Source of the DNA: Bacteroidales bacterium
GTDB taxonomy: Bacteria > Bacteroidota > Bacteroidia > Bacteroidales > JAADJA01
DNA length: 64,000 nt
Assembly: GCA_020052415.1 (NCBI GenBank)
Contig: JAGVPB010000014.1
Span: forward strand, 1 to 64,000
Direction of reading: 5' to 3'
Shown: positions 1 to 64,000 of the stretch, one piece after another
Position numbering within the stretch: the stretch's first letter is position 1
Layout: each line of letters starts with the position of its first letter
Notes under the pieces: model-generated
Seen by the model: the letters and a program-made list of their open reading frames with translations, nothing else
Databases searched by the model: none
Told to the model about the DNA's origin: nothing
Program-made: the position numbers and the translations under genes

Positions 1-1
1 A

Positions 2-1420
2 TTATTTGCAAATAAAAACCACTACCCCGAAGGAATAACCGAAGAGTATATCGCAGTATACAGAAGAATATTGAAATGGATTTTAGAACAAGCGTGTGAT
101 TTAAAACTTCATAACAATGAAAAGCAAGACCAAGAATTTTTAGATAGGGCAAAAGCAAGACTTAATGAGTTAGTATTTTTAGGGAAGATGATATTCACCG
201 ATGCTAATATTTATGCTGAGCAAGACATGATAGAAGATGTTGCTGAAGTTACTTTTGACGAAGACAACCTTTATGTTTTCGGACACAAACATCATTATAA
301 TTATATAATTCAAAAAATTCAAGAAGACTATGGCGTTCACTCATTCAAACATGTGGTTGATAAATTGGCTTTAGAAGATTTAAGCAATGCACTTGAAAAA
401 TGTTTTGGCATTAAATATAAGTGGCTATCAACCGTCATTGCACATATTCACGAAGCAAACAAAGACAAAGGTGGACAATATTGTGGCTTTGGTTGGGAGA
501 GCCTTCCGTTAAGCGTAGAATCAATGTTTGGCGGTAATCCCGACCAAGCAAGATTTCTTTATAAGGGACTGACACTTGATAAATCCAACAAACTTAAACT
601 GCATGATTTAGCATGTAAGCCACAAACAATGTATCGCAACCTGTATAGACCAATCTTAATTTGGAATATAGAAGGCGAAGACTTTGCAGTAATTGGAAAA
701 AATGGATTTACCGAAAGCATAATCCAAATTGCAACAAATTGTATTCCGTGGGGGAAAGCTCCCGATGAATGGAATGCGAACAACTGTTTTAAGCAATATA
801 TCCACTCCAAAGAAGATGAGCATGACAAATGGCTTGACGATGAAGTTGAAAAAAAACTAAATGAGAAGTCATTACACCATCACAGAAATATAACTACAAT
901 TGATTCTGTAATTGGGAAAGTCAGCCTACTGATAAAAGATGTTGGTGAAATTGATTTCATAATTATCAATCACGAATCCAAAACAATTTTTGTTGCCGAC
1001 AGCAAGCATCTTCAAGGTCGCTACGACATGATGACTCAAAAAAACGACTTTAGTAATTTCACAAAAGAAAAGGGAGGATATAATTTACAAATAAGCAATA
1101 AAATTAAGTGGGTTACGGACAACCTTGCTGATCTGGATTTCCATAATAAAAAGAAATACGGAGCTAATGAACCAACAATTGTTGGCTATAAAGTTGATGG
1201 TATATTCATCATAAACACCCCGACATTTTACATGTACAATTCCGACTTTAGAATTTACACAGTTGATGTTTTTACCGACATCATAACAGGAAATTTGATT
1301 GACCCAGAACTTACCGTAATTGTAGATACTGAAAATACTCTTACTTATTTCAACATAAGTTATCCATACTTTAAGAAACCAAACTACAAACTAATTGACA
1401 GCCTTAATACAGAAGAATAG
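2..1420 (+). CDS. 5'-truncated protein with PD-(D/E)XK-like nuclease motif
   Basis: The reading frame is open from base 2, so the gene begins left of the window; the TTG at 71 is only the first start-like codon in view and is probably internal. About 470 residues are visible. I do not recognise the family. Near residues 293-312 (counted from the TTG) a GEID motif on a hydrophobic strand is followed by a second strand ending in ADSK, the spacing of the E/D...(D/E)xK core of PD-(D/E)XK restriction-type nucleases. No signal peptide or membrane segment is seen. The gene is clearly more AT-rich than the receptor gene downstream, which suggests transfer. A defence or mobile-element role is possible but is inference. 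Confidence 0.6.
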   Translation, partial: LFANKNHYPEGITEEYIAVYRRILKWILEQACDLKLHNNEKQDQEFLDRAKARLNELVFLGKMIFTDANIYAEQDMIEDVAEVTFDEDNLYVFGHKHHYNYIIQKIQEDYGVHSFKHVVDKLALEDLSNALEKCFGIKYKWLSTVIAHIHEANKDKGGQYCGFGWESLPLSVESMFGGNPDQARFLYKGLTLDKSNKLKLHDLACKPQTMYRNLYRPILIWNIEGEDFAVIGKNGFTESIIQIATNCIPWGKAPDEWNANNCFKQYIHSKEDEHDKWLDDEVEKKLNEKSLHHHRNITTIDSVIGKVSLLIKDVGEIDFIIINHESKTIFVADSKHLQGRYDMMTQKNDFSNFTKEKGGYNLQISNKIKWVTDNLADLDFHNKKKYGANEPTIVGYKVDGIFIINTPTFYMYNSDFRIYTVDVFTDIITGNLIDPELTVIVDTENTLTYFNISYPYFKKPNYKLIDSLNTEE

Positions 1421-2102
1421 CCAATTCAAACTTTTCTGCAAACCTGCACCGACAACGCTTCGTGAGAAGATTCGAGCAGCAAGTAATCGAGTAGGTTGCC
1501 CCACCAGCATAAGCTGATACATAAAACTCGTAAACTCATGTGTTCAAGCTATAACTTTTGGATAATCATCCCTTGTTCGTATCACCCTTTTGTCCAATAA
1601 GCAACTTCATCCAGGTTGAGAATAAAAATTCATCCTAACCACTCAATTCATCCTACTCACAAATAACTACTAACAATAGATTCAGAAGAAAGCCAAAGCT
1701 AAGTAACATAAAAAGAATTATATAACAGCCGCACAAGCCTCCCCTTCTCCCAACAATGCGGCCACCTCAACCAAAGCTCCTACCTGGCGCAAGTCTTGTG
1801 TGGTGTGTTATTTGGGGGTGACAGACTTGTGCCAGAATAACCAAAAAATCTTTACCTTTAGCTTATGAGTTCCAAATACAAATTTCGTAATCCAGAAAGT
1901 TTAACCAAACCACAAGTCAGCAACGAAAAAGGTTTTTACAGTATCTTGTGCAAGATGGGAAAAAGCTAACAACTAAGAACAATTATTTTTCCTGCCCCGT
2001 CTGAAATAAATTTCAAAACATTTCGTCATTAACGCAGTTTAAATTACAACCCATCGGAAATTTTCCTGTCTATGGGTTCAATTAATTATCAATTTAACTT
2101 TA
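1421..2102. other. Intergenic region holding an IS200/IS605-like relic
   Basis: There is no intact gene here. The region contains imperfect hairpin sequences and a decayed REP-associated transposase start (listed separately), followed by the AT-rich leader of the TonB receptor gene. I see no recognisable RNA gene. Confidence 0.6.
1786..1969 (+). pseudogene. Relic of REP-associated (IS200/IS605-like) transposase, left end
   Basis: An inverted repeat (GGCGCAAGTCT at 1786-1796 against AGACTTGTGCC at 1823-1833, one mismatch) is followed 31 bases later by an ATG at 1865. The small frame 1865-1969 starts MSSKYKFRNPE, which resembles the usual N-terminus of Bacteroidetes Y1 (REP-associated) transposases, but diverges straight afterwards and stops after 34 residues. 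The hairpin-then-start order is that of the left end of such elements. The HUH and Tyr catalytic motifs are missing, so the element is dead. The family assignment rests on remembered sequence resemblance. Confidence 0.5.
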
Positions 2103-4475
2103 ATGAAAATAAATTTGCTGAAGCTGTTTTTAGCTTCTGTTATAAGCGCCGGTTGTATTTTTAGCTATGCCGGAGACGAAATTGGTGGTAAAAAAATAAC
2201 TGTCAGCGGCCACATCCGTGACAAAAATTCGGGAGAGGATTTGATAGGCGCCACGGTTTTTGTGAAAGAACTGAAAACAGGTACTTCTTCAAATATTTAC
2301 GGGTTTTATTCCATCAGCCTCGATGCCGGTAATTATAATCTCGAATATTCGTATGTCGGGTTTGAACCGGTTCAGAGAACAATTGACCTGAAGGAAAACC
2401 TTACGATTGATATTGAGCTATCGGAAAAAGAGCAGGAGCTGCAGGAGGTCGTGATCACCGGAACAGCGATCAATGATAACGTTACCAAAGCCGAGATGAG
2501 CACGATCAAGATGGATACCAAGACCATAAAGCAAATTCCAGCGCTCATGGGCGAGGTGGACATCATCAAGGCCATTCAGCTATTACCGGGAGTTCAAACC
2601 ATTTCGGAAGGCAGCTCGGGATTCAGCGTTCGTGGGGGTAGTCTCGATCAGAACCTGATACAATTGGACGAAGCCACGGTTTACAATGCATCGCATCTGA
2701 TGGGTTTCTTTTCGGTATTTAATAACGATGCCATTAAGGACGTAAAACTTTACAAGGGCGACATACCGGCTTCGGCGGGCGGAAGGCTTTCATCGTTACT
2801 TGACGTGCGAATGAAAGACGGCAATGCAAAGAAATACAGCGCTACCGGAGGGATTGGCACCATTTCGAGCCGGCTTACCCTGGAGGGTCCGATCATAAAA
2901 GATAAAGCTTCATTCATCATATCCGGCCGCCGGACTTATGCCGATCTTTTTCTGAAGCTCAACAGCGACCCTGCTATTAGTAATAATACTCTTTACTTTT
3001 ATGATTTCAATGCCAAGGTCAACTATAACATCAATGAAAACAACAGGGTCTTTGCTTCCGCTTACTATGGTAAAGATGTTTTTAAAAACCCTGATTTTAA
3101 AATGCTTTGGGGAAACCGGACTTTTACTTTCCGGTGGAATCACCTGTTTTCGAAAAAATTGTTTTCCAATTTCACCCTGCTCCACAGCAAATTCGACTAT
3201 CAGCTTGGTGTTCCAGAAGGCTCGGCGAATTCGTTTGAATGGATCGCTAACCTCAAAGATTACGGAGCCAAGGCAGATTATACATACTATTTGAACACAA
3301 ATAATACATTGCGGTTTGGTGTAAGCGCCATTTACCACAATTTCATTCCCGGCACAGCAAGGGGGCTTGGTTCGGATGCATTGCTTACGGAATACGAGGT
3401 AGAAAACAACAATGCACTTGAATCGGCAATTTATATAGGCAATGAGCAAAAAATCGGACCCCGCCTGATCGCAAAATACGGCTTGCGGTTTTCGCATTTC
3501 GTGAATGTTGGAGAATCAACAATATATAATTATGATGAACATTACATCATGGTTGATTCAACAGTTTTTGCAAAAGGTGAGTTTTTCAGTCCCTATTATG
3601 GTTTTGAACCCAGGGTTGGCCTCACGTATATCATTAATGAATTATCCTCAGTAAAAGCAAGCTATGCCCGAACGAGGCAATACATTCATCTCGCGCAGAA
3701 TTCAACCGCCGGAACACCGATGGATATTTGGTTTCCATCGTCACCTAATGTGAAACCGCAGATCGCCGACCAGTATGCACTTGGGTACTTCAGAAATTTC
3801 AGGGATAATGCCATTGAAACCTCGGTGGAGGGTTATTATAAGAAAACTAAAAATGCCATTGATTTTAAGGATCATGCCGAACTCCTTCTGAACCGCCTGT
3901 TCGAAGGTGAATTAAGGTTCGGGGAAGGACAGGCTTATGGCCTTGAATTCCTGGTGAGATACCAGTTGAGCAAGTTTTCGGGCTGGGTGAGTTATACCCT
4001 GTCGCGTACAGAAAGAAAAACAAGCACTCCTTATCCTGAAGATGGCATCAATGACAACAAAACTTATCCGACAACATACGACAAGCCGCACAATGTGTCG
4101 GTAGTTCTAAACTACAACCTGAGTAAGCGCATACTGCTTGGTGCAACCTGGGTTTATAACACCGGTTCAGCCGTCACTTTTCCAGTGGGCCGGATTGAAT
4201 ACGGGAATAAATACATTCCAATCTTCAGCGAAAGAAATGGATACCGTATGCCCGATTACCATCGTCTGGATGTGTCAGTTACCCTGCTGAGTAAGGAAAA
4301 GCCCGGACGCAGATTTAACTGGGATCTGAACTTTTCCGCTTATAATGCTTATGCAAGGAAGAATCCCTGGGTGATCAATTTTAAATCATCGTCCGAAAAT
4401 CCGAATGAAACGTACGCTGAAATGATCTACCTCTTCAGCATAGTACCTTCAGTAACTTTTAATTTCAGATTTTAA
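2103..4475 (+). CDS. TonB-dependent receptor with carboxypeptidase-regulatory-like N-terminal domain
   Basis: This is an outer-membrane active-transport receptor energised by TonB/ExbBD. Of 790 residues, a signal peptide covers about 1-23, a CarboxypepD_reg-like beta-sandwich about 32-110 (VSGHIRDKNSGE ... YGFYSI), the plug about 120-235 (containing GFSVRGG and LLDVRMKDG) and the 22-strand barrel the rest, ending in the aromatic FNFRF typical of barrel insertion. Size and order match the SusC-like/FecA-like receptors of Bacteroidota. The next gene, a DUF4249 lipoprotein, follows on the same strand and is the usual partner of this receptor type. The substrate cannot be read from the sequence. 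ATG at 2103 is the only start that gives a complete signal peptide. Confidence 0.9.
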   Translation: MKINLLKLFLASVISAGCIFSYAGDEIGGKKITVSGHIRDKNSGEDLIGATVFVKELKTGTSSNIYGFYSISLDAGNYNLEYSYVGFEPVQRTIDLKENLTIDIELSEKEQELQEVVITGTAINDNVTKAEMSTIKMDTKTIKQIPALMGEVDIIKAIQLLPGVQTISEGSSGFSVRGGSLDQNLIQLDEATVYNASHLMGFFSVFNNDAIKDVKLYKGDIPASAGGRLSSLLDVRMKDGNAKKYSATGGIGTISSRLTLEGPIIKDKASFIISGRRTYADLFLKLNSDPAISNNTLYFYDFNAKVNYNINENNRVFASAYYGKDVFKNPDFKMLWGNRTFTFRWNHLFSKKLFSNFTLLHSKFDYQLGVPEGSANSFEWIANLKDYGAKADYTYYLNTNNTLRFGVSAIYHNFIPGTARGLGSDALLTEYEVENNNALESAIYIGNEQKIGPRLIAKYGLRFSHFVNVGESTIYNYDEHYIMVDSTVFAKGEFFSPYYGFEPRVGLTYIINELSSVKASYARTRQYIHLAQNSTAGTPMDIWFPSSPNVKPQIADQYALGYFRNFRDNAIETSVEGYYKKTKNAIDFKDHAELLLNRLFEGELRFGEGQAYGLEFLVRYQLSKFSGWVSYTLSRTERKTSTPYPEDGINDNKTYPTTYDKPHNVSVVLNYNLSKRILLGATWVYNTGSAVTFPVGRIEYGNKYIPIFSERNGYRMPDYHRLDVSVTLLSKEKPGRRFNWDLNFSAYNAYARKNPWVINFKSSSENPNETYAEMIYLFSIVPSVTFNFRF

Positions 4476-4605
4476 TTTTATAAATATACCGCGAATGCAA
4501 GAATATAATGTTTTAAAACAGTCAGGAAATATACCATTACGGGCATCAGAAAATAATATGTGGGGAACAGGTCCTAAACAATTTTCAAAGATCAGAAATA
4601 TTACT

Positions 4606-5451
4606 ATGGTTCAGATTAAAGCTATTTTTCTTTTGACAGGAATATTATTTTTTATGACTTCCTGTACAGAGAAGATTGACATTGACCTGGGGACGACTTT
4701 TACCCGGTTTGTTGTAGAAGGTGCCGTCACTACCGATACCATGAGACACCATGTAAAGTTATCAAAATCCATTGATTATTACAGCCAGACTGATATTCCG
4801 GCAGTGAGTGATGCGGTGGTTACAATTGATGATGGAATTACTACAGTGATTCTTGAAGAAAATGACACCCTTCCCGGATATTATGAAACACCTGCTGATT
4901 ATTACGGAATACCCGGAAGGATATATCATTTGAATATTGAATTGCAGGAAGCCATCAACGGGCAAACGAATTATTCGGCTTCCTGTCTGCTCAATCCTGT
5001 AGCGCCCATTGACTCGATCAACGTGGTTTACAAAGAGGAGTGGGAAGCCTGGGAACTTCAAATTTATGCCTGGGATCCGGGGGCTATAAACTTCTACTCA
5101 TTTTATGTTTACAGAAATGGCGACTTAGTGACGGATACTATTAATGAGATAGGAATTTCGGATGACAAGTATTTCAACGGGAATTTCACTTATGGAGCGC
5201 CTGTCTATTACTTTATTAAGGATGACCCTACCGAAAATGTTTTTCCGGGCGATACCATCACTCTCCAGATGGGCGGAATTACTGAGGAATATTATTATTT
5301 CGTCTATGACGTGATCATGGAAACATTCGAATACCGTAATCCGCTTTTCAGTGGCCCGCCTGCCAACATCAGTACCAACATCACGAATGGCGGCATGGGA
5401 TTCTTTACAGCTTACGCGGTGTCGTATGCAACGACGGTTTACGAAGAATAA
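4606..5451 (+). CDS. DUF4249-type outer-membrane lipoprotein
   Basis: The frame is open from an ATG at 4495, but the ATG at 4606 is preferred because it begins a lipoprotein signal peptide with lipobox MTSC. The 37 residues that the upstream start would add are not signal-like. The mature protein opens with CTEKIDIDL and then FVVEGAVT, the pattern of DUF4249 proteins, which are beta-rich lipoproteins encoded directly downstream of TonB receptors in Bacteroidota. It probably sits on the outer membrane and assists the receptor at 2103-4475 in ligand capture. The role is inferred from context; no enzymatic motif is visible. Confidence 0.8.
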   Translation: MVQIKAIFLLTGILFFMTSCTEKIDIDLGTTFTRFVVEGAVTTDTMRHHVKLSKSIDYYSQTDIPAVSDAVVTIDDGITTVILEENDTLPGYYETPADYYGIPGRIYHLNIELQEAINGQTNYSASCLLNPVAPIDSINVVYKEEWEAWELQIYAWDPGAINFYSFYVYRNGDLVTDTINEIGISDDKYFNGNFTYGAPVYYFIKDDPTENVFPGDTITLQMGGITEEYYYFVYDVIMETFEYRNPLFSGPPANISTNITNGGMGFFTAYAVSYATTVYEE

Positions 5452-5533
5452 TTCCGGTGTGTTGTGTGGAAGTATCTTAAAGCACGTAAACTTCGAAGTG
5501 AGGCGTTTGAAATAAAGGGAGGAAATGGAGGTA

Positions 5534-5800
5534 CTACAACAATGATAAATTGAAAGTTTTAAATAACCTTCTAAACCTTTTCCTTATATTTTTTTTGTAG
5601 AAATCACCAGGTTCGTTTGAATTCAGCATATCATCTATAACGGTTTCAGGAACTTCAAAATACTGATATATGAAACCACCATTATCTGAAATATAAAGAG
5701 TTTTGCTTTGTTTGTTGTATTGATAGCCCCTCATTATACCCGATGATATTTCTACGTATGGTAACTTTTCACATGTATTTTGATTTTCAATTGCTTTCAT
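5534..5800 (-). CDS. KTSC domain protein
   Basis: This 88-residue soluble protein has no signal peptide. Residues about 19-75 follow the KTSC pattern: a short strand with SSGIMRGYQYN, then a Tyr-rich strand with a VP turn (IYQYFEVPE), then a helix and a GDFYKKNIRKRF-like end. KTSC is a small domain named after its resemblance to a C-terminal region found with lysyl-tRNA synthetase; its function is unknown and it is often encoded in accessory DNA. It stands alone here between the DUF4249 gene and xseB. Confidence 0.7.
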   Translation of the reverse strand: MKAIENQNTCEKLPYVEISSGIMRGYQYNKQSKTLYISDNGGFIYQYFEVPETVIDDMLNSNEPGDFYKKNIRKRFRRLFKTFNLSLL

Positions 5801-6283
5801 TTTTTTACTATAATTAAAATTCTTCCAATAAAACTGCGATTATTTACAACTTGGAAAAGAAAGCAGACCGCTAACTTTTCTTCATGTATGTACTGATTAA
5901 AGACAAAATAGTTTCACAATTGACGGAATTAAAATTAAGATGAAGTTGATTGAGAATGTCTGTCAAAGTTTACTTATAAATTGGAACAAAAACCAGGAAC
6001 AGGCTACAAGATAAAAGTAAAAAGATAAAAGTAAAAAGTATTGAGTCTTAAGTCTTTAGTCAGGCAGAAAATGCAAGGTCAAAAGAAATCCTGTTAGTAC
6101 TATGATCATACCACCGCTCAGGCTAATTTACATGGGATTTCTCCCTTCAAAAACTCCATTGCATTCCGTTTTTTCCGGTCGAAATGATACAGGTTGTGGA
6201 AGAAAACCAAGAAGTAGAAGCTGTCTCAAAAGTCAAAAAAGACGGTCACATTGGTTCATATCGGGTTAAAGGAATTGATCATC
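5801..6283. other. Intergenic region, no gene seen
   Basis: This stretch lies between divergent KTSC and the end of xseB. It holds short repeated words (AAAAGATAAAAGTAAAAAG and AGTCTTAAGTCTTTAGTC at about 6010-6062) of the low-complexity type that recurs between genes in this window, and AAGCTGTCTCAAAAGTC near 6218-6234, which resembles the end of a dispersed repeat. I find no coding potential or RNA gene. Confidence 0.5.
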
Positions 6284-6520
6284 TCATAATCCGGCATCAA
6301 CCGGGTTCTCCAAATCATTCTCGCCGTCATCAAGTTCCTTCAGTATCCTGTTTACATCTTCCTCTGTAGCTGAAAGCTTCAACTTACATAACCGGATAAG
6401 CTCGGCGGTACGTTTTACTTTTACCGACAGTTCGTCAACTGAAATCTCTCCTTTTTCAATTTCGCCGACAATGTTCTGAAGCTCCTCGAATGCCTCTGCA
6501 TACTTAATTTTATCACTCAT
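6284..6520 (-). CDS. xseB: Exodeoxyribonuclease VII small subunit
   Basis: XseB is the small helical subunit of exonuclease VII, which degrades single-stranded DNA from both ends into acid-soluble oligonucleotides in mismatch and recombination repair. The 78-residue length fits the family. The pattern YAEAFEELQNIVGEIEKGE followed by a Leu-spaced second helix (SVDELSVKVKRTAELIRLC) is diagnostic. The gene overlaps the end of xseA by 8 bases, so the two are translationally coupled. Confidence 0.92.
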   Translation of the reverse strand: MSDKIKYAEAFEELQNIVGEIEKGEISVDELSVKVKRTAELIRLCKLKLSATEEDVNRILKELDDGENDLENPVDAGL

Positions 6521-7922
6521 CTGACTTCTTTTTTTTTGATTGAACGATACTTTCTATTTTCCCTTTAAATACAATAGTTTCCAGTATATCGCCTTCCGTT
6601 ACCTGTTCGATTGACCTTATCGCTTTGCCTTTCAGCAGGGTTATACTGTAGCCCCGCTTCAACACATTTTTCGGATCCAAAATGGCCAGTCTTTTCTCAA
6701 GGTTATCCAGTGAAATACCTGACCTGTCAGTACTGAACGCGCTATTTCTTTTCAAACCCGATCTTTGCTGATCCAGGATGAGCTTTTGATGATTCACACA
6801 AGTGCACGTCCATTTTCCGAAATCCTTACGTATTAACGCAAGTGCCTCCCGCCTTCTTCGGAAAATATACCGCGGTTGATGCGAAAGCGACAAAATATGA
6901 CCCGAAAGCCTATAACGGTTCAGGTTTAATAAATTCATGGTGACTGAACGCAACAATTTGGTTTCAGAGCCCAGCATCACCTTTTCTTCTCTCACTATCC
7001 TGATGGTTCTTTCAGCAATCCGGTCGTGTGCCTCAACAATGCGGTTCTGAAATTCGCCAAACTTTCCGACAAGAAACTCGGCAAGGTGGGTTGGAGTGAT
7101 CGCATTTTCAAAGGCGACCATTTCAGTCACCGTTTCATTGGTTGCATGCCCTATTCCCGTAATCACAGGAAGAGGGAACAAGGTAATTTCTTTCGCCAGC
7201 TGATAATGATTATAGCACGAAAGTCCGATATCGCCTCCGCCGCCACGGATGATGGCCACTACATCGAAATGCCGGGCAACTTTTCTGATCCTCCGGAGTT
7301 GGCCGATGATGGCTGAAACAGCTTTTTCTCCCTGCAGTAACGAGGGAAACAGCATGTAAAAAAACCGGAATCCGTAATTTTTACCGGCGCTTCCGAGGAC
7401 CTCCAGGAAGTCGGCATATCCCTTGCTCGTCTGAACCGAAATCACGGCAATGCGTTGTGGCATCAGCGCTAACTTAAGGAATTTATTCTTATCAAACATA
7501 CCTTCCTGCTGAAGCCTCGTAATCGTTTCCTGTTTCTCTTTCTCAAGATCACCGAGTGTGAAAGCCGGGTCAATATCTATAATCCTTAGCGCCAATCCAT
7601 ATTCGGGGCGAAAGGTGATGTGGGCAAGGAAAAGGATTTTAATACCATCTTTAAGCGGTTCCTTCAGTATCCTCAGAAATTCGGCGCTGATCTTCTGATA
7701 ATCATCGCTCCAGATATTTGCCCGGATTTGTGCGATAACCTTTCCGCCGGATTTTTCAACAAGATCGGGATAGCAATGCCCGGAATGCGGATAATAATTC
7801 AGCTTGTTCATCTCTGCTTTGATCCAGTACGAACTTTTGTAGCGATCTGATATCGTTTTCTGAATGCTTTTCGCTACTTCAAGCAACGAAAAAATTTTTC
7901 TTCCGCTGATCTCTTCCGCCAT
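6513..7922 (-). CDS. xseA: Exodeoxyribonuclease VII large subunit
   Basis: XseA is the catalytic subunit of exonuclease VII. The N-terminal OB-fold (about residues 12-115) begins with the SYWIKAEMNKL-type strand that binds single-stranded DNA. The catalytic domain carries IAVISVQTSKGYADFL (about 158-173), the glycine loop RGGGGDIG (226-233) and GIGHATNETV (256-265). A long basic coiled-coil tail follows, ending in the GYSIT..GK C-terminal strand. At 469 residues it is of normal length. A TAnnTTTG-type -7 box (TACCTTTG, minus strand, 7999-8006) lies about 77 bases upstream. Confidence 0.95.
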   Translation of the reverse strand: MAEEISGRKIFSLLEVAKSIQKTISDRYKSSYWIKAEMNKLNYYPHSGHCYPDLVEKSGGKVIAQIRANIWSDDYQKISAEFLRILKEPLKDGIKILFLAHITFRPEYGLALRIIDIDPAFTLGDLEKEKQETITRLQQEGMFDKNKFLKLALMPQRIAVISVQTSKGYADFLEVLGSAGKNYGFRFFYMLFPSLLQGEKAVSAIIGQLRRIRKVARHFDVVAIIRGGGGDIGLSCYNHYQLAKEITLFPLPVITGIGHATNETVTEMVAFENAITPTHLAEFLVGKFGEFQNRIVEAHDRIAERTIRIVREEKVMLGSETKLLRSVTMNLLNLNRYRLSGHILSLSHQPRYIFRRRREALALIRKDFGKWTCTCVNHQKLILDQQRSGLKRNSAFSTDRSGISLDNLEKRLAILDPKNVLKRGYSITLLKGKAIRSIEQVTEGDILETIVFKGKIESIVQSKKKKSDE

Positions 7923-8797
7923 GTGTTATGAATTAATTACCGGTATCGTGATGTGCCGGTGATCTCTTTTCAAAATTAATGTATTTATAAATCTGTCTCA
8001 AAGGTACTTTTTTAGATCACATTTCATGTTGAGACATCGGCGTGAGCTCAGTCGAACGCCTGTCGAAACATGAATCAATCTCAGACTAATTTATTCTTGC
8101 TTCACCCCTCCCCCTTCAGCTTAAACTCTGCCTAAGCCGGACATATTCAACCTGGCTACAGCCAAATGTCATTTAGTTAATCAATCTGCTAAAGTTCAAT
8201 TTCACCCCTCCGGGGTTTTGGTTAAGTAATTGCAAATCATTTTCTAAAATAATATCGTCCCTTCGGGATTATTAAAGCCTGAAAGGCTGATATTATTATA
8301 GGATATCAAATAACGTTAAGGAAAATAATCCTGAAAGGGTGGCATTTGTTTACAAATCCTTCTTAATGTAATGACATTGGGCGACAGTCTGGAAGGAAAA
8401 AGGAAAAAACTTTAGAACAGGGAGAAGAAGAAAAGATATGCAAATAAATTTATTTACAATCGAGTAGACGGCCGGTGAGCCTTTAAGCCCACCGGAGCGC
8501 CTCCTGGCAAAGCCATCCCTTAGGGACACAATAAGTAAGGCCATGCATGGTCGAGCCACCCTACCCAATCCCACCTGAAGCGGGGATAAGCTAAGACGCC
8601 GTGTTGCACATCCTGCCCCACCAAAGTCGGGGGAAGCTCGCCCAGTAATTTTATAGTCATCATTCAAAAAGAAGGCAGAAGATCGGTTTCATGAATATTC
8701 TTTATTTTTACTCCAGCAAACTAAAATATCTCACCCATGACAAAAACAAAGGGACATCACAAGGGTTTGTTATAATAAAAATAAGTAAAAATTTCTT
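7923..8797. other. Repeat-rich intergenic region
   Basis: No gene is credible here. The stretch carries the probable xseA promoter at 7999-8006 and a palindromic block of the CCCTTCGGG type with outer arms AATAATATC (8248-8256) and GATATTATT (8289-8297). It also carries a GC-rich dispersed repeat from 8461 onward that is shared with 10421-10490. The open frame on the minus strand at 8350-8667 reads through this repeat and has no protein-like features. Confidence 0.6.
8461..8530 (+). repeat. 70-bp dispersed repeat, copy A
   Basis: This copy starts with CGAGTAGACGGCCGGTGAGC and ends with CATCCCTTAGGGACACA. It contains the small hairpin CCGGTG...CACCGG. It aligns along its length with 10421-10490 in the same orientation. 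The two copies bracket the EamA exporter and the HEPN/MNT relic. Confidence 0.7.
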
Positions 8798-9751
8798 ATG
8801 ACAGTCCGGCAACAAAGCAAACTAAAACTCCTTGCGGCGTTTATTGCTATCTATTTTGTCTGGGGTACTACCTACCTTGCAATTAAGGTTGCGATAGAAA
8901 CGATACCACCTTTCCTGATGATGGGGATGCGGTCGCTGATTGCCGGTGCTGTGCTGTACACATGGGGACGATTGCGCGGCGATGCGAATGCTACACGGAA
9001 GGAACTCCCGAGGTTACTATTAATTGGAACTCTCTTTTTTCTGATTGGTCATGGCGTGTTAGCGTGGGCACAACAAACGGTACCGTCGGGAGTTGCAGCG
9101 CTGCTCATCGCTTCCGAGCCCATTATCCTTGCTCTTTTTGAGCCGTTGTTCACAAGGGAAGGCAGGGTCGGGAAACGCACCGTGCTTGGGATGCTTATTG
9201 GCGTGGGCGGAATTGCCGTCCTCGTGATGCCGCAAGGATTCGACTTTAAAAACGCTAATCTGCTCGGCTCATTCGGAATCCTTATCTGCACCTGTTCGTG
9301 GGCAAGCGGAGCCATTTATGCACGGGTTGCAAAGTTACCGCGTTCGCCTTTGATTACCGGTGGTTTGCAACTCCTGTTCGGTGGTGTGTTGTTGATTCTC
9401 GTAAGTGCCCTGTTGGGCGAGTGGTCTGCTTTTACATTTTCGAAAGTCGAAATCCGGTCGTGGATAGGGCTGGCATACCTCGTCCTGTTTGGCTCGGTTA
9501 TCACGTTCTCTGCTTATACATGGCTTCTGACCATCACAAGTGCAACACGAATTTCCACGCACACATTTATCAATCCTGTTGTTGCGGTAATTGTCGGATG
9601 GGCATTTGGCGGCGAAGCCCTGACATGGGAAATGCTGGTTGCCACCGTGCTCATTGTCATTTCTGTCTGGCTCGTGCTCTTCCGGAAAGCGGTTACCGTG
9701 AAAGATGCCGTGAAAGAAGCTGCCTTGAAGGGAACTGTGGGGGAGCCTTAA
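8798..9751 (+). CDS. EamA/DMT family exporter (YedA/RhaT-like)
   Basis: This is an inner-membrane transporter of the drug/metabolite superfamily, 317 residues, with ten predicted membrane helices formed by two EamA repeats (about 12-145 and 160-300). It opens with YFVWGTTYLAIKVA and contains the VPSGVAALLIASEP segment found in YedA-like members, which export amino acids or other small metabolites. The second repeat ends with INPVVAVIVGWAFGGE. The gene is richer in GC than its surroundings and lies between two copies of a dispersed repeat, so recent acquisition is plausible. The substrate is unknown. Confidence 0.88.
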   Translation: MTVRQQSKLKLLAAFIAIYFVWGTTYLAIKVAIETIPPFLMMGMRSLIAGAVLYTWGRLRGDANATRKELPRLLLIGTLFFLIGHGVLAWAQQTVPSGVAALLIASEPIILALFEPLFTREGRVGKRTVLGMLIGVGGIAVLVMPQGFDFKNANLLGSFGILICTCSWASGAIYARVAKLPRSPLITGGLQLLFGGVLLILVSALLGEWSAFTFSKVEIRSWIGLAYLVLFGSVITFSAYTWLLTITSATRISTHTFINPVVAVIVGWAFGGEALTWEMLVATVLIVISVWLVLFRKAVTVKDAVKEAALKGTVGEP

Positions 9752-9945
9752 GGATTTGGACGGGCTATGATAACATTTTCCTCAGTATTACCTGGCATAA
9801 ATGCATAATATAAGGGGTTTCCAGCCTGAATGAAAGTATTCATTTTTTCGGGCAGGTCTCCCTATGGAGAATTATTGCACACTTTCGATTGCCAGATTAA
9901 GTTTATTTGTATTTTTAAACTTCTAATAAAGTCGAATTTTTATTT

Positions 9946-9953
9946 TATCTTTG
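9946..9953 (+). promoter_or_regulatory. -7 box TATCTTTG before HEPN relic and MNT gene
   Basis: This is an exact match to the Bacteroidetes TAnnTTTG -7 consensus, 17 bases before the ATG at 9970. No good -33 TTTG stands at the usual distance. Confidence 0.45.
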
Positions 9954-9969
9954 AGATAAATTATGAAAG

Positions 9970-10122
9970 ATGGAAGATAAGGTGAAATATTGGACAGACC
10001 TTTCCGAGTATGATATGGAAACTGCAGAAGCAATGCTTCGTAGCAAGAGATATCTTTATGTTGGTTTTATGTGTCATCAGACCATCGAGAAAATATTATC
10101 ATGGATAAAAGCGAAGCTATAA
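9970..10122 (+). pseudogene. Truncated HEPN-domain gene (collapsed HEPN/MNT module)
   Basis: The 50-residue frame reads MEDKVKYWTDLSEYDMETAE...YVGFMCHQTIEK, the start of the HEPN domain (DUF86/HEPN type) that accompanies minimal nucleotidyltransferases. After the QTIEK helix the similarity ends within a few residues and a stop follows. The normal protein is about 120-130 residues, and its Rx4-6H catalytic motif lies in the missing half. The relic overlaps the start of the nucleotidyltransferase gene (10101) in another frame, so a deletion appears to have removed the second half of HEPN and the intergenic space. Confidence 0.65.
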
Positions 10123-10403
10123 ATAAAGTGAAAGAATACACCACATTGCTTAAGAAATATTTCCCTCTTGAGAAAGTTTACCTTTTTGGTTCTTATGCAA
10201 TGAACACCTATCGAACAGATAGCGATATCGACGTTGCTATTGTTGTAAGCCATATTGATGGAGACTTTTTTTCAATTCAACCCTTGCTTTGGAAACTGCG
10301 AAGACAAATAGACGATAGAATTGAACCTATCCTTATCGAAAGAGAAAATGATAGGGGAGAATTCTTGAAAGAAATCCAAAAAAACGGAATAGAGATAGTG
10401 TAA
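10101..10403 (+). CDS. Minimal nucleotidyltransferase (MNT) domain protein, HEPN/MNT antitoxin type
   Basis: From the ATG at 10101 the protein has 100 residues. It carries VYLFGSYAMNTYRTDSDIDV, the G-S-x(n)-D-x-D pol-beta nucleotidyltransferase core, then PLLWKLRRQID..IEPILIER, typical of the Bacteroidetes MNT partners of HEPN toxins. Such proteins can AMPylate and silence the HEPN RNase. The frame is open further upstream to 10071, but that part runs through the HEPN relic, so 10101 is the better start. With HEPN truncated, this is an orphan antitoxin. Confidence 0.75.
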   Translation: MDKSEAINKVKEYTTLLKKYFPLEKVYLFGSYAMNTYRTDSDIDVAIVVSHIDGDFFSIQPLLWKLRRQIDDRIEPILIERENDRGEFLKEIQKNGIEIV

Positions 10404-10420
10404 AAACAACTAAGCCCATT

Positions 10421-10490
10421 CGAATAGACGGTCAGTGAGCAGTTAGACCCACCAAAGCGCCTCTTTGCAAAGCCATCCCCTTGGGACACA
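10421..10490 (+). repeat. 70-bp dispersed repeat, copy B
   Basis: This copy starts with CGAATAGACGGTCAGTGAGC and runs to GCAAAGCCATCCCCTTGGGACACA. It aligns with 8461-8530 in direct orientation with scattered substitutions. It lies just after the MNT gene. Confidence 0.7.
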
Positions 10491-10545
10491 CCATCCCCCC
10501 TTCATTATTTTAAATCACAATTTCCTCAATTCAAACTTCTTTCCC

Positions 10546-10553
10546 TATCTTTG
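10546..10553 (+). promoter_or_regulatory. -7 box TATCTTTG
   Basis: This is a TAnnTTTG match 88 bases before the propeller-protein gene at 10642. The -33 region is weak. Confidence 0.35.
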
Positions 10554-10641
10554 AACCTCTGGTTTGGGGGACGGCGGATAAAACACTGAGATGTTACCAG
10601 CAATATTGAATTAAAAACAAAAAAATAACAATTAGAAACAA

Positions 10642-12108
10642 ATGAAAAAGATTTTTTTACTTCTCTTAACGACATTTTTTTTAATAAACCTAAATGCTCA
10701 AAATATATTTCCAGTGAAATTAGCAAAATGTAAAACAAGTAGGTTTTGCTTAGACTGTGGAGATACTAAAGTCAGCTATTCTGAAATTGATTTTGATGCA
10801 TTAATACAAAAACTTAATGAAACATTATCGCTGAATGGTATTACGGGTGTTGTTAAATTTCAAGTTCTTGTAGATTCTATGGGGCAGGGTTGTGTTTTGA
10901 GTCACACTGACCAATCTAACAGCACCATAACGAAAAAAATTATTAAGGAATTAAACAAATTTAACAGATGGAATCCTGCCATTACTAATGGGAAAAAGGA
11001 AGAAAAGACCTCTGTAACGTTAGTTTTTACTATAAAGGATAATAGAATTTCTGGTCAAATTGAAAGAGTAGATATGAAGGCTTTTAAAAAATCATTCGAT
11101 AGGCCAACAAGTCCAGAAATTTTTAATAAAGCCTACAATTACAAGAATGAGAACTTAATAAATTATAAAATAACAGCTTGGAATATAAAAAACTCAAATC
11201 TTCCAAACAACATGAATGACAACATTACAATTGACAAAAACGGGTTAATCTGGCTTACTATTGATGAAGGCTTAGTAACATTTGATGGTAAAGAATTCAA
11301 AAATGCTGAACAAAATATAACAGATAAAGGTAAATTCTTCTCGTATTATGCAATTGCGACTGACAACAGTAATACGAAGTGGGTTTATGGAACAAAGAAT
11401 ATTTACAGCTTTGACAATGAAAAATGGGTGAAATATGATACTACTGAAATTGGAATTGACTATGCGTATGAAATTGTTAATAATCCAAAAACTGGAGAAG
11501 TCTTTTTCTGTTCCGATAAAGGGTTAACAATTTTGAAGGACGGTAAATGGTCCCATATTAATAAAGAAAGCACCAAGGAACTTCCATCAAATAGAGTTGC
11601 TTTTGCCAAAAGAGATTTACAAAATAGAATTTGGATTGGTACATATAGTGGTTCAGCAATGATTGATACAAATGGTGTTGTAACAAATTTTGAAAACTCA
11701 AAAACCATTTTAAAAGGGAAAACAATAACTTCAATGGACGAAGATGAAAATGGAAATATTTATTTTTCTCTTTACGAATTTGACCGCAAAGACAAACAAA
11801 AAGTAAATAATGACGAAGGAGTAGCGATTAGGTATGCTGATGGAAATTTTAAGCAGTTTACAACAGAGAATTCAGGAATACCTTTTAATCACACAACTTG
11901 CGTTCTCTACGACAGGAAAGAAAAAGTCCTTTGGATTTCAACAGATAGGGCTGGTTTAGTTAGATATGACCTTAAAGATGGTTGGGAAAACTACCATAAT
12001 GAAAATTCTGAAATTCCGACATCCTATGTATCAACTATGACATTTGACAATGAAGGAAATTTATATTTAGCAACAAGACAAGGATTGGTAAAGATTGAAA
12101 GGAAATAA
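10642..12108 (+). CDS. Exported protein: TonB-C-like domain plus two-component-regulator propeller repeats
   Basis: This 488-residue protein has a clear signal peptide (MKKIFLLLLTTFFLINLNAQ). Residues about 50-135 resemble the C-terminal domain of TonB (GVVKFQVLVDSMGQ ... FNRWNPAITNGK). From about 180 onward there are propeller blades of the Reg_prop type found in hybrid two-component sensors (ITIDKNGLIWLTIDEGLVTFDG, RIWIGTYSGSAMID, LWISTDRAGLVRYD, NLYLATRQGLVKI). There is no histidine kinase or sorting domain. The gene is strongly AT-rich against its neighbours and is flanked by 14-bp inverted repeats (10594-10607 and 12111-12124), suggesting arrival as a unit. Its function is unknown; sensing at the cell surface is a guess. 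Confidence 0.75.
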   Translation: MKKIFLLLLTTFFLINLNAQNIFPVKLAKCKTSRFCLDCGDTKVSYSEIDFDALIQKLNETLSLNGITGVVKFQVLVDSMGQGCVLSHTDQSNSTITKKIIKELNKFNRWNPAITNGKKEEKTSVTLVFTIKDNRISGQIERVDMKAFKKSFDRPTSPEIFNKAYNYKNENLINYKITAWNIKNSNLPNNMNDNITIDKNGLIWLTIDEGLVTFDGKEFKNAEQNITDKGKFFSYYAIATDNSNTKWVYGTKNIYSFDNEKWVKYDTTEIGIDYAYEIVNNPKTGEVFFCSDKGLTILKDGKWSHINKESTKELPSNRVAFAKRDLQNRIWIGTYSGSAMIDTNGVVTNFENSKTILKGKTITSMDEDENGNIYFSLYEFDRKDKQKVNNDEGVAIRYADGNFKQFTTENSGIPFNHTTCVLYDRKEKVLWISTDRAGLVRYDLKDGWENYHNENSEIPTSYVSTMTFDNEGNLYLATRQGLVKIERK

Positions 12109-12721
12109 AAAATACTGCTGGTAATAAATAGGACTCTGAGCGGTCTGAAAGACCCAGCGAGGAGCCGGTGTTGAACTACATCCCATACCATAAGCCGGAA
12201 GTTAGATTTTCTATGCACTTAAAGAAGGTTTTGGAAATTTTAAAAGTTATAAAGTTTAGTCGTACTTTGCCGTATTGCAGGTTATTTTGCTTTTTGGGTA
12301 GCCTGGGCCCTCCGCACCCTCAAGTAGCCCGCAGGGCTTCCATATCAATAGAATCCGAAATGAATTGAATGTTTTGTCCATAGGACATTAACAAAATTCT
12401 TAATCTAAAATTTTATCTATGATAAATTCCCTACGGGAAAGCAATCTCTTTCGAAGGTTAGTTGCTATTGAGATATATGCCCTACGGGCAAAAGAACCAA
12501 ACCAGTAACCAGTAACCAGTCGGCAATGAGCAGTCGGCAGTAGACAAAGGCAAAGTCACACTCACACACCCACAACTCAAACCCAACTCCATGTCGATGC
12601 GAAGCGAAGATCCCGCCAACGGCGGGGCTACATGCTCCCTGCTCCATGCTAAGTAACCAGCATCCAGTAACCAGCAACCAGCAACCACCACCGAATTTAA
12701 ACAGCTATAGAAATCCCCGGA
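12109..12721. other. Repeat-laden intergenic region
   Basis: No gene is seen. The stretch contains the right inverted-repeat arm at 12111-12124 and an imperfect palindrome at about 12130-12165. It also has small hairpins of the GCCCTACGGGC type (about 12431-12440 and 12480-12490) and short tandem words (ACCAGTAACCAGTAACCAG at 12501-12519 and again near 12652-12690). Open frames on the minus strand here are translations of these repeats. Confidence 0.6.
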
Positions 12722-13795
12722 TCAAAAATGATATTCAACAGCTAAAAGCAATTTATTAAATTGAACATTATCCGCCTGCAGTGCCGCGTGATCTACTGCT
12801 AAAGGAAAACAGTAAAAGTGAGAAAATCCTGCCCTGATCCCGATTTTATTTTGATCGTATCCTGCCAGCAAAGAATAAATCTGACAATGATACAATTCAT
12901 CTTCGTGGGCGTATTCCTTGTTTACGGTTAATTCAGCATTTATGGTCAGGAATTTATGGGTGATCCTGGTTCCAAAGATATAATCAAGATTTACGAAATC
13001 AAATTCCTTTCTTTTTTCTTTTGCTGAAAAGTCATTCCTTCGCAAAGTAAAGTATGCATAGTAAAGTGTGTTTTCTTCTTTTGTCGGCCGGGCAAGGTAG
13101 TCATCTCCAAAGGCAAGAGTTAATGTTGTGAGATTCCTGAAATCATCAGGCACAGAAACCCTTGTATGCCCGTCTTCGGGAGGAATTCCCAAATCTTCAC
13201 TGTTGTACGTCAGGCTGTTATAGACGGTATGATCCGCGTGTAACAATTGTATGGATATTACACGGATTTTAGCAAAAAACGAAAATTCAAATCCGATGGG
13301 ATAGTTTGTTGCATAGAGATCATCATTTGTAATATGGTTATAACGCAAGCTCACACCTGCCTGTATTCTCGACCATGTGGTATCATTAAACCACCATGTC
13401 CGGATAATTTGTAATCCGGGGATGTACATACTGCCGGTACCTTTCGTGTTGTCATAAACCTTCACATGCATCGGCGATGAATCTACAATTTTCGGGATTT
13501 TTGCACCGCCGGTCATAAATGCATGGAATCCGATTCCCCATTCGGTGTTTTTCAAAAATTTACGTTTTGCCTGGTTGAACCTGACCCTTCCTGAAAGATT
13601 GAAGTTGTCGAAAAGATTGGGAAGCGTGCCTTTATAATTTAAGAACGAATATGATTTGAGACCCAGCTTGAGGGATTCGGATTTGGACAAAGATGATCTC
13701 AGGTTGGAATACAGATCAAGGGTTTCGTGAAAATACTGGCTTTTTACAGTAACAAGCAAGCCGCAAAAAATCAGAACCAGCAGAATTTTGTTCAT
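12722..13795 (-). CDS. Predicted outer-membrane beta-barrel protein, family unrecognised
   Basis: This 357-residue protein has a signal peptide (about 1-19, ending VKSQ). It shows alternating hydrophobic/polar strands throughout and a C-terminal strand ending VEYHF, as expected for BAM-inserted barrels. I do not recognise the family. It lies 39 bases downstream of the DUF3352/propeller gene on the same strand, so the two probably form an operon and may act together in the envelope. Confidence 0.65.
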   Translation of the reverse strand: MNKILLVLIFCGLLVTVKSQYFHETLDLYSNLRSSLSKSESLKLGLKSYSFLNYKGTLPNLFDNFNLSGRVRFNQAKRKFLKNTEWGIGFHAFMTGGAKIPKIVDSSPMHVKVYDNTKGTGSMYIPGLQIIRTWWFNDTTWSRIQAGVSLRYNHITNDDLYATNYPIGFEFSFFAKIRVISIQLLHADHTVYNSLTYNSEDLGIPPEDGHTRVSVPDDFRNLTTLTLAFGDDYLARPTKEENTLYYAYFTLRRNDFSAKEKRKEFDFVNLDYIFGTRITHKFLTINAELTVNKEYAHEDELYHCQIYSLLAGYDQNKIGIRAGFSHFYCFPLAVDHAALQADNVQFNKLLLAVEYHF

Positions 13796-13834
13796 CCGGG
13801 TTTTATTTAATACAATCCCCGTATCTTCGCATAA

Positions 13835-16573
13835 TTACTCCAGCACATAATTAATCACCTTATTTCCGTATCCGGTTACGAGGTTTGTTTTATCATCATT
13901 GTTAAGACTTCCAATCACAAAAGGCGTGTTACCATTAATAGCCAGGCTTGTAAACATCCGGCCGTCTTTATTAAATACAGAAATCTTCTTCTCCCCTGTC
14001 GTCACAACACTAAGAAAAATTTCATTCCTGATGTTTTTAAAAACGACAGGATTACTCATTGCATTGTCCTGCAACTCAAATTCAAGGATTATTTTTTTGA
14101 ACCTGTCGTAAACCGTTAGCTTATTCCCGTCAACAAATATAAAATCCATACTTTGATCGCCATTAATATCGCTGTAAAGAAAGAAATGATTCTCCGAAAA
14201 ATCTCCAAATTTTGTCGTACCGGTTTTACCTTTATCCGTAATATAAACAAGCTGGCCTTCAGAGTTTGTCGTTAAAAAAATCCCTTTATCGTTTGTTTGA
14301 TTGATATAAATTTCTGAGTTTTTCGCTTTGTTTAATTTTTTCTTAACCGCTAAAATCTCCTCCCCTTTCCTGTTTACAAAAGTTACATTATTGTTCCCGT
14401 CGGTTATTACGATATAATTTTTATTCCCACTGACAAGATATTCAATCTTCTGATTGACTTTTATACCGGATTTCACCTTGTTCCAGCCTTCCACAGGTTT
14501 ACCATGGATATCAAAATTGTGAATCTTATTGTCCGTTAGGGCAATCAGGAGGCGGTAATCATTGTTATTTTCGTAATCCAAAACAGCGACTTCATTTGTA
14601 GCGGATGCAGGCAACCTGACAGGGTATCCCTCCACATTATTGCCGCTTTCGTCAATTATTACAAAATAATTCTCAGTATTAAAAAAATACTGCTTCCTGC
14701 CATCTTTGTAGTAATTCACTTCATTAACACGGCTCACCGGCGCTTCTATGAGAGGTATTTTCCACATAATTTTACCTGTATGATCCAGCCTGTACATGTA
14801 GTTTGAAGAATCAAAAACAATGATATTCAGTTTCCTGTCTTCTGGATTTCGGGTTAGGAATGGTGTTCCGATGATCTTATTGCCGGGTTGGGTTTCCCAA
14901 CCGGCAGGTATGATTTCCTGGTAAGCCGGGTTGTATTTCAGATACATGCTGGTATAGAACATATCGCTCACATGGCTGAATTGAATAGCCAGAGCTTCAA
15001 AGTTCCTGAGGGCTGCCTGGTTTATTGAGACCTCTCCGGCAATCCCGCTGTTCAGGTTCTGTGTTATCTTACTCAATGAGTTCCTGAGGTTGCAATACAA
15101 AAACACATTTGACTTTTCCGAAATGTTATTCGAGAATGCTTTATAGTTCATATTTTCAGCGAGGGTTTTTTGCATATAAAAACTGCTGATCAGTTGAACG
15201 AGTGCATCAGGAGAATCGGCAAACACTACGTAATCCCTTATTGTAGTGAAATAGGGACAATTGACATCTTCGAAAATATCACCAAAGAGCAATTGGAACA
15301 ATTGGGGAATATCGAGTTTTTTAATCACATAATCCTCATATTGCTGATGGAAGGCCTTTTCACTGCCTGCAAGCAGAGCATTATTGCACACCCTCAACAG
15401 AGATTCATTTGCCTTTACTATGTCAGAAGCATGAATTACAATGTAGTTCCGATTTTCTCCCGGCCCCTTTAATACATCGGCACGGGCCGCTTCGTGTCCG
15501 AACCAGGAATAAAATTCTCCTTCAATGTCTGTTTTCCAGGATTTATTTAAACCGGACATTTGTTTTTCAACACTTTCGAGGCTGCCGTTAGCCCTGCGAT
15601 ATTTTTTTAGAGCTGAGCCATATTGTTTAAAATCTTCAAGACCAAGATGTACCAGGATTGAAACTTCCGATGGCAGGATTTCCGGGATCAGGATGCTTTG
15701 GGGTTCCTGGCTCAGGAGGTCCAGCCATTGATCATCAGAACCGGAGCAAACCGTGTAGCCATTCAGGAACAGTTCTTCCGGCTTAACGATCAGGTCGGTG
15801 CCTGTCCACCGGCTGAATCCGGCCAGCTTATCTGCGAGCTTATGGGAATTTGTGCCGGTGAGTGCTTTGGCAAGATTAGCAAATTCGGGGAAGTTTAAAT
15901 AAATGTTGGCATCCACATTTTTTCCTGCGGTGATTTCAATCTTTTTCAGGTTTTCATCCGAATTCAGCGGTTTGCCCGATTCGATTTGTTCAACGGATTT
16001 TCTTACGAACGCTTCATCAAAGCTGCCGATGAACAGTCCTTTATAAACAGTGTAATTGAAAAACTTCCTGAATCCGGGTATATTAACCATCAATATTTCT
16101 GCCTTCATGAATTTCTTTTGCATCACGATGCTTTTTTCACCATTAACCCCAGTAATAAAACTTCTGATCGTTGGACCGTAGGCGGTAGAAGGGAGTTCTG
16201 AAATATATAGAGTTCCCACGGAACCGGTGTCATTGTTGCAAATGCAAAGGACAGACCGGTGAAGTGCGGGGATGTTTTTGATAAGGCTGTTCCGAGACAG
16301 CAACGAATCGAAGGTCATGAATTGATGCTGAAATTCCTGGATGGATTCAAGGTTTGTAAGCTCTGCCCAAATGGGCGAATCACCGGCAAGCCTATGCATC
16401 AGCTGCGATGGATTGGTAAATTCAATAAAAATAGCGGTATTGTCAGGGATGGCCTGCGATGCTGTCAGAACCGGGTTTTTCATTGAACGATAGGAATTGT
16501 ATCCAAAGTAGCCGCCAGCGACAATTACCAGAACCAACATACCGATAATAAAATATTTCCATAAAGGTTTCAT
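13835..16573 (-). CDS. DUF3352-like membrane-anchored protein with C-terminal beta-propeller
   Basis: This is a 912-residue protein. An N-terminal signal anchor (about 7-27, IIGMLVLVIVAGGYFGY) is followed by SQAIPDNTAIFIEFTN, the entry motif of DUF3352 proteins, and a long alpha/beta region to about 570. From about 580 to the end there are PQQ/WD-like blades (IIVFDSSNYMYRLDHTGKIMW, NYFVIIDESGNNVEGYP, LLIALTDNKIHNFDIHGKPV) that look like a scaffold propeller. It is probably periplasmic and held to the inner membrane. It is followed by a barrel-protein gene 39 bases on. The molecular function is unknown. Confidence 0.7.
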   Translation of the reverse strand: MKPLWKYFIIGMLVLVIVAGGYFGYNSYRSMKNPVLTASQAIPDNTAIFIEFTNPSQLMHRLAGDSPIWAELTNLESIQEFQHQFMTFDSLLSRNSLIKNIPALHRSVLCICNNDTGSVGTLYISELPSTAYGPTIRSFITGVNGEKSIVMQKKFMKAEILMVNIPGFRKFFNYTVYKGLFIGSFDEAFVRKSVEQIESGKPLNSDENLKKIEITAGKNVDANIYLNFPEFANLAKALTGTNSHKLADKLAGFSRWTGTDLIVKPEELFLNGYTVCSGSDDQWLDLLSQEPQSILIPEILPSEVSILVHLGLEDFKQYGSALKKYRRANGSLESVEKQMSGLNKSWKTDIEGEFYSWFGHEAARADVLKGPGENRNYIVIHASDIVKANESLLRVCNNALLAGSEKAFHQQYEDYVIKKLDIPQLFQLLFGDIFEDVNCPYFTTIRDYVVFADSPDALVQLISSFYMQKTLAENMNYKAFSNNISEKSNVFLYCNLRNSLSKITQNLNSGIAGEVSINQAALRNFEALAIQFSHVSDMFYTSMYLKYNPAYQEIIPAGWETQPGNKIIGTPFLTRNPEDRKLNIIVFDSSNYMYRLDHTGKIMWKIPLIEAPVSRVNEVNYYKDGRKQYFFNTENYFVIIDESGNNVEGYPVRLPASATNEVAVLDYENNNDYRLLIALTDNKIHNFDIHGKPVEGWNKVKSGIKVNQKIEYLVSGNKNYIVITDGNNNVTFVNRKGEEILAVKKKLNKAKNSEIYINQTNDKGIFLTTNSEGQLVYITDKGKTGTTKFGDFSENHFFLYSDINGDQSMDFIFVDGNKLTVYDRFKKIILEFELQDNAMSNPVVFKNIRNEIFLSVVTTGEKKISVFNKDGRMFTSLAINGNTPFVIGSLNNDDKTNLVTGYGNKVINYVLE

Positions 16574-16765
16574 CAGGCAATTGTTGTATTAAATTTCGTC
16601 TTAAACAATATTAGTATAATTTCGTTATAAAACATTAATGAAATACAAATCCGGTCTTAACCGTAAACTCCGCTTATCCTTGAAATACATTACTTTCACG
16701 TTTAAAAGCATAAGTCTAAATGACTAAAAAGAGTTTTCACGCCGGATTTCACAAAGATATAATTT

Positions 16766-17590
16766 TTGAAAGTGAATAAAACGAAAGACAAAATAATCCT
16801 TATTACCGGCTCCACCGATGGTATCGGAAAGCAGACTGCCAAAGATCTGGCAGTAACGGGTGCTGCGGTTCTTATTCATGGCCGGGATAATAAAAGGACC
16901 AAAAATACTGCTGAAGAAATTGCCGAAATGACCGGAAATAGCACCCTTGACTTTTTTGTTGCCGATCTTTCATCTTTAAACGAAGTGAAGCGACTAGCCG
17001 AAGAAATTCACAGCAAGTATTTACACATTGATGTTCTGATTAATAATGCCGGGGTTTTTCAACGACATAAAGAAATGAGTTCAGATGGATATGAAATGAC
17101 CTTCGCGGTTAACCATCTGAGCCACTTTCTTCTTACAGGACTTTTAACCGATTTATTAGAGAAAGCTTACAGAAGCCGGATCATCAACGTATCTTCCATT
17201 GCACATGCAGATCATATTGATTTCGAAAACTTACAGGGTGATAAATTTTATGATGGTTATGAGGCTTATTCATTATCGAAACTCTGTAATATTTTGTTCA
17301 CTTATGAAGCAGCGCGAAGATTACAACAGTCAGGTATTACTGTAAATTGCCTTCATCCGGGTGTGATCAAAACAAAACTATTAAGGACAGGATGGGGATT
17401 GGGAGGATCTCCTATTGAAACGGGTTCGAAAACATCAGTATATCTTGCTGCCTCTGCTGATGTTGAAAATGTGACCGGGAGGTATTTCTCCAACTTAAGG
17501 CAGGTTGCGTCTTCAAAGATATCACTCGACATCGTTATTCAAAATAAATTATGGCAATTGAGTGAGGAGATGGTTCATTCGTTCCTTTAA
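16766..17590 (+). CDS. Short-chain dehydrogenase/reductase (retinol-dehydrogenase-like)
   Basis: This NAD(P)-dependent oxidoreductase has a Rossmann fold. TGSTDGIG (about 15-22, cofactor loop), NNAG (about 92-95), a catalytic Ser in INVSSIAH (about 139) and YSLSK (Tyr-x3-Lys, about 167-171) are all present, and the 274-residue length fits classical SDRs of the WW-oxidoreductase/RDH group. The start is not ATG: an in-frame stop (TAA, 16760-16762) precedes the TTG at 16766, the only other option before the Rossmann motif is GTG at 16772, and the first in-frame ATG is about 50 codons in. The substrate is unknown. It is transcribed away from the DUF3352 gene. Confidence 0.85.
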   Translation: MKVNKTKDKIILITGSTDGIGKQTAKDLAVTGAAVLIHGRDNKRTKNTAEEIAEMTGNSTLDFFVADLSSLNEVKRLAEEIHSKYLHIDVLINNAGVFQRHKEMSSDGYEMTFAVNHLSHFLLTGLLTDLLEKAYRSRIINVSSIAHADHIDFENLQGDKFYDGYEAYSLSKLCNILFTYEAARRLQQSGITVNCLHPGVIKTKLLRTGWGLGGSPIETGSKTSVYLAASADVENVTGRYFSNLRQVASSKISLDIVIQNKLWQLSEEMVHSFL

Positions 17591-17769
17591 AATTTAATAT
17601 TTTAATGAAATAACTGACTTCAAAATATGAAATTTTGCCAATTGAACTTTTTATACACCCTTACGTTAAAGCCATTATCTAAATGTGAAAAATACTACTT
17701 TTATGTTGTTGACAATTATTAATTAGTATCGTAAAGTTGCAATCCAAATAATTTTAAAATTTTTAAAAA

Positions 17770-18582
17770 ATGAAAAAAGCGTTTTTATTTATTTTATTGT
17801 CAATTGTTTTTCAAACAGGCTATTCACAAAGAATCTATTTCTGTGATAATTACACAGCCACAGGTGAGCCTATCGGTCCGTCAACCAAATTGACCTGTCC
17901 GGCTGAAGGCGGGTATATTTACATCCTTTACCAGAACGGCGCTTCAAATTTAGCGACCGACAAGGTATTTCTTTATGTTGATAAACTTGCATCAAGTGAT
18001 TATGTACCCTTTGATGTTAAAGATATTGCAGCCGACAAAACCAAAAACTGGGTGGTTTATGATTATAAATTTGCATCGCCGGGTGACTACCGGGTAATTT
18101 TTAAGGATTCCAATATGAAGGAGTTAGCCAAGGACTACGTTTCCCTGGTTCCTAAAGAAGAGATTGAGACAAGCAGTACTTCAGATGACGATTACCTCGA
18201 TTATGACGATCCTACGAGTATGTTTTATTATACTTATTCAACCATAGAAGCATGTGTTGGAATTGACGCCTATACGGGTGTTCCCAATACCGTATCTACA
18301 ATTTTTTCGATTGATCGCAGCCTCGGAGGAAGAATTACTTTTAAAGTTTCTAATCCAGGTAAAGATATTCATACTGACCAGTTGATAGTGTATATTAATA
18401 AAAATGACGCTTCCGGGGTATCACAAACCTTCGACACCAAATACTATACGGTTTCAGATCCAAGCCGCTCGTGGGATTCTTTCTATTATGATTTTTATTC
18501 GGAAGGTGATTATTCAATCAGTGTTTATACAAAGGACTTTGTTTTTATAAACACATTATCAATCAATTGTTCGTACAAATAA
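17770..18582 (+). CDS. Secreted protein with two related beta-rich domains, unrecognised
   Basis: This 270-residue protein has a signal peptide (MKKAFLFILLSIVFQTGYSQ). The mature part appears to be two copies of one domain of about 105 residues. The first has the order cysteine, 'LYVDK', 'VPFDVKDIAADKTKNW', 'YDYKFASPGDYRVIFKD'. The second has 'VYINK', 'FDTKYYTVSDPSRSW', 'YYDFYSEGDYSISVYTKD'. A linker rich in Ser, Asp and Tyr (about 135-160) separates them. I know no family name. An extracellular beta-sandwich is likely. It is monocistronic and followed by a MITE-like repeat. Confidence 0.6.
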   Translation: MKKAFLFILLSIVFQTGYSQRIYFCDNYTATGEPIGPSTKLTCPAEGGYIYILYQNGASNLATDKVFLYVDKLASSDYVPFDVKDIAADKTKNWVVYDYKFASPGDYRVIFKDSNMKELAKDYVSLVPKEEIETSSTSDDDYLDYDDPTSMFYYTYSTIEACVGIDAYTGVPNTVSTIFSIDRSLGGRITFKVSNPGKDIHTDQLIVYINKNDASGVSQTFDTKYYTVSDPSRSWDSFYYDFYSEGDYSISVYTKDFVFINTLSINCSYK

Positions 18583-19010
18583 GATTACGTCCACTTCGAA
18601 AAGTAGTTTTGAACCACATACACAGAATCATAGGAATTCACATAGGTTTTTGCTTCATAATCAATTATGTGAGAATCTATGTGCCTTATGATCCTATGTG
18701 GTGAAATTATAATTGATTACTTTTCGGAGGGGACTCAAAATTTATACCTCAACAAAATAACAAACAAACAGAATTTTCCATACAGATTTTTTACAATTTC
18801 TTTTAAGTAAACCTGACTGTTGACAAGATAAACGAAGAAATAAATACCATTTACCGCGCGAAATATCCTGGTTCATTTTACCATGAATGGTAGTGGATTA
18901 TAAATAAACTAATTAATTTTAATTTCTTCCACAAAGCGTGCAACTAACTTTCGATGCGGTATGTCTTTTCGGCGTAAATAAATAACAGGAATTTAACATA
19001 AATTTAAATC
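18583..19010. other. Intergenic region containing a MITE-like inverted repeat
   Basis: The first 150 bases are the palindromic element listed separately. The rest (18741-19010) is AT-rich, with no gene seen, and serves as the leader of the small gene at 19011. Confidence 0.55.
18589..18736. repeat. MITE-like inverted repeat, family 1 (copy 1)
   Basis: The outer arms are GTCCACTTCGAAAAGTA (from 18589) and TACTTTTCGGAGGGGACTC (ending 18736). The inner arms are CCACATA...ATCATAGGAATTCACATAGG against ATCTATGTGCCTTATGATCC. The inner part is nearly the same as in the copy at about 42588-42762. The outer arms are shared with copies at 31949 and 41259. Confidence 0.65.
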
Positions 19011-19208
19011 ATGAAGTTCTCAAAAGAAAAAAACTGGAAGAGTGCGGGATTAAAAGTAATCAACGACCACAAAGGAAAAAAGAAAGCCTATGAAAGTTAC
19101 CTGAAAATAGATCCTCATATTGCCGATGAATATGTGAAGTTTATTTCCAAACATCCCAATGCCGTTTATATTTCATGGGATAGTGAAAGGAAGAGGTTTG
19201 TAGCCTGA
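19011..19208 (+). CDS. Small conserved-looking protein, 65 residues
   Basis: This is a basic, soluble, mainly helical small protein (MKFSKEKNWKSAGLKVIND...). It has no signal peptide or recognised motif. The ATG follows an A/T-rich leader typical of this genome, and the composition (many Lys, several aromatic residues, final YISWDSERKRFVA) is protein-like rather than a repeat translation. The family and function are unknown. Confidence 0.5.
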   Translation: MKFSKEKNWKSAGLKVINDHKGKKKAYESYLKIDPHIADEYVKFISKHPNAVYISWDSERKRFVA

Positions 19209-19362
19209 TATCAACTTGTAGAATCTTCAGGAAAATAATTCTTCTTTGTTATAATACCATATCTTTCAAGTTAAAAAGGTGAGGTTTATCCCTGTCTGTA
19301 TATAATACGAAGCAGTCAAAAAGCTATTTTTGTGAAAACAAATAACAGCACTTTAACAAAGA

Positions 19363-20829
19363 ATGAAAAACCTGCTTTTTTATTTAACCATTAGCATCAT
19401 CATTGTTTTTTCGTTCTTCCTTTACTCTTCGAACTTTTTTGCCGCCCTGAATTCCGATGATGCGATCACCATTCTGATGCTTCAATATTTTAAGCTGCCT
19501 GGTGACCTTTATTTCTGGGGACAGGATCGGTATGGTTCACTGATCCCACTGGCGGGGCAGTTTTTCTTTAAAGTATTTCATTTTTCGGCACTAACTTCAG
19601 AATCAATCACCCACTACATTATACTGGTCGCCGGATATCTTGCATTCAGCAATTTATTCAGGTCAAAATTCAACAGATTCATCTTTGCCATCGTTTGGTT
19701 TTTCCCGCCGGTCAGGCAGATTGATCTTCTCAGGTTCAATCTTGGTGTGGAATATAGCCTTATTGCAGTTGCAGTATATTTGTTAAACAGAAATTTATCT
19801 TTCAAACCGGCTATCCTGCAACACACCTGGAATGCCGGCGTTGTCATGATGCTGATACTGTCAGCCTGGGTTTCAGATCTTGCTCTGATTACCATAGTAC
19901 TGCTGCTGTTTTTTCAAACCTATTACTATTTCAAAACCGCAAAACCGAACCGGATCACCTTTCGAAACACCATTCGGACTCTCGGAATTTGGTACCTACT
20001 TACGGGTATTATTGCCGGGACTGTATTTCTCTGGTGGGCTAAAAGCACAGGGACCAAAGCCCCTTCTTACAACGCTTTCGCCGGTTTCGGAACCATTATG
20101 AATTCTTCGGGTATTTTTCTCAAAACCATTTTCGATTTTCTTTTTTTCAGAGTCAGGGATCCGCTTACCGGCATATATTCATGGCTTGCAGTAATCCTGG
20201 TTCTTTCACTGCTCGTGATGAGACGAAAAATAAAACTTAATCCTGTTACAAAAAAATGGTTCCTTTTCTTCACATTGGATGCAGTTTTGATCTTACTGGT
20301 TTTGCTTTTATCGCAATGGGTAAGTTTGAACGCTGTTGCCCGCAGGTATTTCGTGTGCGTTTACATTTCTGCCTGGATTGCTTTTATTTTAGTTCTTGAT
20401 AATTTTGAAATTTCACGGTTTAAAAGGTTTTTACAGGTTATTGTTTTTATAACTGTCATTGCAGGCGGTGCCGGAACAATATATACCCTTAAATATATCT
20501 GGCCAAAAACGCTGAAACCTAATGCAGAAATAGTCAAAGAATTCCGCAGCCTCGGCAACATCGGTATCATTGCTGATTACTGGAGTTCATATATCATTTC
20601 AGCCGTTTCACCTGACCAAATAGTAGCTACTGCACATGATAAGGCAACGGTGAGAAACAGGGAATTTGTGAAGGAAGTATTTAACCGTGAAAATATCTAT
20701 GTTATCAACGGAAGCTGGCTTAAGACCTATCCAGATACACTTGTTCAGTTTGGAAGGGTGCTTATAAAAGACGGGGACCAGTTCAGGCTTGGAAATAGCA
20801 ATATATGCAGGTACAGGTTAAAAGAATGA
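19363..20829 (+). CDS. Polytopic membrane protein, probable GT-C-type glycosyltransferase
   Basis: This 488-residue protein has about ten hydrophobic helices up to residue 385 and a soluble C-terminal tail. After the first helix it carries LNSDD (residues 29-33), the acidic pair in the first external loop that serves as the catalytic site of GT-C enzymes (ArnT/PMT/Ag family), followed by a helix and FKLPGDLYFWGQDRYGS. GT-C enzymes use polyprenyl-phosphate sugars on the outer face of the inner membrane. A TATTTTTG -7 box lies at 19325-19332. No neighbouring glycan genes identify the acceptor. The assignment is by fold features only. Confidence 0.6.
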   Translation: MKNLLFYLTISIIIVFSFFLYSSNFFAALNSDDAITILMLQYFKLPGDLYFWGQDRYGSLIPLAGQFFFKVFHFSALTSESITHYIILVAGYLAFSNLFRSKFNRFIFAIVWFFPPVRQIDLLRFNLGVEYSLIAVAVYLLNRNLSFKPAILQHTWNAGVVMMLILSAWVSDLALITIVLLLFFQTYYYFKTAKPNRITFRNTIRTLGIWYLLTGIIAGTVFLWWAKSTGTKAPSYNAFAGFGTIMNSSGIFLKTIFDFLFFRVRDPLTGIYSWLAVILVLSLLVMRRKIKLNPVTKKWFLFFTLDAVLILLVLLLSQWVSLNAVARRYFVCVYISAWIAFILVLDNFEISRFKRFLQVIVFITVIAGGAGTIYTLKYIWPKTLKPNAEIVKEFRSLGNIGIIADYWSSYIISAVSPDQIVATAHDKATVRNREFVKEVFNRENIYVINGSWLKTYPDTLVQFGRVLIKDGDQFRLGNSNICRYRLKE

Positions 20830-20908
20830 CTGGCTTTTCATTTTTGGCTTACTGATGTCTTATCGCGAAATTGTGAGTAAACCGGTTAATAAAAACTTAA
20901 TGGAACCG

Positions 20909-20940
20909 GTTGAAAATCAGGTTTCATCATCTTACCTTTG
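20909..20940 (+). promoter_or_regulatory. Promoter: GTTG-N20-TACCTTTG
   Basis: The -33 GTTG (20909-20912) and -7 TACCTTTG (20933-20940) fit the sigma-ABfr consensus of Bacteroidetes with a 20-base spacer. The promoter lies 76 bases before the barrel-protein gene at 21017. Confidence 0.6.
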
Positions 20941-21016
20941 ACAATCTTCTGAAAAGTTTAAGGTTAAAAAACTTATAGAATTAAATTTATTATCCACCAA
21001 TTTAAAAATTAAATTT

Positions 21017-21874
21017 ATGAAAAAGATTATTGTATTCATTATGATTGTAGTTTGCCTGCCGGCGTTCTTAAACGCACAGGGTTTGACATCAAAAAACGGA
21101 GTTCCGATACTGCCCGAAGAAGGTGAATGGGCCATCGGGATTGATGCTGTTCCTTTCTTTGTTTACATGGGTAATTTCTTCAACGGCAACCAGGGCAACG
21201 GAGCTCCGGATTTTGAATATACAGGAGCTTACCCTATGACTTTATATGTTAAACATTTCAAATCGCCCACCTGGGCAATGAGGGGAAAATTACGGATTGC
21301 CTACGATGCTTTCACTGACAAGGAATTTGTGATTAAGGATGCCACGGAGGTCGATCCTAATAACATGGTTGAGGATAAAGCCAGGCGCACAGGCATGGAT
21401 ATCGTCCTCGGAGCCGGCAGTGAGATGAGACGTGGAAAAGGGAGACTGCAAGGCGTTTATGGGGCCGAAGCTCTTGTGATGTTCGGATCTGAGAAGGACA
21501 AATTCGAATACGGCAACGCGTGGGACCCGGATATACCACATAATGTTACAAATTTTGGCGATAACATTCTGTACGGACCTGAAGGCTTTATCACAGAGAA
21601 TAAAGCAGGTACTACCTTCGGAGTCAGTATCAGGGGATTTGTCGGTGCAGAATATTTCTTTGCTCCCAAGATTTCAGTCGGAGGTGAATTTGGATGGGGG
21701 CCGCTCCTCAAGTCAGAAGGTAAAGGAACAATGACCTATGAGTTTGAAGATTATAACCAGTCAACTGGTGATACTTTTATCAACAGCAGGACAGTCGAGA
21801 CTGGCGGTTTTAGCGAGTTCGGCTTTTATATGGATAATCTGACCGGTGCTATTAACTTATTATTTTATTTCTGA
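21017..21874 (+). CDS. Predicted outer-membrane beta-barrel protein
   Basis: This 285-residue protein has a signal peptide (MKKIIVFIMIVVCLPAFLNAQ). The body has strand-turn patterns of a small barrel (GEWAIGIDAVPFFVYMGNFF, MRGKLRIAYDAF, GVSIRGFVGAEYFFAPKISVGGEFGWG), ending in the aromatic strand INLLFYF. It resembles the 8-12-strand outer-membrane proteins of Bacteroidota of unknown function. A good promoter precedes it, and it appears monocistronic. Confidence 0.7.
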   Translation: MKKIIVFIMIVVCLPAFLNAQGLTSKNGVPILPEEGEWAIGIDAVPFFVYMGNFFNGNQGNGAPDFEYTGAYPMTLYVKHFKSPTWAMRGKLRIAYDAFTDKEFVIKDATEVDPNNMVEDKARRTGMDIVLGAGSEMRRGKGRLQGVYGAEALVMFGSEKDKFEYGNAWDPDIPHNVTNFGDNILYGPEGFITENKAGTTFGVSIRGFVGAEYFFAPKISVGGEFGWGPLLKSEGKGTMTYEFEDYNQSTGDTFINSRTVETGGFSEFGFYMDNLTGAINLLFYF

Positions 21875-21952
21875 AATTCTTGATTCTGTCTATATGAGAT
21901 TGTAACGGAAGTTCTGGGCTACTTCTTTTGTTTTCATTTCTTCATCTGTCAG

Positions 21953-23002
21953 CTATCTTCTTTGAACCAGGTCTAAGAAGATCGCCAAATGATCGCTGAA
22001 ACCGCCATGGTAGCTGAATCCTTCATAAGTCCTGAAGGGCTGTTTACCAAAGTGTACCCGGTCGTCCTCAAGTAAAAAATCCGGCGCGTAAACCTGCGCA
22101 CCCTCCGGTGAAACAATGAGTTTATTACCTTCCAATAAAAGATTTCCAGAAACAATGAACTGATCAATCACACTCCAGTCTTCACGGTATTTGTTAGTTC
22201 CCATGTCAGCCTTTTTTTGAAGTACAACCATCATGTCAAATAAATCAGAATTATTTAATTCTTTTGAGTTGGTTTTAGCTCTCAGAACAGATTGAATGCT
22301 TTCATCCGAAGGTTCATCATTGAAATCGCCCATGATGATGATATTCGGGTCGCCATCTGCTTTTTGTAATGAATCAACCTTATTTCTGAGTACAGAAGCC
22401 ACAAACATCCTTTTGGGTTTCGAATCTTCATAGCCTCCGTACCGTGACGGCCAGTGATTTACAAAGAAATGAACCGTATCGGCTTCACCCAGTATGCCTT
22501 TAATATAAAGAATATCCCTCGTTTTAAAGGCCGTATCATCATGCAAATTAATTCGGATGGGATATGAACGCAATGGACTAAACAGAGCGGGCCGATATAG
22601 GAAGGCAACATCTATCCCTCGCCTGTCGGGTGAATCAAAGTGAATAATTTTGTAACCTGAATTTTTCAAAGGAGTTTCATAAACCAGTTTGTTGAGAACG
22701 AACCGGTTCTCAATTTCACATAAACCGATTGCTGCGGGTGGATTCCATTCGCCGATACCCAGGATGACTTTGTAAATATTATTCAGTTTTTGATAGAATT
22801 TTTTATTGTTCCAGTGTCTTTCTCCTTCCGGGGTAAATTCATCGTCATTGGTAAGGCTGTCGTTAAAGATGTCGAACAGGTTTTCGACATTGTAAAATGC
22901 AATCCGGCTTTTTACAATGGAATCATGTGTTTGGCCAATTTCCTGAGCAGACACAACGCTTAGAACGGACAGCAAAATCCATAAAATTCCCACTAATTTC
23001 AT
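21953..23002 (-). CDS. Exported endonuclease/exonuclease/phosphatase (EEP) family hydrolase
   Basis: This 349-residue protein has a signal peptide (about 1-19). EEP motifs in order are: FYNVENLF (metal-binding Asn), GLCEIENR (catalytic Glu), RRGIDVAFLYR, VNHWPSRYGG (His), IIMGDFNDEP (Asp/Asn pair) and GGFSDHLAIFLDL (final SDH). All catalytic residues are present, so it should be an active metal-dependent phosphodiesterase or phosphatase. It starts 11 bases after the TonB receptor gene upstream (23014-26295), so the two are one operon. The pair suggests scavenging of nucleic acid or other phosphodiester material; the substrate is inference. Confidence 0.85.
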   Translation of the reverse strand: MKLVGILWILLSVLSVVSAQEIGQTHDSIVKSRIAFYNVENLFDIFNDSLTNDDEFTPEGERHWNNKKFYQKLNNIYKVILGIGEWNPPAAIGLCEIENRFVLNKLVYETPLKNSGYKIIHFDSPDRRGIDVAFLYRPALFSPLRSYPIRINLHDDTAFKTRDILYIKGILGEADTVHFFVNHWPSRYGGYEDSKPKRMFVASVLRNKVDSLQKADGDPNIIIMGDFNDEPSDESIQSVLRAKTNSKELNNSDLFDMMVVLQKKADMGTNKYREDWSVIDQFIVSGNLLLEGNKLIVSPEGAQVYAPDFLLEDDRVHFGKQPFRTYEGFSYHGGFSDHLAIFLDLVQRR

Positions 23003-23013
23003 TTAATTTACTT

Positions 23014-25011
23014 TCACATTTTTACAATTAATCCCGCCCTGATAATTCGCGGAGTATCATAATAATCGGGATTCATCAGCTTATATTGATAAAGCATCCG
23101 GTAGGTATCAGGATTGGTTGTACTATTGATGTTGTTTTGCCATTGCGGTGAACTCAGATATCCGTCATCATCGGGTATCCCGGTCTCCGGATTGATATAA
23201 AACAGGTTCTGTTTGTTGAACAGGTTCTCGATCCGAAGATAAACACTCACCGTCATGCCTGAGCGCGGCAATGAGAATCCTTTTTCGATCCTTATATTCA
23301 CAAGGTCTATATCCGGGGAATACGAGTAATTCATGGTTTGGTTGGTCATTGTAGAATTCAGGAATACAGACGCGTTTGACAACTTCATACCGGCACGATG
23401 CTGATGATAGAGTCCGATGCCGGAATTTTTAAAAATGGCTCTTAACGCTTTACTGCCCGAAAACACAAATCTTCCCGTTTGGTAAGTAATATGTGTATTC
23501 CACACCACATCGGAGATGTTCATAAATGCCCTGTCTTCATCCGAAATAAAAGTTTTCGTTAGGGATGAGCCGGCTGCAATTCCTGATGATTTGGGAGAAA
23601 AATAATTTATGGAAACGGTGAAATTTTTAGTTTGAATCAATTCCTCATTATTCAGAATTGTAACGTAATCTCTCGGGTAAGCACCGATCAGAGTTTCCAT
23701 GTAGTTATAATTTTTAATGAATACATGCAAATAAGAAACATCGGCGAATAATGTTTTATAAATTCTTGGTCTGATCCCGATATTAGCTTTATAAATTTTT
23801 ATCGGTTTCAATGAAGGATTGTCCACAACTCCGGGGACATTGAATATAAAATAATATTGATCGGGTCTGAAGGTATGATAAGCAACCGGGTTTTGAGAAT
23901 AGGAATTCAAATTAAAATAAATGTCCCCGTATTTGGTTTGTCGGTTTAAATTAATTTGCGGTAAAAACGATGTTATTGCTTTATAGTCTTCAAATACCTT
24001 TGAATTCACACTGACCTGTTGAGGATCCTGTAAAAGCGGTGAAATTCCAGAGCCTGCGTCAAGGACAGTGGGATCCTGAATCTCAACTCCATCAGCGTCG
24101 TACCAGGTATATTCGTTTCTATAACCCGTAATAAAAGTAGGGGAAGCAACATTATCTACATAAACTACATAATCACTACCCATATTTCCCGGATGATTAA
24201 CAGGATCTCCCGACAGATTGCTTGTTTCATCAACGGTCCTTGCCGGATACAGGAGAAACGGATCTTTCAGTACCGGCTGATTGGCATTGAAATTATCAAT
24301 CCTTAAGCCTAATGAAATGTCCAGTTTTTCCCATTTGAAATTATCTCCCAAATACACTGAAAAATAGGTTGGCCGGTAAGCATCAACCAAATAATTATCA
24401 AAAAAGCCATTTTCACTCTGTTTACCTTTCAGCTTATTGCCGGAATAATCATAACCCTGAGCATTAACAATATAATTTCCATCGTTCAGTAGCTCTGTCG
24501 GTGAAAACATATCAAGAGTAAATAAATTTTCAGGGACTATCATTGATTGCATCTCACCATTTTTGTCATAATAATCAATGGTGTTGCTGATCATATCATA
24601 CGAATCGGTGAGGATAAAATCCAGCCCGTCAACGGGAAGTCCAAGTTTTTGTCGCAGGTTATTATCAAAATCAAATTGCGCCACTTCATCGTACTTCCTG
24701 TAGTAATAAATGATATTATCAGAAGCAAGCTGATCCAATTGAGGATTTTCCATGTCCAGTTCCTTAAGATGAAAATTAGTAAATCCCCTCATCTTATTCC
24801 ACAAATTCACTGGATTGATTGTGAAAGCCCTTTCAACTTTGTTTAAATATTCCGCTCCAGCAAAAAAGTGATGCGATTTATAATCCACATTCACCTGAAA
24901 TGTTCCCCTGTACTTTTCCTTTTCAGAATAACCATAATTCTTACCAATCGTACCCTGACTGTTCCATAATCCATATATTTTATCCGGGTTGTCACCGTTC
25001 AATAGCCCTCC
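23014..25011 (-). CDS. TonB-dependent receptor, C-terminal barrel part (after in-frame TGA)
   Basis: This frame continues directly, in the same reading frame, from the TGA that ends the 25012-26295 part. The first codons after the stop read GGLLNGDNPDKIY, a normal barrel-loop sequence, and no ATG start stands near; the first possible start is a TTG at 25002. The 660-odd residues are barrel strands and loops (NYFSPKSSGIAAG, IRIEKGFSLPRSGMTVSVYLRIENLFNKQN) ending at KAGLIVKM-like residues. Together the two parts make one receptor of about 1,090 residues. Unless the stop is suppressed or a sequencing error, this half is not expressed. Confidence 0.75.
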   Translation of the reverse strand, partial: GGLLNGDNPDKIYGLWNSQGTIGKNYGYSEKEKYRGTFQVNVDYKSHHFFAGAEYLNKVERAFTINPVNLWNKMRGFTNFHLKELDMENPQLDQLASDNIIYYYRKYDEVAQFDFDNNLRQKLGLPVDGLDFILTDSYDMISNTIDYYDKNGEMQSMIVPENLFTLDMFSPTELLNDGNYIVNAQGYDYSGNKLKGKQSENGFFDNYLVDAYRPTYFSVYLGDNFKWEKLDISLGLRIDNFNANQPVLKDPFLLYPARTVDETSNLSGDPVNHPGNMGSDYVVYVDNVASPTFITGYRNEYTWYDADGVEIQDPTVLDAGSGISPLLQDPQQVSVNSKVFEDYKAITSFLPQINLNRQTKYGDIYFNLNSYSQNPVAYHTFRPDQYYFIFNVPGVVDNPSLKPIKIYKANIGIRPRIYKTLFADVSYLHVFIKNYNYMETLIGAYPRDYVTILNNEELIQTKNFTVSINYFSPKSSGIAAGSSLTKTFISDEDRAFMNISDVVWNTHITYQTGRFVFSGSKALRAIFKNSGIGLYHQHRAGMKLSNASVFLNSTMTNQTMNYSYSPDIDLVNIRIEKGFSLPRSGMTVSVYLRIENLFNKQNLFYINPETGIPDDDGYLSSPQWQNNINSTTNPDTYRMLYQYKLMNPDYYDTPRIIRAGLIVKM

Positions 25012-26295
25012 TCATAATTGTAACTGATCTGAATTGCTCCAGTATTGTACCTCCGGATAAAGTTCATAAATCTGCTCAGTAAATCGTGCTGTTTCCGGAT
25101 TATAATTAAGATTCTGAAATGTGTACGCGGTGTCATGATCCCAGCTATTCAAAACATAAACATTTTCATAGGTTACGCCATCAATAGTAATTTCATCCCT
25201 GAGTTCATAAGTCGGAATTTTGGAGGTTGTATATTTCCCGAGATAGCCATATTCAAAATACCTGTCTTCGTGGCGGGGATCCTGCTTCCTGAAATAATAA
25301 TTGGAATACTGCAGATTAATCTTGTATCCGATTTTCAAATCTTCAGACAAGCTAATTTTATGATCGACGTTCAGGAAGTTGTCAAAATTACGGTAAAAAG
25401 TTTCAGGATTGTTTTGGTAGTTCAGCATGTCATTTTCAAAAACATAATCTTTCCCCCAGTCTATTTTGGCATAACTGCCCAAAGTAAGATTGATGTTTTT
25501 TGTTATGGGGAACAAGAGTTTCAAAAATGTATTCGACTTTTTGCGATCTGCATTCGGATGTCCCATGGCATCTTCGATGTCAGCCTGATCCAAAAATTCA
25601 GCATTTAAAAAGGTCACTCCAGCCAATCCTGATAACCGCAAAGGATTTTCCGTAAGTGAACTTTGTGTGTCATCAGTAACAGCATACTTTTTTTCACTGC
25701 TTGGGGCTGGATCATTGGTAAAGGAATAATTTGAAGCTAAGTAAAATCCGGGAATTTTCTTTTTGGATTTCGCAGCTTTTGAAAATCTGAAAGGTCCCCC
25801 AATATTCAATTCCACAGCATTATTTTTCAGTCCTTTATTCAGGGTTGAAAAACCATCCAGATCGAAATGAAATTTATCCTCATAAGACTGGGTTTTGAGA
25901 TCTATCAAACTACCTGCAACGTTACCATAGCTGATTGGTTGATTAACTCTGTAATGCTGAAAATCGGCTATTGCCCGGTAAGGAAAATCATTGCCATCTG
26001 TTACCTGCATGCCATCAATGAAAATAAAACCGCCGGTCGCCTCCAGTCCGTCGGAAACAAGCTTTCCATTCTTCAGGTAATAAGTATTCGGACTTGAAAG
26101 TGCATATCCGTTGAAGGTTCGGAAAGGCATGAACTGAAGTCTGTCTGAAGGTATGGCATCAACGGATAATTGCTCTCCGGCCCATTTACTTTGTGGATTG
26201 ATCTCGTGGATACTATCATTCTGAGCACTGATCCTATTAGTACATAGCATCCAACCTGAAAGAAATATTCCTGCGGTTAAAAGATTTTTCCTCAT
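25012..26295 (-). CDS. TonB-dependent receptor, N-terminal part, ended by in-frame TGA
   Basis: There are 427 residues: a signal peptide (MRKNLLTAGIFLSGWMLCTNRISAQ), a short linker, then a divergent plug (SPNTYYLKNGKLVSDGLEATGGFIFIDGMQV ... YGNVAGSLIDLKTQSYEDKF) and the first barrel strands. The frame ends in the middle of a barrel strand (YWSNSDQLQL, then TGA), and the barrel continues in the same frame. This plug carries no CarboxypepD_reg domain. The EEP hydrolase lies downstream in the same operon. The break is a single nonsense codon, not a frameshift. Confidence 0.75.
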   Translation of the reverse strand: MRKNLLTAGIFLSGWMLCTNRISAQNDSIHEINPQSKWAGEQLSVDAIPSDRLQFMPFRTFNGYALSSPNTYYLKNGKLVSDGLEATGGFIFIDGMQVTDGNDFPYRAIADFQHYRVNQPISYGNVAGSLIDLKTQSYEDKFHFDLDGFSTLNKGLKNNAVELNIGGPFRFSKAAKSKKKIPGFYLASNYSFTNDPAPSSEKKYAVTDDTQSSLTENPLRLSGLAGVTFLNAEFLDQADIEDAMGHPNADRKKSNTFLKLLFPITKNINLTLGSYAKIDWGKDYVFENDMLNYQNNPETFYRNFDNFLNVDHKISLSEDLKIGYKINLQYSNYYFRKQDPRHEDRYFEYGYLGKYTTSKIPTYELRDEITIDGVTYENVYVLNSWDHDTAYTFQNLNYNPETARFTEQIYELYPEVQYWSNSDQLQL

Positions 26296-26405
26296 ACCTC
26301 TTGTTTAATTTGATAATCATTGATTGGTTTATCTAATGAATTGTAAAAATAAAAAAAATCAGTTTATGCGGGCAAGACCAAAAAAATATTTCAATCAAAA
26401 AGAAG

Positions 26406-26413
26406 TAAATTTG
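26406..26413 (+). promoter_or_regulatory. -7 box TAAATTTG of hicBA
   Basis: This is a TAnnTTTG match 49 bases before the hicB ATG at 26463. Confidence 0.4.
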
Positions 26414-26462
26414 TGGTTTGAAGAAAGCAGAGGAATATAAACAAGCGTTTAAAATTATAACA

Positions 26463-26711
26463 ATGAGTACAAAAAATAAAATATTACACCTTCCAATACT
26501 TGTAGAGCAGGACGAAGACAATGTTTACATCGTGAGTTGCCCTGTTTTCAAGAGTTGCCACTCATACGGAAAAACTATTGAAGAAGCATTGGTGAACATC
26601 AAAGAGGTTATTGATATGTGCATTGATGAAGAAAAAGAAAAGGTTTCCGAGATCAATCGTTTTGTTGGCTTCAGGGAAATGAAAGTTTCTTTAAAGACCA
26701 AAGTCGTTTAA
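26463..26711 (+). CDS. hicB: HicB-family antitoxin
   Basis: From the ATG at 26463 the protein has 82 residues; an upstream TTG at 26418 would add 15 non-conserved residues. It shows the HicB partial RNase-H-like fold: a strand (HLPILVEQDEDNVYIVSCP), then CHSYGKTIEEALVNIKEVIDMC, where YGKT.EEAL.NI.E is the family signature. There is no C-terminal DNA-binding domain beyond a short tail. It neutralises HicA, whose gene begins 10 bases downstream. This is the reverse (hicB-hicA) order. Confidence 0.82.
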   Translation: MSTKNKILHLPILVEQDEDNVYIVSCPVFKSCHSYGKTIEEALVNIKEVIDMCIDEEKEKVSEINRFVGFREMKVSLKTKVV

Positions 26712-26721
26712 TATTTATTTT

Positions 26722-26961
26722 ATGCCCCAACTGCCAGTAATTTCCGGTAAAGATTTTATCAGGTTCCTGCAAACGCTTGGATTTATCGTTGTCCGTGTCA
26801 ATGGTTCCCATTTCCGACTTAAACATCCCGATGGCCGGGTTACAACAGTTCCGGTACACAAAAACGATAACCTACCTAAAGGATTGATGCGTAAAATAAT
26901 CCGTGAAGATTTGGGCTTGAAACTGGATGAATTCCTCAGCCTGCATAAGCAATACAAATAA
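26722..26961 (+). CDS. hicA: HicA-family mRNA interferase toxin
   Basis: The 79-residue protein has the dsRBD-like HicA fold: SGKDFIRFLQTLGFIVVRVNGSHFRLKHPDGR, with the catalytic His in the GSH turn (about residue 34), then VTTVPVHKNDNLPKGLMRKIIREDLGL, the usual 'VPVH....L..G....I....GL' end. It cleaves mRNA when released from HicB. Length and motifs are complete, so the toxin should be active. It is co-transcribed with hicB. Confidence 0.88.
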   Translation: MPQLPVISGKDFIRFLQTLGFIVVRVNGSHFRLKHPDGRVTTVPVHKNDNLPKGLMRKIIREDLGLKLDEFLSLHKQYK

Positions 26962-27210
26962 AAAGTCTAAAAACTGCGAACAATGGAACCGCCGAAGTAT
27001 TAAATACATATATTTTGATTTTATCACCACTCAAGTCAAAGCAGCTTTCGGCGTTGACCAATATTAATGAAAATAACGTTTTCCCGTTAATATCGGCGAT
27101 TTCAATCAGCCAAAGTAAAATGAGAAGTCAGAAAACACTTACGGCTGGTAAAAAAGTTACCGATTTAACTTTTTTTTTCAACTAAGGAATTCATTTCCCT
27201 GCCAATTCCA

Positions 27211-27218
27211 TACTTTTG
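27211..27218 (+). promoter_or_regulatory. -7 box TACTTTTG of gatE-gatD
   Basis: This is an exact TAnnTTTG match 31 bases before the gatE start. The -33 element is not clear. Confidence 0.5.
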
Positions 27219-27249
27219 CCCCCTTTATCGAACAACAAGTTTAACAGTA

Positions 27250-29220
27250 ATGCAACGAAAATTTGACACTATAAAGAATTACCAGGCAACCCGTGAAACC
27301 ATTGGATATGTAACCAGGAAAATGGCAACACAGGAAGATTATGACCGTATCGGCTTCATGTCGGGACTGGAAGTGCATCAGCAGCTTAAAACAAAGCATA
27401 AGCTCTTTTGTAAATGTCCTGCAGGAATTTACCAGAACCTGGAAAATTATGATGCTGAAATAATCCGGCACATGCGCCCTACCCTGAGTGAGCTAGGAGA
27501 ATACGACGGCACTGCTCTGATGGAATTCAAAACAAGAAAGGAGATCGTTTACCACCTGTCGAATGATTCCGCATGCACCTATGATATTGACGATACTCCA
27601 CCCTTTAAATTGAATGCCGAAGCCCTTGAAATTGCGATAAAAATTTCCCATCTCTCCAAACTTAATATCGTCGGTGAAGTTCACATTACCCGGAAACAGT
27701 ACCTCGACGGAAGCATCCCAACGGGCTTTCAAAGAACCGGGATCATCGGCGTTGAAGGAGTAATTCAGCTTCCGCATAAAAAGATAAGGCTGATCCAGCT
27801 AAGCCTTGAAGAAGATTCCTGCCGCGAGGTTTCCGACATCGGCCACCGGCGTGTTTACCGAACCGACAGGCTTGGCATGCCTTTGATTGAAACAGTCACT
27901 TATCCCGACTGTGTGAACCCGTATGAAGTTATGGAAACCAATAATTATATACGTTTTCTAAACCGGAGTACAGGTTTGGTAAGAACCGGGATCGGAGCAG
28001 GCAGGCAGGATGTAAATGTCAGTTGCAGGGGTGGATCACGGGTCGAAATTAAAGGCGTGGCTCATACCAAATGGATACCCGAACTCACACATAATGAAGC
28101 TTTTCGTCAGTGGTCGCTGCTTCATATAAAAAAACTTCTCTGTGTTAAGGTTCAAAAAATCGCTGACTGGAAAATTCATCATATTGAACTTAATGGAATT
28201 TTCAAATCGAAAAATCCAATACTGAAGGAAGCTTTCCTTAAAAAAATAAAAGTAATCGCGGTAAATCTCAATGGATTCAAAGGAATTCTATCGCATTTTA
28301 CACAGCCTGGCAAAATGTTCGCCAACGAAATTGAAGAGCGCCTGAAAGTGATTGCCTGCCTCGAAAGGCCATTCATGTTACATTCCGAGGAATTTGAACC
28401 GGTTATTAGTAAAGATGAATGGGCAGAAATCTCCGATTTGCTGAGCGCCGGACCGGACGACGCCCACCTGGTTTTTTGGGGTCCTGACGATGATATCAAA
28501 ACCGCGCTTGAAACTATTGAAGAAAGATGTCTGATGGCTTTTGACAGGGTGCCCAATGAAACCAGAAAATCTTTTGAAAACGGAACTACTATTTTTGAAA
28601 GGGTGTTGCCGGGAGCCGACCGTATGTATCCAGATACCGATTCCTCCCCTATTCCGCTGGACAATGAATATATCGAAGAGCTCAGAAAAGATATACCTGC
28701 AGATATCATTGATCGTGTAAATCAGTTGAGAAAATGGAAAATCCCGCAGGATACCTATACTTACATTTTAAGCAAGAATCACTACCGGCTGCTGGGACGC
28801 ATCATCTCCGAACTCGAAATTGATCCTGTTTTTGCAGGGACATTTATCGGCCACAGGCTTAAATTTGTTGAAGGGCATTACAAGTCGGCAGAAGCCTTTA
28901 ACTGTAAGATAGTATATGCCATGTTCCGCTTTTTAAAGCAGCAGAATCTCGATTTTGAACTCGCCGATAAAATGATCCCGGTTCTCTATGAATTTCCAAA
29001 GATGGATTTCGAATCGGTGCTCGCAAGCATCGGATTTAAAAGGATACCGAAAGATGAAATTTTATCGCATCTGCCTTTCCTCAAAAATAAATTTGCTGAA
29101 ACAGCCAAATCCAACAATGCAACGAACCTGATCAACTGGATCATGGGAGAGCTGAGGGAAGAAGCGCTGGGGAATATTTCGCTTAAGGAATTGGCAGAAC
29201 ACATTAAAAACAACAATTAA
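27250..29220 (+). CDS. gatE: Archaeal-type Glu-tRNA(Gln) amidotransferase subunit E
   Basis: GatE is the kinase/transamidase and tRNA-binding subunit of the GatDE enzyme that turns Glu-tRNA(Gln) into Gln-tRNA(Gln). It has 656 residues. The catalytic GatB/E core carries GLEVHQQL (39-46), a CxC zinc half-site (Cys54, Cys56), EYDGTALMEF and YLDGSIPTGFQRT (151-163). A GAD insertion (about 300-410: VNLNGFKGILSHFTQPGKMFANEI), which is specific to GatE and absent from GatB, separates the core from the helical/YqeY-like tail. An N-terminal extension of about 33 residues precedes the core; an ATG at 27322 would remove most of it. gatD follows after 7 bases. The family is normally archaeal, so a bacteroidete copy is unusual. 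Confidence 0.9.
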   Translation: MQRKFDTIKNYQATRETIGYVTRKMATQEDYDRIGFMSGLEVHQQLKTKHKLFCKCPAGIYQNLENYDAEIIRHMRPTLSELGEYDGTALMEFKTRKEIVYHLSNDSACTYDIDDTPPFKLNAEALEIAIKISHLSKLNIVGEVHITRKQYLDGSIPTGFQRTGIIGVEGVIQLPHKKIRLIQLSLEEDSCREVSDIGHRRVYRTDRLGMPLIETVTYPDCVNPYEVMETNNYIRFLNRSTGLVRTGIGAGRQDVNVSCRGGSRVEIKGVAHTKWIPELTHNEAFRQWSLLHIKKLLCVKVQKIADWKIHHIELNGIFKSKNPILKEAFLKKIKVIAVNLNGFKGILSHFTQPGKMFANEIEERLKVIACLERPFMLHSEEFEPVISKDEWAEISDLLSAGPDDAHLVFWGPDDDIKTALETIEERCLMAFDRVPNETRKSFENGTTIFERVLPGADRMYPDTDSSPIPLDNEYIEELRKDIPADIIDRVNQLRKWKIPQDTYTYILSKNHYRLLGRIISELEIDPVFAGTFIGHRLKFVEGHYKSAEAFNCKIVYAMFRFLKQQNLDFELADKMIPVLYEFPKMDFESVLASIGFKRIPKDEILSHLPFLKNKFAETAKSNNATNLINWIMGELREEALGNISLKELAEHIKNNN

Positions 29221-29227
29221 TTCAACT

Positions 29228-30613
29228 ATGACACAGGATTTTTTCCAGGGATACAAGGGCGAATCATTGGGCGTACTAAAAAAATATAACGTCAGGGTGT
29301 GGGGGCAGGCTGAAATTTTTACGATACGCGGGCCTTTTAGCGGAACCGTATTGCCCCGGTCAGAAAATGACGACGACCAGCATATCGTAATTAAAATTGC
29401 GACCGGCTATAATATCGGGATTGATATTAAGACCATCACCGGCATGAAGGAAACCGGTTATAAAAAAGCCGTTTACAAGATTCCGGAAAAGGAATTTCCT
29501 GTCACTCCGGGACTGCCAAGAGTAAAGCTGTTCGGAACCGGAGGAACCATCGCCTCACGTCTTGATTATCGTACCGGGGCCGTTATTCCGGCATTCTCAC
29601 CCGGTGAACTCTATGGTGCCGTTCCCGAACTTGCCGATATCTGCAACCTGGATACCGAAAAGGTATTTGCGGTTTTCAGCGAAAACATGGGCCCAAAACA
29701 GTATATAGCTCTTGCCAAAGCCATCGGAAAGGAAATTGAAAACGGAATTGACGGCATTGTGATCGGGCATGGAACAGATACTCTTCATCATACCGGGGCA
29801 GTTCTCACATTTATGGTTCAGAACCCGCCGGTTCCGATTGTCCTTGTAGGATCGCAGAGGTCCTCCGACCGGCCGAGTTCCGATGCTGCAACCAACCTGA
29901 TGAATGCGATGTACACTGCCGGACATGGCGATATTGCAGAAGTGATGGTGTGCATGTTCGGGCCGACCTCCGACGTTTATGGATTACTTCACCGGGGAAC
30001 AAGGGTGAGGAAAATGCATTCATCCTACCGGTCAACTTTTCGAACCATAGGTGATACACCGGTTGCGAGAGTGAGGCGGGGTGAACTCATTCATTTCAAG
30101 AAAGACTATAAACCAAGGCGGAAGGACAAGGACGTAAAGATAATACCCTATTTCAACGACCAGGTAACCATGCTGTATTATTATCCCGGTATTAAGCCTG
30201 ATACTATTGATATGCTCGTGGAAGCCGGTTACAAAGGGATCATCATCGTCGGAACCGGTTTGGGCCATGTGAACAAGGAACTTTATCCTGCTATTGAAAG
30301 AGCTCATGCCAAAGGCGTTCACATGTTTATGACCCTGCAAACCATCTGGGGCTATGTTCACATGTTCGTATATGATACAGGACGGGATATGATGGCCAAG
30401 GGAATCATTCCGTGTGGAAATATGTTGCCCGAAGTCGCATGGGTTAAGTTAAGCTGGATATTAGGTCAGACCGACGATCCGGCAGAAGTAAAACGGATGA
30501 TGCTGACCCCGGTAAATGATGAGATCACCGACAGAGAACCTTATAATGGCTATTTGGTTTACCAGGGCGGAGTGCCTGCCGTTGAGGAATTCATCCGAAG
30601 GGTGCATAAATAA
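29228..30613 (+). CDS. gatD: Archaeal-type Glu-tRNA(Gln) amidotransferase subunit D (asparaginase-like)
   Basis: GatD is the amidase subunit that frees ammonia from Gln or Asn for GatE. It has 461 residues. An N-terminal beta domain (about 1-90), absent from plain asparaginases, marks GatD. The type-I asparaginase core has GTGGTIAS (103-110; Thr104), HGTDTLHHT (181-189; Thr183, Asp184) and Lys262 in RKMHSSY, giving the Thr-Thr-Asp-Lys catalytic set. It lies 7 bases after gatE, in one operon, and is followed by a bidirectional terminator. A plain L-asparaginase is excluded by the N-terminal domain and the partner gene. Confidence 0.9.
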   Translation: MTQDFFQGYKGESLGVLKKYNVRVWGQAEIFTIRGPFSGTVLPRSENDDDQHIVIKIATGYNIGIDIKTITGMKETGYKKAVYKIPEKEFPVTPGLPRVKLFGTGGTIASRLDYRTGAVIPAFSPGELYGAVPELADICNLDTEKVFAVFSENMGPKQYIALAKAIGKEIENGIDGIVIGHGTDTLHHTGAVLTFMVQNPPVPIVLVGSQRSSDRPSSDAATNLMNAMYTAGHGDIAEVMVCMFGPTSDVYGLLHRGTRVRKMHSSYRSTFRTIGDTPVARVRRGELIHFKKDYKPRRKDKDVKIIPYFNDQVTMLYYYPGIKPDTIDMLVEAGYKGIIIVGTGLGHVNKELYPAIERAHAKGVHMFMTLQTIWGYVHMFVYDTGRDMMAKGIIPCGNMLPEVAWVKLSWILGQTDDPAEVKRMMLTPVNDEITDREPYNGYLVYQGGVPAVEEFIRRVHK

Positions 30614-30616
30614 AAA

Positions 30617-30650
30617 AAACCTAACAGGTTTTTTCCTATCTGTTAGGTTT
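30617..30650. terminator. Bidirectional terminator between gatD and asnA
   Basis: An 11-bp perfect stem, AAACCTAACAG (30617-30627) with CTGTTAGGTTT (30640-30650), has A-rich and T-rich flanks on both sides. It serves the convergent gatD and asnA. Confidence 0.8.
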
Positions 30651-30671
30651 TTCTGATGACTGTGCTCTGAT

Positions 30672-31802
30672 TTATTCTAATACAAATATATTCTTCTTAG
30701 CACAAATCCGCTTTAGCTCATCAGGCCATACGCTGACCGTTACTTCCCCAAGATGTGCTGCCCGGAGCAAATACATATAGGTTCGTGACTGACCTATTCC
30801 ACCACCGATACTCAGCGGAATCTTATCATTTAATATTGCCTGGTGATAAGGCAGCTTAAGAAAATCAAGCTGGTTAGAAATCGTAAGCTGCTGTTTCATG
30901 GTGTCTTTGGTTACTCTGATGCCCATCGAGGAAAGCTCATGCCTTCTCTTCGTAACCGGATTCCAAACCAGAATGTCGCCATTCAGTCCGTGCATTTCAG
31001 TGCCATTCTTTGTAATGGTTGGGGTTACCCAGTCATCATAGTCGGCAGCGCGCATCTCATGCGGATAGCCATCCTTCAGAACCCAGCCAATGCCGATGAT
31101 GAAAATGGCATTGTGATACTCCTGGATAACCTTTGTTTCCCTTTGTTTACGTGGTAAATCAGGATACATTTCCAGGATTTCTTCGGCGTGTAAAAACTTC
31201 AGTTCTTCAGGGAAATCAGGATATTTACTATTCCTTAATTCCGGGAAATTTTCTTTTGCCATTTGTCCGGCGCCATATAAAACTTTCCAGATCTTTCTTA
31301 CAATGTCTTTCAGGAAATCGAGGTTACGCTGATCGGCAGTCATAACTCTTTCCCAATCCCACTGATCCACGTATGATGAATGGTCATGATCGAGGAAATA
31401 ATCTTTACGAACCGCCCTCATGTCGGTATTAATACCTTCACCCACCTTGCATCCGAATTGCTTCAAAGCCATTCTTTTCCATTTTGTTGCAGCCTGAACA
31501 ACCTGCGCTTCTATTCGTTTTTCGAGACCCAGTCCACAAGGGAAATCAATGGGTGTGCGTGAGCCATCGCGGTCGAGGTAATCATTAACTCCGCTGTCTT
31601 TGCTCACGATCAGAGGCACCTGTACCATCTGTATGTTGAGTTCTTTGGCAAGATTCTCTTCAATATAGTTTTTAACCATATAAAGAGCTTTCATTCTTTT
31701 TAATGGCGGCAACAGTGGAACATAATCCGCCGGAAGTATTTTCTCGACTTCCTCATAAGTGCTTATACCCGGACCAGCCAGGTCGGCTTTTTTATCTGAC
31801 AT
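30672..31802 (-). CDS. asnA: Aspartate--ammonia ligase (asparagine synthetase A)
   Basis: AsnA makes asparagine from aspartate, ammonia and ATP by a fold related to class II aminoacyl-tRNA synthetases. The 376 residues include LIVSKDSGVNDYLDRDGSR, MRAVRKDYFLDHDHSSYVDQWDWE and the C-terminal IGGGIGQSR (motif-3-like, ATP-binding Arg). It has about 20-45 more residues than the E. coli enzyme, mostly at the N-terminus and in the middle. It converges on gatED. The gene has a rare strong Shine-Dalgarno sequence. Ammonia-dependent synthesis next to an Asn/Gln-using GatD is a suggestive pairing but is not proof of linkage. Confidence 0.93.
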   Translation of the reverse strand: MSDKKADLAGPGISTYEEVEKILPADYVPLLPPLKRMKALYMVKNYIEENLAKELNIQMVQVPLIVSKDSGVNDYLDRDGSRTPIDFPCGLGLEKRIEAQVVQAATKWKRMALKQFGCKVGEGINTDMRAVRKDYFLDHDHSSYVDQWDWERVMTADQRNLDFLKDIVRKIWKVLYGAGQMAKENFPELRNSKYPDFPEELKFLHAEEILEMYPDLPRKQRETKVIQEYHNAIFIIGIGWVLKDGYPHEMRAADYDDWVTPTITKNGTEMHGLNGDILVWNPVTKRRHELSSMGIRVTKDTMKQQLTISNQLDFLKLPYHQAILNDKIPLSIGGGIGQSRTYMYLLRAAHLGEVTVSVWPDELKRICAKKNIFVLE

Positions 31803-31809
31803 TTTTAAA

Positions 31810-31815
31810 CCTCCT
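31810..31815 (-). promoter_or_regulatory. Shine-Dalgarno AGGAGG of asnA
   Basis: A full AGGAGG lies on the minus strand, 7 bases before the asnA ATG. Most genes in this window lack such a site, as is usual in Bacteroidota, so translation of asnA may be initiated differently. Confidence 0.75.
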
Positions 31816-31948
31816 AATTTTTAATTGAATTGTAAATTTTATGAAAATTAAACGGCGCCTAAAGTATGTCACATATTTTAATATTCCAAGTTTTACAGAA
31901 AATTTTGTTCGGCAACAGTTTGAATGATTATTTTTGGCTGTAAATTAT

Positions 31949-32078
31949 GAGTCCACTCCGAAAAGTGTTGCGGAACGTCATTGCGAAGGCGAAGCCTGAA
32001 GCTATCTGTTGATCTACAATACATACGGATTGCTTCACTACGTTCGCAATGACGATGAACGACTTTTCGGAATGACTC
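31949..32078. repeat. MITE-like inverted repeat, family 1 (copy with CATTGCGA interior)
   Basis: The outer arms are GAGTCCACTCCGAAAAGT (31949-31966) and ACTTTTCGGAATGACTC (ending 32078). The inner arms are CGTCATTGCGAAGGCGAAGC and the complementary GTTCGCAATGACG. Reading through it produces a false peptide of the well-known 'CERSEAI' type. Confidence 0.7.
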
Positions 32079-32096
32079 AAAAACAAACAACAGATT

Positions 32097-32879
32097 ATGA
32101 GATATACAGCATTTACCAAGGTTTTGGTCGCAACCCTGTTCGTTTTTACATCGGTTGTTTCCATAAGTCAGATTACTCTTGATCATACTTATACCGGCTG
32201 GGCTTCGATGTCGAATCTTGCAATTTCAGGATACAAATATCATGTGCTTGATACTGAAACCAAAACGCTTAAACTGTATAACATCAACCATTCCTTGTGG
32301 AAAACAGTTAATTTATCTGTTCCTGCAGGTTATACTCTGTTGACATCGGTTTATAATGTTTCAGAAAATTTATTCAGCCTTGACGGAAAAGTGGGATTCA
32401 CCTATTCCTATTACCAGACAACACCAAGCGTACAGTATGAAACACGTGTGATCAATGAAAACGGAACAATACTTCTTACCATTGCAGGTGCTACCTATGC
32501 TTATGCTTATGAAGTTGATGGAGAAGCAAAACTTCTTGCATACATTACCAACTACACCAGCAGTACAACAACCACCAAAGTTTTTGACCTTCCGGGTGAT
32601 TTGACGACAAATGTCGTCAGTTTAACTTCTGAAAGCCGGCTTCCCTTTCCAAATCCTGCGATTGATGGCATCACGATCCCGTATCCCGCAAATGAAATGA
32701 CTGAAGGCGGTGAAATCCGGGTTTTCAATTCAGGAGGCCAGTTAATGAAATCGTTCCAGGTTGATCAAACTTTCAATCACATCATCATCCGGCCGGGCAT
32801 GTTGTCCTCCGGCGTTTATCATTATAAAATACTTAATTCCACAGGCGAACTGGATGCAGGGAGTTTTGTGGTGCGGTGA
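32097..32879 (+). CDS. Secreted protein with T9SS type A sorting domain
   Basis: This 260-residue protein has a signal peptide (about 1-25). A beta-rich N-terminal part with no recognised family (about 26-175) is followed by a T9SS C-terminal domain (about 180-260): PFPNPAIDGITI, then GEIRVFNSGGQLMKSF, and SSGVYHYKILNSTGELDAGSFVV ending in Arg. It would be exported through the type IX system and anchored on the surface. The last third of the gene, and DNA beyond its stop, is duplicated at 34680-35015. TGA is the stop here. Confidence 0.75.
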   Translation: MRYTAFTKVLVATLFVFTSVVSISQITLDHTYTGWASMSNLAISGYKYHVLDTETKTLKLYNINHSLWKTVNLSVPAGYTLLTSVYNVSENLFSLDGKVGFTYSYYQTTPSVQYETRVINENGTILLTIAGATYAYAYEVDGEAKLLAYITNYTSSTTTTKVFDLPGDLTTNVVSLTSESRLPFPNPAIDGITIPYPANEMTEGGEIRVFNSGGQLMKSFQVDQTFNHIIIRPGMLSSGVYHYKILNSTGELDAGSFVVR

Positions 32880-33221
32880 AAAGGCTTTAGTAATCTTTTT
32901 AAGCATTTCTATTTACCTTAAGTTTCCTATTCATAATTCAAAACTTTGGATCATTATGGACGCTGACATTGTTTGCGCCTAACTTAGGTGATCCTGCGGA
33001 ACACTTTGAGGGCGGGGATACTGTGGAACACTTGCAATGATTTGTAAAAAGTGAACCCTGAATAAATTGAACAGACAACATTTTTTTGTTAAGCGATTGT
33101 TAAATATCTTGACACTACAGATTCCTTTTTTATCTTGCACTTGTGTTGACTTATTGCTAAATCCCAACCTAGGTTAATCGGATTAAAATCTTAAAATGCT
33201 GAGAAACTAAATTTTTGTGAT
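32880..33221. other. Intergenic region with promoter-like sequence
   Basis: The first 110 bases belong to the segment duplicated downstream of the BNR-repeat gene. A TTGAC...TATCTTGC pair near 33109-33140 could be the promoter of the 33222 gene. No gene is seen. Confidence 0.4.
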
Positions 33222-34577
33222 ATGAAAACAAAACTACTTTTCACTTTATTTCTGCTTCCCTTTTCCTTGATTTTTTCCCAGGAATGGGTACAATTAGCCG
33301 GCGATCCTGAAGGTGGCGGTGTTACAGATATTTTTGTCAATGAAATTTCAGGTGAACTTTTTGTTACAACTGGATCACTCAATTGGCCAGGCGGAGAAGA
33401 TGGCGGAATCAGAAAATCCACCGACGATGGTGCAACCTGGATAAACCTTTTTGATGCATATACGAGCCGGTTTATCATGATGGGTCCTGACGGAAATTTA
33501 TATGCCTCCATTTGGGACTACCCGGCGGATGAGGGACTGTATCGCTCAACAGACAATGGAAATACCTGGACATTGTTAATTTCTGTACCAACCGGAAATA
33601 ATATTTTTGCTTGTGCCATAAAAGAAGGGAGTACAAACATTATATATGCCGGTACTAGTCAGGGGGTTTACAAATCCATTGATAATGGAGCTACCTGGGC
33701 TTATTCAAATGCAGGATTACCAATAGATAAACTGGTAAGGTCACTGGCTGTAAGTCCTGACGGAAACACCATTGCAGCAGGTACAGTAAGCGGATTGTAT
33801 GTTTCGAGCGATGATGGTAATAACTGGGACCAGGTAACGGGTGACGGCGAAGGGGAGATTATTTCAAGCGTGATGTTTGATTTTGATCCAACTAAAGGGA
33901 ATAAATCGGAAGCTAATTTATATTTCGGGAGTGAAAATGGCATCCTTTACTTAACCACAATACTTACCTTATATTCGGTTGCCTATCTTTGTGCTACCAT
34001 AGCCCCTGGTGCTGGAATAACCCGAATTATGGCACAACGACATCCTTCTACATTTAATCCGACATGGTTGGTATCTTTATACGCAGCAACGGGTGGAGCC
34101 TTTTTCTTTGCTGTTACAAATGTTGCACTATGGGTAGCATTGATGAATGGATTGCCATCAAATCCTATGATCTCCATGTTCACATCCTACATGATTGCGA
34201 GTACCGCTGTCATGGTGATGTATATTGCCTTTTACGGAAATAATATAAATGGTGCGACGGTCTTCAAAACAACCATGTCCGTGTCAACTGATATTACCTT
34301 GCAGCCCTATACAAATGATGGAATGGAATTATTTCAGAATATCCCAAATCCTTTTAATGGCGAAACGTGGATCAATTTCAGATTGTCAGAAACCGGCCAA
34401 ACGACCTTGAAAATTTTTGATCTGGCAGGAAAAGAGGTTAAATCCCTTTTGAATAGTCCGCTCGACGAGGGAAAACATAGTATAAAAGTTACTAAGGAAG
34501 GTTTAAAGCCAGGCATTTATTATTATGTTCTTGAATCCAACAACTTTATTCAAACGAAAAAGCTGGCGATCCGGTAA
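33222..34577 (+). CDS. T9SS-sorted BNR-repeat protein with a hydrophobic insert
   Basis: There are 451 residues with a signal peptide (1-20). Four Asp-box/BNR motifs of sialidase-type propellers are present (STDDGATW 66-73, STDNGNTW 109-116, SIDNGATW 152-159, SSDDGNNW 195-202). Then comes an unexpected block with three long hydrophobic stretches (about 241-262, 281-309, 316-338) that look like membrane helices. A normal T9SS sorting domain (about 368-451: IPNPFNGETWINF, LKPGIYYYVLES) ends the protein. The propeller is incomplete (about 220 residues against the usual 350 or more), so the insert may have replaced blades. An export role is likely; catalytic function is doubtful. Confidence 0.7.
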   Translation: MKTKLLFTLFLLPFSLIFSQEWVQLAGDPEGGGVTDIFVNEISGELFVTTGSLNWPGGEDGGIRKSTDDGATWINLFDAYTSRFIMMGPDGNLYASIWDYPADEGLYRSTDNGNTWTLLISVPTGNNIFACAIKEGSTNIIYAGTSQGVYKSIDNGATWAYSNAGLPIDKLVRSLAVSPDGNTIAAGTVSGLYVSSDDGNNWDQVTGDGEGEIISSVMFDFDPTKGNKSEANLYFGSENGILYLTTILTLYSVAYLCATIAPGAGITRIMAQRHPSTFNPTWLVSLYAATGGAFFFAVTNVALWVALMNGLPSNPMISMFTSYMIASTAVMVMYIAFYGNNINGATVFKTTMSVSTDITLQPYTNDGMELFQNIPNPFNGETWINFRLSETGQTTLKIFDLAGKEVKSLLNSPLDEGKHSIKVTKEGLKPGIYYYVLESNNFIQTKKLAIR

Positions 34578-34679
34578 TATATCATTTTTTTTGATTTAAG
34601 AACAAGCCCGCCTGACCGAACGGGGCTCTTATCCAGAATATTTATCAGTGTCCTTTATTCCTTTTAAAAGTTGTTGTTT

Positions 34680-34909
34680 TGCAATGGGGGATTGATGTCC
34701 TCACGATCCCGTATCCTTCTGATGCAATGACCGAAGTCGGCGAAATCCGGATTTTCAATTCAGGAGGCCGGTTGTTGAAATCGTTTCAGGTTGATCATGC
34801 CTTCGATCACATTATCATACAGAGTGGCATGTTAACACCGGAGTCTATCATTACAAAATACTTAATTCAAAAGGTGAATTGGATGCAGGGAGTTTTGTGG
34901 TGGGATGAA
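34680..34909 (+). pseudogene. Decayed duplicate of a T9SS sorting domain
   Basis: Translated in frame from 34679, IDVLTIPYPSDAMTEVGEI and RIFNSGGRLLKSFQVDHAF match the sorting domain of the 32097 gene. A one-base deletion near 34835 then shifts the frame, and in the next frame the text goes on as TGVYHYKILNSKGELDAGS to a TGA. Similarity continues past the stop to about 35015. There is no start or signal peptide, so this is a tail-only segmental duplicate. Confidence 0.75.
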
Positions 34910-35037
34910 AAGGCTTCAATTATCTTTTTTAGCATCCCTTTTTCCCTTACCATTTCTATGGGTAGTTTCAAACTATGGATTATTTTAGACGTAGACGCAG
35001 TCAAAGCCCAACAGAGGGGCGAACAGGGTAAGACTTG

Positions 35038-35065
35038 TTTGATATTTACAATTTGGTTAACTTTG
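35038..35065 (+). promoter_or_regulatory. Promoter: TTTG-N16-TAACTTTG
   Basis: TTTG lies at 35038-35041 and TAACTTTG at 35058-35065, 21 bases before the ATG at 35087. Confidence 0.5.
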
Positions 35066-35086
35066 CTGGAAATTTATAATCGTGTC

Positions 35087-35449
35087 ATGAAAAAGATCTT
35101 GATCCTTTTCGTTTTTTGCCTGCCTGTTACCTCTTTTTCACAGACAAACATCACCCAAAACTTTACAGATTCAACTATATATTTGGGACCGGACTTTAAT
35201 TTGTGTCAGGGCTATATTCATATACTGGATGCCGGACCTGGATTCGACAGCTATCTCTGGCAGGATGGCTCCACGTTACAGACATTTATGGTAACTGAGG
35301 GCGGAACTTTTTGGGTGCAGACCTTCATCGCGACGACCTTGTATGCCGATACGATCAACATCGGTTACTGGCCCTATCCCGATCCCGACCTTGGCAATGA
35401 TACAATTATTTGTTACGGCAATTTTCTTATGCTGGAACCACCAATCTGA
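35087..35449 (+). CDS. T9SS cargo protein, N-terminal part, ended by in-frame TGA
   Basis: The 120 residues start at the ATG at 35087, with signal peptide MKKILILFVFCLPVTSFSQ, then one complete and one begun repeat of a 'DLGND..IC.G....LDAG.....YLWQDGST' module common in Bacteroidota surface proteins. The frame is open upstream to 34679, but that part is the decayed sorting-domain duplicate. The stop at 35447 cuts the second repeat; the protein continues in the same frame afterwards. Confidence 0.65.
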   Translation: MKKILILFVFCLPVTSFSQTNITQNFTDSTIYLGPDFNLCQGYIHILDAGPGFDSYLWQDGSTLQTFMVTEGGTFWVQTFIATTLYADTINIGYWPYPDPDLGNDTIICYGNFLMLEPPI

Positions 35450-36088
35450 TTTATCGCCTATTTATGGCAGGATGGTTCCTCACTGCCATTCTATGTTGTA
35501 GCGAATGAAGGACTTTATTTTGTAACGGTAGTTGACGTACATGGTTGTATAGGTTCTGACTCGATTTATGTTGATTTCACCTACAAAACACTTGATCTTG
35601 GAAATGATACTACGATTTGTGAATTTGATACGCTTCTGTTGAATGCAGGTGATGGTTACGTTTCTTATCAATGGCAGGATGGATCGACGGATCAGTATTT
35701 ATTGGTGAGCGGGTCTGTTTATAGTGTCGGAGGACATGAATTTACTGTTACGGTTTTGGACACAAACAACTGCGAATACTCAGATACTATTTTTGTATTA
35801 ATATGTGAACATACTGGAATTGCAAAGACGGATGGCAAAAGCATCCTGCTTTATCCAAACCCGGCAGAAAACTATATTACCCTTAATTTAAGCAGATTTC
35901 AGGTTGAGATAAATTCGATCAAGATCTTTAATATTTTCGGGGAACAGGTGTACAGGGATGAAGGCGTACATGCTTTTCCCGAAAGCCTATACAGAATAAA
36001 AGTTGATAATTTAAATTTCGGGATTTATTTTTTGAAGATAGGAACCACACATAAAGAATATACCTTGAAATTACTGATAAAAGATTAG
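35450..36088 (+). CDS. T9SS cargo protein, C-terminal part (after in-frame TGA)
   Basis: This is the same frame as 35087-35449. It begins FIAYLWQDGSSLPFYVVAN, continues with a third DLGNDTTICEFDTLLLNAG...YQWQDGST repeat, and ends with a T9SS type A sorting domain (LLYPNPAENYITLNL ... LNFGIYFLKIG). No start codon with a signal peptide exists here; an internal TTG at 35639 is the first usable start. The sequence just before the stop (around 35430-35460) looks locally scrambled, so two small compensating indels are as likely as a point mutation. Confidence 0.6.
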   Translation, partial: FIAYLWQDGSSLPFYVVANEGLYFVTVVDVHGCIGSDSIYVDFTYKTLDLGNDTTICEFDTLLLNAGDGYVSYQWQDGSTDQYLLVSGSVYSVGGHEFTVTVLDTNNCEYSDTIFVLICEHTGIAKTDGKSILLYPNPAENYITLNLSRFQVEINSIKIFNIFGEQVYRDEGVHAFPESLYRIKVDNLNFGIYFLKIGTTHKEYTLKLLIKD

Positions 36089-36355
36089 CCTAACCCCGGG
36101 TATCTTACAGCCGCAGCTATGGCCTCTTCACCCCGATTCTTCTTACCTGGTCTTGTGTAATGGCGCGACTTATGGGTCTTCATGATCGTATTTTTTTTGC
36201 TTCACATATTGTGATCCCAAAGGTAATCCTGCGGAATGCCTTCGTGCCCGGCGATTAAAATCCAAATTACCCGGAATCAAAATATTATTCTTTTAATCAC
36301 CAGCCAATCAACAAAACCTAACGGGTTTCTTTCGGGTTGAAAGTATAAAAACCAC

Positions 36356-38308
36356 TTATTTCCGCCTGATCACTTTCATCACCTGATTGTTTATTCCGTC
36401 TGAAAGCTGAATAAAATATATGCCCGGCGTCAATGAGGATGCATCCCATTCATAGCTGTATTTTCCGGGTATCCTGTTATACCATAACCGGTTATGAACT
36501 TCTTTTCCGAATTGATTATAAATGTTTAGCGTGATATCACAAAAGGTCAGAATTTCACAGGTAATATTCACGGATTGGCTGAATGGGTTTGGATATGGAC
36601 TTTGGATTATAAGCTTACTTCCGGTAAAGTGATTTGGTATCTTTACAATCAGTTTCTGATTTGTGTAATAATTGAATGTACCATTATAATTTCCAAGCGT
36701 AAGATCAGGATCACCGTCTCCATCGAGATCGCACAACGCGGGAGTTGCATTTTGCCCTCCTGAAATCCCCTGAAGCAGTTCATTATTTTCAAACCAGTTA
36801 CCATCGTTATTCTCAAAATACTGAACCTCGTTGAATAAATCACCGGTAACCAGGTCATGATCACCGTCAAAATCAATATCTGCAAGAGAAGGAACACAAT
36901 TGGAACCGACATCTATGCCACTAAAAAACCCTGGAATGGTCACCCATAAAGGTGACAAAACCGAACCCTGGTTTTCAAGAAAAGTAAGAACACCGTTTTC
37001 ATTTCCGGCAACAATATCCAGGTCCCCGTCGCCATCCATATCCACCAGCCTGGGAGCCGACCAACTTCCCAGATTAACAGTTCCCAGCAGCGCAGGATCA
37101 AGAATAAAATCTGAACCGTTATTCAGATGACAGTATAAATTCCCGGACAAATCACCTACAATCGCATCCGGAAGTGAATCTCCGTTCACATCTCCAACAG
37201 TCACGGCGCTGTAAATCGAATGTTTCAGGGATACAAACGGTGCGCTGTTTTCGTTCCATGCAGGACCTGTTGGGGTTCCGGTATTTTCGTAATACTTAAT
37301 ATCACCTAATTGGCTGCCTGTAAACAAATCAAAGTCTCCATCATAATCATAATCGTGAAAGAAAGGATTACTGGCTGAACCTACATCCATCACCCCACCA
37401 AAAAGCGTTGCATTTACCTGCCAGACAGGAATTTCAGAAGTTCCGGTATTGACATAATAGTTTAAAGGACCGGAGTAAGTTCCAAAAACCAGGTCATACT
37501 TATCATCATCGTTCATATCCACCAGGTCAGGTGAGTTCCAGTAGGTCTCATTACCCAGGTTTTGAAATGGAACATCATCGGGTTGCCAATCAGGATTTTG
37601 GGGAGTTCCAAGATTCCGGTAGAAAATAAATCCGTGGTCGTCCCTGCCCGACAGAATATCCTGATCCAGGTCATTATCAATATCGCAGAAAACAGGATAA
37701 GCGTATAGTCCGACATCTCCAATTGTGATGATATTCTCCTCGCTGAACATTGCGACATAGACAGATCCTGAATTTGTATAAACCTTAATAATGCCGTTTT
37801 CACTAAATCCAACCACAAGGTCAGGATCGTCATCATCATCCACGTCAGCCAAATCGGGTACAGGATTGTAACCGGTAACCAAACCATCGAAAAACCCTTC
37901 AATCTTAACAAATTCAGGGTTATAAACATCCCCTATATTCGTAAAGAGGTTCAAACCCGTAAATCCTCCCGAAATAAAGTCCGGATCGCTGTCACCATCA
38001 ATATCGCAAAAAACACCCATCTCAGCATCAAGGGGCGAAACATCAGCAAAAATATCATCACCCGTCATAAAAGCCGGCGCTGAGGGTGTTCCTGAATTGA
38101 CCAAATAATAAGGCTGAGTACTGGTGTTCCCAATGATCATATCCGGATCACCGTCATTATCCAGGTCGGCAAAACGCGGCTGGGAAAACGTTAAACTTGG
38201 AATACCGCTCGGATTGAAAATACCGTCGTTCTGGACCCAGGGCTGGCCGGATACTGAGTTAATCAGAGCGACAATCAAAAGGCTCAGAAAAGAATAATTT
38301 TTGTTCAT
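36356..38308 (-). CDS. FG-GAP/VCBS-repeat secreted protein with T9SS sorting domain
   Basis: The ATG at 38308 is chosen because it starts the signal peptide (MNKNYSFLSLLIVALINSVSG); the frame is open to 38377 upstream, but that part is not signal-like. The mature protein of about 630 residues is a series of propeller blades each with a calcium loop: DLDNDGDPD, DIDGDSDPD, DVDDDDDPD, DIDNDLDQD, DMNDDDKYD, DYDYDGDFD, DVNGDSLPD, DMDGDGDLD, DIDFDGDHD, DLDGDGDPD. A T9SS type A domain (about the last 80 residues, PYPNPFSQSVNIT ... LTPGIYFIQL) ends it. It is probably a calcium-stabilised surface adhesin-like protein. No enzyme motif is seen. Confidence 0.85.
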   Translation of the reverse strand: MNKNYSFLSLLIVALINSVSGQPWVQNDGIFNPSGIPSLTFSQPRFADLDNDGDPDMIIGNTSTQPYYLVNSGTPSAPAFMTGDDIFADVSPLDAEMGVFCDIDGDSDPDFISGGFTGLNLFTNIGDVYNPEFVKIEGFFDGLVTGYNPVPDLADVDDDDDPDLVVGFSENGIIKVYTNSGSVYVAMFSEENIITIGDVGLYAYPVFCDIDNDLDQDILSGRDDHGFIFYRNLGTPQNPDWQPDDVPFQNLGNETYWNSPDLVDMNDDDKYDLVFGTYSGPLNYYVNTGTSEIPVWQVNATLFGGVMDVGSASNPFFHDYDYDGDFDLFTGSQLGDIKYYENTGTPTGPAWNENSAPFVSLKHSIYSAVTVGDVNGDSLPDAIVGDLSGNLYCHLNNGSDFILDPALLGTVNLGSWSAPRLVDMDGDGDLDIVAGNENGVLTFLENQGSVLSPLWVTIPGFFSGIDVGSNCVPSLADIDFDGDHDLVTGDLFNEVQYFENNDGNWFENNELLQGISGGQNATPALCDLDGDGDPDLTLGNYNGTFNYYTNQKLIVKIPNHFTGSKLIIQSPYPNPFSQSVNITCEILTFCDITLNIYNQFGKEVHNRLWYNRIPGKYSYEWDASSLTPGIYFIQLSDGINNQVMKVIRRK

Positions 38309-38411
38309 AATCATTAATTTTAAAATAAAAATAGTCAAAACTTTGGAACAACTACCTTTATTTATAAACTTATTCACAATAGTTTGTGGTAAAAAGGTAA
38401 AAAAAGAGTCA

Positions 38412-38440
38412 TTTGAAAGTTTGATTTTACCTTATTTTTG
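38412..38440 (+). promoter_or_regulatory. Promoter: TTTG-N17-TATTTTTG
   Basis: -33 TTTG lies at 38412-38415 and -7 TATTTTTG at 38433-38440, 25 bases before the L,D-transpeptidase start. Confidence 0.55.
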
Positions 38441-38465
38441 ACCGATAAAATTTTAATTTTTTTTA

Positions 38466-39212
38466 ATGAAGTTTCTGATCATCCTTTTTCCTTTATTGTT
38501 CCTCAATCCGGGTATGAATTCCCCATCCTTCAGGGAGGAGCAGATGGCTTTTACACGGGTGAGGGAAGCTTATGCCTGTAAAGAGAAAATCGTTATAAAA
38601 ACGCTTGCCGAACATTCACTTTCGCTCGACAGCCTGAGGATTTACCTGCGCGCTTTCAAGACCGAAAAGAAAATCGAGCTGTGGGCGAAAAATATTTCCG
38701 ATTCTGTCTTCGAACTGGTCAGGGAATTCCCGATCTGTGATATGTCGGGTGATGTCGGGCCGAAGCGGCGCTATCGCGACCTGCAGGTCCCGGAAGGATT
38801 TTACCACATCTCCGATCTTAATCCTTTCAGCAAATATTATTTGTCAATGCGGATCAACTATCCAAACGCATCCGACAGTATCAGAGGTGTTAAGGGTCAT
38901 TTGGGGAATTATATTTTCATTCATGGCGAATGCGTTTCATCAGGATGTATGGCTATAACCAATGACAGGATCAAGGAATTATTTGTCTGGAGTATTGAAG
39001 CCTACAACAGCGGACAGGAACAAATTGAAATAACCATCTACCCCGCCCGCCTGACCGATCCCATTTATTCCGTTTTAAGAACCCGGTACAGCAGGTACAA
39101 GGATGACCTCAGCTTATGGACTGACCTCAAAAAGAGTTATGATCTGTTTGAAAAAAACAAAGTACCTCCAACTGTAAAGTTCCTCCGTGACGGTACGCAT
39201 CAGGTGAACTGA
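38466..39212 (+). CDS. L,D-transpeptidase (YafK-like murein hydrolase/transpeptidase)
   Basis: The 248 residues carry a signal peptide and a YkuD-type catalytic domain of the YafK subgroup. Its active-site motif HGECVSSGCMAIT (153-165) has His153, Ser159 and the nucleophile Cys161. The upstream strand VPEGFYHISDLNP is also typical. Such enzymes make or cut 3-3 crosslinks, or release murein-bound proteins, in the periplasm. At 248 residues it matches E. coli YafK (246). It is the first of several cell-wall genes in this part of the window. Confidence 0.88.
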   Translation: MKFLIILFPLLFLNPGMNSPSFREEQMAFTRVREAYACKEKIVIKTLAEHSLSLDSLRIYLRAFKTEKKIELWAKNISDSVFELVREFPICDMSGDVGPKRRYRDLQVPEGFYHISDLNPFSKYYLSMRINYPNASDSIRGVKGHLGNYIFIHGECVSSGCMAITNDRIKELFVWSIEAYNSGQEQIEITIYPARLTDPIYSVLRTRYSRYKDDLSLWTDLKKSYDLFEKNKVPPTVKFLRDGTHQVN

Positions 39213-39357
39213 AGAGAGGGGCACAGGGAAATAGGGTGAAATACATAGAAATAAATGGAAATTGGCCGGAACAATCAGGCAATTGCATGCTGCCTATTGC
39301 CGACTGCAAACTGCCTTATATCAACAATTCAGCAAACTGACAATTCATCAATTTAAA

Positions 39358-41238
39358 TTATGTTGGCGGATGCAGTCGTTGAGTGAACCATTTTCGAACC
39401 GATTGCATGGTTTTTTGCTGATATGCAGATGCCTGACGCTTGCAGGTTGACCCTTCGACACTGTTTTCCGGTGCACCCCAGCGGATTTCAATACAGTCGT
39501 TCGGATTGTAAGCCATTTCAAAAGCATCTTTTCGAACAAGGATTTCAGCAAGGGTAAGTTCCTGAGTTGAACCATCAGAACGGGTATAGCTGATCGTAAG
39601 TTCCGAAACCCTTTTTTCAAGGAGAGATTGAAGTTTATTTTTAATGTCTTCCGTCGTGCTTTGCTTTGAGAGGTTATAATCGCCAGGATATTTGGCAACC
39701 CTGTCGGGGAAACCGAGCACCGCATCCATTGCAATCAGCAGCCTTAAATCGCGGTTTGGTGTCGAATAATCTTCCCACAATCCTCCTGTCTGAAAAATAC
39801 CGTTGGCATTGGACGGCATAGGGATCACCGTTCCCGGATGCGCTTTTAAATATACTTCACCATTCGCCACCGATTTTACCCGAACCAGTAACTGCTCATG
39901 TAGCGCCTGTATCAGGTTCAGTAAGGCAGCCTCGGGATCAAGTGGTTTCGGATTGATGATTAGATCCATGTTATGATAGAAAACCTCGCTCTCCATTTTC
40001 TGCTGCTGAAGCGAAAAGGGGACAAACCCGTTTGATCCATCTAAGGCTTCGTTTGTCGTCAGGCTTAATTTGCCGTTTTCAAATAAAATTGGACGGAAAG
40101 CTTTAAATCCTGGCTCTCCAACCACTTCAGAAGTGTTAAAAAGGAAATTCCCTTTCCAGAACCTTTTGATAGCAATTGTTTTATCAGGTTGAGCATCAAC
40201 AGCAAGCAACACTCCCGGATGATCTTTCGTCTGTGGCAACCAGCTAACTAAAATAAATGTATGACCGTAGGGATCGGCATAAACAGTTCCGGGACGAAGC
40301 GCTTCCTTTGTTAGAGAAACAGGATAATAATCCGAATTTTCATTGTCTAAAGAAGTCCGTGCCGTACCCGAATGGACACCATCCATCATCCTTCTTAAAA
40401 AAGAATTGAACGCCAGTACCGGATTCGTTTTGGAAGCTGCAGTTTCATTGGTGATCCATTGACCTGTTTGGGGATTACGGCCTACATAACCCCTGTCACA
40501 AATATGAAAACCGAACGGAAGCCCCAGTTTCCAGGCAAAATAAGCCCTCAGGAAAAAAGGATTGTCGGCACAGTCGGGTTCCATGATGACTTTGTTTTTG
40601 CTTTCAGGATCATCTTCTCCCAGGGAAAGGTAGTTGTAAAGGAAATTATGTTCCTTGTTCTGGGTTACTTCATGAAGTGCAGACCATGAAGTCTGTTCGT
40701 CACTTCCATGAAACAAAGCGCAGACCCAGGCGGAATAGATTGTCTCCATCCCGCTGTCCCAACTGCGTGTAGTCTTCCAAACTACTGCTTTCTGAGGAAT
40801 CTCCTGACGGGGAGCAATTTCAAATTCAAGATGACCGACCTCTTTATTTTCCAGGATTAGGGTAGCTTTATAAGTACCTTCAGAATTTCCGGCAAAATCA
40901 TCTATCCGCCAGCAAGGCAGTTCATTCCCGGTTTTATGACTCTGCGATTTCAAATTACCCGATGGACCGCTGAGGATGATTTTCGCCTTCCGGATATTCC
41001 TTCCTCCTGTGGCCAGAATGCGAAAACCTTCATTTGGCGCCGGATTTCCGGGTAAAATGAGAATGGCATTCACAGGATTGTAGTCATCCGGTGTTTCACC
41101 CTCAATGACAGCTTCGATTTTTTCGAGTAATGATGAACCCTGCTTCCCTGCCTGTTCACCTCCGCAGGAAGTTATGACTGCGAAAAACAAAGGAGCAATC
41201 ATACACCAAATCAGCAGATGGATAAATTTTTTAACCAT
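39358..41238 (-). CDS. Lipoprotein with possible Cys/His hydrolase site, family unrecognised
   Basis: This 626-residue protein has a lipoprotein signal (lipobox ITSC at residues 22-25). A short acidic linker and a beta-sandwich-like stretch (about 55-150) come first. The central region contains a conserved-looking Cys before a helix (PDCADNPFFLRAYFAWKLGLPFGFHICDRG) and, about 100 residues on, DPYGHTFILVSW, the Cys...His order of transglutaminase/NlpC-like papain folds. The C-terminal part has no recognised motif. It lies between an L,D-transpeptidase and a dipeptide-epimerase gene, which would suit a peptide- or murein-related hydrolase. This is inference; the family name is unknown to me. 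Confidence 0.55.
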   Translation of the reverse strand: MVKKFIHLLIWCMIAPLFFAVITSCGGEQAGKQGSSLLEKIEAVIEGETPDDYNPVNAILILPGNPAPNEGFRILATGGRNIRKAKIILSGPSGNLKSQSHKTGNELPCWRIDDFAGNSEGTYKATLILENKEVGHLEFEIAPRQEIPQKAVVWKTTRSWDSGMETIYSAWVCALFHGSDEQTSWSALHEVTQNKEHNFLYNYLSLGEDDPESKNKVIMEPDCADNPFFLRAYFAWKLGLPFGFHICDRGYVGRNPQTGQWITNETAASKTNPVLAFNSFLRRMMDGVHSGTARTSLDNENSDYYPVSLTKEALRPGTVYADPYGHTFILVSWLPQTKDHPGVLLAVDAQPDKTIAIKRFWKGNFLFNTSEVVGEPGFKAFRPILFENGKLSLTTNEALDGSNGFVPFSLQQQKMESEVFYHNMDLIINPKPLDPEAALLNLIQALHEQLLVRVKSVANGEVYLKAHPGTVIPMPSNANGIFQTGGLWEDYSTPNRDLRLLIAMDAVLGFPDRVAKYPGDYNLSKQSTTEDIKNKLQSLLEKRVSELTISYTRSDGSTQELTLAEILVRKDAFEMAYNPNDCIEIRWGAPENSVEGSTCKRQASAYQQKTMQSVRKWFTQRLHPPT

Positions 41239-41258
41239 GGCTTGAGGGCTTCATTTTA

Positions 41259-41411
41259 GAGTCTGCCCTGAAAAAGTGATTTTTTGCCACAAAGGCTCCA
41301 AAGCACAAAGAAACACCAAGATATTTGGTTGAATTTCACCCTCTTTGTGAAACTTTGAGGTTTCTTTTTTTAGTGGCATTTTTCTTTTATTTAATTTTTT
41401 GAAGTGGACTC
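41259..41411. repeat. MITE-like inverted repeat, family 1 (copy with CCACAAAGG interior)
   Basis: The outer arms are GAGTCTGCCCTGAAAAAGTG and the complementary TTTTTTGAAGTGGACTC (ending 41411). The inner arms are GCCACAAAGGCTCCAAAGCA and, inverted, CTTTGTGAAACTTTGAGG ... AGTGGC. It sits between two minus-strand genes. Confidence 0.6.
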
Positions 41412-41421
41412 ATATTTTATC

Positions 41422-42570
41422 CTAAAAAACATTTTTCAATAATTTCACCCCGATTCCCGGTTGGTCAATCAGCGCTACTTTACCATCAATAATCTGCATC
41501 CCTGAAAACGGATCGTTTGAAATAAGCAGGTTCCCATCAAGGTCGGCCCAGTCTGCTTTGGGAGCTAAATGCGCTGCAGCCGATATGCCACAGGAGGTTT
41601 CTGTCATGCAACCAATCATCACCTTCATATCCAGGGAACGGGCCAGTGTCAGCATTTGGTGAGCTTCGCGCATCCCGGTGCATTTCATCAACTTTATGTT
41701 GATGCCGTGGTAAACTCCGTGGGCTTTCATTACATCGGGCAACCGCTGAAGCGATTCATCTGCAATCGTTGGCAGCGGACTGTTTTGCGTGAGCCATACC
41801 ATATCTTCGATGGCTTTTTTTGGCATGGGCTGCTCAACGAGAACGACCCCGTTCTCCTTCAGCCAGTGGATCATTTCAAGCGCCATCACTCGATCGGTCC
41901 AGCCCTGGTTCACATCAACACATAGCGGCTTATCAGTTACCGAGCGGATGGTTTCAATCATCTGACGGTCGGTTGCCTGTCCGAGTTTCACCTTTAATAT
42001 CTTGTAGGGAGCAGCTTCGGCAACTTTTTGCCTGACTACTTCGGGCGTATCAATACCGATGGTAAACGAAGTATTAGGCGTATCCGACGGATCGAAACCC
42101 CAGATTTTATACCACGGCTGTTTCATCAGCTTACCGACCAGGTCGTGGAGGGCAATATCTACGGAGGCTTTTGCGGCGGTATTACCAGGCATCATTGAAT
42201 CCACATACTGAAGAATATCATCCATCTGAAACGGATCGTTGAACTGTCCCAAATTGAGCGATGAAAGAAATTGAGTTGCGGTTTCAATGCTTTCTCCCAG
42301 GTAAGGTGGCATCGAAGCTTCGCCATATCCCACCACTCCATCAATTTCAAGTCGAGTCAGCACATCAGGTGTCGTTTTCCGCGAACTGTTTGCAAGAGTA
42401 AAAACATGCTGCAGTTGAAGTTCGTAAGACAAAAAACTTAGTGATAATCCTTTTTTCGAAGAAGGAATAACCTTATACCCGGAGGTTGCAAACAACATTT
42501 CCATTCCGGTAATCCCGGACAAGGCTAACAATCCTGCGGTTCGTAAGAAATTGCGGCGGTCGGTCTTCAT
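41422..42570 (-). CDS. Dipeptide epimerase (enolase superfamily), Tat-exported
   Basis: The start is taken at the ATG at 42570 (MKTDRRNFLRTAGLLAL), a twin-arginine signal; the 26 residues upstream are encoded by a repeat. The mature protein is a muconate-lactonizing-subgroup enolase-superfamily enzyme of the L-Ala-D/L-Glu epimerase type. It has GYGEASMPPYLGE, the KVKLG strand (catalytic Lys), metal ligands in VDVNQGW, VEQP and ADES, the second Lys in NIKLMKCTG and a CGI.AAAHLA segment. It interconverts dipeptides such as L-Ala-D-Glu during murein peptide use. The Tat signal places it outside the cytoplasm, and an NlpC/P60 peptidase gene is next upstream. Confidence 0.88.
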   Translation of the reverse strand: MKTDRRNFLRTAGLLALSGITGMEMLFATSGYKVIPSSKKGLSLSFLSYELQLQHVFTLANSSRKTTPDVLTRLEIDGVVGYGEASMPPYLGESIETATQFLSSLNLGQFNDPFQMDDILQYVDSMMPGNTAAKASVDIALHDLVGKLMKQPWYKIWGFDPSDTPNTSFTIGIDTPEVVRQKVAEAAPYKILKVKLGQATDRQMIETIRSVTDKPLCVDVNQGWTDRVMALEMIHWLKENGVVLVEQPMPKKAIEDMVWLTQNSPLPTIADESLQRLPDVMKAHGVYHGINIKLMKCTGMREAHQMLTLARSLDMKVMIGCMTETSCGISAAAHLAPKADWADLDGNLLISNDPFSGMQIIDGKVALIDQPGIGVKLLKNVF

Positions 42571-42587
42571 ATTTGCAAGTTTAATTT

Positions 42588-42763
42588 TGAATTCGCCCCG
42601 AAAAGTGATTTTGAACCACACCTGTCTGCCGACAAGGCAGGTTGACACAAATAATCAAAGGAATTCACATAGGTTTTTGCTTCATAATCAACTATGTGAA
42701 TATCTATGTGTCCTATGATCCTATGTGGTAAAGTCATTTTTGATTACTTTTAGCAGAGGAATC
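42588..42763. repeat. MITE-like inverted repeat, family 1 (copy 2)
   Basis: The outer arms are GAATTCGCCCCGAAAAGTGA (from about 42589) and TGATTACTTTTAGCAGAGGA. The inner section (GGAATTCACATAGGTTTTTG, CTTCATAATCAACTATGTGA, CCTATGATCCTATGTGG) matches the copy at 18589-18736 almost base for base. A short extra CCTGTCTGCCGACAAGGCAGG hairpin-like insert (42621-42641) breaks the left arm. Confidence 0.65.
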
Positions 42764-43955
42764 AATATTGAAGAATATACCATGGATGATCCTTCACCCT
42801 GACAATACCTTCAGTATTCATTGAATGCAGGATTCTGCGGACTGCTACTGTTTTTCTTGCCGGCATGTAACCCGGATCGCCCGGAACAATGCTATTGATG
42901 CGAACCATGCCTGAAGAATGGATGAAATTTCCGTTGCCCAGATAAATGCCCATGTGGGTGATATGCTGGGATGAACTCCCGAAAAAGAGCAGGTCGCCGG
43001 GTTGCAGGTTGCTTATGTTACTGAAGTCAACCGGTTCGCCATACCTGGCTTGCTGCGAAGCATCGCGGGCGAGGATAATTCCCTGTGTGTAAAAAACAAG
43101 CTTCACAAAACCCGAGCAATCGCTCGCCTTACTTGAAGCTCCTCCCCACAAATAAGGAGAACCCATCATTTTCATGGCAACCGACAAGGCAGACTGAATT
43201 TTTGGTTCGGAATTAATCCAGGCATCAAAAGAAATACAGTCGGCTTTCTTAACATATCCACTGCGTCCGTCGGGAATCCTTATTTTCAAATATCCTCTGA
43301 CGGATGATTCAATCTCGAAAAGATCACCAAGAACTATATCGGAAATTACTTCGCCCTTTTTGTGAGGTTGGTTATAAACAAAGCCGGACATGCGGTTATA
43401 AAAATAGCGGTTCGATTCCATCCAGCGATCCAGTTCTTTTTGTGTGACCGGTTGCAAACCGCTGGTATCCATCCAGCCGATATAATATTCGGGGGTTTGA
43501 ACAAGGTACCATTTATCCACATAATCCAGAATTTTCATCGGGGTTCCCATCATTACCTGCGAAACCAGCTCGGAAGCATCCTTAGGCAGAATGCGAATAT
43601 TCGATACCGACAACTTTGCCAAAGCCCAGGTTTTATCACCCAGCGAAGAATCGGGTAAAAGCCTTATGGAATCAATGAATGAGACCTTCTGATCGGTCAG
43701 GAACCGTATGATCTGCTTCTTAGCTTCCGGCAGGTCGGTTTTTCCAGAAACAACAACCACAGTATCAAGCGTATCTTTTAATTCAATTTCGAGAATTGCC
43801 ACCCTCTTATCGGGCACAAGCTGTTTTTGCAGCAATTGCATCTCCTGTGACAGGGCTTTATAGGACAAGGTTTGAGCCATTCCAAATGTCCATGCACAAA
43901 GCAACAGAAACAGGAAGCTTGTTTTTTTGTGAGAAAACTTCATTACCGCATTCAT
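42762..43955 (-). CDS. NlpC/P60 cell-wall endopeptidase with SH3-like domains
   Basis: This is an exported murein peptidase cutting gamma-D-Glu-diaminopimelate bonds. It has a signal peptide (ending FGMAQ) and two bacterial SH3-like domains (about 110-170 and 195-240). The NlpC/P60 domain (about 255-375) carries YLWGGASSKASDCSGFVKL (catalytic Cys about 280), HITHMGIYLGNG (His about 334) and a polar third residue in FIHSSG. The TTG at 43967 is rejected as a start because it lies in the -7 box TACTTTTG (43965-43972), so transcription begins near the ATG at 43955; the ATG at 43943 is the alternative. Confidence 0.88.
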   Translation of the reverse strand: MNAVMKFSHKKTSFLFLLLCAWTFGMAQTLSYKALSQEMQLLQKQLVPDKRVAILEIELKDTLDTVVVVSGKTDLPEAKKQIIRFLTDQKVSFIDSIRLLPDSSLGDKTWALAKLSVSNIRILPKDASELVSQVMMGTPMKILDYVDKWYLVQTPEYYIGWMDTSGLQPVTQKELDRWMESNRYFYNRMSGFVYNQPHKKGEVISDIVLGDLFEIESSVRGYLKIRIPDGRSGYVKKADCISFDAWINSEPKIQSALSVAMKMMGSPYLWGGASSKASDCSGFVKLVFYTQGIILARDASQQARYGEPVDFSNISNLQPGDLLFFGSSSQHITHMGIYLGNGNFIHSSGMVRINSIVPGDPGYMPARKTVAVRRILHSMNTEGIVRVKDHPWYILQY

Positions 43956-43964
43956 ATCGAACCG

Positions 43965-43972
43965 CAAAAGTA
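43965..43972 (-). promoter_or_regulatory. -7 box TACTTTTG of the NlpC/P60 gene
   Basis: This is an exact TAnnTTTG on the minus strand, ending 9 bases before the ATG at 43955. The expected transcription start is almost at the start codon. Confidence 0.5.
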
Positions 43973-44200
43973 TGGAGATAGTTTGAAACTAAGGATTATT
44001 TCAAAACATCATTTTTGCAAATCCGGTAACAGTACGCCGTATTCCGTAAATACACAGGATAAGGAACCTCTGGGATATTTTTTGGAAGAGGCTGCCTCAA
44101 AAGTAAAAAATATAGAAAGTCGCCACTAAAACATCAAAGCACTAAAAATCACAAAAAATACATTATCATTACTTCAATTTGCTTCTTTTTATGGCAATGG

Positions 44201-44236
44201 GCTCTATCACGAACTCTATCACCAGCTCTATCACGT
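44201..44236. repeat. 12-bp tandem repeat, three units
   Basis: Three units of the type RCTCTATCACSN lie head to tail (GCTCTATCACGA, ACTCTATCACCA, GCTCTATCACGT). No function is evident. Confidence 0.55.
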
Positions 44237-44427
44237 CCTCCTGTGAAATTAACTACTTCGGATACTTTATATGTAATTCTGACACTGATGAAATGTTAAA
44301 AATTTCACATTGTATTTAATATATAATTGCCTCAATTTCAGCACCTAAATCTCAATTAGTGAATATATCTTTAATTCTATATTTGATATCACCAGTTTTT
44401 CCACACTTTTTTTCACTTATCCGTTTA

Positions 44428-44647
44428 AAGCCGATCGCTTTTTAAAACACTCGATAACATGGCTACACCCTGCTCTGTATAAGTAAATGGCTTGTATTTG
44501 CTTTACATACCTCTCCCCGTTTGGAAGATCACAGATTGTGATGTTAAAGGATCATTCAATTACTTTTAAACCCCGAACCTGATAAATCTTATTCATCAAT
44601 ACCTCATCTGGAATTTTTATCGGAATATTATTTTTGATTTTTGCCAT
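44428..44647 (-). pseudogene. ORF6N-domain gene remnant (phage-type)
   Basis: The frame from the ATG at 44647 reads MAKIKNNIPIKIPDEVLMNK then IYQVRGLKVI and stops at 44552, matching the start of ORF6N proteins (...IxNKIYxIRGxKVM). Shortly after, the same strand reads SQSVIFQTGRGM, a stop, then SKYKPFTYTEQGVAMLSSVL and KSDRL, the hallmark 'P(Y/F).FTEQGVAMLSSVL.S.R' of the same domain. The middle (DRDLAxLYGV ... region) is deleted and two stops interrupt the rest. ORF6N is a DNA-binding domain of phage and mobile-element proteins. It is close to tRNA-Glu, a common integration site. Confidence 0.7.
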
Positions 44648-44845
44648 AAGTTTTATATTGATATTTTACCCCTCCGCTGCCATTAATGCCTCGCCTCCGT
44701 CCTCATCGTAGGATTTTACTTTTGCCTTTTTACTTTTATCTTTTTCCTTGTCTTGTTTTAAAAGGGAGTAAATTTAACTGGAATCTTTTAATTGAGATAA
44801 TTTTCAGGCAATTTCTTTATCATTAAAAAAAATTTCAATCAACAC

Positions 44846-44875
44846 TTGGTTTAAGAAAAAAATGGTGTACTTTTG
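44846..44875 (+). promoter_or_regulatory. tRNA-Glu promoter: TTGG-N18-TACTTTTG
   Basis: -33 TTGG lies at 44846-44849 and -7 TACTTTTG at 44868-44875, 39 bases before the tRNA. Confidence 0.55.
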
Positions 44876-44914
44876 CACACCCAAAAAATTCATTCATCAG
44901 AATGAAGCTAACAT

Positions 44915-44986
44915 GGCCCGTTCGTCTAGGGGTTAGGACGTCAGGTTTTCATCCTGGTAACAGGGGTTCGATTCCCCTACGGGCTA
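44915..44986 (+). tRNA. tRNA-Glu(TTC)
   Basis: This is a complete cloverleaf. The acceptor GGCCCGT pairs with ACGGGCT (44979-44985, G-U at the end pair), followed by discriminator A. The D arm contains CTAGGGGTTAGG. The anticodon stem TCAGG/CCTGG has loop TTTTCAT and anticodon TTC at 44948-44950. The T arm is CAGGGGTTCGATTCCCCT. CCA is not encoded. It is preceded by a promoter and followed by a terminator, so it is transcribed alone. Confidence 0.95.
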
Positions 44987-45000
44987 CGAAAAGAAAATTT

Positions 45001-45038
45001 AAAAGCTTGTATTGAAATAATATACAGGCTTTTTTTTA
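45001..45038 (+). terminator. Rho-independent terminator after tRNA-Glu
   Basis: The stem AAAAGCTTGTAT / ATACAGGCTTTT (one G-T pair) is followed by a run of eight or more T. Confidence 0.8.
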
Positions 45039-45182
45039 TTGGAGTAATATTAATCAGCCAATAATTCTTCAGGGGACTGATTGTTATTTTGGAAGGATTG
45101 AGAAAGTATTATCAGAACCATGAGAAATCAGGGAAAAGACATTGATACTACGATGAAGTAACTATTTGGCTAAAAAATTGTT

Positions 45183-45214
45183 ATTGATTTAAGCACTCAG
45201 GAATTTTATCTTTG
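45183..45214 (+). promoter_or_regulatory. Promoter: ATTG-N20-TATCTTTG
   Basis: -33 ATTG lies at 45183-45186 and -7 TATCTTTG at 45207-45214, 15 bases before the metallophosphoesterase ATG. Confidence 0.55.
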
Positions 45215-45228
45215 TTTAAACTTTATTC

Positions 45229-47133
45229 ATGAAATTTATTTTTACCATTATCACATATTCATTTTTTAACATGAATATTAACACAGCACCCGACCAGCCC
45301 ATCCTGATTGAGCCTGCAAATCAGGCTACAAATGTTTCTACTTCCCCGGTATTATCTGTATTGGTTTCCGATATTGACTCTGATAATCTGATTGTTACAT
45401 ATTATGGAAGGAAGAAAGCGATTGCCCCTCCCAAATTTACGATCATTGGGATGCCGGATACACAATATTATACATCGGGTAAATATGGAGGAAGCCCGGC
45501 AATCATGAATTCACAAACGCAATGGATTACTGACAATAAGGATTCACTAAACATTGTTTATGTTGCTCATTTGGGCGACTGCGTTGATGATGGCGATTTA
45601 TACGAAGCACCGTGGCAGGCAGCAGAGGTTGCTATGGAATATATTGAGAACCCCATAACAACCAACCTTGCAGATGGAATTCCCTATGGAATTGCGGTAG
45701 GAAACCATGACCAAACTCCGGCGGGTGATGCAGACGGAACCACCAATTATTATAACCAATATTTTGGAGAAAACAGGTTTTCAGGGAGAGGCTATTACGG
45801 GGGTCACTATGGATCAAATAACGATAACCATTATCAGTTGTTTAGTGCTGGTGGAATGGATTTTATCAGTATTTATATTGAATATGATCCTTCACCAGAT
45901 ACTACTGTTATTAACTGGGCTGAAGACCTTCTTCAAACCTGGGGAAATCGCAGGGCGATTATCGTCAGTCATTATATCATTGGAACAGGAAATCCCGGTG
46001 CTTTCGCAACCCAGGGTCAGGCAATTTATAATGCACTGAAGGACCATCCAAATGTATTTCTGTTCTTATGTGGCCATGTCCCCGGAGAGGGCAGACGCAG
46101 CGATACATATAACGGCAATATGATTCATTCTGTTCTTGCCGACTACCAAGCAAGACCTAATGGAGGTAACGGCTGGCTTAATATATTTGAATTTGATCCT
46201 GAAAACCACATAATTTCGGTTAATACCTATTCTCCCTGGCTGGATCAATGGGAAACTGATAATAATAGCCAATTTACTCTGCCTTATACTATGAGCACAG
46301 AGTTTCCCTTTCAATTGCTTGGCTCTGAAAATATTGTACCTTCGGGATCAACCTCCATGTTTAACTGGTCAAATTTGGATTCAAATACCGAATATGAGTG
46401 GTTTGTAACCATTGATGACGGTGAAGATATTACCATCAGCCCCACCTGGACATTTACAACAGGGAATCATCGTTTGAGCATTAAAGTTAATTTGGAGGGA
46501 GCATTTAACGGGACGGAAATGAATGCAGATCTTACGCCAATTTTGCCATTATCCCAGCCCTATACAGGCTTGCCATGGGAGTACCAGGGAATTGAAAATG
46601 TTGGGGTGCTGCCTCCAAATATTGTAGATTGGGTTTTGGTTGAATTGAGAGATGCAACGGATGCCAATTCAGCCACATCTTCTACGCGAATTGCCAGACA
46701 AGCAGCCTTTATCAGGAACACTGGAGAAATTGCCGGATTGGATGGAGCCAGTACTTTATCCTTCTCAAGTAATATTATCAACCTGCTGTTTGCAGCTATT
46801 TGGCATCGTAATCATCTTGGGGTTCTTTCAGCACTGCCTTTGGAAAATATTGGCGGTACATACGTCTATGATTTTTCTGTTGGATTTGAAAAGGCATTAG
46901 GCGGAATTAGTGCTCAAAATGAATTAAATGCTGGCATTTGGGGCATGATCGGTGGAGATGCCAATGCAAATGGAATGATTGGTTCGGATGATAAAACACT
47001 GGAATGGATGTTGAAAGCCGGTTTGAAGGGATACTTAGGAGGCGACTGTAATTTAGACACTCAGGTTAATAATAAGGATAAAAATGAAATCTGGCTGCCG
47101 AACATGGGAAAAGAATGTCAGGTACCTGAATAA
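45229..47133 (+). CDS. Secreted metallophosphoesterase with Ig/FN3 segments and dockerin-like C-terminus
   Basis: The protein has 634 residues. A short signal-like N-terminus is followed by an Ig-like strand segment (about 20-60). The calcineurin-like phosphoesterase domain (about 68-330) carries GMPDTQ (Asp77), GDCVDDG (116-122), GNHDQ (158-162), a VSH and a CGHVPG metal-binding His. An FN3-like part (about 365-415) follows. The last 200 residues are a Bacteroidota secretion-linked module (WVLVELRDATDA..., IWHRNHLGVLSALPL) ending in two EF-hand-like loops, DANANGMIGSDD and DCNLDTQVNNKD, as in dockerins. It is predicted to be an extracellular phosphodiesterase or phosphatase. No canonical T9SS CTD is seen. 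Confidence 0.8.
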   Translation: MKFIFTIITYSFFNMNINTAPDQPILIEPANQATNVSTSPVLSVLVSDIDSDNLIVTYYGRKKAIAPPKFTIIGMPDTQYYTSGKYGGSPAIMNSQTQWITDNKDSLNIVYVAHLGDCVDDGDLYEAPWQAAEVAMEYIENPITTNLADGIPYGIAVGNHDQTPAGDADGTTNYYNQYFGENRFSGRGYYGGHYGSNNDNHYQLFSAGGMDFISIYIEYDPSPDTTVINWAEDLLQTWGNRRAIIVSHYIIGTGNPGAFATQGQAIYNALKDHPNVFLFLCGHVPGEGRRSDTYNGNMIHSVLADYQARPNGGNGWLNIFEFDPENHIISVNTYSPWLDQWETDNNSQFTLPYTMSTEFPFQLLGSENIVPSGSTSMFNWSNLDSNTEYEWFVTIDDGEDITISPTWTFTTGNHRLSIKVNLEGAFNGTEMNADLTPILPLSQPYTGLPWEYQGIENVGVLPPNIVDWVLVELRDATDANSATSSTRIARQAAFIRNTGEIAGLDGASTLSFSSNIINLLFAAIWHRNHLGVLSALPLENIGGTYVYDFSVGFEKALGGISAQNELNAGIWGMIGGDANANGMIGSDDKTLEWMLKAGLKGYLGGDCNLDTQVNNKDKNEIWLPNMGKECQVPE

Positions 47134-47237
47134 TTGAATGAATATCCACTTTAAACATTGTAAGTCTGCTGATTTAATGTTCAAAAGAAATTATACCAAA
47201 GTGAAATTCTAACAGGTTCGCAAGGAATTCGCTTCAA

Positions 47238-47921
47238 TCATTCATGATCAGCCTGAAACTTAAATCCTAGCCGTTTTCCTGTCCTGAGTTGCATGGTGTC
47301 AACGGTCGAAATGAATTCCTGTACCGACACCTCTTTAACATCATTGTAGGGCGGGGTAAGAAGATCAAAGTTGATGGTATATTGTATCGCCGATTCAAGT
47401 ATTTTGCATGATGTTTCCTGCGTCATCTCCGAAGTGCCGAAGCTGCTGTATAAAAACCCTATCTCTCTTTTGCCTTCGACAAAATAATGCATATCCTTAT
47501 TGATCATGATACGGCCAATAAGATAACCTAAGTCGTTGAACCTGCTGTATTTGAAAGAATCACTCAGAAAATTAAAAATATTGATGATACCACAATACGA
47601 CCGCTCCTTATCTTCACGGATATACGGGGTCTTCATAACTTCGTGATCACGTGGGATTTCGAAAACATTCGTATGCATCATGAATACAAGAGTGTCGCCT
47701 GCAAACTTAAGTTCAGATTCAAATTCATTCCTGTCGCGGTATATAAAAGGTATTTTTTTTGACTGATCACTGCTGAGGGATTCATATTGTGTAACAAGCC
47801 TCTGCATGGCGTTTTTTAAAAGATTCAGGGTGTCGTAAGTATTCCTGTAAACCTTTTGTTTTAATGCAGCCTTTTTGATAAGTGCGTTGAAAAGTTCATC
47901 CGGCTGGTGTTGTTTGTCCAT
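47238..47921 (-). CDS. Conserved-looking hypothetical cytosolic protein
   Basis: This 227-residue protein has no signal peptide or membrane segment. A helical N-terminal half (LFNALIKKAALKQKVYRNTYDTL...) is followed by a mixed alpha/beta half with FVEGKREIGFLYSSFG and a run of charged loops. I recognise no family. It lies 42 bases downstream of porT on the same strand and is probably co-transcribed, so a link to the type IX system or the envelope is possible. Confidence 0.55.
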   Translation of the reverse strand: MDKQHQPDELFNALIKKAALKQKVYRNTYDTLNLLKNAMQRLVTQYESLSSDQSKKIPFIYRDRNEFESELKFAGDTLVFMMHTNVFEIPRDHEVMKTPYIREDKERSYCGIINIFNFLSDSFKYSRFNDLGYLIGRIMINKDMHYFVEGKREIGFLYSSFGTSEMTQETSCKILESAIQYTINFDLLTPPYNDVKEVSVQEFISTVDTMQLRTGKRLGFKFQADHE

Positions 47922-47963
47922 TTTTGCGGGATTTCAGGATATAAATAATAATGTCAATAACGA

Positions 47964-48749
47964 TTACTCAAACGTAAAAGTGAGTTGAAAAACCTTAGAA
48001 GAAAGTTTATCAATGCCTTCTGTATAAATGTTGTTTTCATGTTTCAACATATCAAAAAACCCATAGGACATGGTAAGTTCGGTTCCAAATTTAAACCATT
48101 CAAAATAGAAGTCAAATCCAAAGCCCAGATCACCATAGATATCATTCCTGTTCAGCTTAACCAGCACCTGGCCTGTTTCCTTTTTCTTTTTTGCCTGCGA
48201 CGACAAATCGAGGCGGTAGGTAAATCCGCCTAAAAGATAAGCCCTGAAATTGCCCTGCCTTTTGGACTTATATTTTAAATGAAATGGAAATTCAACAAAA
48301 GTGGACGGTACATTTTTGCGGACATCAATGAGCAAACTATCCGGAAATCTCATGAAGCGATAGTCGAGATTTCGTTCCCCAAAAGACAGGGACGGTACAA
48401 ACCTGAGATCGAAATAATTTCCAAGACGGAGGTTTGAAACGATACCAACGGTAAATCCATAAGTGGGTTCGGATTCGATTGAATAGATCAATGCAGAGTC
48501 GGCATTAATTTCAGCAGCAGCAATTGAATCAAAGTAGGTGCGGTGCAGATTCTCGACGGGCCGTATGGTAAAAAGCATTTGATTAACGGCGAGTATAAAT
48601 CCGAAATGATATTTAGAGTAATCGTAAGTAGGCATGTTTTCAACTTTTTGCCTCTGTGCTAAAGTGTCAAATGGAATCACAAAAACCAGGCTGGTAAAAG
48701 CTGCTATTAAAAATCCGGATAACCTCAAGAATATTCTTTTTTTGATCAT
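47964..48749 (-). CDS. porT: PorT-like type IX secretion outer-membrane barrel protein
   Basis: This 261-residue protein has a signal peptide (to about 32, TLAQR) and a small outer-membrane barrel. The stretch NMPTYDYSKYHFGFILAVN (about 38-57) followed by QMLFTIRPV is the N-terminal signature of PorT/SprT proteins, and the strands end with FQLTFTFE. PorT is required for secretion through T9SS in Porphyromonas and Flavobacterium. Its presence fits the many CTD-bearing cargo genes here. A -7 box TAAATTTG lies on the minus strand at 48783-48790. Confidence 0.8.
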   Translation of the reverse strand: MIKKRIFLRLSGFLIAAFTSLVFVIPFDTLAQRQKVENMPTYDYSKYHFGFILAVNQMLFTIRPVENLHRTYFDSIAAAEINADSALIYSIESEPTYGFTVGIVSNLRLGNYFDLRFVPSLSFGERNLDYRFMRFPDSLLIDVRKNVPSTFVEFPFHLKYKSKRQGNFRAYLLGGFTYRLDLSSQAKKKKETGQVLVKLNRNDIYGDLGFGFDFYFEWFKFGTELTMSYGFFDMLKHENNIYTEGIDKLSSKVFQLTFTFE

Positions 48750-48820
48750 TAATAACGGGAGTCAAACATTATTATTTTCGCGCAAATTTAATTATTATTT
48801 ATTCAAATCTCACGGACTTA

Positions 48821-49828
48821 TTAAAGTTTCAGGCTAAGCGCTTCGCGTTGCAACTGCTGTTTGTCCACCGGAACTACACCTGATTTTTCGCACACCAGTC
48901 CTCCAGCAAGGTTCGAAACGGAAGCAAGAACCGTTGGATGAGCTTTTACGGCAAGGCACAAAGACGCCACACTTATCACAGTGTCGCCGGCGCCGGAAAC
49001 ATCCGCAACGGATCTGATGTGTGAAGGAAGTATGCGTGAATTTCTCACTCCGTTGTCGCTGTATTCAACAAAAATACCGTCCTCCGAAAGGGTTAGCAAT
49101 ATGATTTCCGAATGTATCAGCTTGTTTAACTGTTCGACAGCTTTCTTCAGCTGCAACTCATCCCTTGCATCAAAATCCAGATTCAGCCCTTCTTTAAGCT
49201 CTTTAAGGTTAGGTTTGAAAAGGCTGATATTCTTATATGCACTGAAATTCCTTTTTTTCGGATCAGCCGCAACGGGTATTTTTTTTTCAGAGGCAATACG
49301 AACTACTTTGCCGATCAGTTTTTCAGAAATAATTCCTTTATCATAATCCTGAAAAATAATCACATCAATTTTATTTCCAGTAACGATTTTCTCTATGCAG
49401 TTGTCGAATGCGCCGGCATCCTTTGGTTCAAGCGGAATATCGGTTTCTTCGTCCACACGCAGCATTTGCATTTTGTTTCCGATTACCCTGAATTTTGTAG
49501 TTGTGATTCTTTCATCGCTTCTTAAAATTCCGGTAGTTTCCATATCCTGCTCCTTCATTATATCCAGAAATTCCTTTCCTTTCTGGTCGTTTCCTACAAC
49601 GGAGCAAAGAATTGGATTTGCCCCGAGAGCCTTAATATTCAATGCAACATTTGCTGCGCCTCCGAGTCTGTTTTCACGGCTTTTAACTGTTACTATCGGG
49701 ACAGGCGCTTCCGGCGAAATACGATCAACCTTACCCCATAAATAGGAATCAACCATCACATCACCGATGATCAGGACATTCAACTGATTAAATGAATCGA
49801 AAAGATGAGCGATTAATTTTTCTTTCAT
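48821..49828 (-). CDS. hldA: D-glycero-beta-D-manno-heptose-7-phosphate kinase (PfkB family)
   Basis: This kinase phosphorylates heptose 7-phosphate to the 1,7-bisphosphate in ADP-heptose synthesis for LPS core. It is a single-domain 335-residue protein equal to the N-terminal half of HldE (RfaE1). Motifs are VLIIGDVMVDSYLWGKVDRI, SPEAPVPIV, RLGGAANVALN near the N-terminus, and the PfkB signature DVSGAGDTVISV near the C-terminus. The frame extends to a TTG at 49861, but that codon is part of the -7 box TATTTTTG (49859-49866), so the start is the ATG at 49828 (or 49852). No nucleotidyltransferase half is attached, so HldC must lie elsewhere. Confidence 0.88.
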   Translation of the reverse strand: MKEKLIAHLFDSFNQLNVLIIGDVMVDSYLWGKVDRISPEAPVPIVTVKSRENRLGGAANVALNIKALGANPILCSVVGNDQKGKEFLDIMKEQDMETTGILRSDERITTTKFRVIGNKMQMLRVDEETDIPLEPKDAGAFDNCIEKIVTGNKIDVIIFQDYDKGIISEKLIGKVVRIASEKKIPVAADPKKRNFSAYKNISLFKPNLKELKEGLNLDFDARDELQLKKAVEQLNKLIHSEIILLTLSEDGIFVEYSDNGVRNSRILPSHIRSVADVSGAGDTVISVASLCLAVKAHPTVLASVSNLAGGLVCEKSGVVPVDKQQLQREALSLKL

Positions 49829-49858
49829 GTAACGGCCCTTATAATCCTCCATTTCCGG

Positions 49859-49866
49859 CAAAAATA
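49859..49866 (-). promoter_or_regulatory. -7 box TATTTTTG of the heptose kinase gene
   Basis: This is a TAnnTTTG match on the minus strand. Its position rules out the upstream TTG as start codon. Confidence 0.45.
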
Positions 49867-49919
49867 ACGATTTTGATTAAATGCAATGAAGAATTAAGGG
49901 TATTACTTTTACCTCGAAA

Positions 49920-50663
49920 TCAACTGAAGATAATTAATTTATTGATTTTTACCAGGGCACTTTCAGCAAAAACCTTTTTCAGGTTTTCGGTTTCAATTTT
50001 AAGAGTCTTGTACAATTCGGGCGGGACACTAATATCTGCAAGGTATAAGTCGCCGATGTATTTGGAGGCTTTTTGCCTGAAAAGGCCGAATTTAGGGATC
50101 GCCAGAGCCATAGTAGCATCTGCCTTTATAGTCGGTTCACCGGGTTTCCCTGTTGAAAGATCAAGGCCGGACGGCGTATCGAATGATAGCACCGGAATGC
50201 CGGCATTATTTATTATTTCGATTAATTTGGCAACTTTTTCCCCGGGATTTCCCTGAAAACTGTAACCCACAATTCCGTCAATGATCAGGTCTGCCTGGTC
50301 AAAATTATCAATTGTTGGAATTTTCATTTTCTGGCAAATTGAAAACTGGTGGACGGTTTCCTGTCTGAACTTACCCTTGGGATCAGTCAACAGTATGCTT
50401 ACTTCTGCACCCCAGTTTTTTAACCTGCGCGCTGCAACCATTGCTCCGCCTCCATTGCCTCCGGGACCTGCGACAACGATGACCTTTTTTTCATAAGGCT
50501 CATTCACGAGAAACTTTTCCCTGGCCAATTCGGCGAGGTTATGGCCTGCATTTTCCATCATCTGTATCAGGCTGATGCCATAGTCTTCCGTCATCAGCCG
50601 TTCGATCTCCTTCATTTGATCGGGAATAATATATGGAAGATTTCCTTTAAAGTGAGTCGTCAT
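49920..50663 (-). CDS. nnrE: NAD(P)H-hydrate epimerase (YjeF N-terminal type)
   Basis: This enzyme epimerises damaged R-NAD(P)HX to the S form, which the dehydratase then repairs. Its 247 residues correspond to the YjeF_N domain only; most bacterial Nnr proteins are about 500 residues with the dehydratase fused. Motifs are MMENAGHNLAELA (35-47), VVAGPGGNGGGAMVAARRL (63-81), the catalytic Asp region DGIVGYSFQGNPGE and FDTPSGLDLSTG. The dehydratase partner is not in this window. It is followed by the heptose kinase gene after about 90 bases. Confidence 0.9.
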   Translation of the reverse strand: MTTHFKGNLPYIIPDQMKEIERLMTEDYGISLIQMMENAGHNLAELAREKFLVNEPYEKKVIVVAGPGGNGGGAMVAARRLKNWGAEVSILLTDPKGKFRQETVHQFSICQKMKIPTIDNFDQADLIIDGIVGYSFQGNPGEKVAKLIEIINNAGIPVLSFDTPSGLDLSTGKPGEPTIKADATMALAIPKFGLFRQKASKYIGDLYLADISVPPELYKTLKIETENLKKVFAESALVKINKLIIFS

Positions 50664-50730
50664 TAGTATATTTTATTTTTATGGTTATTATTGGCCATTT
50701 TAAATTTAAAACAGTTCCGGAAATAATCTC

Positions 50731-51660
50731 TTAAAACCTTTTTGTATAACCGTGACAATACGGAAGAGAACCCTTATGTTCATAATAATCCTGGTGGTAA
50801 TTTTCTGCTTGCCAAAACTCCGTTGCCTTCCTCAGCCTGGTCACTACCTTATATCCTTTATTTTTAAGAATGCCAATCAGCTTTTCAGCAATTTCTTTTT
50901 GCTCGTCAGTTCGGTAAAAAATTTCCGAAAAGTATTGTTCGCCGATATCGGGGCCCTGACCATTTGCCTGGGTTGGGTCATGAATCTCAAAAAACAGCCG
51001 TGCTAACTTTTCATACGAGGTTTTTCCCGGGTCAAAAACTATTTCAATTGCTTCAACATGCCCGGTAGTATGTGAACACACCTCTTCATAAGTCGGATTC
51101 TTTTTTGTACCTCCGGTATAGCCAACGGTTGTTGTAATCACGCCGGGTTCTTTCTGCATGTAATATTCGACGCCCCAAAAACAGCCTCCTGCAAATATTG
51201 CCGTATCAGTTTTACTCATAATGTTTTCCGGTATAAAATTTAATGAAATGGAATTGACACAATGCCTTGTATTTTTTTCAGTGAACCTTTCGCCCTTAAA
51301 AACATGGCCAAGATGTCCCCCGCAATTTGAACACACAATTTCAGTCCGTTGTCCATCGGCATCAGGAATTCGTTTTACAGCACCCTCGATTTCGTCATCA
51401 AAGCTCGGCCAACCGCAATCCGAATCAAACTTATCCTCCGACCTGAACAAAGGTGTACCGCATTGTTTGCATGTATAGGTGCCGTCTTCTTTAAAGTCAA
51501 CATATTTGCCCGAAAAAGGACGCTCAGTGCCTTTATGAAGGATTACCTTCCCCTCCTCCGGTGTCAATGGATTAAATTTCATATCATTGCCATTCTGTGC
51601 ACATGCAGTTAGCCAACCGATCAAAAATATCAACAAAGATTTTATTATATTCGACCCCAT
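50731..51660 (-). CDS. msrBA: Exported bifunctional methionine sulfoxide reductase MsrB-MsrA (lipoprotein)
   Basis: This enzyme repairs oxidised methionine of both stereo-configurations. There are 309 residues with lipobox LTAC (Cys20), so it is an envelope lipoprotein. The MsrB domain (about 28-145) has zinc cysteines 64/67 and 110/113 and catalytic Cys134 in RHCVNS. The MsrA domain (about 152-305) has GGCFWG with nucleophile Cys160, GYTGGTKKNPTYEEVC and the resolving Cys near YCHGY. The B-A order is found in several bacteria. A -7 box TACATTTG lies at 51674-51681 on the minus strand. Confidence 0.93.
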   Translation of the reverse strand: MGSNIIKSLLIFLIGWLTACAQNGNDMKFNPLTPEEGKVILHKGTERPFSGKYVDFKEDGTYTCKQCGTPLFRSEDKFDSDCGWPSFDDEIEGAVKRIPDADGQRTEIVCSNCGGHLGHVFKGERFTEKNTRHCVNSISLNFIPENIMSKTDTAIFAGGCFWGVEYYMQKEPGVITTTVGYTGGTKKNPTYEEVCSHTTGHVEAIEIVFDPGKTSYEKLARLFFEIHDPTQANGQGPDIGEQYFSEIFYRTDEQKEIAEKLIGILKNKGYKVVTRLRKATEFWQAENYHQDYYEHKGSLPYCHGYTKRF

Positions 51661-51803
51661 TAAATATATCCCGCAAATGTATTAAAATCATTAACAACCG
51701 GATTTTTGATTTGTTTAAATTCGCGTCAATTTTATTGTTTCCTGAACTGTCAACTGTGAACTGTGAACTCCAAACTCAAAACTCCAAACTTTGAACTTAT
51801 TCC

Positions 51804-51811
51804 TACCTTTG
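51804..51811 (+). promoter_or_regulatory. -7 box TACCTTTG abutting the PPDK regulatory gene
   Basis: This is an exact TAnnTTTG ending only 4 bases before the ATG at 51816. Transcription would start at or just inside the start codon, implying a leaderless mRNA. Confidence 0.45.
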
Positions 51812-51815
51812 CCTC

Positions 51816-52613
51816 ATGTATTTCATCATCGTCGTATCGGATGGAACCGGCCGGACTGCCCAGCAGGCGCTGGATGCAGCACTTACTCAGTTTGAGGATG
51901 CACAGGTGGAAATCCTTGTGAGGCCAGGTGTTCGAACCAGGCTGCAGGTGCTTGAGGTAGTGGAGGAAGCCTTAAAGAAAAAAGCCTTCATTGCTCATAC
52001 CCTCGTCTCCAACGAAATGCGAAGCCTCATGCTTGAAACAGCAAGAAAACTTAATGTTGAAACCATTGACATCATGGGTCCCCTGTTGCTCAGGCTCTCT
52101 CACCAGTTTGCCAATGCCCCCGCCGAGAAACCAGGGCTCTTTCATGAACTCAACAAAGATTATTTCACGCGGATAGAAGCCATGGAATATACTTTCCGGC
52201 ATGATGACGGTCAGAGAGAACATGAACTCGACAAAGCCGATATTATCCTCGTCGGTGTTTCGCGAACATTCAAGACGCCACTCAGCATTTACCTTGCAAT
52301 TAAAGGGTGGCTGGTTGCCAATGTTCCTATTGTACTCGATATGAAGGTCCCGCCAATTCTTTCCGAAATAGAGCCGTCCAGGATATTCGGACTGACAACT
52401 TATCCCACGGCATTGGCTCAGCTTAGGCGTTCCCGCCATGAACATCTTGGAGGTTCAACAGGCAATTATGCAAATTTCGATCATGTAACCCGTGAGCTGA
52501 GGTTTGCCACCGCTATTTTTCAGCGGCATCCGCGCTGGGCTGTGATTAATGTTGCTCATAAGCCAATAGAGGAAATAGCCTCTGAAATTCTTGCGCTTTA
52601 CAACCGGCATTAA
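51816..52613 (+). CDS. Pyruvate, phosphate dikinase/PEP synthase regulatory protein (DUF299)
   Basis: This bifunctional Ser/Thr kinase and phosphorylase inactivates PPDK or PEP synthase with ADP and reactivates it with phosphate. It has 265 residues. The N-terminal VVSDGTGRTA (6-15) matches the family, and the P-loop-like GVSRTFKTP (147-155) is its signature. GLTTYPTALAQLRRSR and the C-terminal VINVAHKPIEEIASEI are also typical. It controls the switch between glycolysis and gluconeogenesis. The promoter position suggests leaderless translation. Confidence 0.9.
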   Translation: MYFIIVVSDGTGRTAQQALDAALTQFEDAQVEILVRPGVRTRLQVLEVVEEALKKKAFIAHTLVSNEMRSLMLETARKLNVETIDIMGPLLLRLSHQFANAPAEKPGLFHELNKDYFTRIEAMEYTFRHDDGQREHELDKADIILVGVSRTFKTPLSIYLAIKGWLVANVPIVLDMKVPPILSEIEPSRIFGLTTYPTALAQLRRSRHEHLGGSTGNYANFDHVTRELRFATAIFQRHPRWAVINVAHKPIEEIASEILALYNRH

Positions 52614-52729
52614 TTAATACTGATCCAGGTATATATTATAGAGGAATGTGAAAATGAAAACGGATAGCAGGCAGTTGGCAATCATCAATCTGCAGTCTGC
52701 ATTTCCCAAAACCCGTAACGCACACCATA

Positions 52730-52790
52730 CCTTTATACCAATATACCCTTATACCCATATACCCTTATACCCAAATTCCCTTATATCCTT
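52730..52790. repeat. Tandem ATACCCTTAT repeat (repeat family 2, copy A)
   Basis: About five units of the form ATACCCTTATACCC/AAATTCCCTTATATCC are followed by a tail (GGAATATAATACCGCTTATC) shared with the elements near 58640 and 60770. Confidence 0.55.
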
Positions 52791-52887
52791 CCTTTTCACA
52801 GAATCTGGAATATAATACCGCTTATCCGTATAATTTTTGAACCACGATTGTTTTTCTTTGTTAATTTGCCGGTAAACTGTTGTTTTA

Positions 52888-53805
52888 ATGTTACAAACTC
52901 ATTGGGGTGAATTTGCTGCGCTGCTTACTGCCAGTTTCTGGACTGTGACCAGTTTGGTTTTTGAAGCCGCAGGTAAGCGTATCGGTTCACTTACACTCAA
53001 TCTCATCAGGCTTTATCTTGCCTTTCTTATCTATACCGTTTTTCTTTCGTTCAGAAGAGGCATTGCTTTTCCGGTTGATGCGAGCGCCGATGCCTGGTTT
53101 TGGCTGTCACTATCGGGATTGGTTGGTTTTGTCATCGGTGATTTGCTGTTATTCAAGGCTTTTGTTGTTGTAGGTGCGAGGGTCTCTATGCTGATCATGG
53201 CGCTGGTTCCGCCTATAACAGCAATAACAGGCTGGATCATTCTTGGAGAAACCCTTTCGCTCCTCAATATAACCGGTATGTTTCTGACTATTTCGGGGAT
53301 CAGCCTTGTGGTTTTAAAACGTAAAGCTCCGGAACTTAACGGAGCAACCAGAAACGGCGTAAAGTTTTCTTACCCTCTTAAAGGAATTTTTCTTGCGGTC
53401 GGTGGCGCTTTTGGCCAGGCAGTGGGATTGGTTCTGAGTAAATTCGGCATGAAGGATTACGATGCTTTTGCAGCTTCACAAATAAGAGTATTTGCAGGAA
53501 TGATCGGCTTTACAATACTTTTCTTTGTTTTAAGGAGATGGGCCAATGTTTGGGAAGGTTTGAGCAACAGGAAGGGAATGCTTTTTACTATTATTGGTTC
53601 TATTTTCGGCCCTTTTCTCGGTGTTTCGTTTTCGCTTATAGCCATTCAACATACCAATACCGGTGTGGCAGCCACCATCATGTCAATTGTGCCGGTGCTT
53701 ATCATTCCTCCGGCGATTCTCATCTTTAAGGAAAAAGTGTACCTGAAGGAAATTATCGGGGCTGTGATTGCTGTGGGTGGAGTAGCGCTGCTTTTCCTAA
53801 GCTGA
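52888..53805 (+). CDS. EamA/DMT family transporter
   Basis: This 305-residue inner-membrane protein has ten predicted helices in two EamA repeats (about 1-145 and 165-303). LNLIRLYLAFLIYTVFL, the GFVIGDLLLFKAFVVVGARVS segment and ILGETLS mark the first repeat; AIQHTNTGVAATIMSIVPVLIIPPAI and IFKEKV mark the second. It belongs to a different subgroup from the exporter at 8798. The substrate is unknown. It is monocistronic. Confidence 0.87.
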   Translation: MLQTHWGEFAALLTASFWTVTSLVFEAAGKRIGSLTLNLIRLYLAFLIYTVFLSFRRGIAFPVDASADAWFWLSLSGLVGFVIGDLLLFKAFVVVGARVSMLIMALVPPITAITGWIILGETLSLLNITGMFLTISGISLVVLKRKAPELNGATRNGVKFSYPLKGIFLAVGGAFGQAVGLVLSKFGMKDYDAFAASQIRVFAGMIGFTILFFVLRRWANVWEGLSNRKGMLFTIIGSIFGPFLGVSFSLIAIQHTNTGVAATIMSIVPVLIIPPAILIFKEKVYLKEIIGAVIAVGGVALLFLS

Positions 53806-53844
53806 GAAGGAAATCAGGGATTTTCTGTGGCTGATCTGTTTGTA

Positions 53845-53924
53845 ACCACATAGGCACATAGGACACATAGGTTTTCACATAGATCCTTCAATAATTTCTA
53901 CTGTGAACTATGTGCCTATGTGGT
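53845..53924. repeat. Perfect 17-bp inverted repeat (inner part of repeat family 1)
   Basis: ACCACATAGGCACATAG (53845-53861) pairs exactly with CTATGTGCCTATGTGGT (53908-53924). It resembles the interior of the copies at 18589 and 42588 but lacks the outer CCGAAAAGTGA arms. It could also act as a terminator of the EamA gene, although no T-run follows directly. Confidence 0.65.
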
Positions 53925-53986
53925 GAGCTTTATTATTTCTTCAACCTTTTATAATGCTTTTTGTTTTATAATAAATTTAACTCAAT

Positions 53987-54199
53987 ATGAAAATAAGTGC
54001 ACGAAACCAACTAAAAGGCAAGGTTAAAAAGATCACCGAAGGAAGTGTGAACACAGAAGTTATCATCGAACTGGCTCCCGGCGTGGAGATAGCAGCAATG
54101 ATCACCAAAACATCTGCCGAAGACCTGGGCATCAAACCCGGAAAGGAAGTGTATGCCGTGATCAAAGCTTCGAATGTGATGATCGGCGTGGATCATTAA
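53987..54199 (+). CDS. Mop/TOBE domain molybdate-binding protein (molbindin)
   Basis: This 70-residue protein is a single Mop (TOBE-like) domain: SARNQLKGKVKKITEGSVNTEVIIELAPG then VEIAAMITKTSAEDLGIKPGKEVYAVIKASNVMIGVD. This is the full-length pattern of the small molybdate- or tungstate-binding molbindins that form hexamers. No molybdate transporter or cofactor gene is adjacent. Confidence 0.88.
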   Translation: MKISARNQLKGKVKKITEGSVNTEVIIELAPGVEIAAMITKTSAEDLGIKPGKEVYAVIKASNVMIGVDH

Positions 54200-54239
54200 T
54201 AAATTAGGATTTGGGATTAAGGATTTAGGATTTTCAGGT

Positions 54240-55736
54240 TTAGCGGATTATGAGTTTACCGTCAGTGATTAGCTGCTTTCCATTGTTTATCATGAAGAAG
54301 TAAATCCCCTCTAAAAGATTTTCCTTTTCGATCACAAGTTCATTGGATTGGAACTGAAATTCTCTAACCACTATGCCTATTGAATTATAAAGCAAAAGGT
54401 GGTATTCCAAAGCTTCATTATTTTCAATCGAAATCTTTGTCCTTGAGTGCATGGGATTGGGAGATAGAATCACTTTGGCAGTTGCCCCGATAAGTTCATT
54501 TACCCTACTTAAAAGGCTGTCGCAATTATATGGAATACCCCATTCTTCAATTCCTTTTTTGTAGTAAACCAACCCATGATAAAATTCATTACCCCATTCA
54601 CCATTATGCCAGTAAGGTCCTCCCAAATCCTCCAGGTAGGATTCTCCTTCGTAATACTTTTCTTTTGTAATGATCACCTGAATACACTCGTGAGGAAAAA
54701 CGGAATAGAAACCATCATTTAAATATTTCTGCAATTTGCCATATTCTTCATTGTTGATTTGAGTAAACCATTGGTATTCATAATAATTTGTATCTCCTAT
54801 CGCATAAAACATTTCAGGGCTATGATTCAAACCCTTATAATCAGAATATGCTGTTGAAATTGTTTCATTTATCGTATCATCAAAATAATAGACCGTATCG
54901 AAATCAATGCTATAATCAATATATTGACGTCGTCCGCATCGCTTATATACAAATACAATGGTACTATCATTCAACCATTCTTTATTTACTAAAGTTTTTA
55001 TCATCTTTTCCTCAGAATAATCAGTCCACATATCCGCATATACAAGGCTATGAAATTCATCACCCACTTCAAAATTAAATATGCGGTTCATAGTTAAATT
55101 CTGAACTCCAATAGGAGGATTGCTGATGCCGCAAAGATCATTTTCCCTGATCTCATATTCAAGGAAGTCATTCAAATCAGGAAAAAGCTTAAAATTAATT
55201 GCCTTGAACAACCCATGATTCTTACTCAGCCAGATATGTTTGTTATTGATATTGTGAGAAACCGGATTTCCGCTTTCATCCATGGCCTGGAAAGATATTT
55301 TTTTAACCGAATCCGTTAATCCGAGGAATTCCAATTCGACTTTTTCTGTAACGGTGCTTACAATATATTGACCATCCTCAAATGTATAGCATGTCCAGGT
55401 TTCACCATTACCAGCCTGCGCTTTAATAAAGATAGGTTCCTGTAAAAAGTTATAGAACACGTTGTCCCCATTTGTATAAATATCAATTTTTCGTCCGATC
55501 CATGAAGGCCAGTCTTTTGAAAGACAATCAAAGTTACCATACTCCCCTCCAATCACCGGGAAATTATAATAGGAAAAATAACCTGATTGATTTTGAACAG
55601 AGTCAATTGATATGGCATGATATTGTATTCCATCCCAAAACATATACTCTGCATCTGCTTTGACACACTGATAATCCTGTGCTGCTGCAATTAGACTTGT
55701 GAAAATGCCGGTTAAAAATAAAATTGATCTTTTCAT
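54240..55736 (-). CDS. Secreted protein with T9SS type A sorting domain, N-terminal family unknown
   Basis: The ATG at 55736 is chosen because it starts the signal peptide MKRSILFLTGIFTSLIAAAQ; the 31 residues upstream are not signal-like and overlap the promoter. The mature 470 residues contain many aromatic and acidic residues, with no family I recognise up to about 410. A T9SS domain (ILSPNPMHSRTKISI, LLYNSIGIVVREF, LLEGIYFFMINNGKQLITDGKLIIR) closes it. It is divergently transcribed from the choice-of-anchor L gene at 55846. Confidence 0.75.
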   Translation of the reverse strand: MKRSILFLTGIFTSLIAAAQDYQCVKADAEYMFWDGIQYHAISIDSVQNQSGYFSYYNFPVIGGEYGNFDCLSKDWPSWIGRKIDIYTNGDNVFYNFLQEPIFIKAQAGNGETWTCYTFEDGQYIVSTVTEKVELEFLGLTDSVKKISFQAMDESGNPVSHNINNKHIWLSKNHGLFKAINFKLFPDLNDFLEYEIRENDLCGISNPPIGVQNLTMNRIFNFEVGDEFHSLVYADMWTDYSEEKMIKTLVNKEWLNDSTIVFVYKRCGRRQYIDYSIDFDTVYYFDDTINETISTAYSDYKGLNHSPEMFYAIGDTNYYEYQWFTQINNEEYGKLQKYLNDGFYSVFPHECIQVIITKEKYYEGESYLEDLGGPYWHNGEWGNEFYHGLVYYKKGIEEWGIPYNCDSLLSRVNELIGATAKVILSPNPMHSRTKISIENNEALEYHLLLYNSIGIVVREFQFQSNELVIEKENLLEGIYFFMINNGKQLITDGKLIIR

Positions 55737-55758
55737 GGGCTTATGATTTATCAAAAGA

Positions 55759-55790
55759 CAAATATATAAAAATTTAGGTTGCTTAACCAA
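55759..55790 (-). promoter_or_regulatory. Promoter: TTGG-N20-TATATTTG (minus strand)
   Basis: On the minus strand, -33 TTGG lies at 55787-55790 and -7 TATATTTG at 55759-55766, 22 bases before the ATG at 55736. This supports that start. Confidence 0.55.
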
Positions 55791-55813
55791 CTGACTGTGA
55801 ATAAAAAATGTCT

Positions 55814-55821
55814 TACTTTTG
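55814..55821 (+). promoter_or_regulatory. -7 box TACTTTTG of the first choice-of-anchor L gene
   Basis: This is a TAnnTTTG match 24 bases before the ATG at 55846. Confidence 0.45.
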
Positions 55822-55845
55822 AATGTCACTTAATATATCAGCAAT

Positions 55846-57147
55846 ATGAAATCTTACAAATACTTTTTTATTACCCTCGTGGCGCTCATAACCACCCTTT
55901 CACAATCTCTTGCCCAGCTTGAAGTCAACAGCAATGTGACTCCCGAAGAAATGGTTGAGTTCTTCATCGGAGCAGGCATCAGTTACAGCAATGTACAATA
56001 TACGGGGGCAGATACAGCCAGAGGAACATTTATCAATGGCAGCACCACCAACCTCGGTGTCAACCAGGGAATAGCCCTCACAAGCGGAACTATAAGTTAT
56101 ATTCCCGGACCAAATGACATGGGAGGTATCAGCTATACCAATAACACCAATGGTGATTCGCTGCTGTCAGTCCTTGCAGGGACAATAACATACGATGCCT
56201 GTATCCTGGAGTTTGATTTTATTCCGGCGGCCGATACAGCCTGGTGCGACTTTGTTTTCGGCTCGGAGGAATATCCTGAATGGGTCGGTGCATTTTTTAA
56301 TGATGTTTTCGGATTTTTTGTGACCGGACCAAATCCGGCAGGCGGCAACTACGAGGTTCAGAATATAGCGCTTATTCCCGGTACAACTCTCCCGGTTTCT
56401 ATCAATAACGTAAATTCATTGTATTATTCTGAATTTTATGTTGACAACCTCAATGGAGAAACCATACAATATGATGGGTTTACAACTGTACTTACAGCCA
56501 AATGCGCTGTCGTACCGGGTGCTGTCTATCATTTTAAACTTGCCGTAGCCGATGCAGGGGATTACATATTTGATACCGGAGTATTACTCGAAGGACAGAG
56601 CTTTAAAAGTCAGGGTCCGGGCGATTTTCTTTCATTCGGTTTCCTTTCCGCTCTGAATCCCGGATTGCCGGAAGATATTTTCGGACAAATCGAAAATAAC
56701 ATGGTTTCATTGATAGTTCCTGATGGGACTGATGTCACAGATTTAATCGCTTCCTTTGAAACTCCCGGCGGGGTGATTGTGAGCATTGAAGGAGCAATCC
56801 AGCAAAGCGGCATAACGGTAAATGATTTTTCCGAACCGGTAAATTATTTTCTGGCTGGCATCAATGAAAAGGTGTGGCAGGTAAAGGTGGATATAGCAGT
56901 AGATATAGCCCAGAACACTTTCGGGGAAATAAGGATTTATCCTAATCCGTCAGCCGGTAAAATTGAAATTCAAAACATCTCTGATGTGAAGGTCACGATT
57001 TACAGCCTGATTGGTTCAGTTGTAAAAGAATCAACAGCCTCTCAGCATGGAAATTCTGTTGTGGTTGATGATCTGCTTCCGGGATTTTATTTTGTGGAAT
57101 TGCTGAAGGACGGCAACCGGGAAGTGAAGAAAATTCAGGTAAATTGA
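55846..57147 (+). CDS. Choice-of-anchor L domain protein with T9SS sorting domain (paralog 1)
   Basis: The 433 residues have a signal peptide (about 1-23, SLAQ). The choice-of-anchor L domain (about 28-235) carries TPEEMVEFFIGAGISYSNV, NLGVNQGIALTSG, ILEFDFIPAADT, FVFGSEEYPEW and FFVTGPNPAGG. A linker with a VPDGTDVTDLIASF strand and a T9SS type A domain (about 355-433, IYPNPSAGKIEIQN ... LLPGFYFVELLKDG) follow. The domain is found in secreted proteins with varied anchoring signals; here the anchor is T9SS. Its function is probably adhesive or structural. A close paralog follows 80 bases downstream. Confidence 0.88.
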   Translation: MKSYKYFFITLVALITTLSQSLAQLEVNSNVTPEEMVEFFIGAGISYSNVQYTGADTARGTFINGSTTNLGVNQGIALTSGTISYIPGPNDMGGISYTNNTNGDSLLSVLAGTITYDACILEFDFIPAADTAWCDFVFGSEEYPEWVGAFFNDVFGFFVTGPNPAGGNYEVQNIALIPGTTLPVSINNVNSLYYSEFYVDNLNGETIQYDGFTTVLTAKCAVVPGAVYHFKLAVADAGDYIFDTGVLLEGQSFKSQGPGDFLSFGFLSALNPGLPEDIFGQIENNMVSLIVPDGTDVTDLIASFETPGGVIVSIEGAIQQSGITVNDFSEPVNYFLAGINEKVWQVKVDIAVDIAQNTFGEIRIYPNPSAGKIEIQNISDVKVTIYSLIGSVVKESTASQHGNSVVVDDLLPGFYFVELLKDGNREVKKIQVN

Positions 57148-57227
57148 AAATGAATTAAGCCGGACTTTAAGCCCATAGCTGAAAAAGTCCTTAATTAAGG
57201 CAGAGTAAAGTATAAAACCTAAAATAA

Positions 57228-58577
57228 ATGCTTATGAAAACTCTGAATTTTTTCTTGTTGGCTATTTTAACAATCCTGTTTCTTCAACAAAATAATATAT
57301 CTGCACAGGTTCAGATAAATATGGATGTCACGCCCCTTGAAATCGCTGAACACTTCATCGGGCCGGGAATATTTGCTTTTGATAATGTGACTTTCCAGGG
57401 ACCCTGGGTGTCGAAGGGATTGTTTTCCGGCGCCGACAGTACGCTTCTTGGAACTGAATCAGGCTTCTTTCTGACAAGCGGAACGGGCTTTTTCATTCCC
57501 GGTCCCAATTTATCAGGGATAACGGGATCGAACAATGGAGCGCCCGGAAGCGCTGTGTTAAACAGTATTGCAACTCAAACTACCTTCGATGCGGCAGTCC
57601 TCGAATTTGATATCATGCCGGTGAATGACACTTTAAAATTCAATTATTCTTTCGGTTCCGAAGAATATAATGAGCAAGTTGGAATGTCTTATTATGATGT
57701 TTGCGGAGCCTTTATTTCAGGCCCGAATCCTGCCGGAGGTTTTTACACAAACAAGAATATCATGACCGTTCCCGGAACGACAAACACAAATGTTTCGATC
57801 AATTCGATCAATAACGGCAACGCACCTGCAGGGGTCATTCCTACCGGTCCATGCACGAATTGCTGGTATTTTCTCGATAATACCGGCGGGTTGGATATGG
57901 AATATGACGGATTTACTACAAAATTACTATGCCGGATTTCTGTTATACCTTTTGAAGAGTACCATATTTTTTTAGGTGTGGCTGATGTTGGAGGTGGTGG
58001 TAAGGATTCCGGAATTTTTATCGAAGAACATTCTTTGTTCAGTCCGGGAGCTGCAGAGTTTACCTCTTTTAATTTTTATGCAGATATTAATCCTGCTTTA
58101 CCCTGGGACGTTACCGGAATTATAAATGATTCATCGGTATATCTTGAAGTGCCTGCTGATGTTGATGTTTCGAACCTGATTGCAAGCTATACTGAAAGCG
58201 GAGCTTATGTTTCTTTAAACGGAGTAACGCAAACCAGCGGTGCGACAGCTAATGATTTTACCGACACCCTCATTTACCAGTTACAGAGCCATGAAATCAA
58301 AGACTGGACTGTCATCGTCGAGCTTGTTACGGATGTACCAGAGGTTTATTTTGACAGAGTAATAATCTCTCCGAATCCGGCAAAAGGTAAGATTGTATTG
58401 AAACACATAAATGGGATTAACATAAAGATTTGCGACTCTCAGGGAAAAGCAGTAACCGAAGTAAAGAGTCTGGAAAATTTTAGCACATTAGTTTCAGGGG
58501 AATTATCCCCGGGAATTTATTTTATCGAACTCGAAAAAGACGGTTATAAGCAAACGCGGAAGGTAATTGTAAATTAA
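57228..58577 (+). CDS. Choice-of-anchor L domain protein with T9SS sorting domain (paralog 2)
   Basis: This is a tandem paralog of the preceding gene, 449 residues, with the same architecture: signal peptide, TPLEIAEHFIGPGIFAFDNV, FFLTSGTGFFIPGPN, VLEFDIMPVNDT, FSFGSEEYNEQ-type motif, FISGPNPAGG, then the T9SS domain (ISPNPAKGKIVLKH ... LSPGIYFIELEKDG). A Cys-containing insert (TGPCTNCWYF, about 205-214) is absent from paralog 1. ATG at 57228 or the ATG two codons on (57234) can start it. It is likely co-transcribed with paralog 1. Confidence 0.88.
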   Translation: MLMKTLNFFLLAILTILFLQQNNISAQVQINMDVTPLEIAEHFIGPGIFAFDNVTFQGPWVSKGLFSGADSTLLGTESGFFLTSGTGFFIPGPNLSGITGSNNGAPGSAVLNSIATQTTFDAAVLEFDIMPVNDTLKFNYSFGSEEYNEQVGMSYYDVCGAFISGPNPAGGFYTNKNIMTVPGTTNTNVSINSINNGNAPAGVIPTGPCTNCWYFLDNTGGLDMEYDGFTTKLLCRISVIPFEEYHIFLGVADVGGGGKDSGIFIEEHSLFSPGAAEFTSFNFYADINPALPWDVTGIINDSSVYLEVPADVDVSNLIASYTESGAYVSLNGVTQTSGATANDFTDTLIYQLQSHEIKDWTVIVELVTDVPEVYFDRVIISPNPAKGKIVLKHINGINIKICDSQGKAVTEVKSLENFSTLVSGELSPGIYFIELEKDGYKQTRKVIVN

Positions 58578-58639
58578 ACCGGATTGCCGGGATTTTGACC
58601 TTTCATCCTCACCTATCTATACCATAAACGTGATAAAAC

Positions 58640-58755
58640 CGAAAATTCTTCAAATTGGAATAAGGGTATCCGTCATGCAAACCCTTTTTTCCCTTATATC
58701 CCTTATTCCCCTTATTTTTCACTATGCCATAATTTATCCCGTCTGCAGTATAATT
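58640..58755. repeat. Inverted-repeat element with ATATCCCTTAT units (repeat family 2, copy B)
   Basis: The left arm AAATTGGAATAAGGGTAT and the right arm CCCTTATATCCCTTATTCCC are followed by CCATAATTTATCCCGTCTGC and AGTATAATTT. The right end overlaps the last codons of the dihydropyrimidinase gene. Confidence 0.5.
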
Positions 58756-60098
58756 TCATGATCCCGGAAAGCGATTCTGCCTTTTGAAATAACGATGGAT
58801 GGACATCCTGTGATCCTGAGTCCGTCATAAATTTCGGAGTCGCAGTTCTGAAAATGAGTTTTGACCGAAATCTCCGATTCCCGGTTAGCATCCCATATCA
58901 CAAGGTCGGCATCCATGCCGGGCCGGATACTGCTTTTAGTTTTTAAACCGAAAATTGAAGCCGGATTCTTTGACGTGACCTCAATGAATCTCCCAAAAGA
59001 AATCCTTTTTGTCAGAACTCCATACGTATGAAGTAAAGTAAGCCGGTGTTCAATGCCTCCGGCGCCATTGGGTATTTTGGTGAAATCATCTCTGCCCAAA
59101 TCTTTCTGACCCTTCAGGTTAAAAGGACAATGGTCGGTTCCGACAGTCTGAATGCTTCCGTCGGCTATTCCCTCCCAAAGTGCTTCCTGATCCTCTTTCC
59201 TTCGGAGAGGTGGAGAGATAACGTATGGCGCTGACTTTTCAAAATTCTGCCCGTAAAGCGATTCATCCAGCAAAAGGTACTGAGGACAGGTTTCGCCGTA
59301 AACCTCCATGCCAGCGTGTCTTGCGCTTCTGATCAGATCAACTGCTCCGGCTGTAGAAACATGTACAATATAAATTTTGCAACCCGTAACAGCAGCAAAA
59401 TCAATGGCTTTCTTCACCGCTAATACTTCGGCAACAGGTGGCCTGGAAAGGGCATGATATTTTGGAGAAACATTTCCCTGTGACAAATATCGCTGAATAT
59501 TTAGCTGAATAATATCATCCATTTCGCAATGGAGGGTGACCAGGACGCCGATTTTCTTAGCGGCCTTCATTACCTCAAGCAATTCTCTATCCTTGATACC
59601 AATGCTTTTCTGATAAGCCAGATAACACTTGAAAGATGTTACGCCATGCTCCTTAACAAGGATTTCCATTTCCCTCGCGCTTTCACTACCCCACCACGTC
59701 GGACTTACATGGAAAGAGTAGCCAATCAGGCTTTTCTGTGCAGCCTTTTCGCGTTTCTTAAAGGCATCTGTTAAGGATTCTCCTCTTGCCGGGGTCACAA
59801 AATCAATTATTGAAGTGGTCCCGCCCGATATTGCTGCTGCCGATCCTGAATAAAAATCATCGCCCGAATTTCCTGCCGGTGTTGGAAGTTCCAGGTGAAC
59901 GTGCGGATCAATGCCACCGGGAAAGATCATCATTCCTTCAGCATCAATGACCTGGCATTTATAAGGAATTTCGAACTGTTCAGCTACCTCCTCAATCCTG
60001 CCATCCCTGATCAGAATATTACCGGTAAATGACCTGTCACTGGTGTAAATCATTCCGCCCGAAATCAGCAAACAATTATATGTTTTATTTTTTCCCAT
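58734..60098 (-). CDS. hydA: Dihydropyrimidinase (hydantoinase/D-HYD type)
   Basis: This cytosolic binuclear zinc amidohydrolase opens the ring of dihydrouracil, dihydrothymine or hydantoins in reductive pyrimidine breakdown. It has 454 residues. All metal ligands are present: DPHVH (His66, His68), carbamylated Lys157 in TSFKCYLAY, His190, His246 and Asp322 in GTDHCPF. NGAGGIEHRL, typical of dihydropyrimidinases, follows. It lies 2 bases downstream of the DUF6973 gene, so the two are co-transcribed. No dihydropyrimidine dehydrogenase is in the window. The very 3' end appears to be formed by a repeat element. Confidence 0.92.
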   Translation of the reverse strand: MGKNKTYNCLLISGGMIYTSDRSFTGNILIRDGRIEEVAEQFEIPYKCQVIDAEGMMIFPGGIDPHVHLELPTPAGNSGDDFYSGSAAAISGGTTSIIDFVTPARGESLTDAFKKREKAAQKSLIGYSFHVSPTWWGSESAREMEILVKEHGVTSFKCYLAYQKSIGIKDRELLEVMKAAKKIGVLVTLHCEMDDIIQLNIQRYLSQGNVSPKYHALSRPPVAEVLAVKKAIDFAAVTGCKIYIVHVSTAGAVDLIRSARHAGMEVYGETCPQYLLLDESLYGQNFEKSAPYVISPPLRRKEDQEALWEGIADGSIQTVGTDHCPFNLKGQKDLGRDDFTKIPNGAGGIEHRLTLLHTYGVLTKRISFGRFIEVTSKNPASIFGLKTKSSIRPGMDADLVIWDANRESEISVKTHFQNCDSEIYDGLRITGCPSIVISKGRIAFRDHEIILQTG

Positions 60099-60100
60099 TA

Positions 60101-60748
60101 CTATTTTATTACAGAATCAGAAGGGATCAGGCACTTATCATTTTCCCATTTACCTGTTAAGTTTTCAGCCGGTATAATATTTCCATTACAATCGAGGAAA
60201 TGGCCGGCATTATTTACGGCAATTATCTTCATCGCCCCTGCCCGGATGGAATCAATTACTGTTGTCATCAGGTAGCCGGGCTCTATTCCTTTGCGCAAAA
60301 GTCCGGTTTTTATGCCAATATCATTATTCCATAAATCCATCCGGCGATCAACTTCATCGTGTGAACCTTCTTTTCCGAACCTGATTTCTTTTTTGAACGA
60401 CTTGTAATTTCCCCGTTCATGTGCCCTACCCAAATTCCTTGCTTTTCTCCAATTCATCTCCTGAACCAGCGAAGCCATCCAGTACGCATGTTTAAAAGCA
60501 TCCAATTGTCCGGAATTTAACGTACTGTTTGTTAATGATTCTTTACGAAGGCTGTCGCTTACTTTCAGAACACTTAGGGTTATTGAATATGCTTTGCCGG
60601 CAATAAAGGGATGCATGATGGCCCACCATTTTTCAGGACAACTGACATTACCGCTGATTTTAACTTTTCCTGATTTCTGAGCCTGAACTGTGGTATCACA
60701 CAAGCATCCTACAACAAAGACCAACAAAAATAGGATTCCTCGCTTCAT
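60101..60748 (-). CDS. Exported DUF6973-like protein
   Basis: This 215-residue protein has a signal peptide (about 1-23, with Cys15 and Cys17 near its end but no standard lipobox). The core GQLDAFKHAYWMASLVQEM, NLGRAHERGN and DRRMDLWNNDIG gives spaced His, Glu and Asp/Asn residues of the 'DAFRHAYW...AHE...MDLxNN' pattern that I associate with DUF6973. The His/Glu set suggests metal binding. It is first in an operon with hydA; the reason for the pairing is unknown. Confidence 0.65.
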   Translation of the reverse strand: MKRGILFLLVFVVGCLCDTTVQAQKSGKVKISGNVSCPEKWWAIMHPFIAGKAYSITLSVLKVSDSLRKESLTNSTLNSGQLDAFKHAYWMASLVQEMNWRKARNLGRAHERGNYKSFKKEIRFGKEGSHDEVDRRMDLWNNDIGIKTGLLRKGIEPGYLMTTVIDSIRAGAMKIIAVNNAGHFLDCNGNIIPAENLTGKWENDKCLIPSDSVIK

Positions 60749-60774
60749 TTTATTATATCATAAACAGAGTAATA

Positions 60775-60935
60775 TCGTATATTCTGCAAATTGGTATAAA
60801 GGTATAGAGGTATAAGGGAAATGTGCTTGAGTAAGCCTTTATATCCCCTATATCCCTTATTTCCCCTATTTCCCCTATTTCCCCTATTTCCCAATTTTTC
60901 ATTTTGCTATAACTTATCCCATAAGCAGTATATAC
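60775..60935. repeat. Inverted-repeat element with decanucleotide tandem array (repeat family 2, copy C)
   Basis: The ends are GTATATTCTGC (from about 60776) and GCAGTATATAC (ending about 60931). The left arm carries GGTATAAAGGTATAGAGGTA; the right arm has ATATCCCCTATATCCC and then a 10-bp array (TTCCCCTATT) of more than three units at 60861-60892. It shares its layout with 58640-58755. Confidence 0.6.
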
Positions 60936-60987
60936 TTCTCCGGTGAATACAAATGTCGAAATATTTCGTAAAAACTGCCAAATTTAT

Positions 60988-61020
60988 GTTGATTCTTAAT
61001 ATTTAATTTCTATACATTTG
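60988..61020 (+). promoter_or_regulatory. Promoter: GTTG-N21-TACATTTG
   Basis: -33 GTTG lies at 60988-60991 and -7 TACATTTG at 61013-61020. The leader to the aminotransferase ATG is about 125 bases and includes an inverted repeat. Confidence 0.5.
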
Positions 61021-61150
61021 CCCTGATCATTTATACCGCCGGAATTCAGGTTTGCGAAAATTGAACTGAATAATCAGGCGGTATAACTGAAACTAACCAG
61101 CTCCCGCCTATGGCGGGACCTGCCAAGTTTCAGTATATAAACAATAGCAA

Positions 61151-62353
61151 ATGAGCATTCTATCTGACAGAATTATGAATTTATCGGAGTCGGCGACTCT
61201 CGAAATGACAAGAAAAAGCCGTGAACTGAAAGCCCAGGGAAAAGATGTGATAAACCTGAGCATCGGAGAACCCGATTTTAATACTCCGGAATGTATAAAA
61301 GCCGCAGCAAAGCAGGCAATTGATGATAATCAAACCCATTATACGCCGGTTGCCGGAACTCAGGAACTACGTCAGGCAATCGCTGAAAAGTTTAAAAAGG
61401 ATAACGGTTTGAACTATACTTTCCAGCAAATAGTAGTATCCAATGGAGCCAAGCAGTCCATTGCCAATGCATTGCTCTGCCTTGTCAATCCCGGCGATGA
61501 GGTCATTGTACCGGCCCCCTACTGGGTTTCGTACCCAGAAATGATCAAGCTGGCTGAAGGCAAGATGGTGGAGATACCCACCACTGTTCAACAGGGATTC
61601 AAACCCACACCTGCACAAATAGAGGCTGCAATTACACCCAAGACAAAAGTATTTCTCTTCAACTCGCCAAATAATCCATCAGGTGCGGTTTTCACCGAAG
61701 AGGATTTACGCGGAATTGCTGAGGTTCTGAAGAAATACCCAAACATTTATATCATCTCCGACGAAATTTACGAATACCTGAATTATACCTGTGGCCACAC
61801 GAGCATTGCCAAATTCGATTACCTGAAGGACAGGGTCATCATCGTGAACGGTGTTTCGAAAGGATTTGCGATGACCGGCTGGCGGATCGGCTATATGGCG
61901 GCGCCGCTCGAAATTGCCAAGGCGTGCGATACATTGCAGGGACAGATCACATCGGGTGCTTCATCCATTTCACAGATTGCTTCTTTGAGGGCTGTAAAGA
62001 TCGAACCATGCACATCCGATGAGATGCAGGAGATGATCTCTACCTTCAAGACCAGGAGGGATTTGCTGCTGGAAAAACTGAATGAAATACCGGGTATTAA
62101 AACCAACGTGCCGGAGGGAGCCTTTTATGTATTTGCCAATGTTGCCGGATATTACGGAAAATCCAATGGCGCTATGACGATTAAGAATGATGTGGATTTC
62201 TGCATGTTTCTTCTCGAAAAGGCTCATGTTGCTCTGGTTCCGGGCGGCGCTTTCGGTAACGCCAATTGTGTAAGGTTTTCGTATGCCACTTCATCCGACA
62301 AGCTGGTGAAGGCTGCGGAAAGGATAAAGGAGGCGCTGGCGGGACTGGTTTAA
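61151..62353 (+). CDS. aspC: Pyridoxal-phosphate aspartate aminotransferase (class I, type Ib)
   Basis: This enzyme transfers the amino group between aspartate and 2-oxoglutarate and may also accept prephenate or aromatic acids. It has 400 residues. Motifs are LSIGEPDFNTP (36-46), YTPVAGTQELR, SNGAKQSI, PYWVSYPEM, NSPNNPSG (171-178), SDEIYEYL (203-210, PLP Asp and Tyr) and SKGFAMTGWRIGY (236-248) with Schiff-base Lys237. The subgroup Ib pattern fits Thermus-type AspAT. It is monocistronic. Confidence 0.9.
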   Translation: MSILSDRIMNLSESATLEMTRKSRELKAQGKDVINLSIGEPDFNTPECIKAAAKQAIDDNQTHYTPVAGTQELRQAIAEKFKKDNGLNYTFQQIVVSNGAKQSIANALLCLVNPGDEVIVPAPYWVSYPEMIKLAEGKMVEIPTTVQQGFKPTPAQIEAAITPKTKVFLFNSPNNPSGAVFTEEDLRGIAEVLKKYPNIYIISDEIYEYLNYTCGHTSIAKFDYLKDRVIIVNGVSKGFAMTGWRIGYMAAPLEIAKACDTLQGQITSGASSISQIASLRAVKIEPCTSDEMQEMISTFKTRRDLLLEKLNEIPGIKTNVPEGAFYVFANVAGYYGKSNGAMTIKNDVDFCMFLLEKAHVALVPGGAFGNANCVRFSYATSSDKLVKAAERIKEALAGLV

Positions 62354-62540
62354 AGGAAAAAGTCTCAAGTCTTTAGTATAGAGTCTGCAGTCCTCAGTCG
62401 GCAGTCGGCAATCTACCGGCTTCTCTATGGAACTCAGAACACTGAACCCGGAACAGTGAACCAGTTTTACATCCCCCTGCCCACTTCAAATGGGGAATGA
62501 CTGCCTAACCTTGAAATTTGAACCTGAAACCTTGAACCAC
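62354..62540. repeat. Low-complexity repeated words between aspC and actF
   Basis: There are short near-tandem words (GCAGTCCTCAGTCGGCAGTCGG, shown here only by its core CAGTCGGCAGTCGG, and GAACACTGAACCCGGAACAG). The same style of sequence occurs at 12501-12560 and 51740-51800. Confidence 0.4.
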
Positions 62541-63716
62541 TCAATGTCCCGTATGATGCAGGCTCTCCTGCAATAGCGGATGATTCGCCGGTATGAGAGC
62601 CGCACTGCTCAGAGTACGCAGGAAAATATAGATGAAAAGCCCGGCAAATCCCAGGTATGTTCCGATCTCAGTAAATCCTATTTTCACATCCCCGATAGTT
62701 CCCGGCATGATCTGCTCATAAATATCTATCCATAATCCGATGAGGACGAAAACAATCACGATTCCAAGAACCATCTTTTTCCGGGCAAAATAATTGGACA
62801 GCAATACAACGAATGGTACTGTCCAGTTTAAGATCAGGTTGAGATAAAAAACTGTTTTCCATGGACCGGTAAGCCTGTGGACATAATATACGGTTTCTTC
62901 CGGGATGTTGGCGTACCAGATCAGCAGGTATTGCGAGAACCAGAAATAAGCCCACATGATGGAAAGGATAAAAACATATTTCGAAAAGTCCTGCCAGTGC
63001 GCATCGGTAATAAATTGAAAATATCCGTAATGATGCATGATAACGACTATAAGGACGATCAAAGCAGAACCATGATAAAAGGAGGTAATAAAGTTCTTAA
63101 GTGCGAAAATGGTACTGAACCAGGTCGGGTCTATGCTCATGATCCAGTCGAAAGAAGCCAGCGAAAAGGTGAGCGCCAGCGTGAATATATAAACTTTGGA
63201 ATAAAACCCGGATTTTTCAAAATAAATCATACCGCCTTCGATATCCTCCTTCAGTGAGTATTTCCTGAGTAAACGGGTCATAAAAACCCAGACAGTAAAA
63301 TAAATGACAAGACGGATCAGAAAGAAAGGCACATTAAGAAAAGGGGATTTGTGTTCGATAAGGTGCATTGAATGCTCATCAAAACTGTGCTCGTCCGGTT
63401 GTATCCACGGATAAAGGGATTTCATGCCAATCATGATCAGGATCATAATAAGGGCTGCCCACGGAATATATGCGCTGATGGATTCCGGAATCCGCTTGAA
63501 TGCTGCCGACCATCCGGCCTGTGTTATGTACTGAAGCGCAAGGAAAAAGGATGCCCCGATAGCAAGGCAAAGAAAATAAAAATTGTTCAGCAACAGGTTG
63601 GCCAGCGCCCGCTCTCCGTTTGCAAGGAAGCCTGTAGCAACAGCAATGATACCCATTGCCATCAATCCATAAGTTGTATATCTTAATACCGGTCTGAAAA
63701 CAAATTTGCGATCCAT
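62541..63716 (-). CDS. actF: Alternative complex III subunit ActF (NrfD/PsrC-like quinol-binding membrane subunit)
   Basis: This is a membrane subunit of the quinol:cytochrome c/HiPIP oxidoreductase ACIII, which replaces cytochrome bc1 in many Bacteroidota. It has 391 residues and ten predicted helices. The stretches QAGWSAAFKRIPE, YPWIQPDEHSFDEHS with HKSPFLN, FDWIMSIDPTWFSTIFAL and YLLIWYANIPEE are typical of ActC/ActF. It lies 16 bases downstream of the ActE gene in the usual Act gene order, so the operon continues to the right of the window. Confidence 0.88.
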   Translation of the reverse strand: MDRKFVFRPVLRYTTYGLMAMGIIAVATGFLANGERALANLLLNNFYFLCLAIGASFFLALQYITQAGWSAAFKRIPESISAYIPWAALIMILIMIGMKSLYPWIQPDEHSFDEHSMHLIEHKSPFLNVPFFLIRLVIYFTVWVFMTRLLRKYSLKEDIEGGMIYFEKSGFYSKVYIFTLALTFSLASFDWIMSIDPTWFSTIFALKNFITSFYHGSALIVLIVVIMHHYGYFQFITDAHWQDFSKYVFILSIMWAYFWFSQYLLIWYANIPEETVYYVHRLTGPWKTVFYLNLILNWTVPFVVLLSNYFARKKMVLGIVIVFVLIGLWIDIYEQIMPGTIGDVKIGFTEIGTYLGFAGLFIYIFLRTLSSAALIPANHPLLQESLHHTGH

Positions 63717-63732
63717 GCTTCTGATTTTTGGA

Positions 63733-64000
63733 TTAAAGATTAGTTGATAATTTATTTTTAACGTACATAGCTATTTTCCAGCGGTCGGCCTGATTGATCT
63801 GTGAACCATGCGCCCCCATCAATCCTGATACCGAACCCACTGTAGTTACATGAAATATCTCGCCAATCGGTTTAGCCTGAACGATATCACTTGTCAGGTC
63901 AAATGGCTTGGCGATAAATAGCCCGGAGGTGAAGAGGTAACCATCTCCCTTACCAGCCATTCCGTGACAATTGGAGCAAAATATTTCGTATTGGATTTTG
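63733..64000 (-). CDS. actE: Alternative complex III subunit ActE, C-terminal end (monoheme cytochrome c)
   Basis: Only the last 89 residues are in the window; the gene begins to the right. The visible part starts KIQYEIFCSNCHGMAGKGDG: the CxxCH heme c attachment site is at 63961-63978, upstream of the first ATG in frame, so the ATG at 63960 is not the start. The rest (PIGEIFHVTTVGSVSGLMGAH with axial Met candidates, ADRWKIAMYVKNK) is the usual cytochrome c end. It is a membrane-attached periplasmic electron carrier of ACIII, followed by actF. Confidence 0.85.
   Translation of the reverse strand, partial: KIQYEIFCSNCHGMAGKGDGYLFTSGLFIAKPFDLTSDIVQAKPIGEIFHVTTVGSVSGLMGAHGSQINQADRWKIAMYVKNKLSTNL

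Follow-up and report, generated by a model that had tools for sequence, protein, structure and literature searches.

A TonB-dependent receptor-like gene, probably inactivated by one recent in-frame TGA, in a Bacteroidales genome with selenocysteine machinery

Organization of the split gene

The window, the whole 64,000-nucleotide stretch of DNA analysed here, carries on its minus strand a gene resembling those of TonB-dependent receptors that is read as two parts in one frame (Table 1). The initial annotation had described these parts as separated only by a TGA, followed by Gly-Gly-Leu-Leu and, further downstream, by an intact EEP gene. Coordinates, frame and stop are all as it claimed; the codons directly 3' of the TGA do specify Gly-Gly-Leu-Leu, after which the frame is open to the stop at 23014, and the Pfam match of the EEP product agrees with an intact gene. 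The whole gene of ancestral type has about 1,093 codons, of which the TGA is codon 428; it is the sole lesion in 3.3 kb, the other 1,092 codons containing neither stop nor frameshift.

The N-terminus of the 427-residue ORF resembles a signal peptide and is followed by a plug-like region and about seven barrel strands. No signal peptide was found on the 3' part, and no ATG occurs among the first 73 codons after the TGA. Both halves come out as coding in the coding score. Together with the unbroken homologues and the invariant residues after the stop described below, these scores show that the split frame exceeds what chance would produce.

Table 1. Positions of the split gene, its interruption and neighbouring genes in the window.
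Feature	Position	Strand	Basis or remark
5' part of TonB-dependent-receptor-like gene	25012..26295	-	ORF, 427 aa, ATG start, ends in TGA
In-frame TGA codon	25012..25014	-	Sequence; stop at site in 0 of 28 homologous places and 0 of 26 loci (overlapping sets)
3' part, same frame	23014..25011	-	665 sense codons + TGA stop; rest of barrel
AGGAGG-like stretch before first TTG (25002) of 3' part	25002..25010	-	Considered as restart signal, rejected
EEP gene (endonuclease/exonuclease/phosphatase family), downstream	21953..23002	-	Intact; Pfam PF19580, E 4.9e-104
GatE	27250..29220	+	Glu-tRNA(Gln) amidotransferase
GatD	29228..30613	+	Glu-tRNA(Gln) amidotransferase

The product is a predicted TonB-dependent outer-membrane receptor

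Searches of Pfam and NCBIfam gave no family for either half or for the read-through protein. At E ≤ 1 the read-through protein has 0 Pfam families, and its intact orthologue L080 has 0 at E ≤ 0.1; no Plug or TonB_dep_Rec match is seen in the gene itself. A PDB sequence search with L080 and a tblastn search against a plasmid collection gave no match, and Rfam returned just two sub-threshold chance matches on the locus.

A longer, intact paralogue in the same genome, L002, carries CarboxypepD_reg and Plug domains and is 39.6% identical to the split gene over positions 41-1089. An AlphaFold model of L080 (mean pLDDT 76, pTM 0.77) matched solved TonB-dependent transporters in Foldseek (best E 1.5e-22, target-normalised TM-score 0.66), with PfeA, OprC, FhuA and XusA among the best 50 matches. 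From the homology to L002 and the predicted fold of L080, we conclude that the gene encodes a predicted TonB-dependent outer-membrane receptor. The earlier name of 'TonB receptor' is thus sustained by a Plug-bearing homologue and a modelled fold, and finds no counterpart in a Pfam or NCBIfam family of the gene itself. What the gene has in common with Bacteroidota TonB-dependent receptors such as L002 is this homology and the transporter fold of its orthologue; in contrast to L002, it has no N-terminal CarboxypepD_reg and no detectable Pfam or NCBIfam domain, and it is interrupted by the TGA.

Mapped onto the L080 model, the stop falls at residue 428, within a loop of low confidence that lies between strands 319-338 and 472-490. 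About seven barrel strands, out of roughly 22 in total, precede this position, so the first product would be without most of the barrel.

No relative carries the stop

Of 60 genomes searched, comprising that of the window and its relatives, 32 have a gene homologous to the 3' part (E ≤ 0.001). Within the genus, 7 of 17 genomes have a homologue at E ≤ 1e-150, a distribution by which the orthologue is classed, from sequence matches, as a putative accessory gene. The closest orthologues are 62-63% identical to the 3' part. In the 28 homologous places that extend across the junction, neither a stop nor a Cys was seen at the TGA column. The same holds for 26 loci that were examined further (24 from GTDB plus L033 and L002, with several genes recurring from the 28 places), where neither a stop in the aligned part nor a Cys at the column was seen; one of the 26, the homologue L007/L085 of genome G011, leaves the junction uncovered because a run of N lies exactly around it.

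The residue at the stop column is variable, being R, H, A, N, G, N, S, N, N, A and A in 11 relatives, and some of the relatives' codons are one base from a stop. The GGLxNG motif right after the stop has G, G, L, N and G invariant in 15 aligned relatives. The EEP gene adjoins the orthologue in 3 of the 24 loci (L080, L081 and L089); synteny is therefore limited to near relatives.

The lack of further stops in the gene limits the time since its inactivation. If a stop arises from 5.1% of single changes (no transition bias), or from 3.9% when transitions are weighted 3, neutral divergence since the gene was inactivated has a 95% upper bound of 0.018 or 0.024 per site, under about 2%, in a calculation that counts stops only and leaves frameshifts out. 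As even the nearest relative shares no more than about 62% identity, this gives a maximum age for the stop and no minimum. The lack of any further lesion implies that the stop is either young or an assembly error.

The rates of evolution are consistent with this. For the window gene, terminal branch lengths are 0.37 (5' part) and 0.38 (3' part), while stem plus tip for the sister pair L080/L033 amounts to about 0.22 and 0.29-0.30, respectively; the window gene's branch is somewhat longer than its sister's in both parts, and on these lengths the 3' part shows no acceleration. Where the other relatives all agree on a residue, the window sequence differs at 1 of 30 columns in the 5' part (range of the others 0 to 8) and at 5 of 113 in the 3' part (0 to 9). 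Synonymous divergence between the window gene and its nearest relative is saturated and gives no dN/dS value for the 3' part; the dN/dS values of 0.08-0.17 come from the pair L080 and L033 only. A complete absence of decay is also expected of a functional gene that is read through.

UGA is used as a normal stop codon

The genome contains the release factor 2 gene, prfB (L064, own contig C60, about 17358), and the bases before the prfB match include AGGAGG-TTT-CTT-TGA-C, a programmed frameshift site that we take from textbook prfB to be that of RF2. This AGGAGG-type site occurs in prfB though the genome does not use Shine-Dalgarno motifs at start codons. TGA ends 14 of the 40 ORFs in the window, and 55 of 199 complete ORFs over 300 codons in 489 kb sampled. 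The frameshift site and the TGA-ending ORFs of the window exclude a changed genetic code. None of the 43 ordinary tRNA matches has the anticodon TCA, which is found only in tRNA-Sec, and a suppressor tRNA was rejected on these grounds.

We also scanned 489,002 bases, made up of the window and 22 further stretches of the same genome, for genes split by a single stop. The 22 candidates, mostly ordinary neighbouring genes that share a frame, comprise 16 with TAA, 5 with TGA and 1 with TAG, and no surplus of TGA-split genes was seen in the sequence scanned; the scan is not very sensitive, as it missed the TGA gene beside selA described below.

No support for selenocysteine at the window TGA

The genome encodes a tRNA-Sec with anticodon TCA, SelB and two SelD-like proteins; SelA is, on our reading of its place next to selB and of its sequence, probably also present. 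With this machinery at hand, selenocysteine had to be tested as the meaning of the window TGA. Over the 47 bases from the UGA on, folding is poorer than in shuffles (z +1.44), 189 of 200 of which fold at least as well. A constrained scan after the UGA found no SECIS-like hairpin, although the same scan recovers the E. coli fdhF element at -12.6 kcal/mol.

In the published practice set out in the sections of PMC1088965 on this subject, selenoproteins are called from Cys/TGA pairs in homologues together with a SECIS; at the window TGA we found neither. A selenoprotein family of TonB-dependent receptors, of the FCYXU motif type and represented by NF049945, is on record in the portions of PMC13188914 and PMC12013277 that concern it, and this lends the selenocysteine reading some plausibility. 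The window gene is like the family described there in having an in-frame TGA in a genome with selenocysteine machinery. In contrast to that family, as those portions present it, the gene has neither a Cys at the site or immediately ahead of it nor a SECIS, its TGA is not conserved, and it does not match the model: no NCBIfam model, NF049945 included, matches the read-through protein at E ≤ 10, the dates making it likely that NF049945 was in the library. We consider it scarcely credible that the receptor is a selenoprotein with selenocysteine at this UGA. The machinery is there, but the hairpin is absent, Cys occurs in none of the 28 homologous places, no relative has the TGA, and the likely true selenocysteine gene of the same genome has its TGA in all loci found. 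Selenocysteine was rejected at this codon on SECIS, Cys and conservation.

A probable selenoprotein gene beside selA

A second gene with an in-frame TGA lies on the minus strand at 178397-180277 of own contig C79 (L123:10398-12278) and adjoins tRNA-Sec and selA-selB-yedF-selD. Its product has CARDB and a T9SS-type C-terminal sorting domain, and the TGA falls in GCYCVD-U-GLTPP. All 14 loci, from this genome and 13 others among the 17 of the genus searched, have TGA in that column; the remaining three genomes gave just weak matches among the matches listed. The context in the 14 loci is MG(C/N)(F/Y)C(V/L)(S/D)-U-G. selA adjoins the gene in 10 of these loci, and in the others the flanks were short or no selA was found.

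About 20 bases after this TGA is a conserved hairpin that is paired in 84.6% of cells, a value reached by 0 of 500 shuffles; both-sided change is seen in only 2 of 10 pairs, and most apical loops have no G in their first two positions. Distant homologues have no Cys at the TGA column (8 of 8), and NCBIfam gives sorting-domain and FlgD-type matches only. The terms 'CARDB', 'T9SS' and 'Bacteroid' do not occur in the main text of PMC13188914, and none of the papers searched brings selenoprotein, T9SS and Bacteroidota together. These sequence features suggest that the gene encodes a probable unreported selenoprotein that is probably secreted. It serves as the example of a meaningful UGA in this genome, and the window TGA has none of its marks.

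Interpretation of the interrupted gene

Taken together, our data argue that this is probably a TonB-dependent outer-membrane receptor gene inactivated by one recent nonsense codon. A fresh nonsense mutation was raised by the initial annotation along with population variation and readthrough, and it is the best supported of the three: the TGA is unique among relatives, the residue at its column is variable, no second lesion is present, and evolution of the 3' part is no faster. The readthrough that was offered beside it fares poorly, there being no SECIS and, among the 43 ordinary tRNA matches, no suppressor tRNA in a genome where UGA is used as a normal stop. One mark of a pseudogene by nonsense mutation, an early stop in frame at a position that encodes an amino acid in the orthologues, is found here. 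Known single-nonsense pseudogenes have one in-frame stop, unbroken orthologues elsewhere and no decay yet, all as in the window gene, which shows no notable difference from them.

The chief rival is an error of sequencing or assembly, or a minority strain allele picked by the assembler, with the true gene intact. We regard this as unlikely, though the assembly is a draft in 94 contigs and the TGA is the sole lesion in 3.3 kb and is found in no relative. Against it, the frame is otherwise perfect, and the assembly contains no second version, the matches being one of full length and two weak paralogue pieces; moreover, if depth is good, a consensus assembly seldom has single bases wrongly substituted. 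Recombination or phase variation from a second copy was rejected, as the genome has no such copy. It is also conceivable, though improbable, that a surface receptor is being switched off by a stop that is leaky or varies between strains, perhaps under pressure from phage or ligand. If so, both alleles would be present in populations, or a small fraction of readthrough would keep a little receptor at the surface.

Partial or regulated readthrough by a near-cognate tRNA, which would leave the receptor functional at a low level, agrees with two halves that are intact, in frame and free of decay. We judge it very unlikely, given that the stop is not conserved, no structure follows it, the ordinary tRNA matches contain no UCA anticodon and the scan showed no surplus of genes split by TGA. 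Less likely again is an arrangement of two cistrons, in which the TTG at 25002, preceded by the AGGAGG-like stretch, serves as a restart site for translation and a single receptor is put together from both parts. The AGGAGG overlaps the stop and lies close before this in-frame TTG; however, the 3' part has no signal peptide and would remain cytoplasmic, and the stretch stems from the conserved Gly-Gly codons, which relatives have too. Shine-Dalgarno motifs at start sites occur in 6 of 206 ORFs compared with 5 in shuffles and are not used in this genome, and reinitiation at the TTG was rejected for want of any excess before starts.

On the favoured reading of a recent nonsense codon, ribosomes would stop at the TGA and release a truncated product consisting of the signal peptide, the plug and about seven of some 22 strands. 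This product would be unable to close the barrel and would presumably be degraded, while the 3' part, with no signal peptide, would be untranslated or useless. The loss may be tolerated because the orthologue is accessory within the genus and the longer paralogue L002 is retained. Accessory outer-membrane receptors are commonly lost through a single nonsense change; this is ordinary biology and would explain why the annotation is split. As a control the case is useful, since a meaningless in-frame TGA, with no SECIS, no Cys and no conservation, can be told from a meaningful one in a genome that decodes UGA as selenocysteine.

GatD and GatE in the window

On the plus strand the window also holds genes for GatE and GatD (Table 1). 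The GatD/GatE amidotransferase is usually called archaeal. GatE was found in 29 of the 60 genomes searched, and in a control search of 14 genomes its matches were confined to the four archaea.

Follow-up and report, generated by a model that had tools for sequence, protein, structure and literature searches.

Two genes on the same strand, gatE and gatD, lie 7 bases apart at 27250-30613 of the window (the whole stretch of DNA that was analysed, 64,000 nucleotides long). An earlier note on this DNA had read them as the complete subunits of an archaeal-type GatDE amidotransferase; its coordinates are right, and both products pass equivalog cut-offs. The features of the locus are these:

27211..27218, + strand: candidate Bacteroidetes -7 box TACTTTTG, 31 bases 5' of the gatE ATG
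27250..29220, + strand: gatE, 656 aa, ATG start; GatB/GatE-family amidotransferase subunit, over cut-off with NF003107 and TIGR00134
27409..27417, + strand: CxC motif of GatE (C54, C56), invariant in 66 bacterial GatEs
28165..28545, + strand: GAD insertion domain of GatE, residues 306-432, by predicted-structure match to AspRS GAD
29038..29217, + strand: YqeY-like C-terminal tail of GatE, residues 597-656, by predicted-structure match to YqeY
29228..30613, + strand: gatD, 461 aa, ATG start; asparaginase-like glutaminase subunit with GatD N-terminal domain
29537..29539, + strand: GatD catalytic Thr104 codon, invariant in 39 bacterial GatDs; motif shared with Pab and Mth GatD
29774..29779, + strand: GatD catalytic Thr183-Asp184 codons, invariant in 39 bacterial GatDs; motif shared with archaeal GatD
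30011..30013, + strand: GatD catalytic Lys262 codon, invariant in 39 bacterial GatDs; motif shared with archaeal GatD
30672-31802, convergent: asnA, downstream of gatD

The -7 box that had been reported ahead of gatE is present, but it is weak evidence, since TANNTTTG has a background frequency of ~0.6 per kb in the window.

With the NCBIfam equivalog NF003107 the score of GatE is 466 bits (cut-off 456), and with TIGR00134 it is 394 bits (cut-off 320); GatD scores 492 bits against TIGR02153 (cut-off 324) and matches both the GatD_N and the Asparaginase domains of Pfam. The nearest solved structures to both subunits are the archaeal GatDE complexes 2d6f and 1zq1. The N-terminal domain and the Thr104/Thr183/Asp184/Lys262 set of GatD, and the CxC of GatE, had been picked out from the letters alone and stand up to comparison: the four GatD residues align with the corresponding motifs of the two solved archaeal GatDs, and the CxC aligns to FCPC in the GatE of M. 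thermautotrophicus. In 46 columns three GatBs and two archaeal GatEs all have the same residue; the window GatE retains it in 37, every polar catalytic-core residue included, and the 9 altered positions lie outside the catalytic core or in the tail. Built from 66 window and locus sequences, an AlphaFold2 model of GatE (mean pLDDT 89) matches the GatE of 2d6f (M. thermautotrophicus, tRNA(Gln) complex) with a Z of 35.9 over 508 residues. In this predicted fold residues 306-432 resemble the GAD insertion of AspRS (Z ~9-11), residues 597-656 resemble YqeY (Z 7.0) and residues 484-656 the N-terminal domain of GlnRS (Z 8.3). Neither the GAD nor the GatB_Yqey model of Pfam matched the window GatE sequence; judged by the predicted structure, the GAD insertion that had been claimed for GatE is real despite this miss. 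The C-terminal YqeY-like tail is the tRNA-contacting region in archaeal GatE.

The gene pair is a true, intact GatDE by its domains, its residues, the profile models, the fold and the trees alike. It has the same subunits, gene pairing, domain order, catalytic residues and fold as the archaeal enzymes of M. thermautotrophicus (2d6f) and P. abyssi (1zq1), and differs from them in having a bacterial host, GatE and GatD clades that are bacterial in their own right, a GlnRS alongside, a tRNA-Gln with U1-A72 (archaeal: A1-U72), a tail and GAD domain that in Bacteroidales GatE are too diverged for Pfam, and ~20 extra C-terminal residues on GatD. GatB of GatCAB has the catalytic cradle and the YqeY tail in common with GatE; unlike GatB, GatE has the GAD insertion, has GatD rather than GatA and GatC as its partner, and sits on a fully supported separate branch.

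That branch is seen in a tree of 77 rows, three of them archaeal, in which the 74-row GatE branch has a support of 100. The bacterial GatEs form one group against the three archaeal rows (SH-aLRT 94, rising to 96 once the long Natrinema row is dropped), within which the Bacteroidales GatEs make up a long-stemmed monophyletic set (100). The GatD tree likewise has one bacterial group (100) with monophyletic Bacteroidales (100), and a 60-row GatD branch stands apart from the asparaginases with a support of 96, in a tree with very long asparaginase branches and few archaeal rows. Thus both proteins group with their archaeal homologs and not with GatB or ordinary asparaginases, as the earlier note had expected. 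A single acquisition common to Bacteroidales and Ignavibacteria/Kapabacteria is ruled out, the constraint that joins them being rejected by the AU test (p 0.0002); the same test lets Bacteroidales group with archaea (p 0.24), which leaves room for a separate archaeal origin. Of the horizontal transfer that had been proposed, a single recent event from archaea finds no support in these trees, and a recent isolated transfer is excluded by the distribution of the genes in the order, in the phylum and across many bacterial phyla; what stands is a wide bacterial GatDE clade in whose history the genes are likely to have passed from phylum to phylum. The trees hold two or three archaeal sequences, too few to give the original direction.

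Within the order, 295 genomes were drawn evenly and scored with profile cut-offs for GatE and GlnRS. GatE passes in 122 of them (~40%) and GlnRS in 266 of the same 295, with or without GatDE. GlnRS is missing from 11 of the 122 genomes with GatE and from 18 of the 173 without it (Fisher p 0.84), and these equal rates indicate that GatDE does not make GlnRS dispensable. GatDE itself is dispensable, since some species of carrier genera lack it: several genera (g2, g33, g35, g50, g101) hold species with and species without GatE, and the latter have GlnRS. Carriage of GatDE is thus optional, with repeated loss or gain. The claim that the DNA is integrated rather than contaminating is borne out by the presence of the pair in so large a share of the order's sampled genomes, including one that is a single contig of 4.8 Mb (G214).

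A sample of 395 genomes of the phylum yielded GatE in 30, the window's own genome and 29 outside its class, Ignavibacteria included; among the genomes listed, other orders of the class gave none. GlnRS accompanies GatE in 26 of the 29. The three Ignavibacteria-type genomes without a full-length GlnRS (G543, G579, G606) all have GatA, carrying GatCAB instead, and four GlnRS-bearing genomes from the family of G579 and G606 are without GatA. A scan of named genomes gave 565 relatives, of which the best 80 were kept. These 80 are all bacterial and place GatDE in twelve or more phyla of bacteria: among them are Ignavibacteria, Kapabacteria, Aminicenantes, Phycisphaerae and other Planctomycetota, Neomarinimicrobiota, Krumholzibacteriota, KSB1, Fermentibacteria, CSSED10-310, Myxococcales, Gemmatimonadota, Latescibacterota, Caldisericia, Deltaproteobacteria and Acidobacteria. 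Binning error cannot explain this pattern, because several of the matches lie on contigs that are closed or of megabase size (CP054675, CP070718, CP070722, JAGNLW010000001). Among 50 of the scanned carrier genomes, GlnRS is over cut-off in 38 and GatA in 18. Phage records gave only weak GatB-like matches and viral contigs none.

Pairwise dN/dS among the bacterial relatives, taken only from pairs with unsaturated dS, runs from 0.005 to 0.13 in gatD and from 0.03 to 0.27 in gatE, values that signify purifying selection on both genes. The notion that the pair is what an old transfer left behind, now without function, or archaeal DNA that has strayed into the assembly, might appeal to its patchy occurrence inside genera and its redundancy with GlnRS; it is already refuted by selection and distribution and is hardly credible in the face of dN/dS values far below 1, invariant catalytic residues, and carriage by some two-fifths of the order and by closed chromosomes.

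Reviews of 2021 and 2022 agree with the earlier note that GatDE is regarded as archaeal (PMC8007984, PMC9499178), the latter placing it now only in archaea and discussing the history of amide-tRNA synthesis accordingly (PMC9499178). The open-access literature that was searched yielded no report of a bacterial GatDE, and "undescribed" is meant within that literature; the names GatE and GatD are probably already attached to such genes by NCBI automatic annotation. These names in the annotation of a bacterial MAG need not mean contamination.

An intact GlnRS of 572 aa, with a score of 733 bits to TIGR00440, is encoded in the window's own genome, which is 97% complete at 4.67 Mb in 94 contigs. This genome also has one GluRS, of bacterial type (487 bits to TIGR00464), and an AsnRS (624 bits to TIGR00457). 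No protein of the amidase family was matched in it, hence no GatA, nor was there a match to GatB: the genome is without GatCAB. The tRNA-Gln(CTG) gene, 47 bases behind glnS, has U1-A72, G12-C23 and A73, with base 20a missing. A1-U72 is the pair that archaeal GatDE reads, so recognition of this tRNA must differ. Archaeal tRNA-Gln has A1-U72 and C12-G23 (PMC9499178), and the CTG isoacceptor of this genome, the one that was seen there (the TTG isoacceptor was not), is accordingly bacterial in type. With an intact GlnRS and a bacterial-type tRNA-Gln(CTG), the claim that the lineage makes its Gln-tRNA by the archaeal route fails for this genome, where GatDE is at most an extra route.

The stronger form of that claim, in which the Gln-tRNA(Gln) of the lineage comes mainly from GatDE, working with a non-discriminating GluRS, draws on the genomes that have GatDE with no detected GlnRS or GatA: G075 and G034 in the order (99% and 96% complete), and G712 and G718 farther afield. 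The last two, with G687, are MAGs whose completeness is not established and in which neither GlnRS nor GatA was matched. Three more (G702, G703, G717) show no match to GlnRS, GatA or even GluRS and for the lack of GluRS are probably incomplete genomes. Such MAGs are leads, not proof. GlnRS is present in sister species of both G075 and G034, genomes without GatDE lack GlnRS just as often, GatA occurs in each of the three genomes of the phylum outside Bacteroidia that are without a full-length GlnRS, and the GlnRS of the window's genome is full-length; a main supply through GatDE is accordingly very unlikely. A Neomarinimicrobiota genome without GlnRS was also considered for a GluRS dedicated to the nearby tRNA-Gln(TTG); an ispE-like ORF lies between them, and no case can be made.

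The biochemistry of GatDE is established: GatD sets ammonia free from Gln (or Asn), and GatE spends ATP to activate the side chain of the Glu on Glu-tRNA(Gln), which it then amidates. Since residues and fold are conserved, the same chemistry is likely here, activity and substrate being read from family, fold and residues. GatD would release ammonia from glutamine (or asparagine) and GatE would use ATP to activate the Glu side chain on Glu-tRNA(Gln), a product of mischarging of tRNA-Gln by the single GluRS, and amidate it to Gln-tRNA(Gln). Since GlnRS is also in the cell, GatDE would add a second route that is not essential, most likely serving in repair, as a back-up or in condition-dependent supply. 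On balance we think it probable that the two genes form an operon, gatED, and encode a genuine GatDE-type amidotransferase for Glu-tRNA(Gln), belonging to a broad bacterial clade and acting as a second route beside GlnRS. Against this, a GluRS that discriminated against tRNA-Gln would, beside GlnRS, provide no Glu-tRNA(Gln) for GatDE to act on. The Arg358-equivalent of GluRS, a marker of tRNA discrimination, is present in all the sequences compared, alike in genomes with GatDE, without GatDE and without GlnRS and is for that reason uninformative on the charging of tRNA-Gln.

To our knowledge archaea are without GlnRS, and the co-residence of GatDE and GlnRS is a combination that they do not have. 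GatDE is known to act for Gln only, so that the explanation by Asn that has been given for GatCAB does not carry over to GatDE. That explanation concerns Bdellovibrio, Deinococcus and Thermus, in which GatCAB is likewise kept despite the direct synthetases GlnRS and AsnRS, its retention being ascribed to Asn-tRNA or asparagine synthesis (PMC4206432). A tentative answer, which we hold to be somewhat less than an even prospect, is that GatDE is an old and widespread second bacterial system for Gln-tRNA, kept after the acquisition of GlnRS because the two divide the work, whether by condition, by tRNA-Gln isoacceptor or through the correction of Glu-tRNA(Gln) made by GluRS. If so, evolutionary statements that take GatDE as archaeal only will need revision. 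Two questions become testable: why a Gln-only amidotransferase persists beside GlnRS, and whether it was inherited early or transferred between domains. The predictions of a division of labour gave no signal in either comparison of genomes with and without GatDE: no column of the GluRS alignment separates them, and the tRNA-Gln identity bases are the same in those compared. The role of GatDE is therefore one that we infer. The tRNA-Gln gene adjoins glnS at 15 of 31 loci with GatDE and at 5 of 30 without it; sister species agree in this, and the linkage therefore looks like shared ancestry and not function.

Re-purposing of the bacterial enzyme, for the amidation of another aminoacyl-tRNA (e.g., Asp-tRNA(Asn)) or for a non-ribosomal tRNA-dependent reaction, would remove any competition with GlnRS. 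It would suit the redundancy of GatDE for Gln-tRNA in most well-covered genomes, the missing archaeal A1-U72 element of tRNA-Gln, and the far greater divergence of GatE than of GatD: identity between Bacteroidales and other phyla is ~40% for GatE and ~65% for GatD, and the C-terminal third of GatE is its most diverged part. It is nevertheless an unlikely explanation, for the core of catalytic and tRNA-binding domains is kept and the equivalog models are passed, the presence of AsnRS would make formation of Asn-tRNA by GatDE redundant as well, and no conserved neighbour points to another pathway.

The pairing of gatE and gatD is the sole conserved feature of 21 loci from different families, none of which shares any other recurring neighbour, and a bare pair of this kind is what a self-sufficient module would look like. 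The convergent asnA hints at amide metabolism, and with GatD as the better conserved subunit it might suggest that the main job of GatDE is that of a tRNA-gated glutaminase/asparaginase in nitrogen metabolism. Adjacency to asnA is not conserved across the 21 loci, however, and the kinase-type core of GatE is conserved though such a role would not need it; we regard this as highly improbable. At L042 and L046 the two genes are separated by an inserted gene whose product resembles a secreted peptidase.

The Neomarinimicrobiota genome G712, a possibly incomplete metagenome-assembled genome (MAG) in which GlnRS and GatA were looked for and neither was found, is a candidate for a bacterium dependent on GatDE. 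Two GluRS genes occur alongside GatDE in this genome (L117 and L166/G712), and a tRNA-Gln(TTG) gene lies near one of the two, with a single gene in between. Five Bacteroidales genomes (G050, G089, G013, G085 and G191) seem to house GlnRS, a GatB-like protein and GatDE together.

In many Bacteroidales glnS is followed by an immediately adjoining tRNA-Gln gene (L001:1387-3222; loci L197-L256), mostly CTG and often with tRNA-Cys on the opposite flank; this linkage appears to be in the course of eroding. A tRNA-Gln gene also adjoins gatE in a record titled Deltaproteobacteria:
L142:3795-3866, minus strand, tRNA-Gln(CTG) gene, immediately upstream of gatE.

The Natrinema thermotolerans plasmid (L160) bears an unannotated archaeal gatE. 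It was matched by tblastn as two pieces and may be broken, since its longest frame extends to only 476 aa.

Near the window's gatDE pair lie the following:
26418-26962, HicB-like antitoxin gene (Pfam PF15919), then a small HicA-like ORF.
30672-31802, minus strand, asnA (aspartate-ammonia ligase), TIGR00669 match.
31893-32186, minus strand, short ORF whose translation holds a CERSEAI...RLRNDV stretch.
The small ORF, which starts at ~26723 and comes after the HicB-like gene, resembles a HicA toxin on visual inspection; the two lie immediately upstream of gatE. Convergent to gatD, asnA scores 292.1 bits, slightly below the TIGR00669 cut-off of 292.8 bits. The CERSEAI...RLRNDV stretch resembles a dispersed repeat element.
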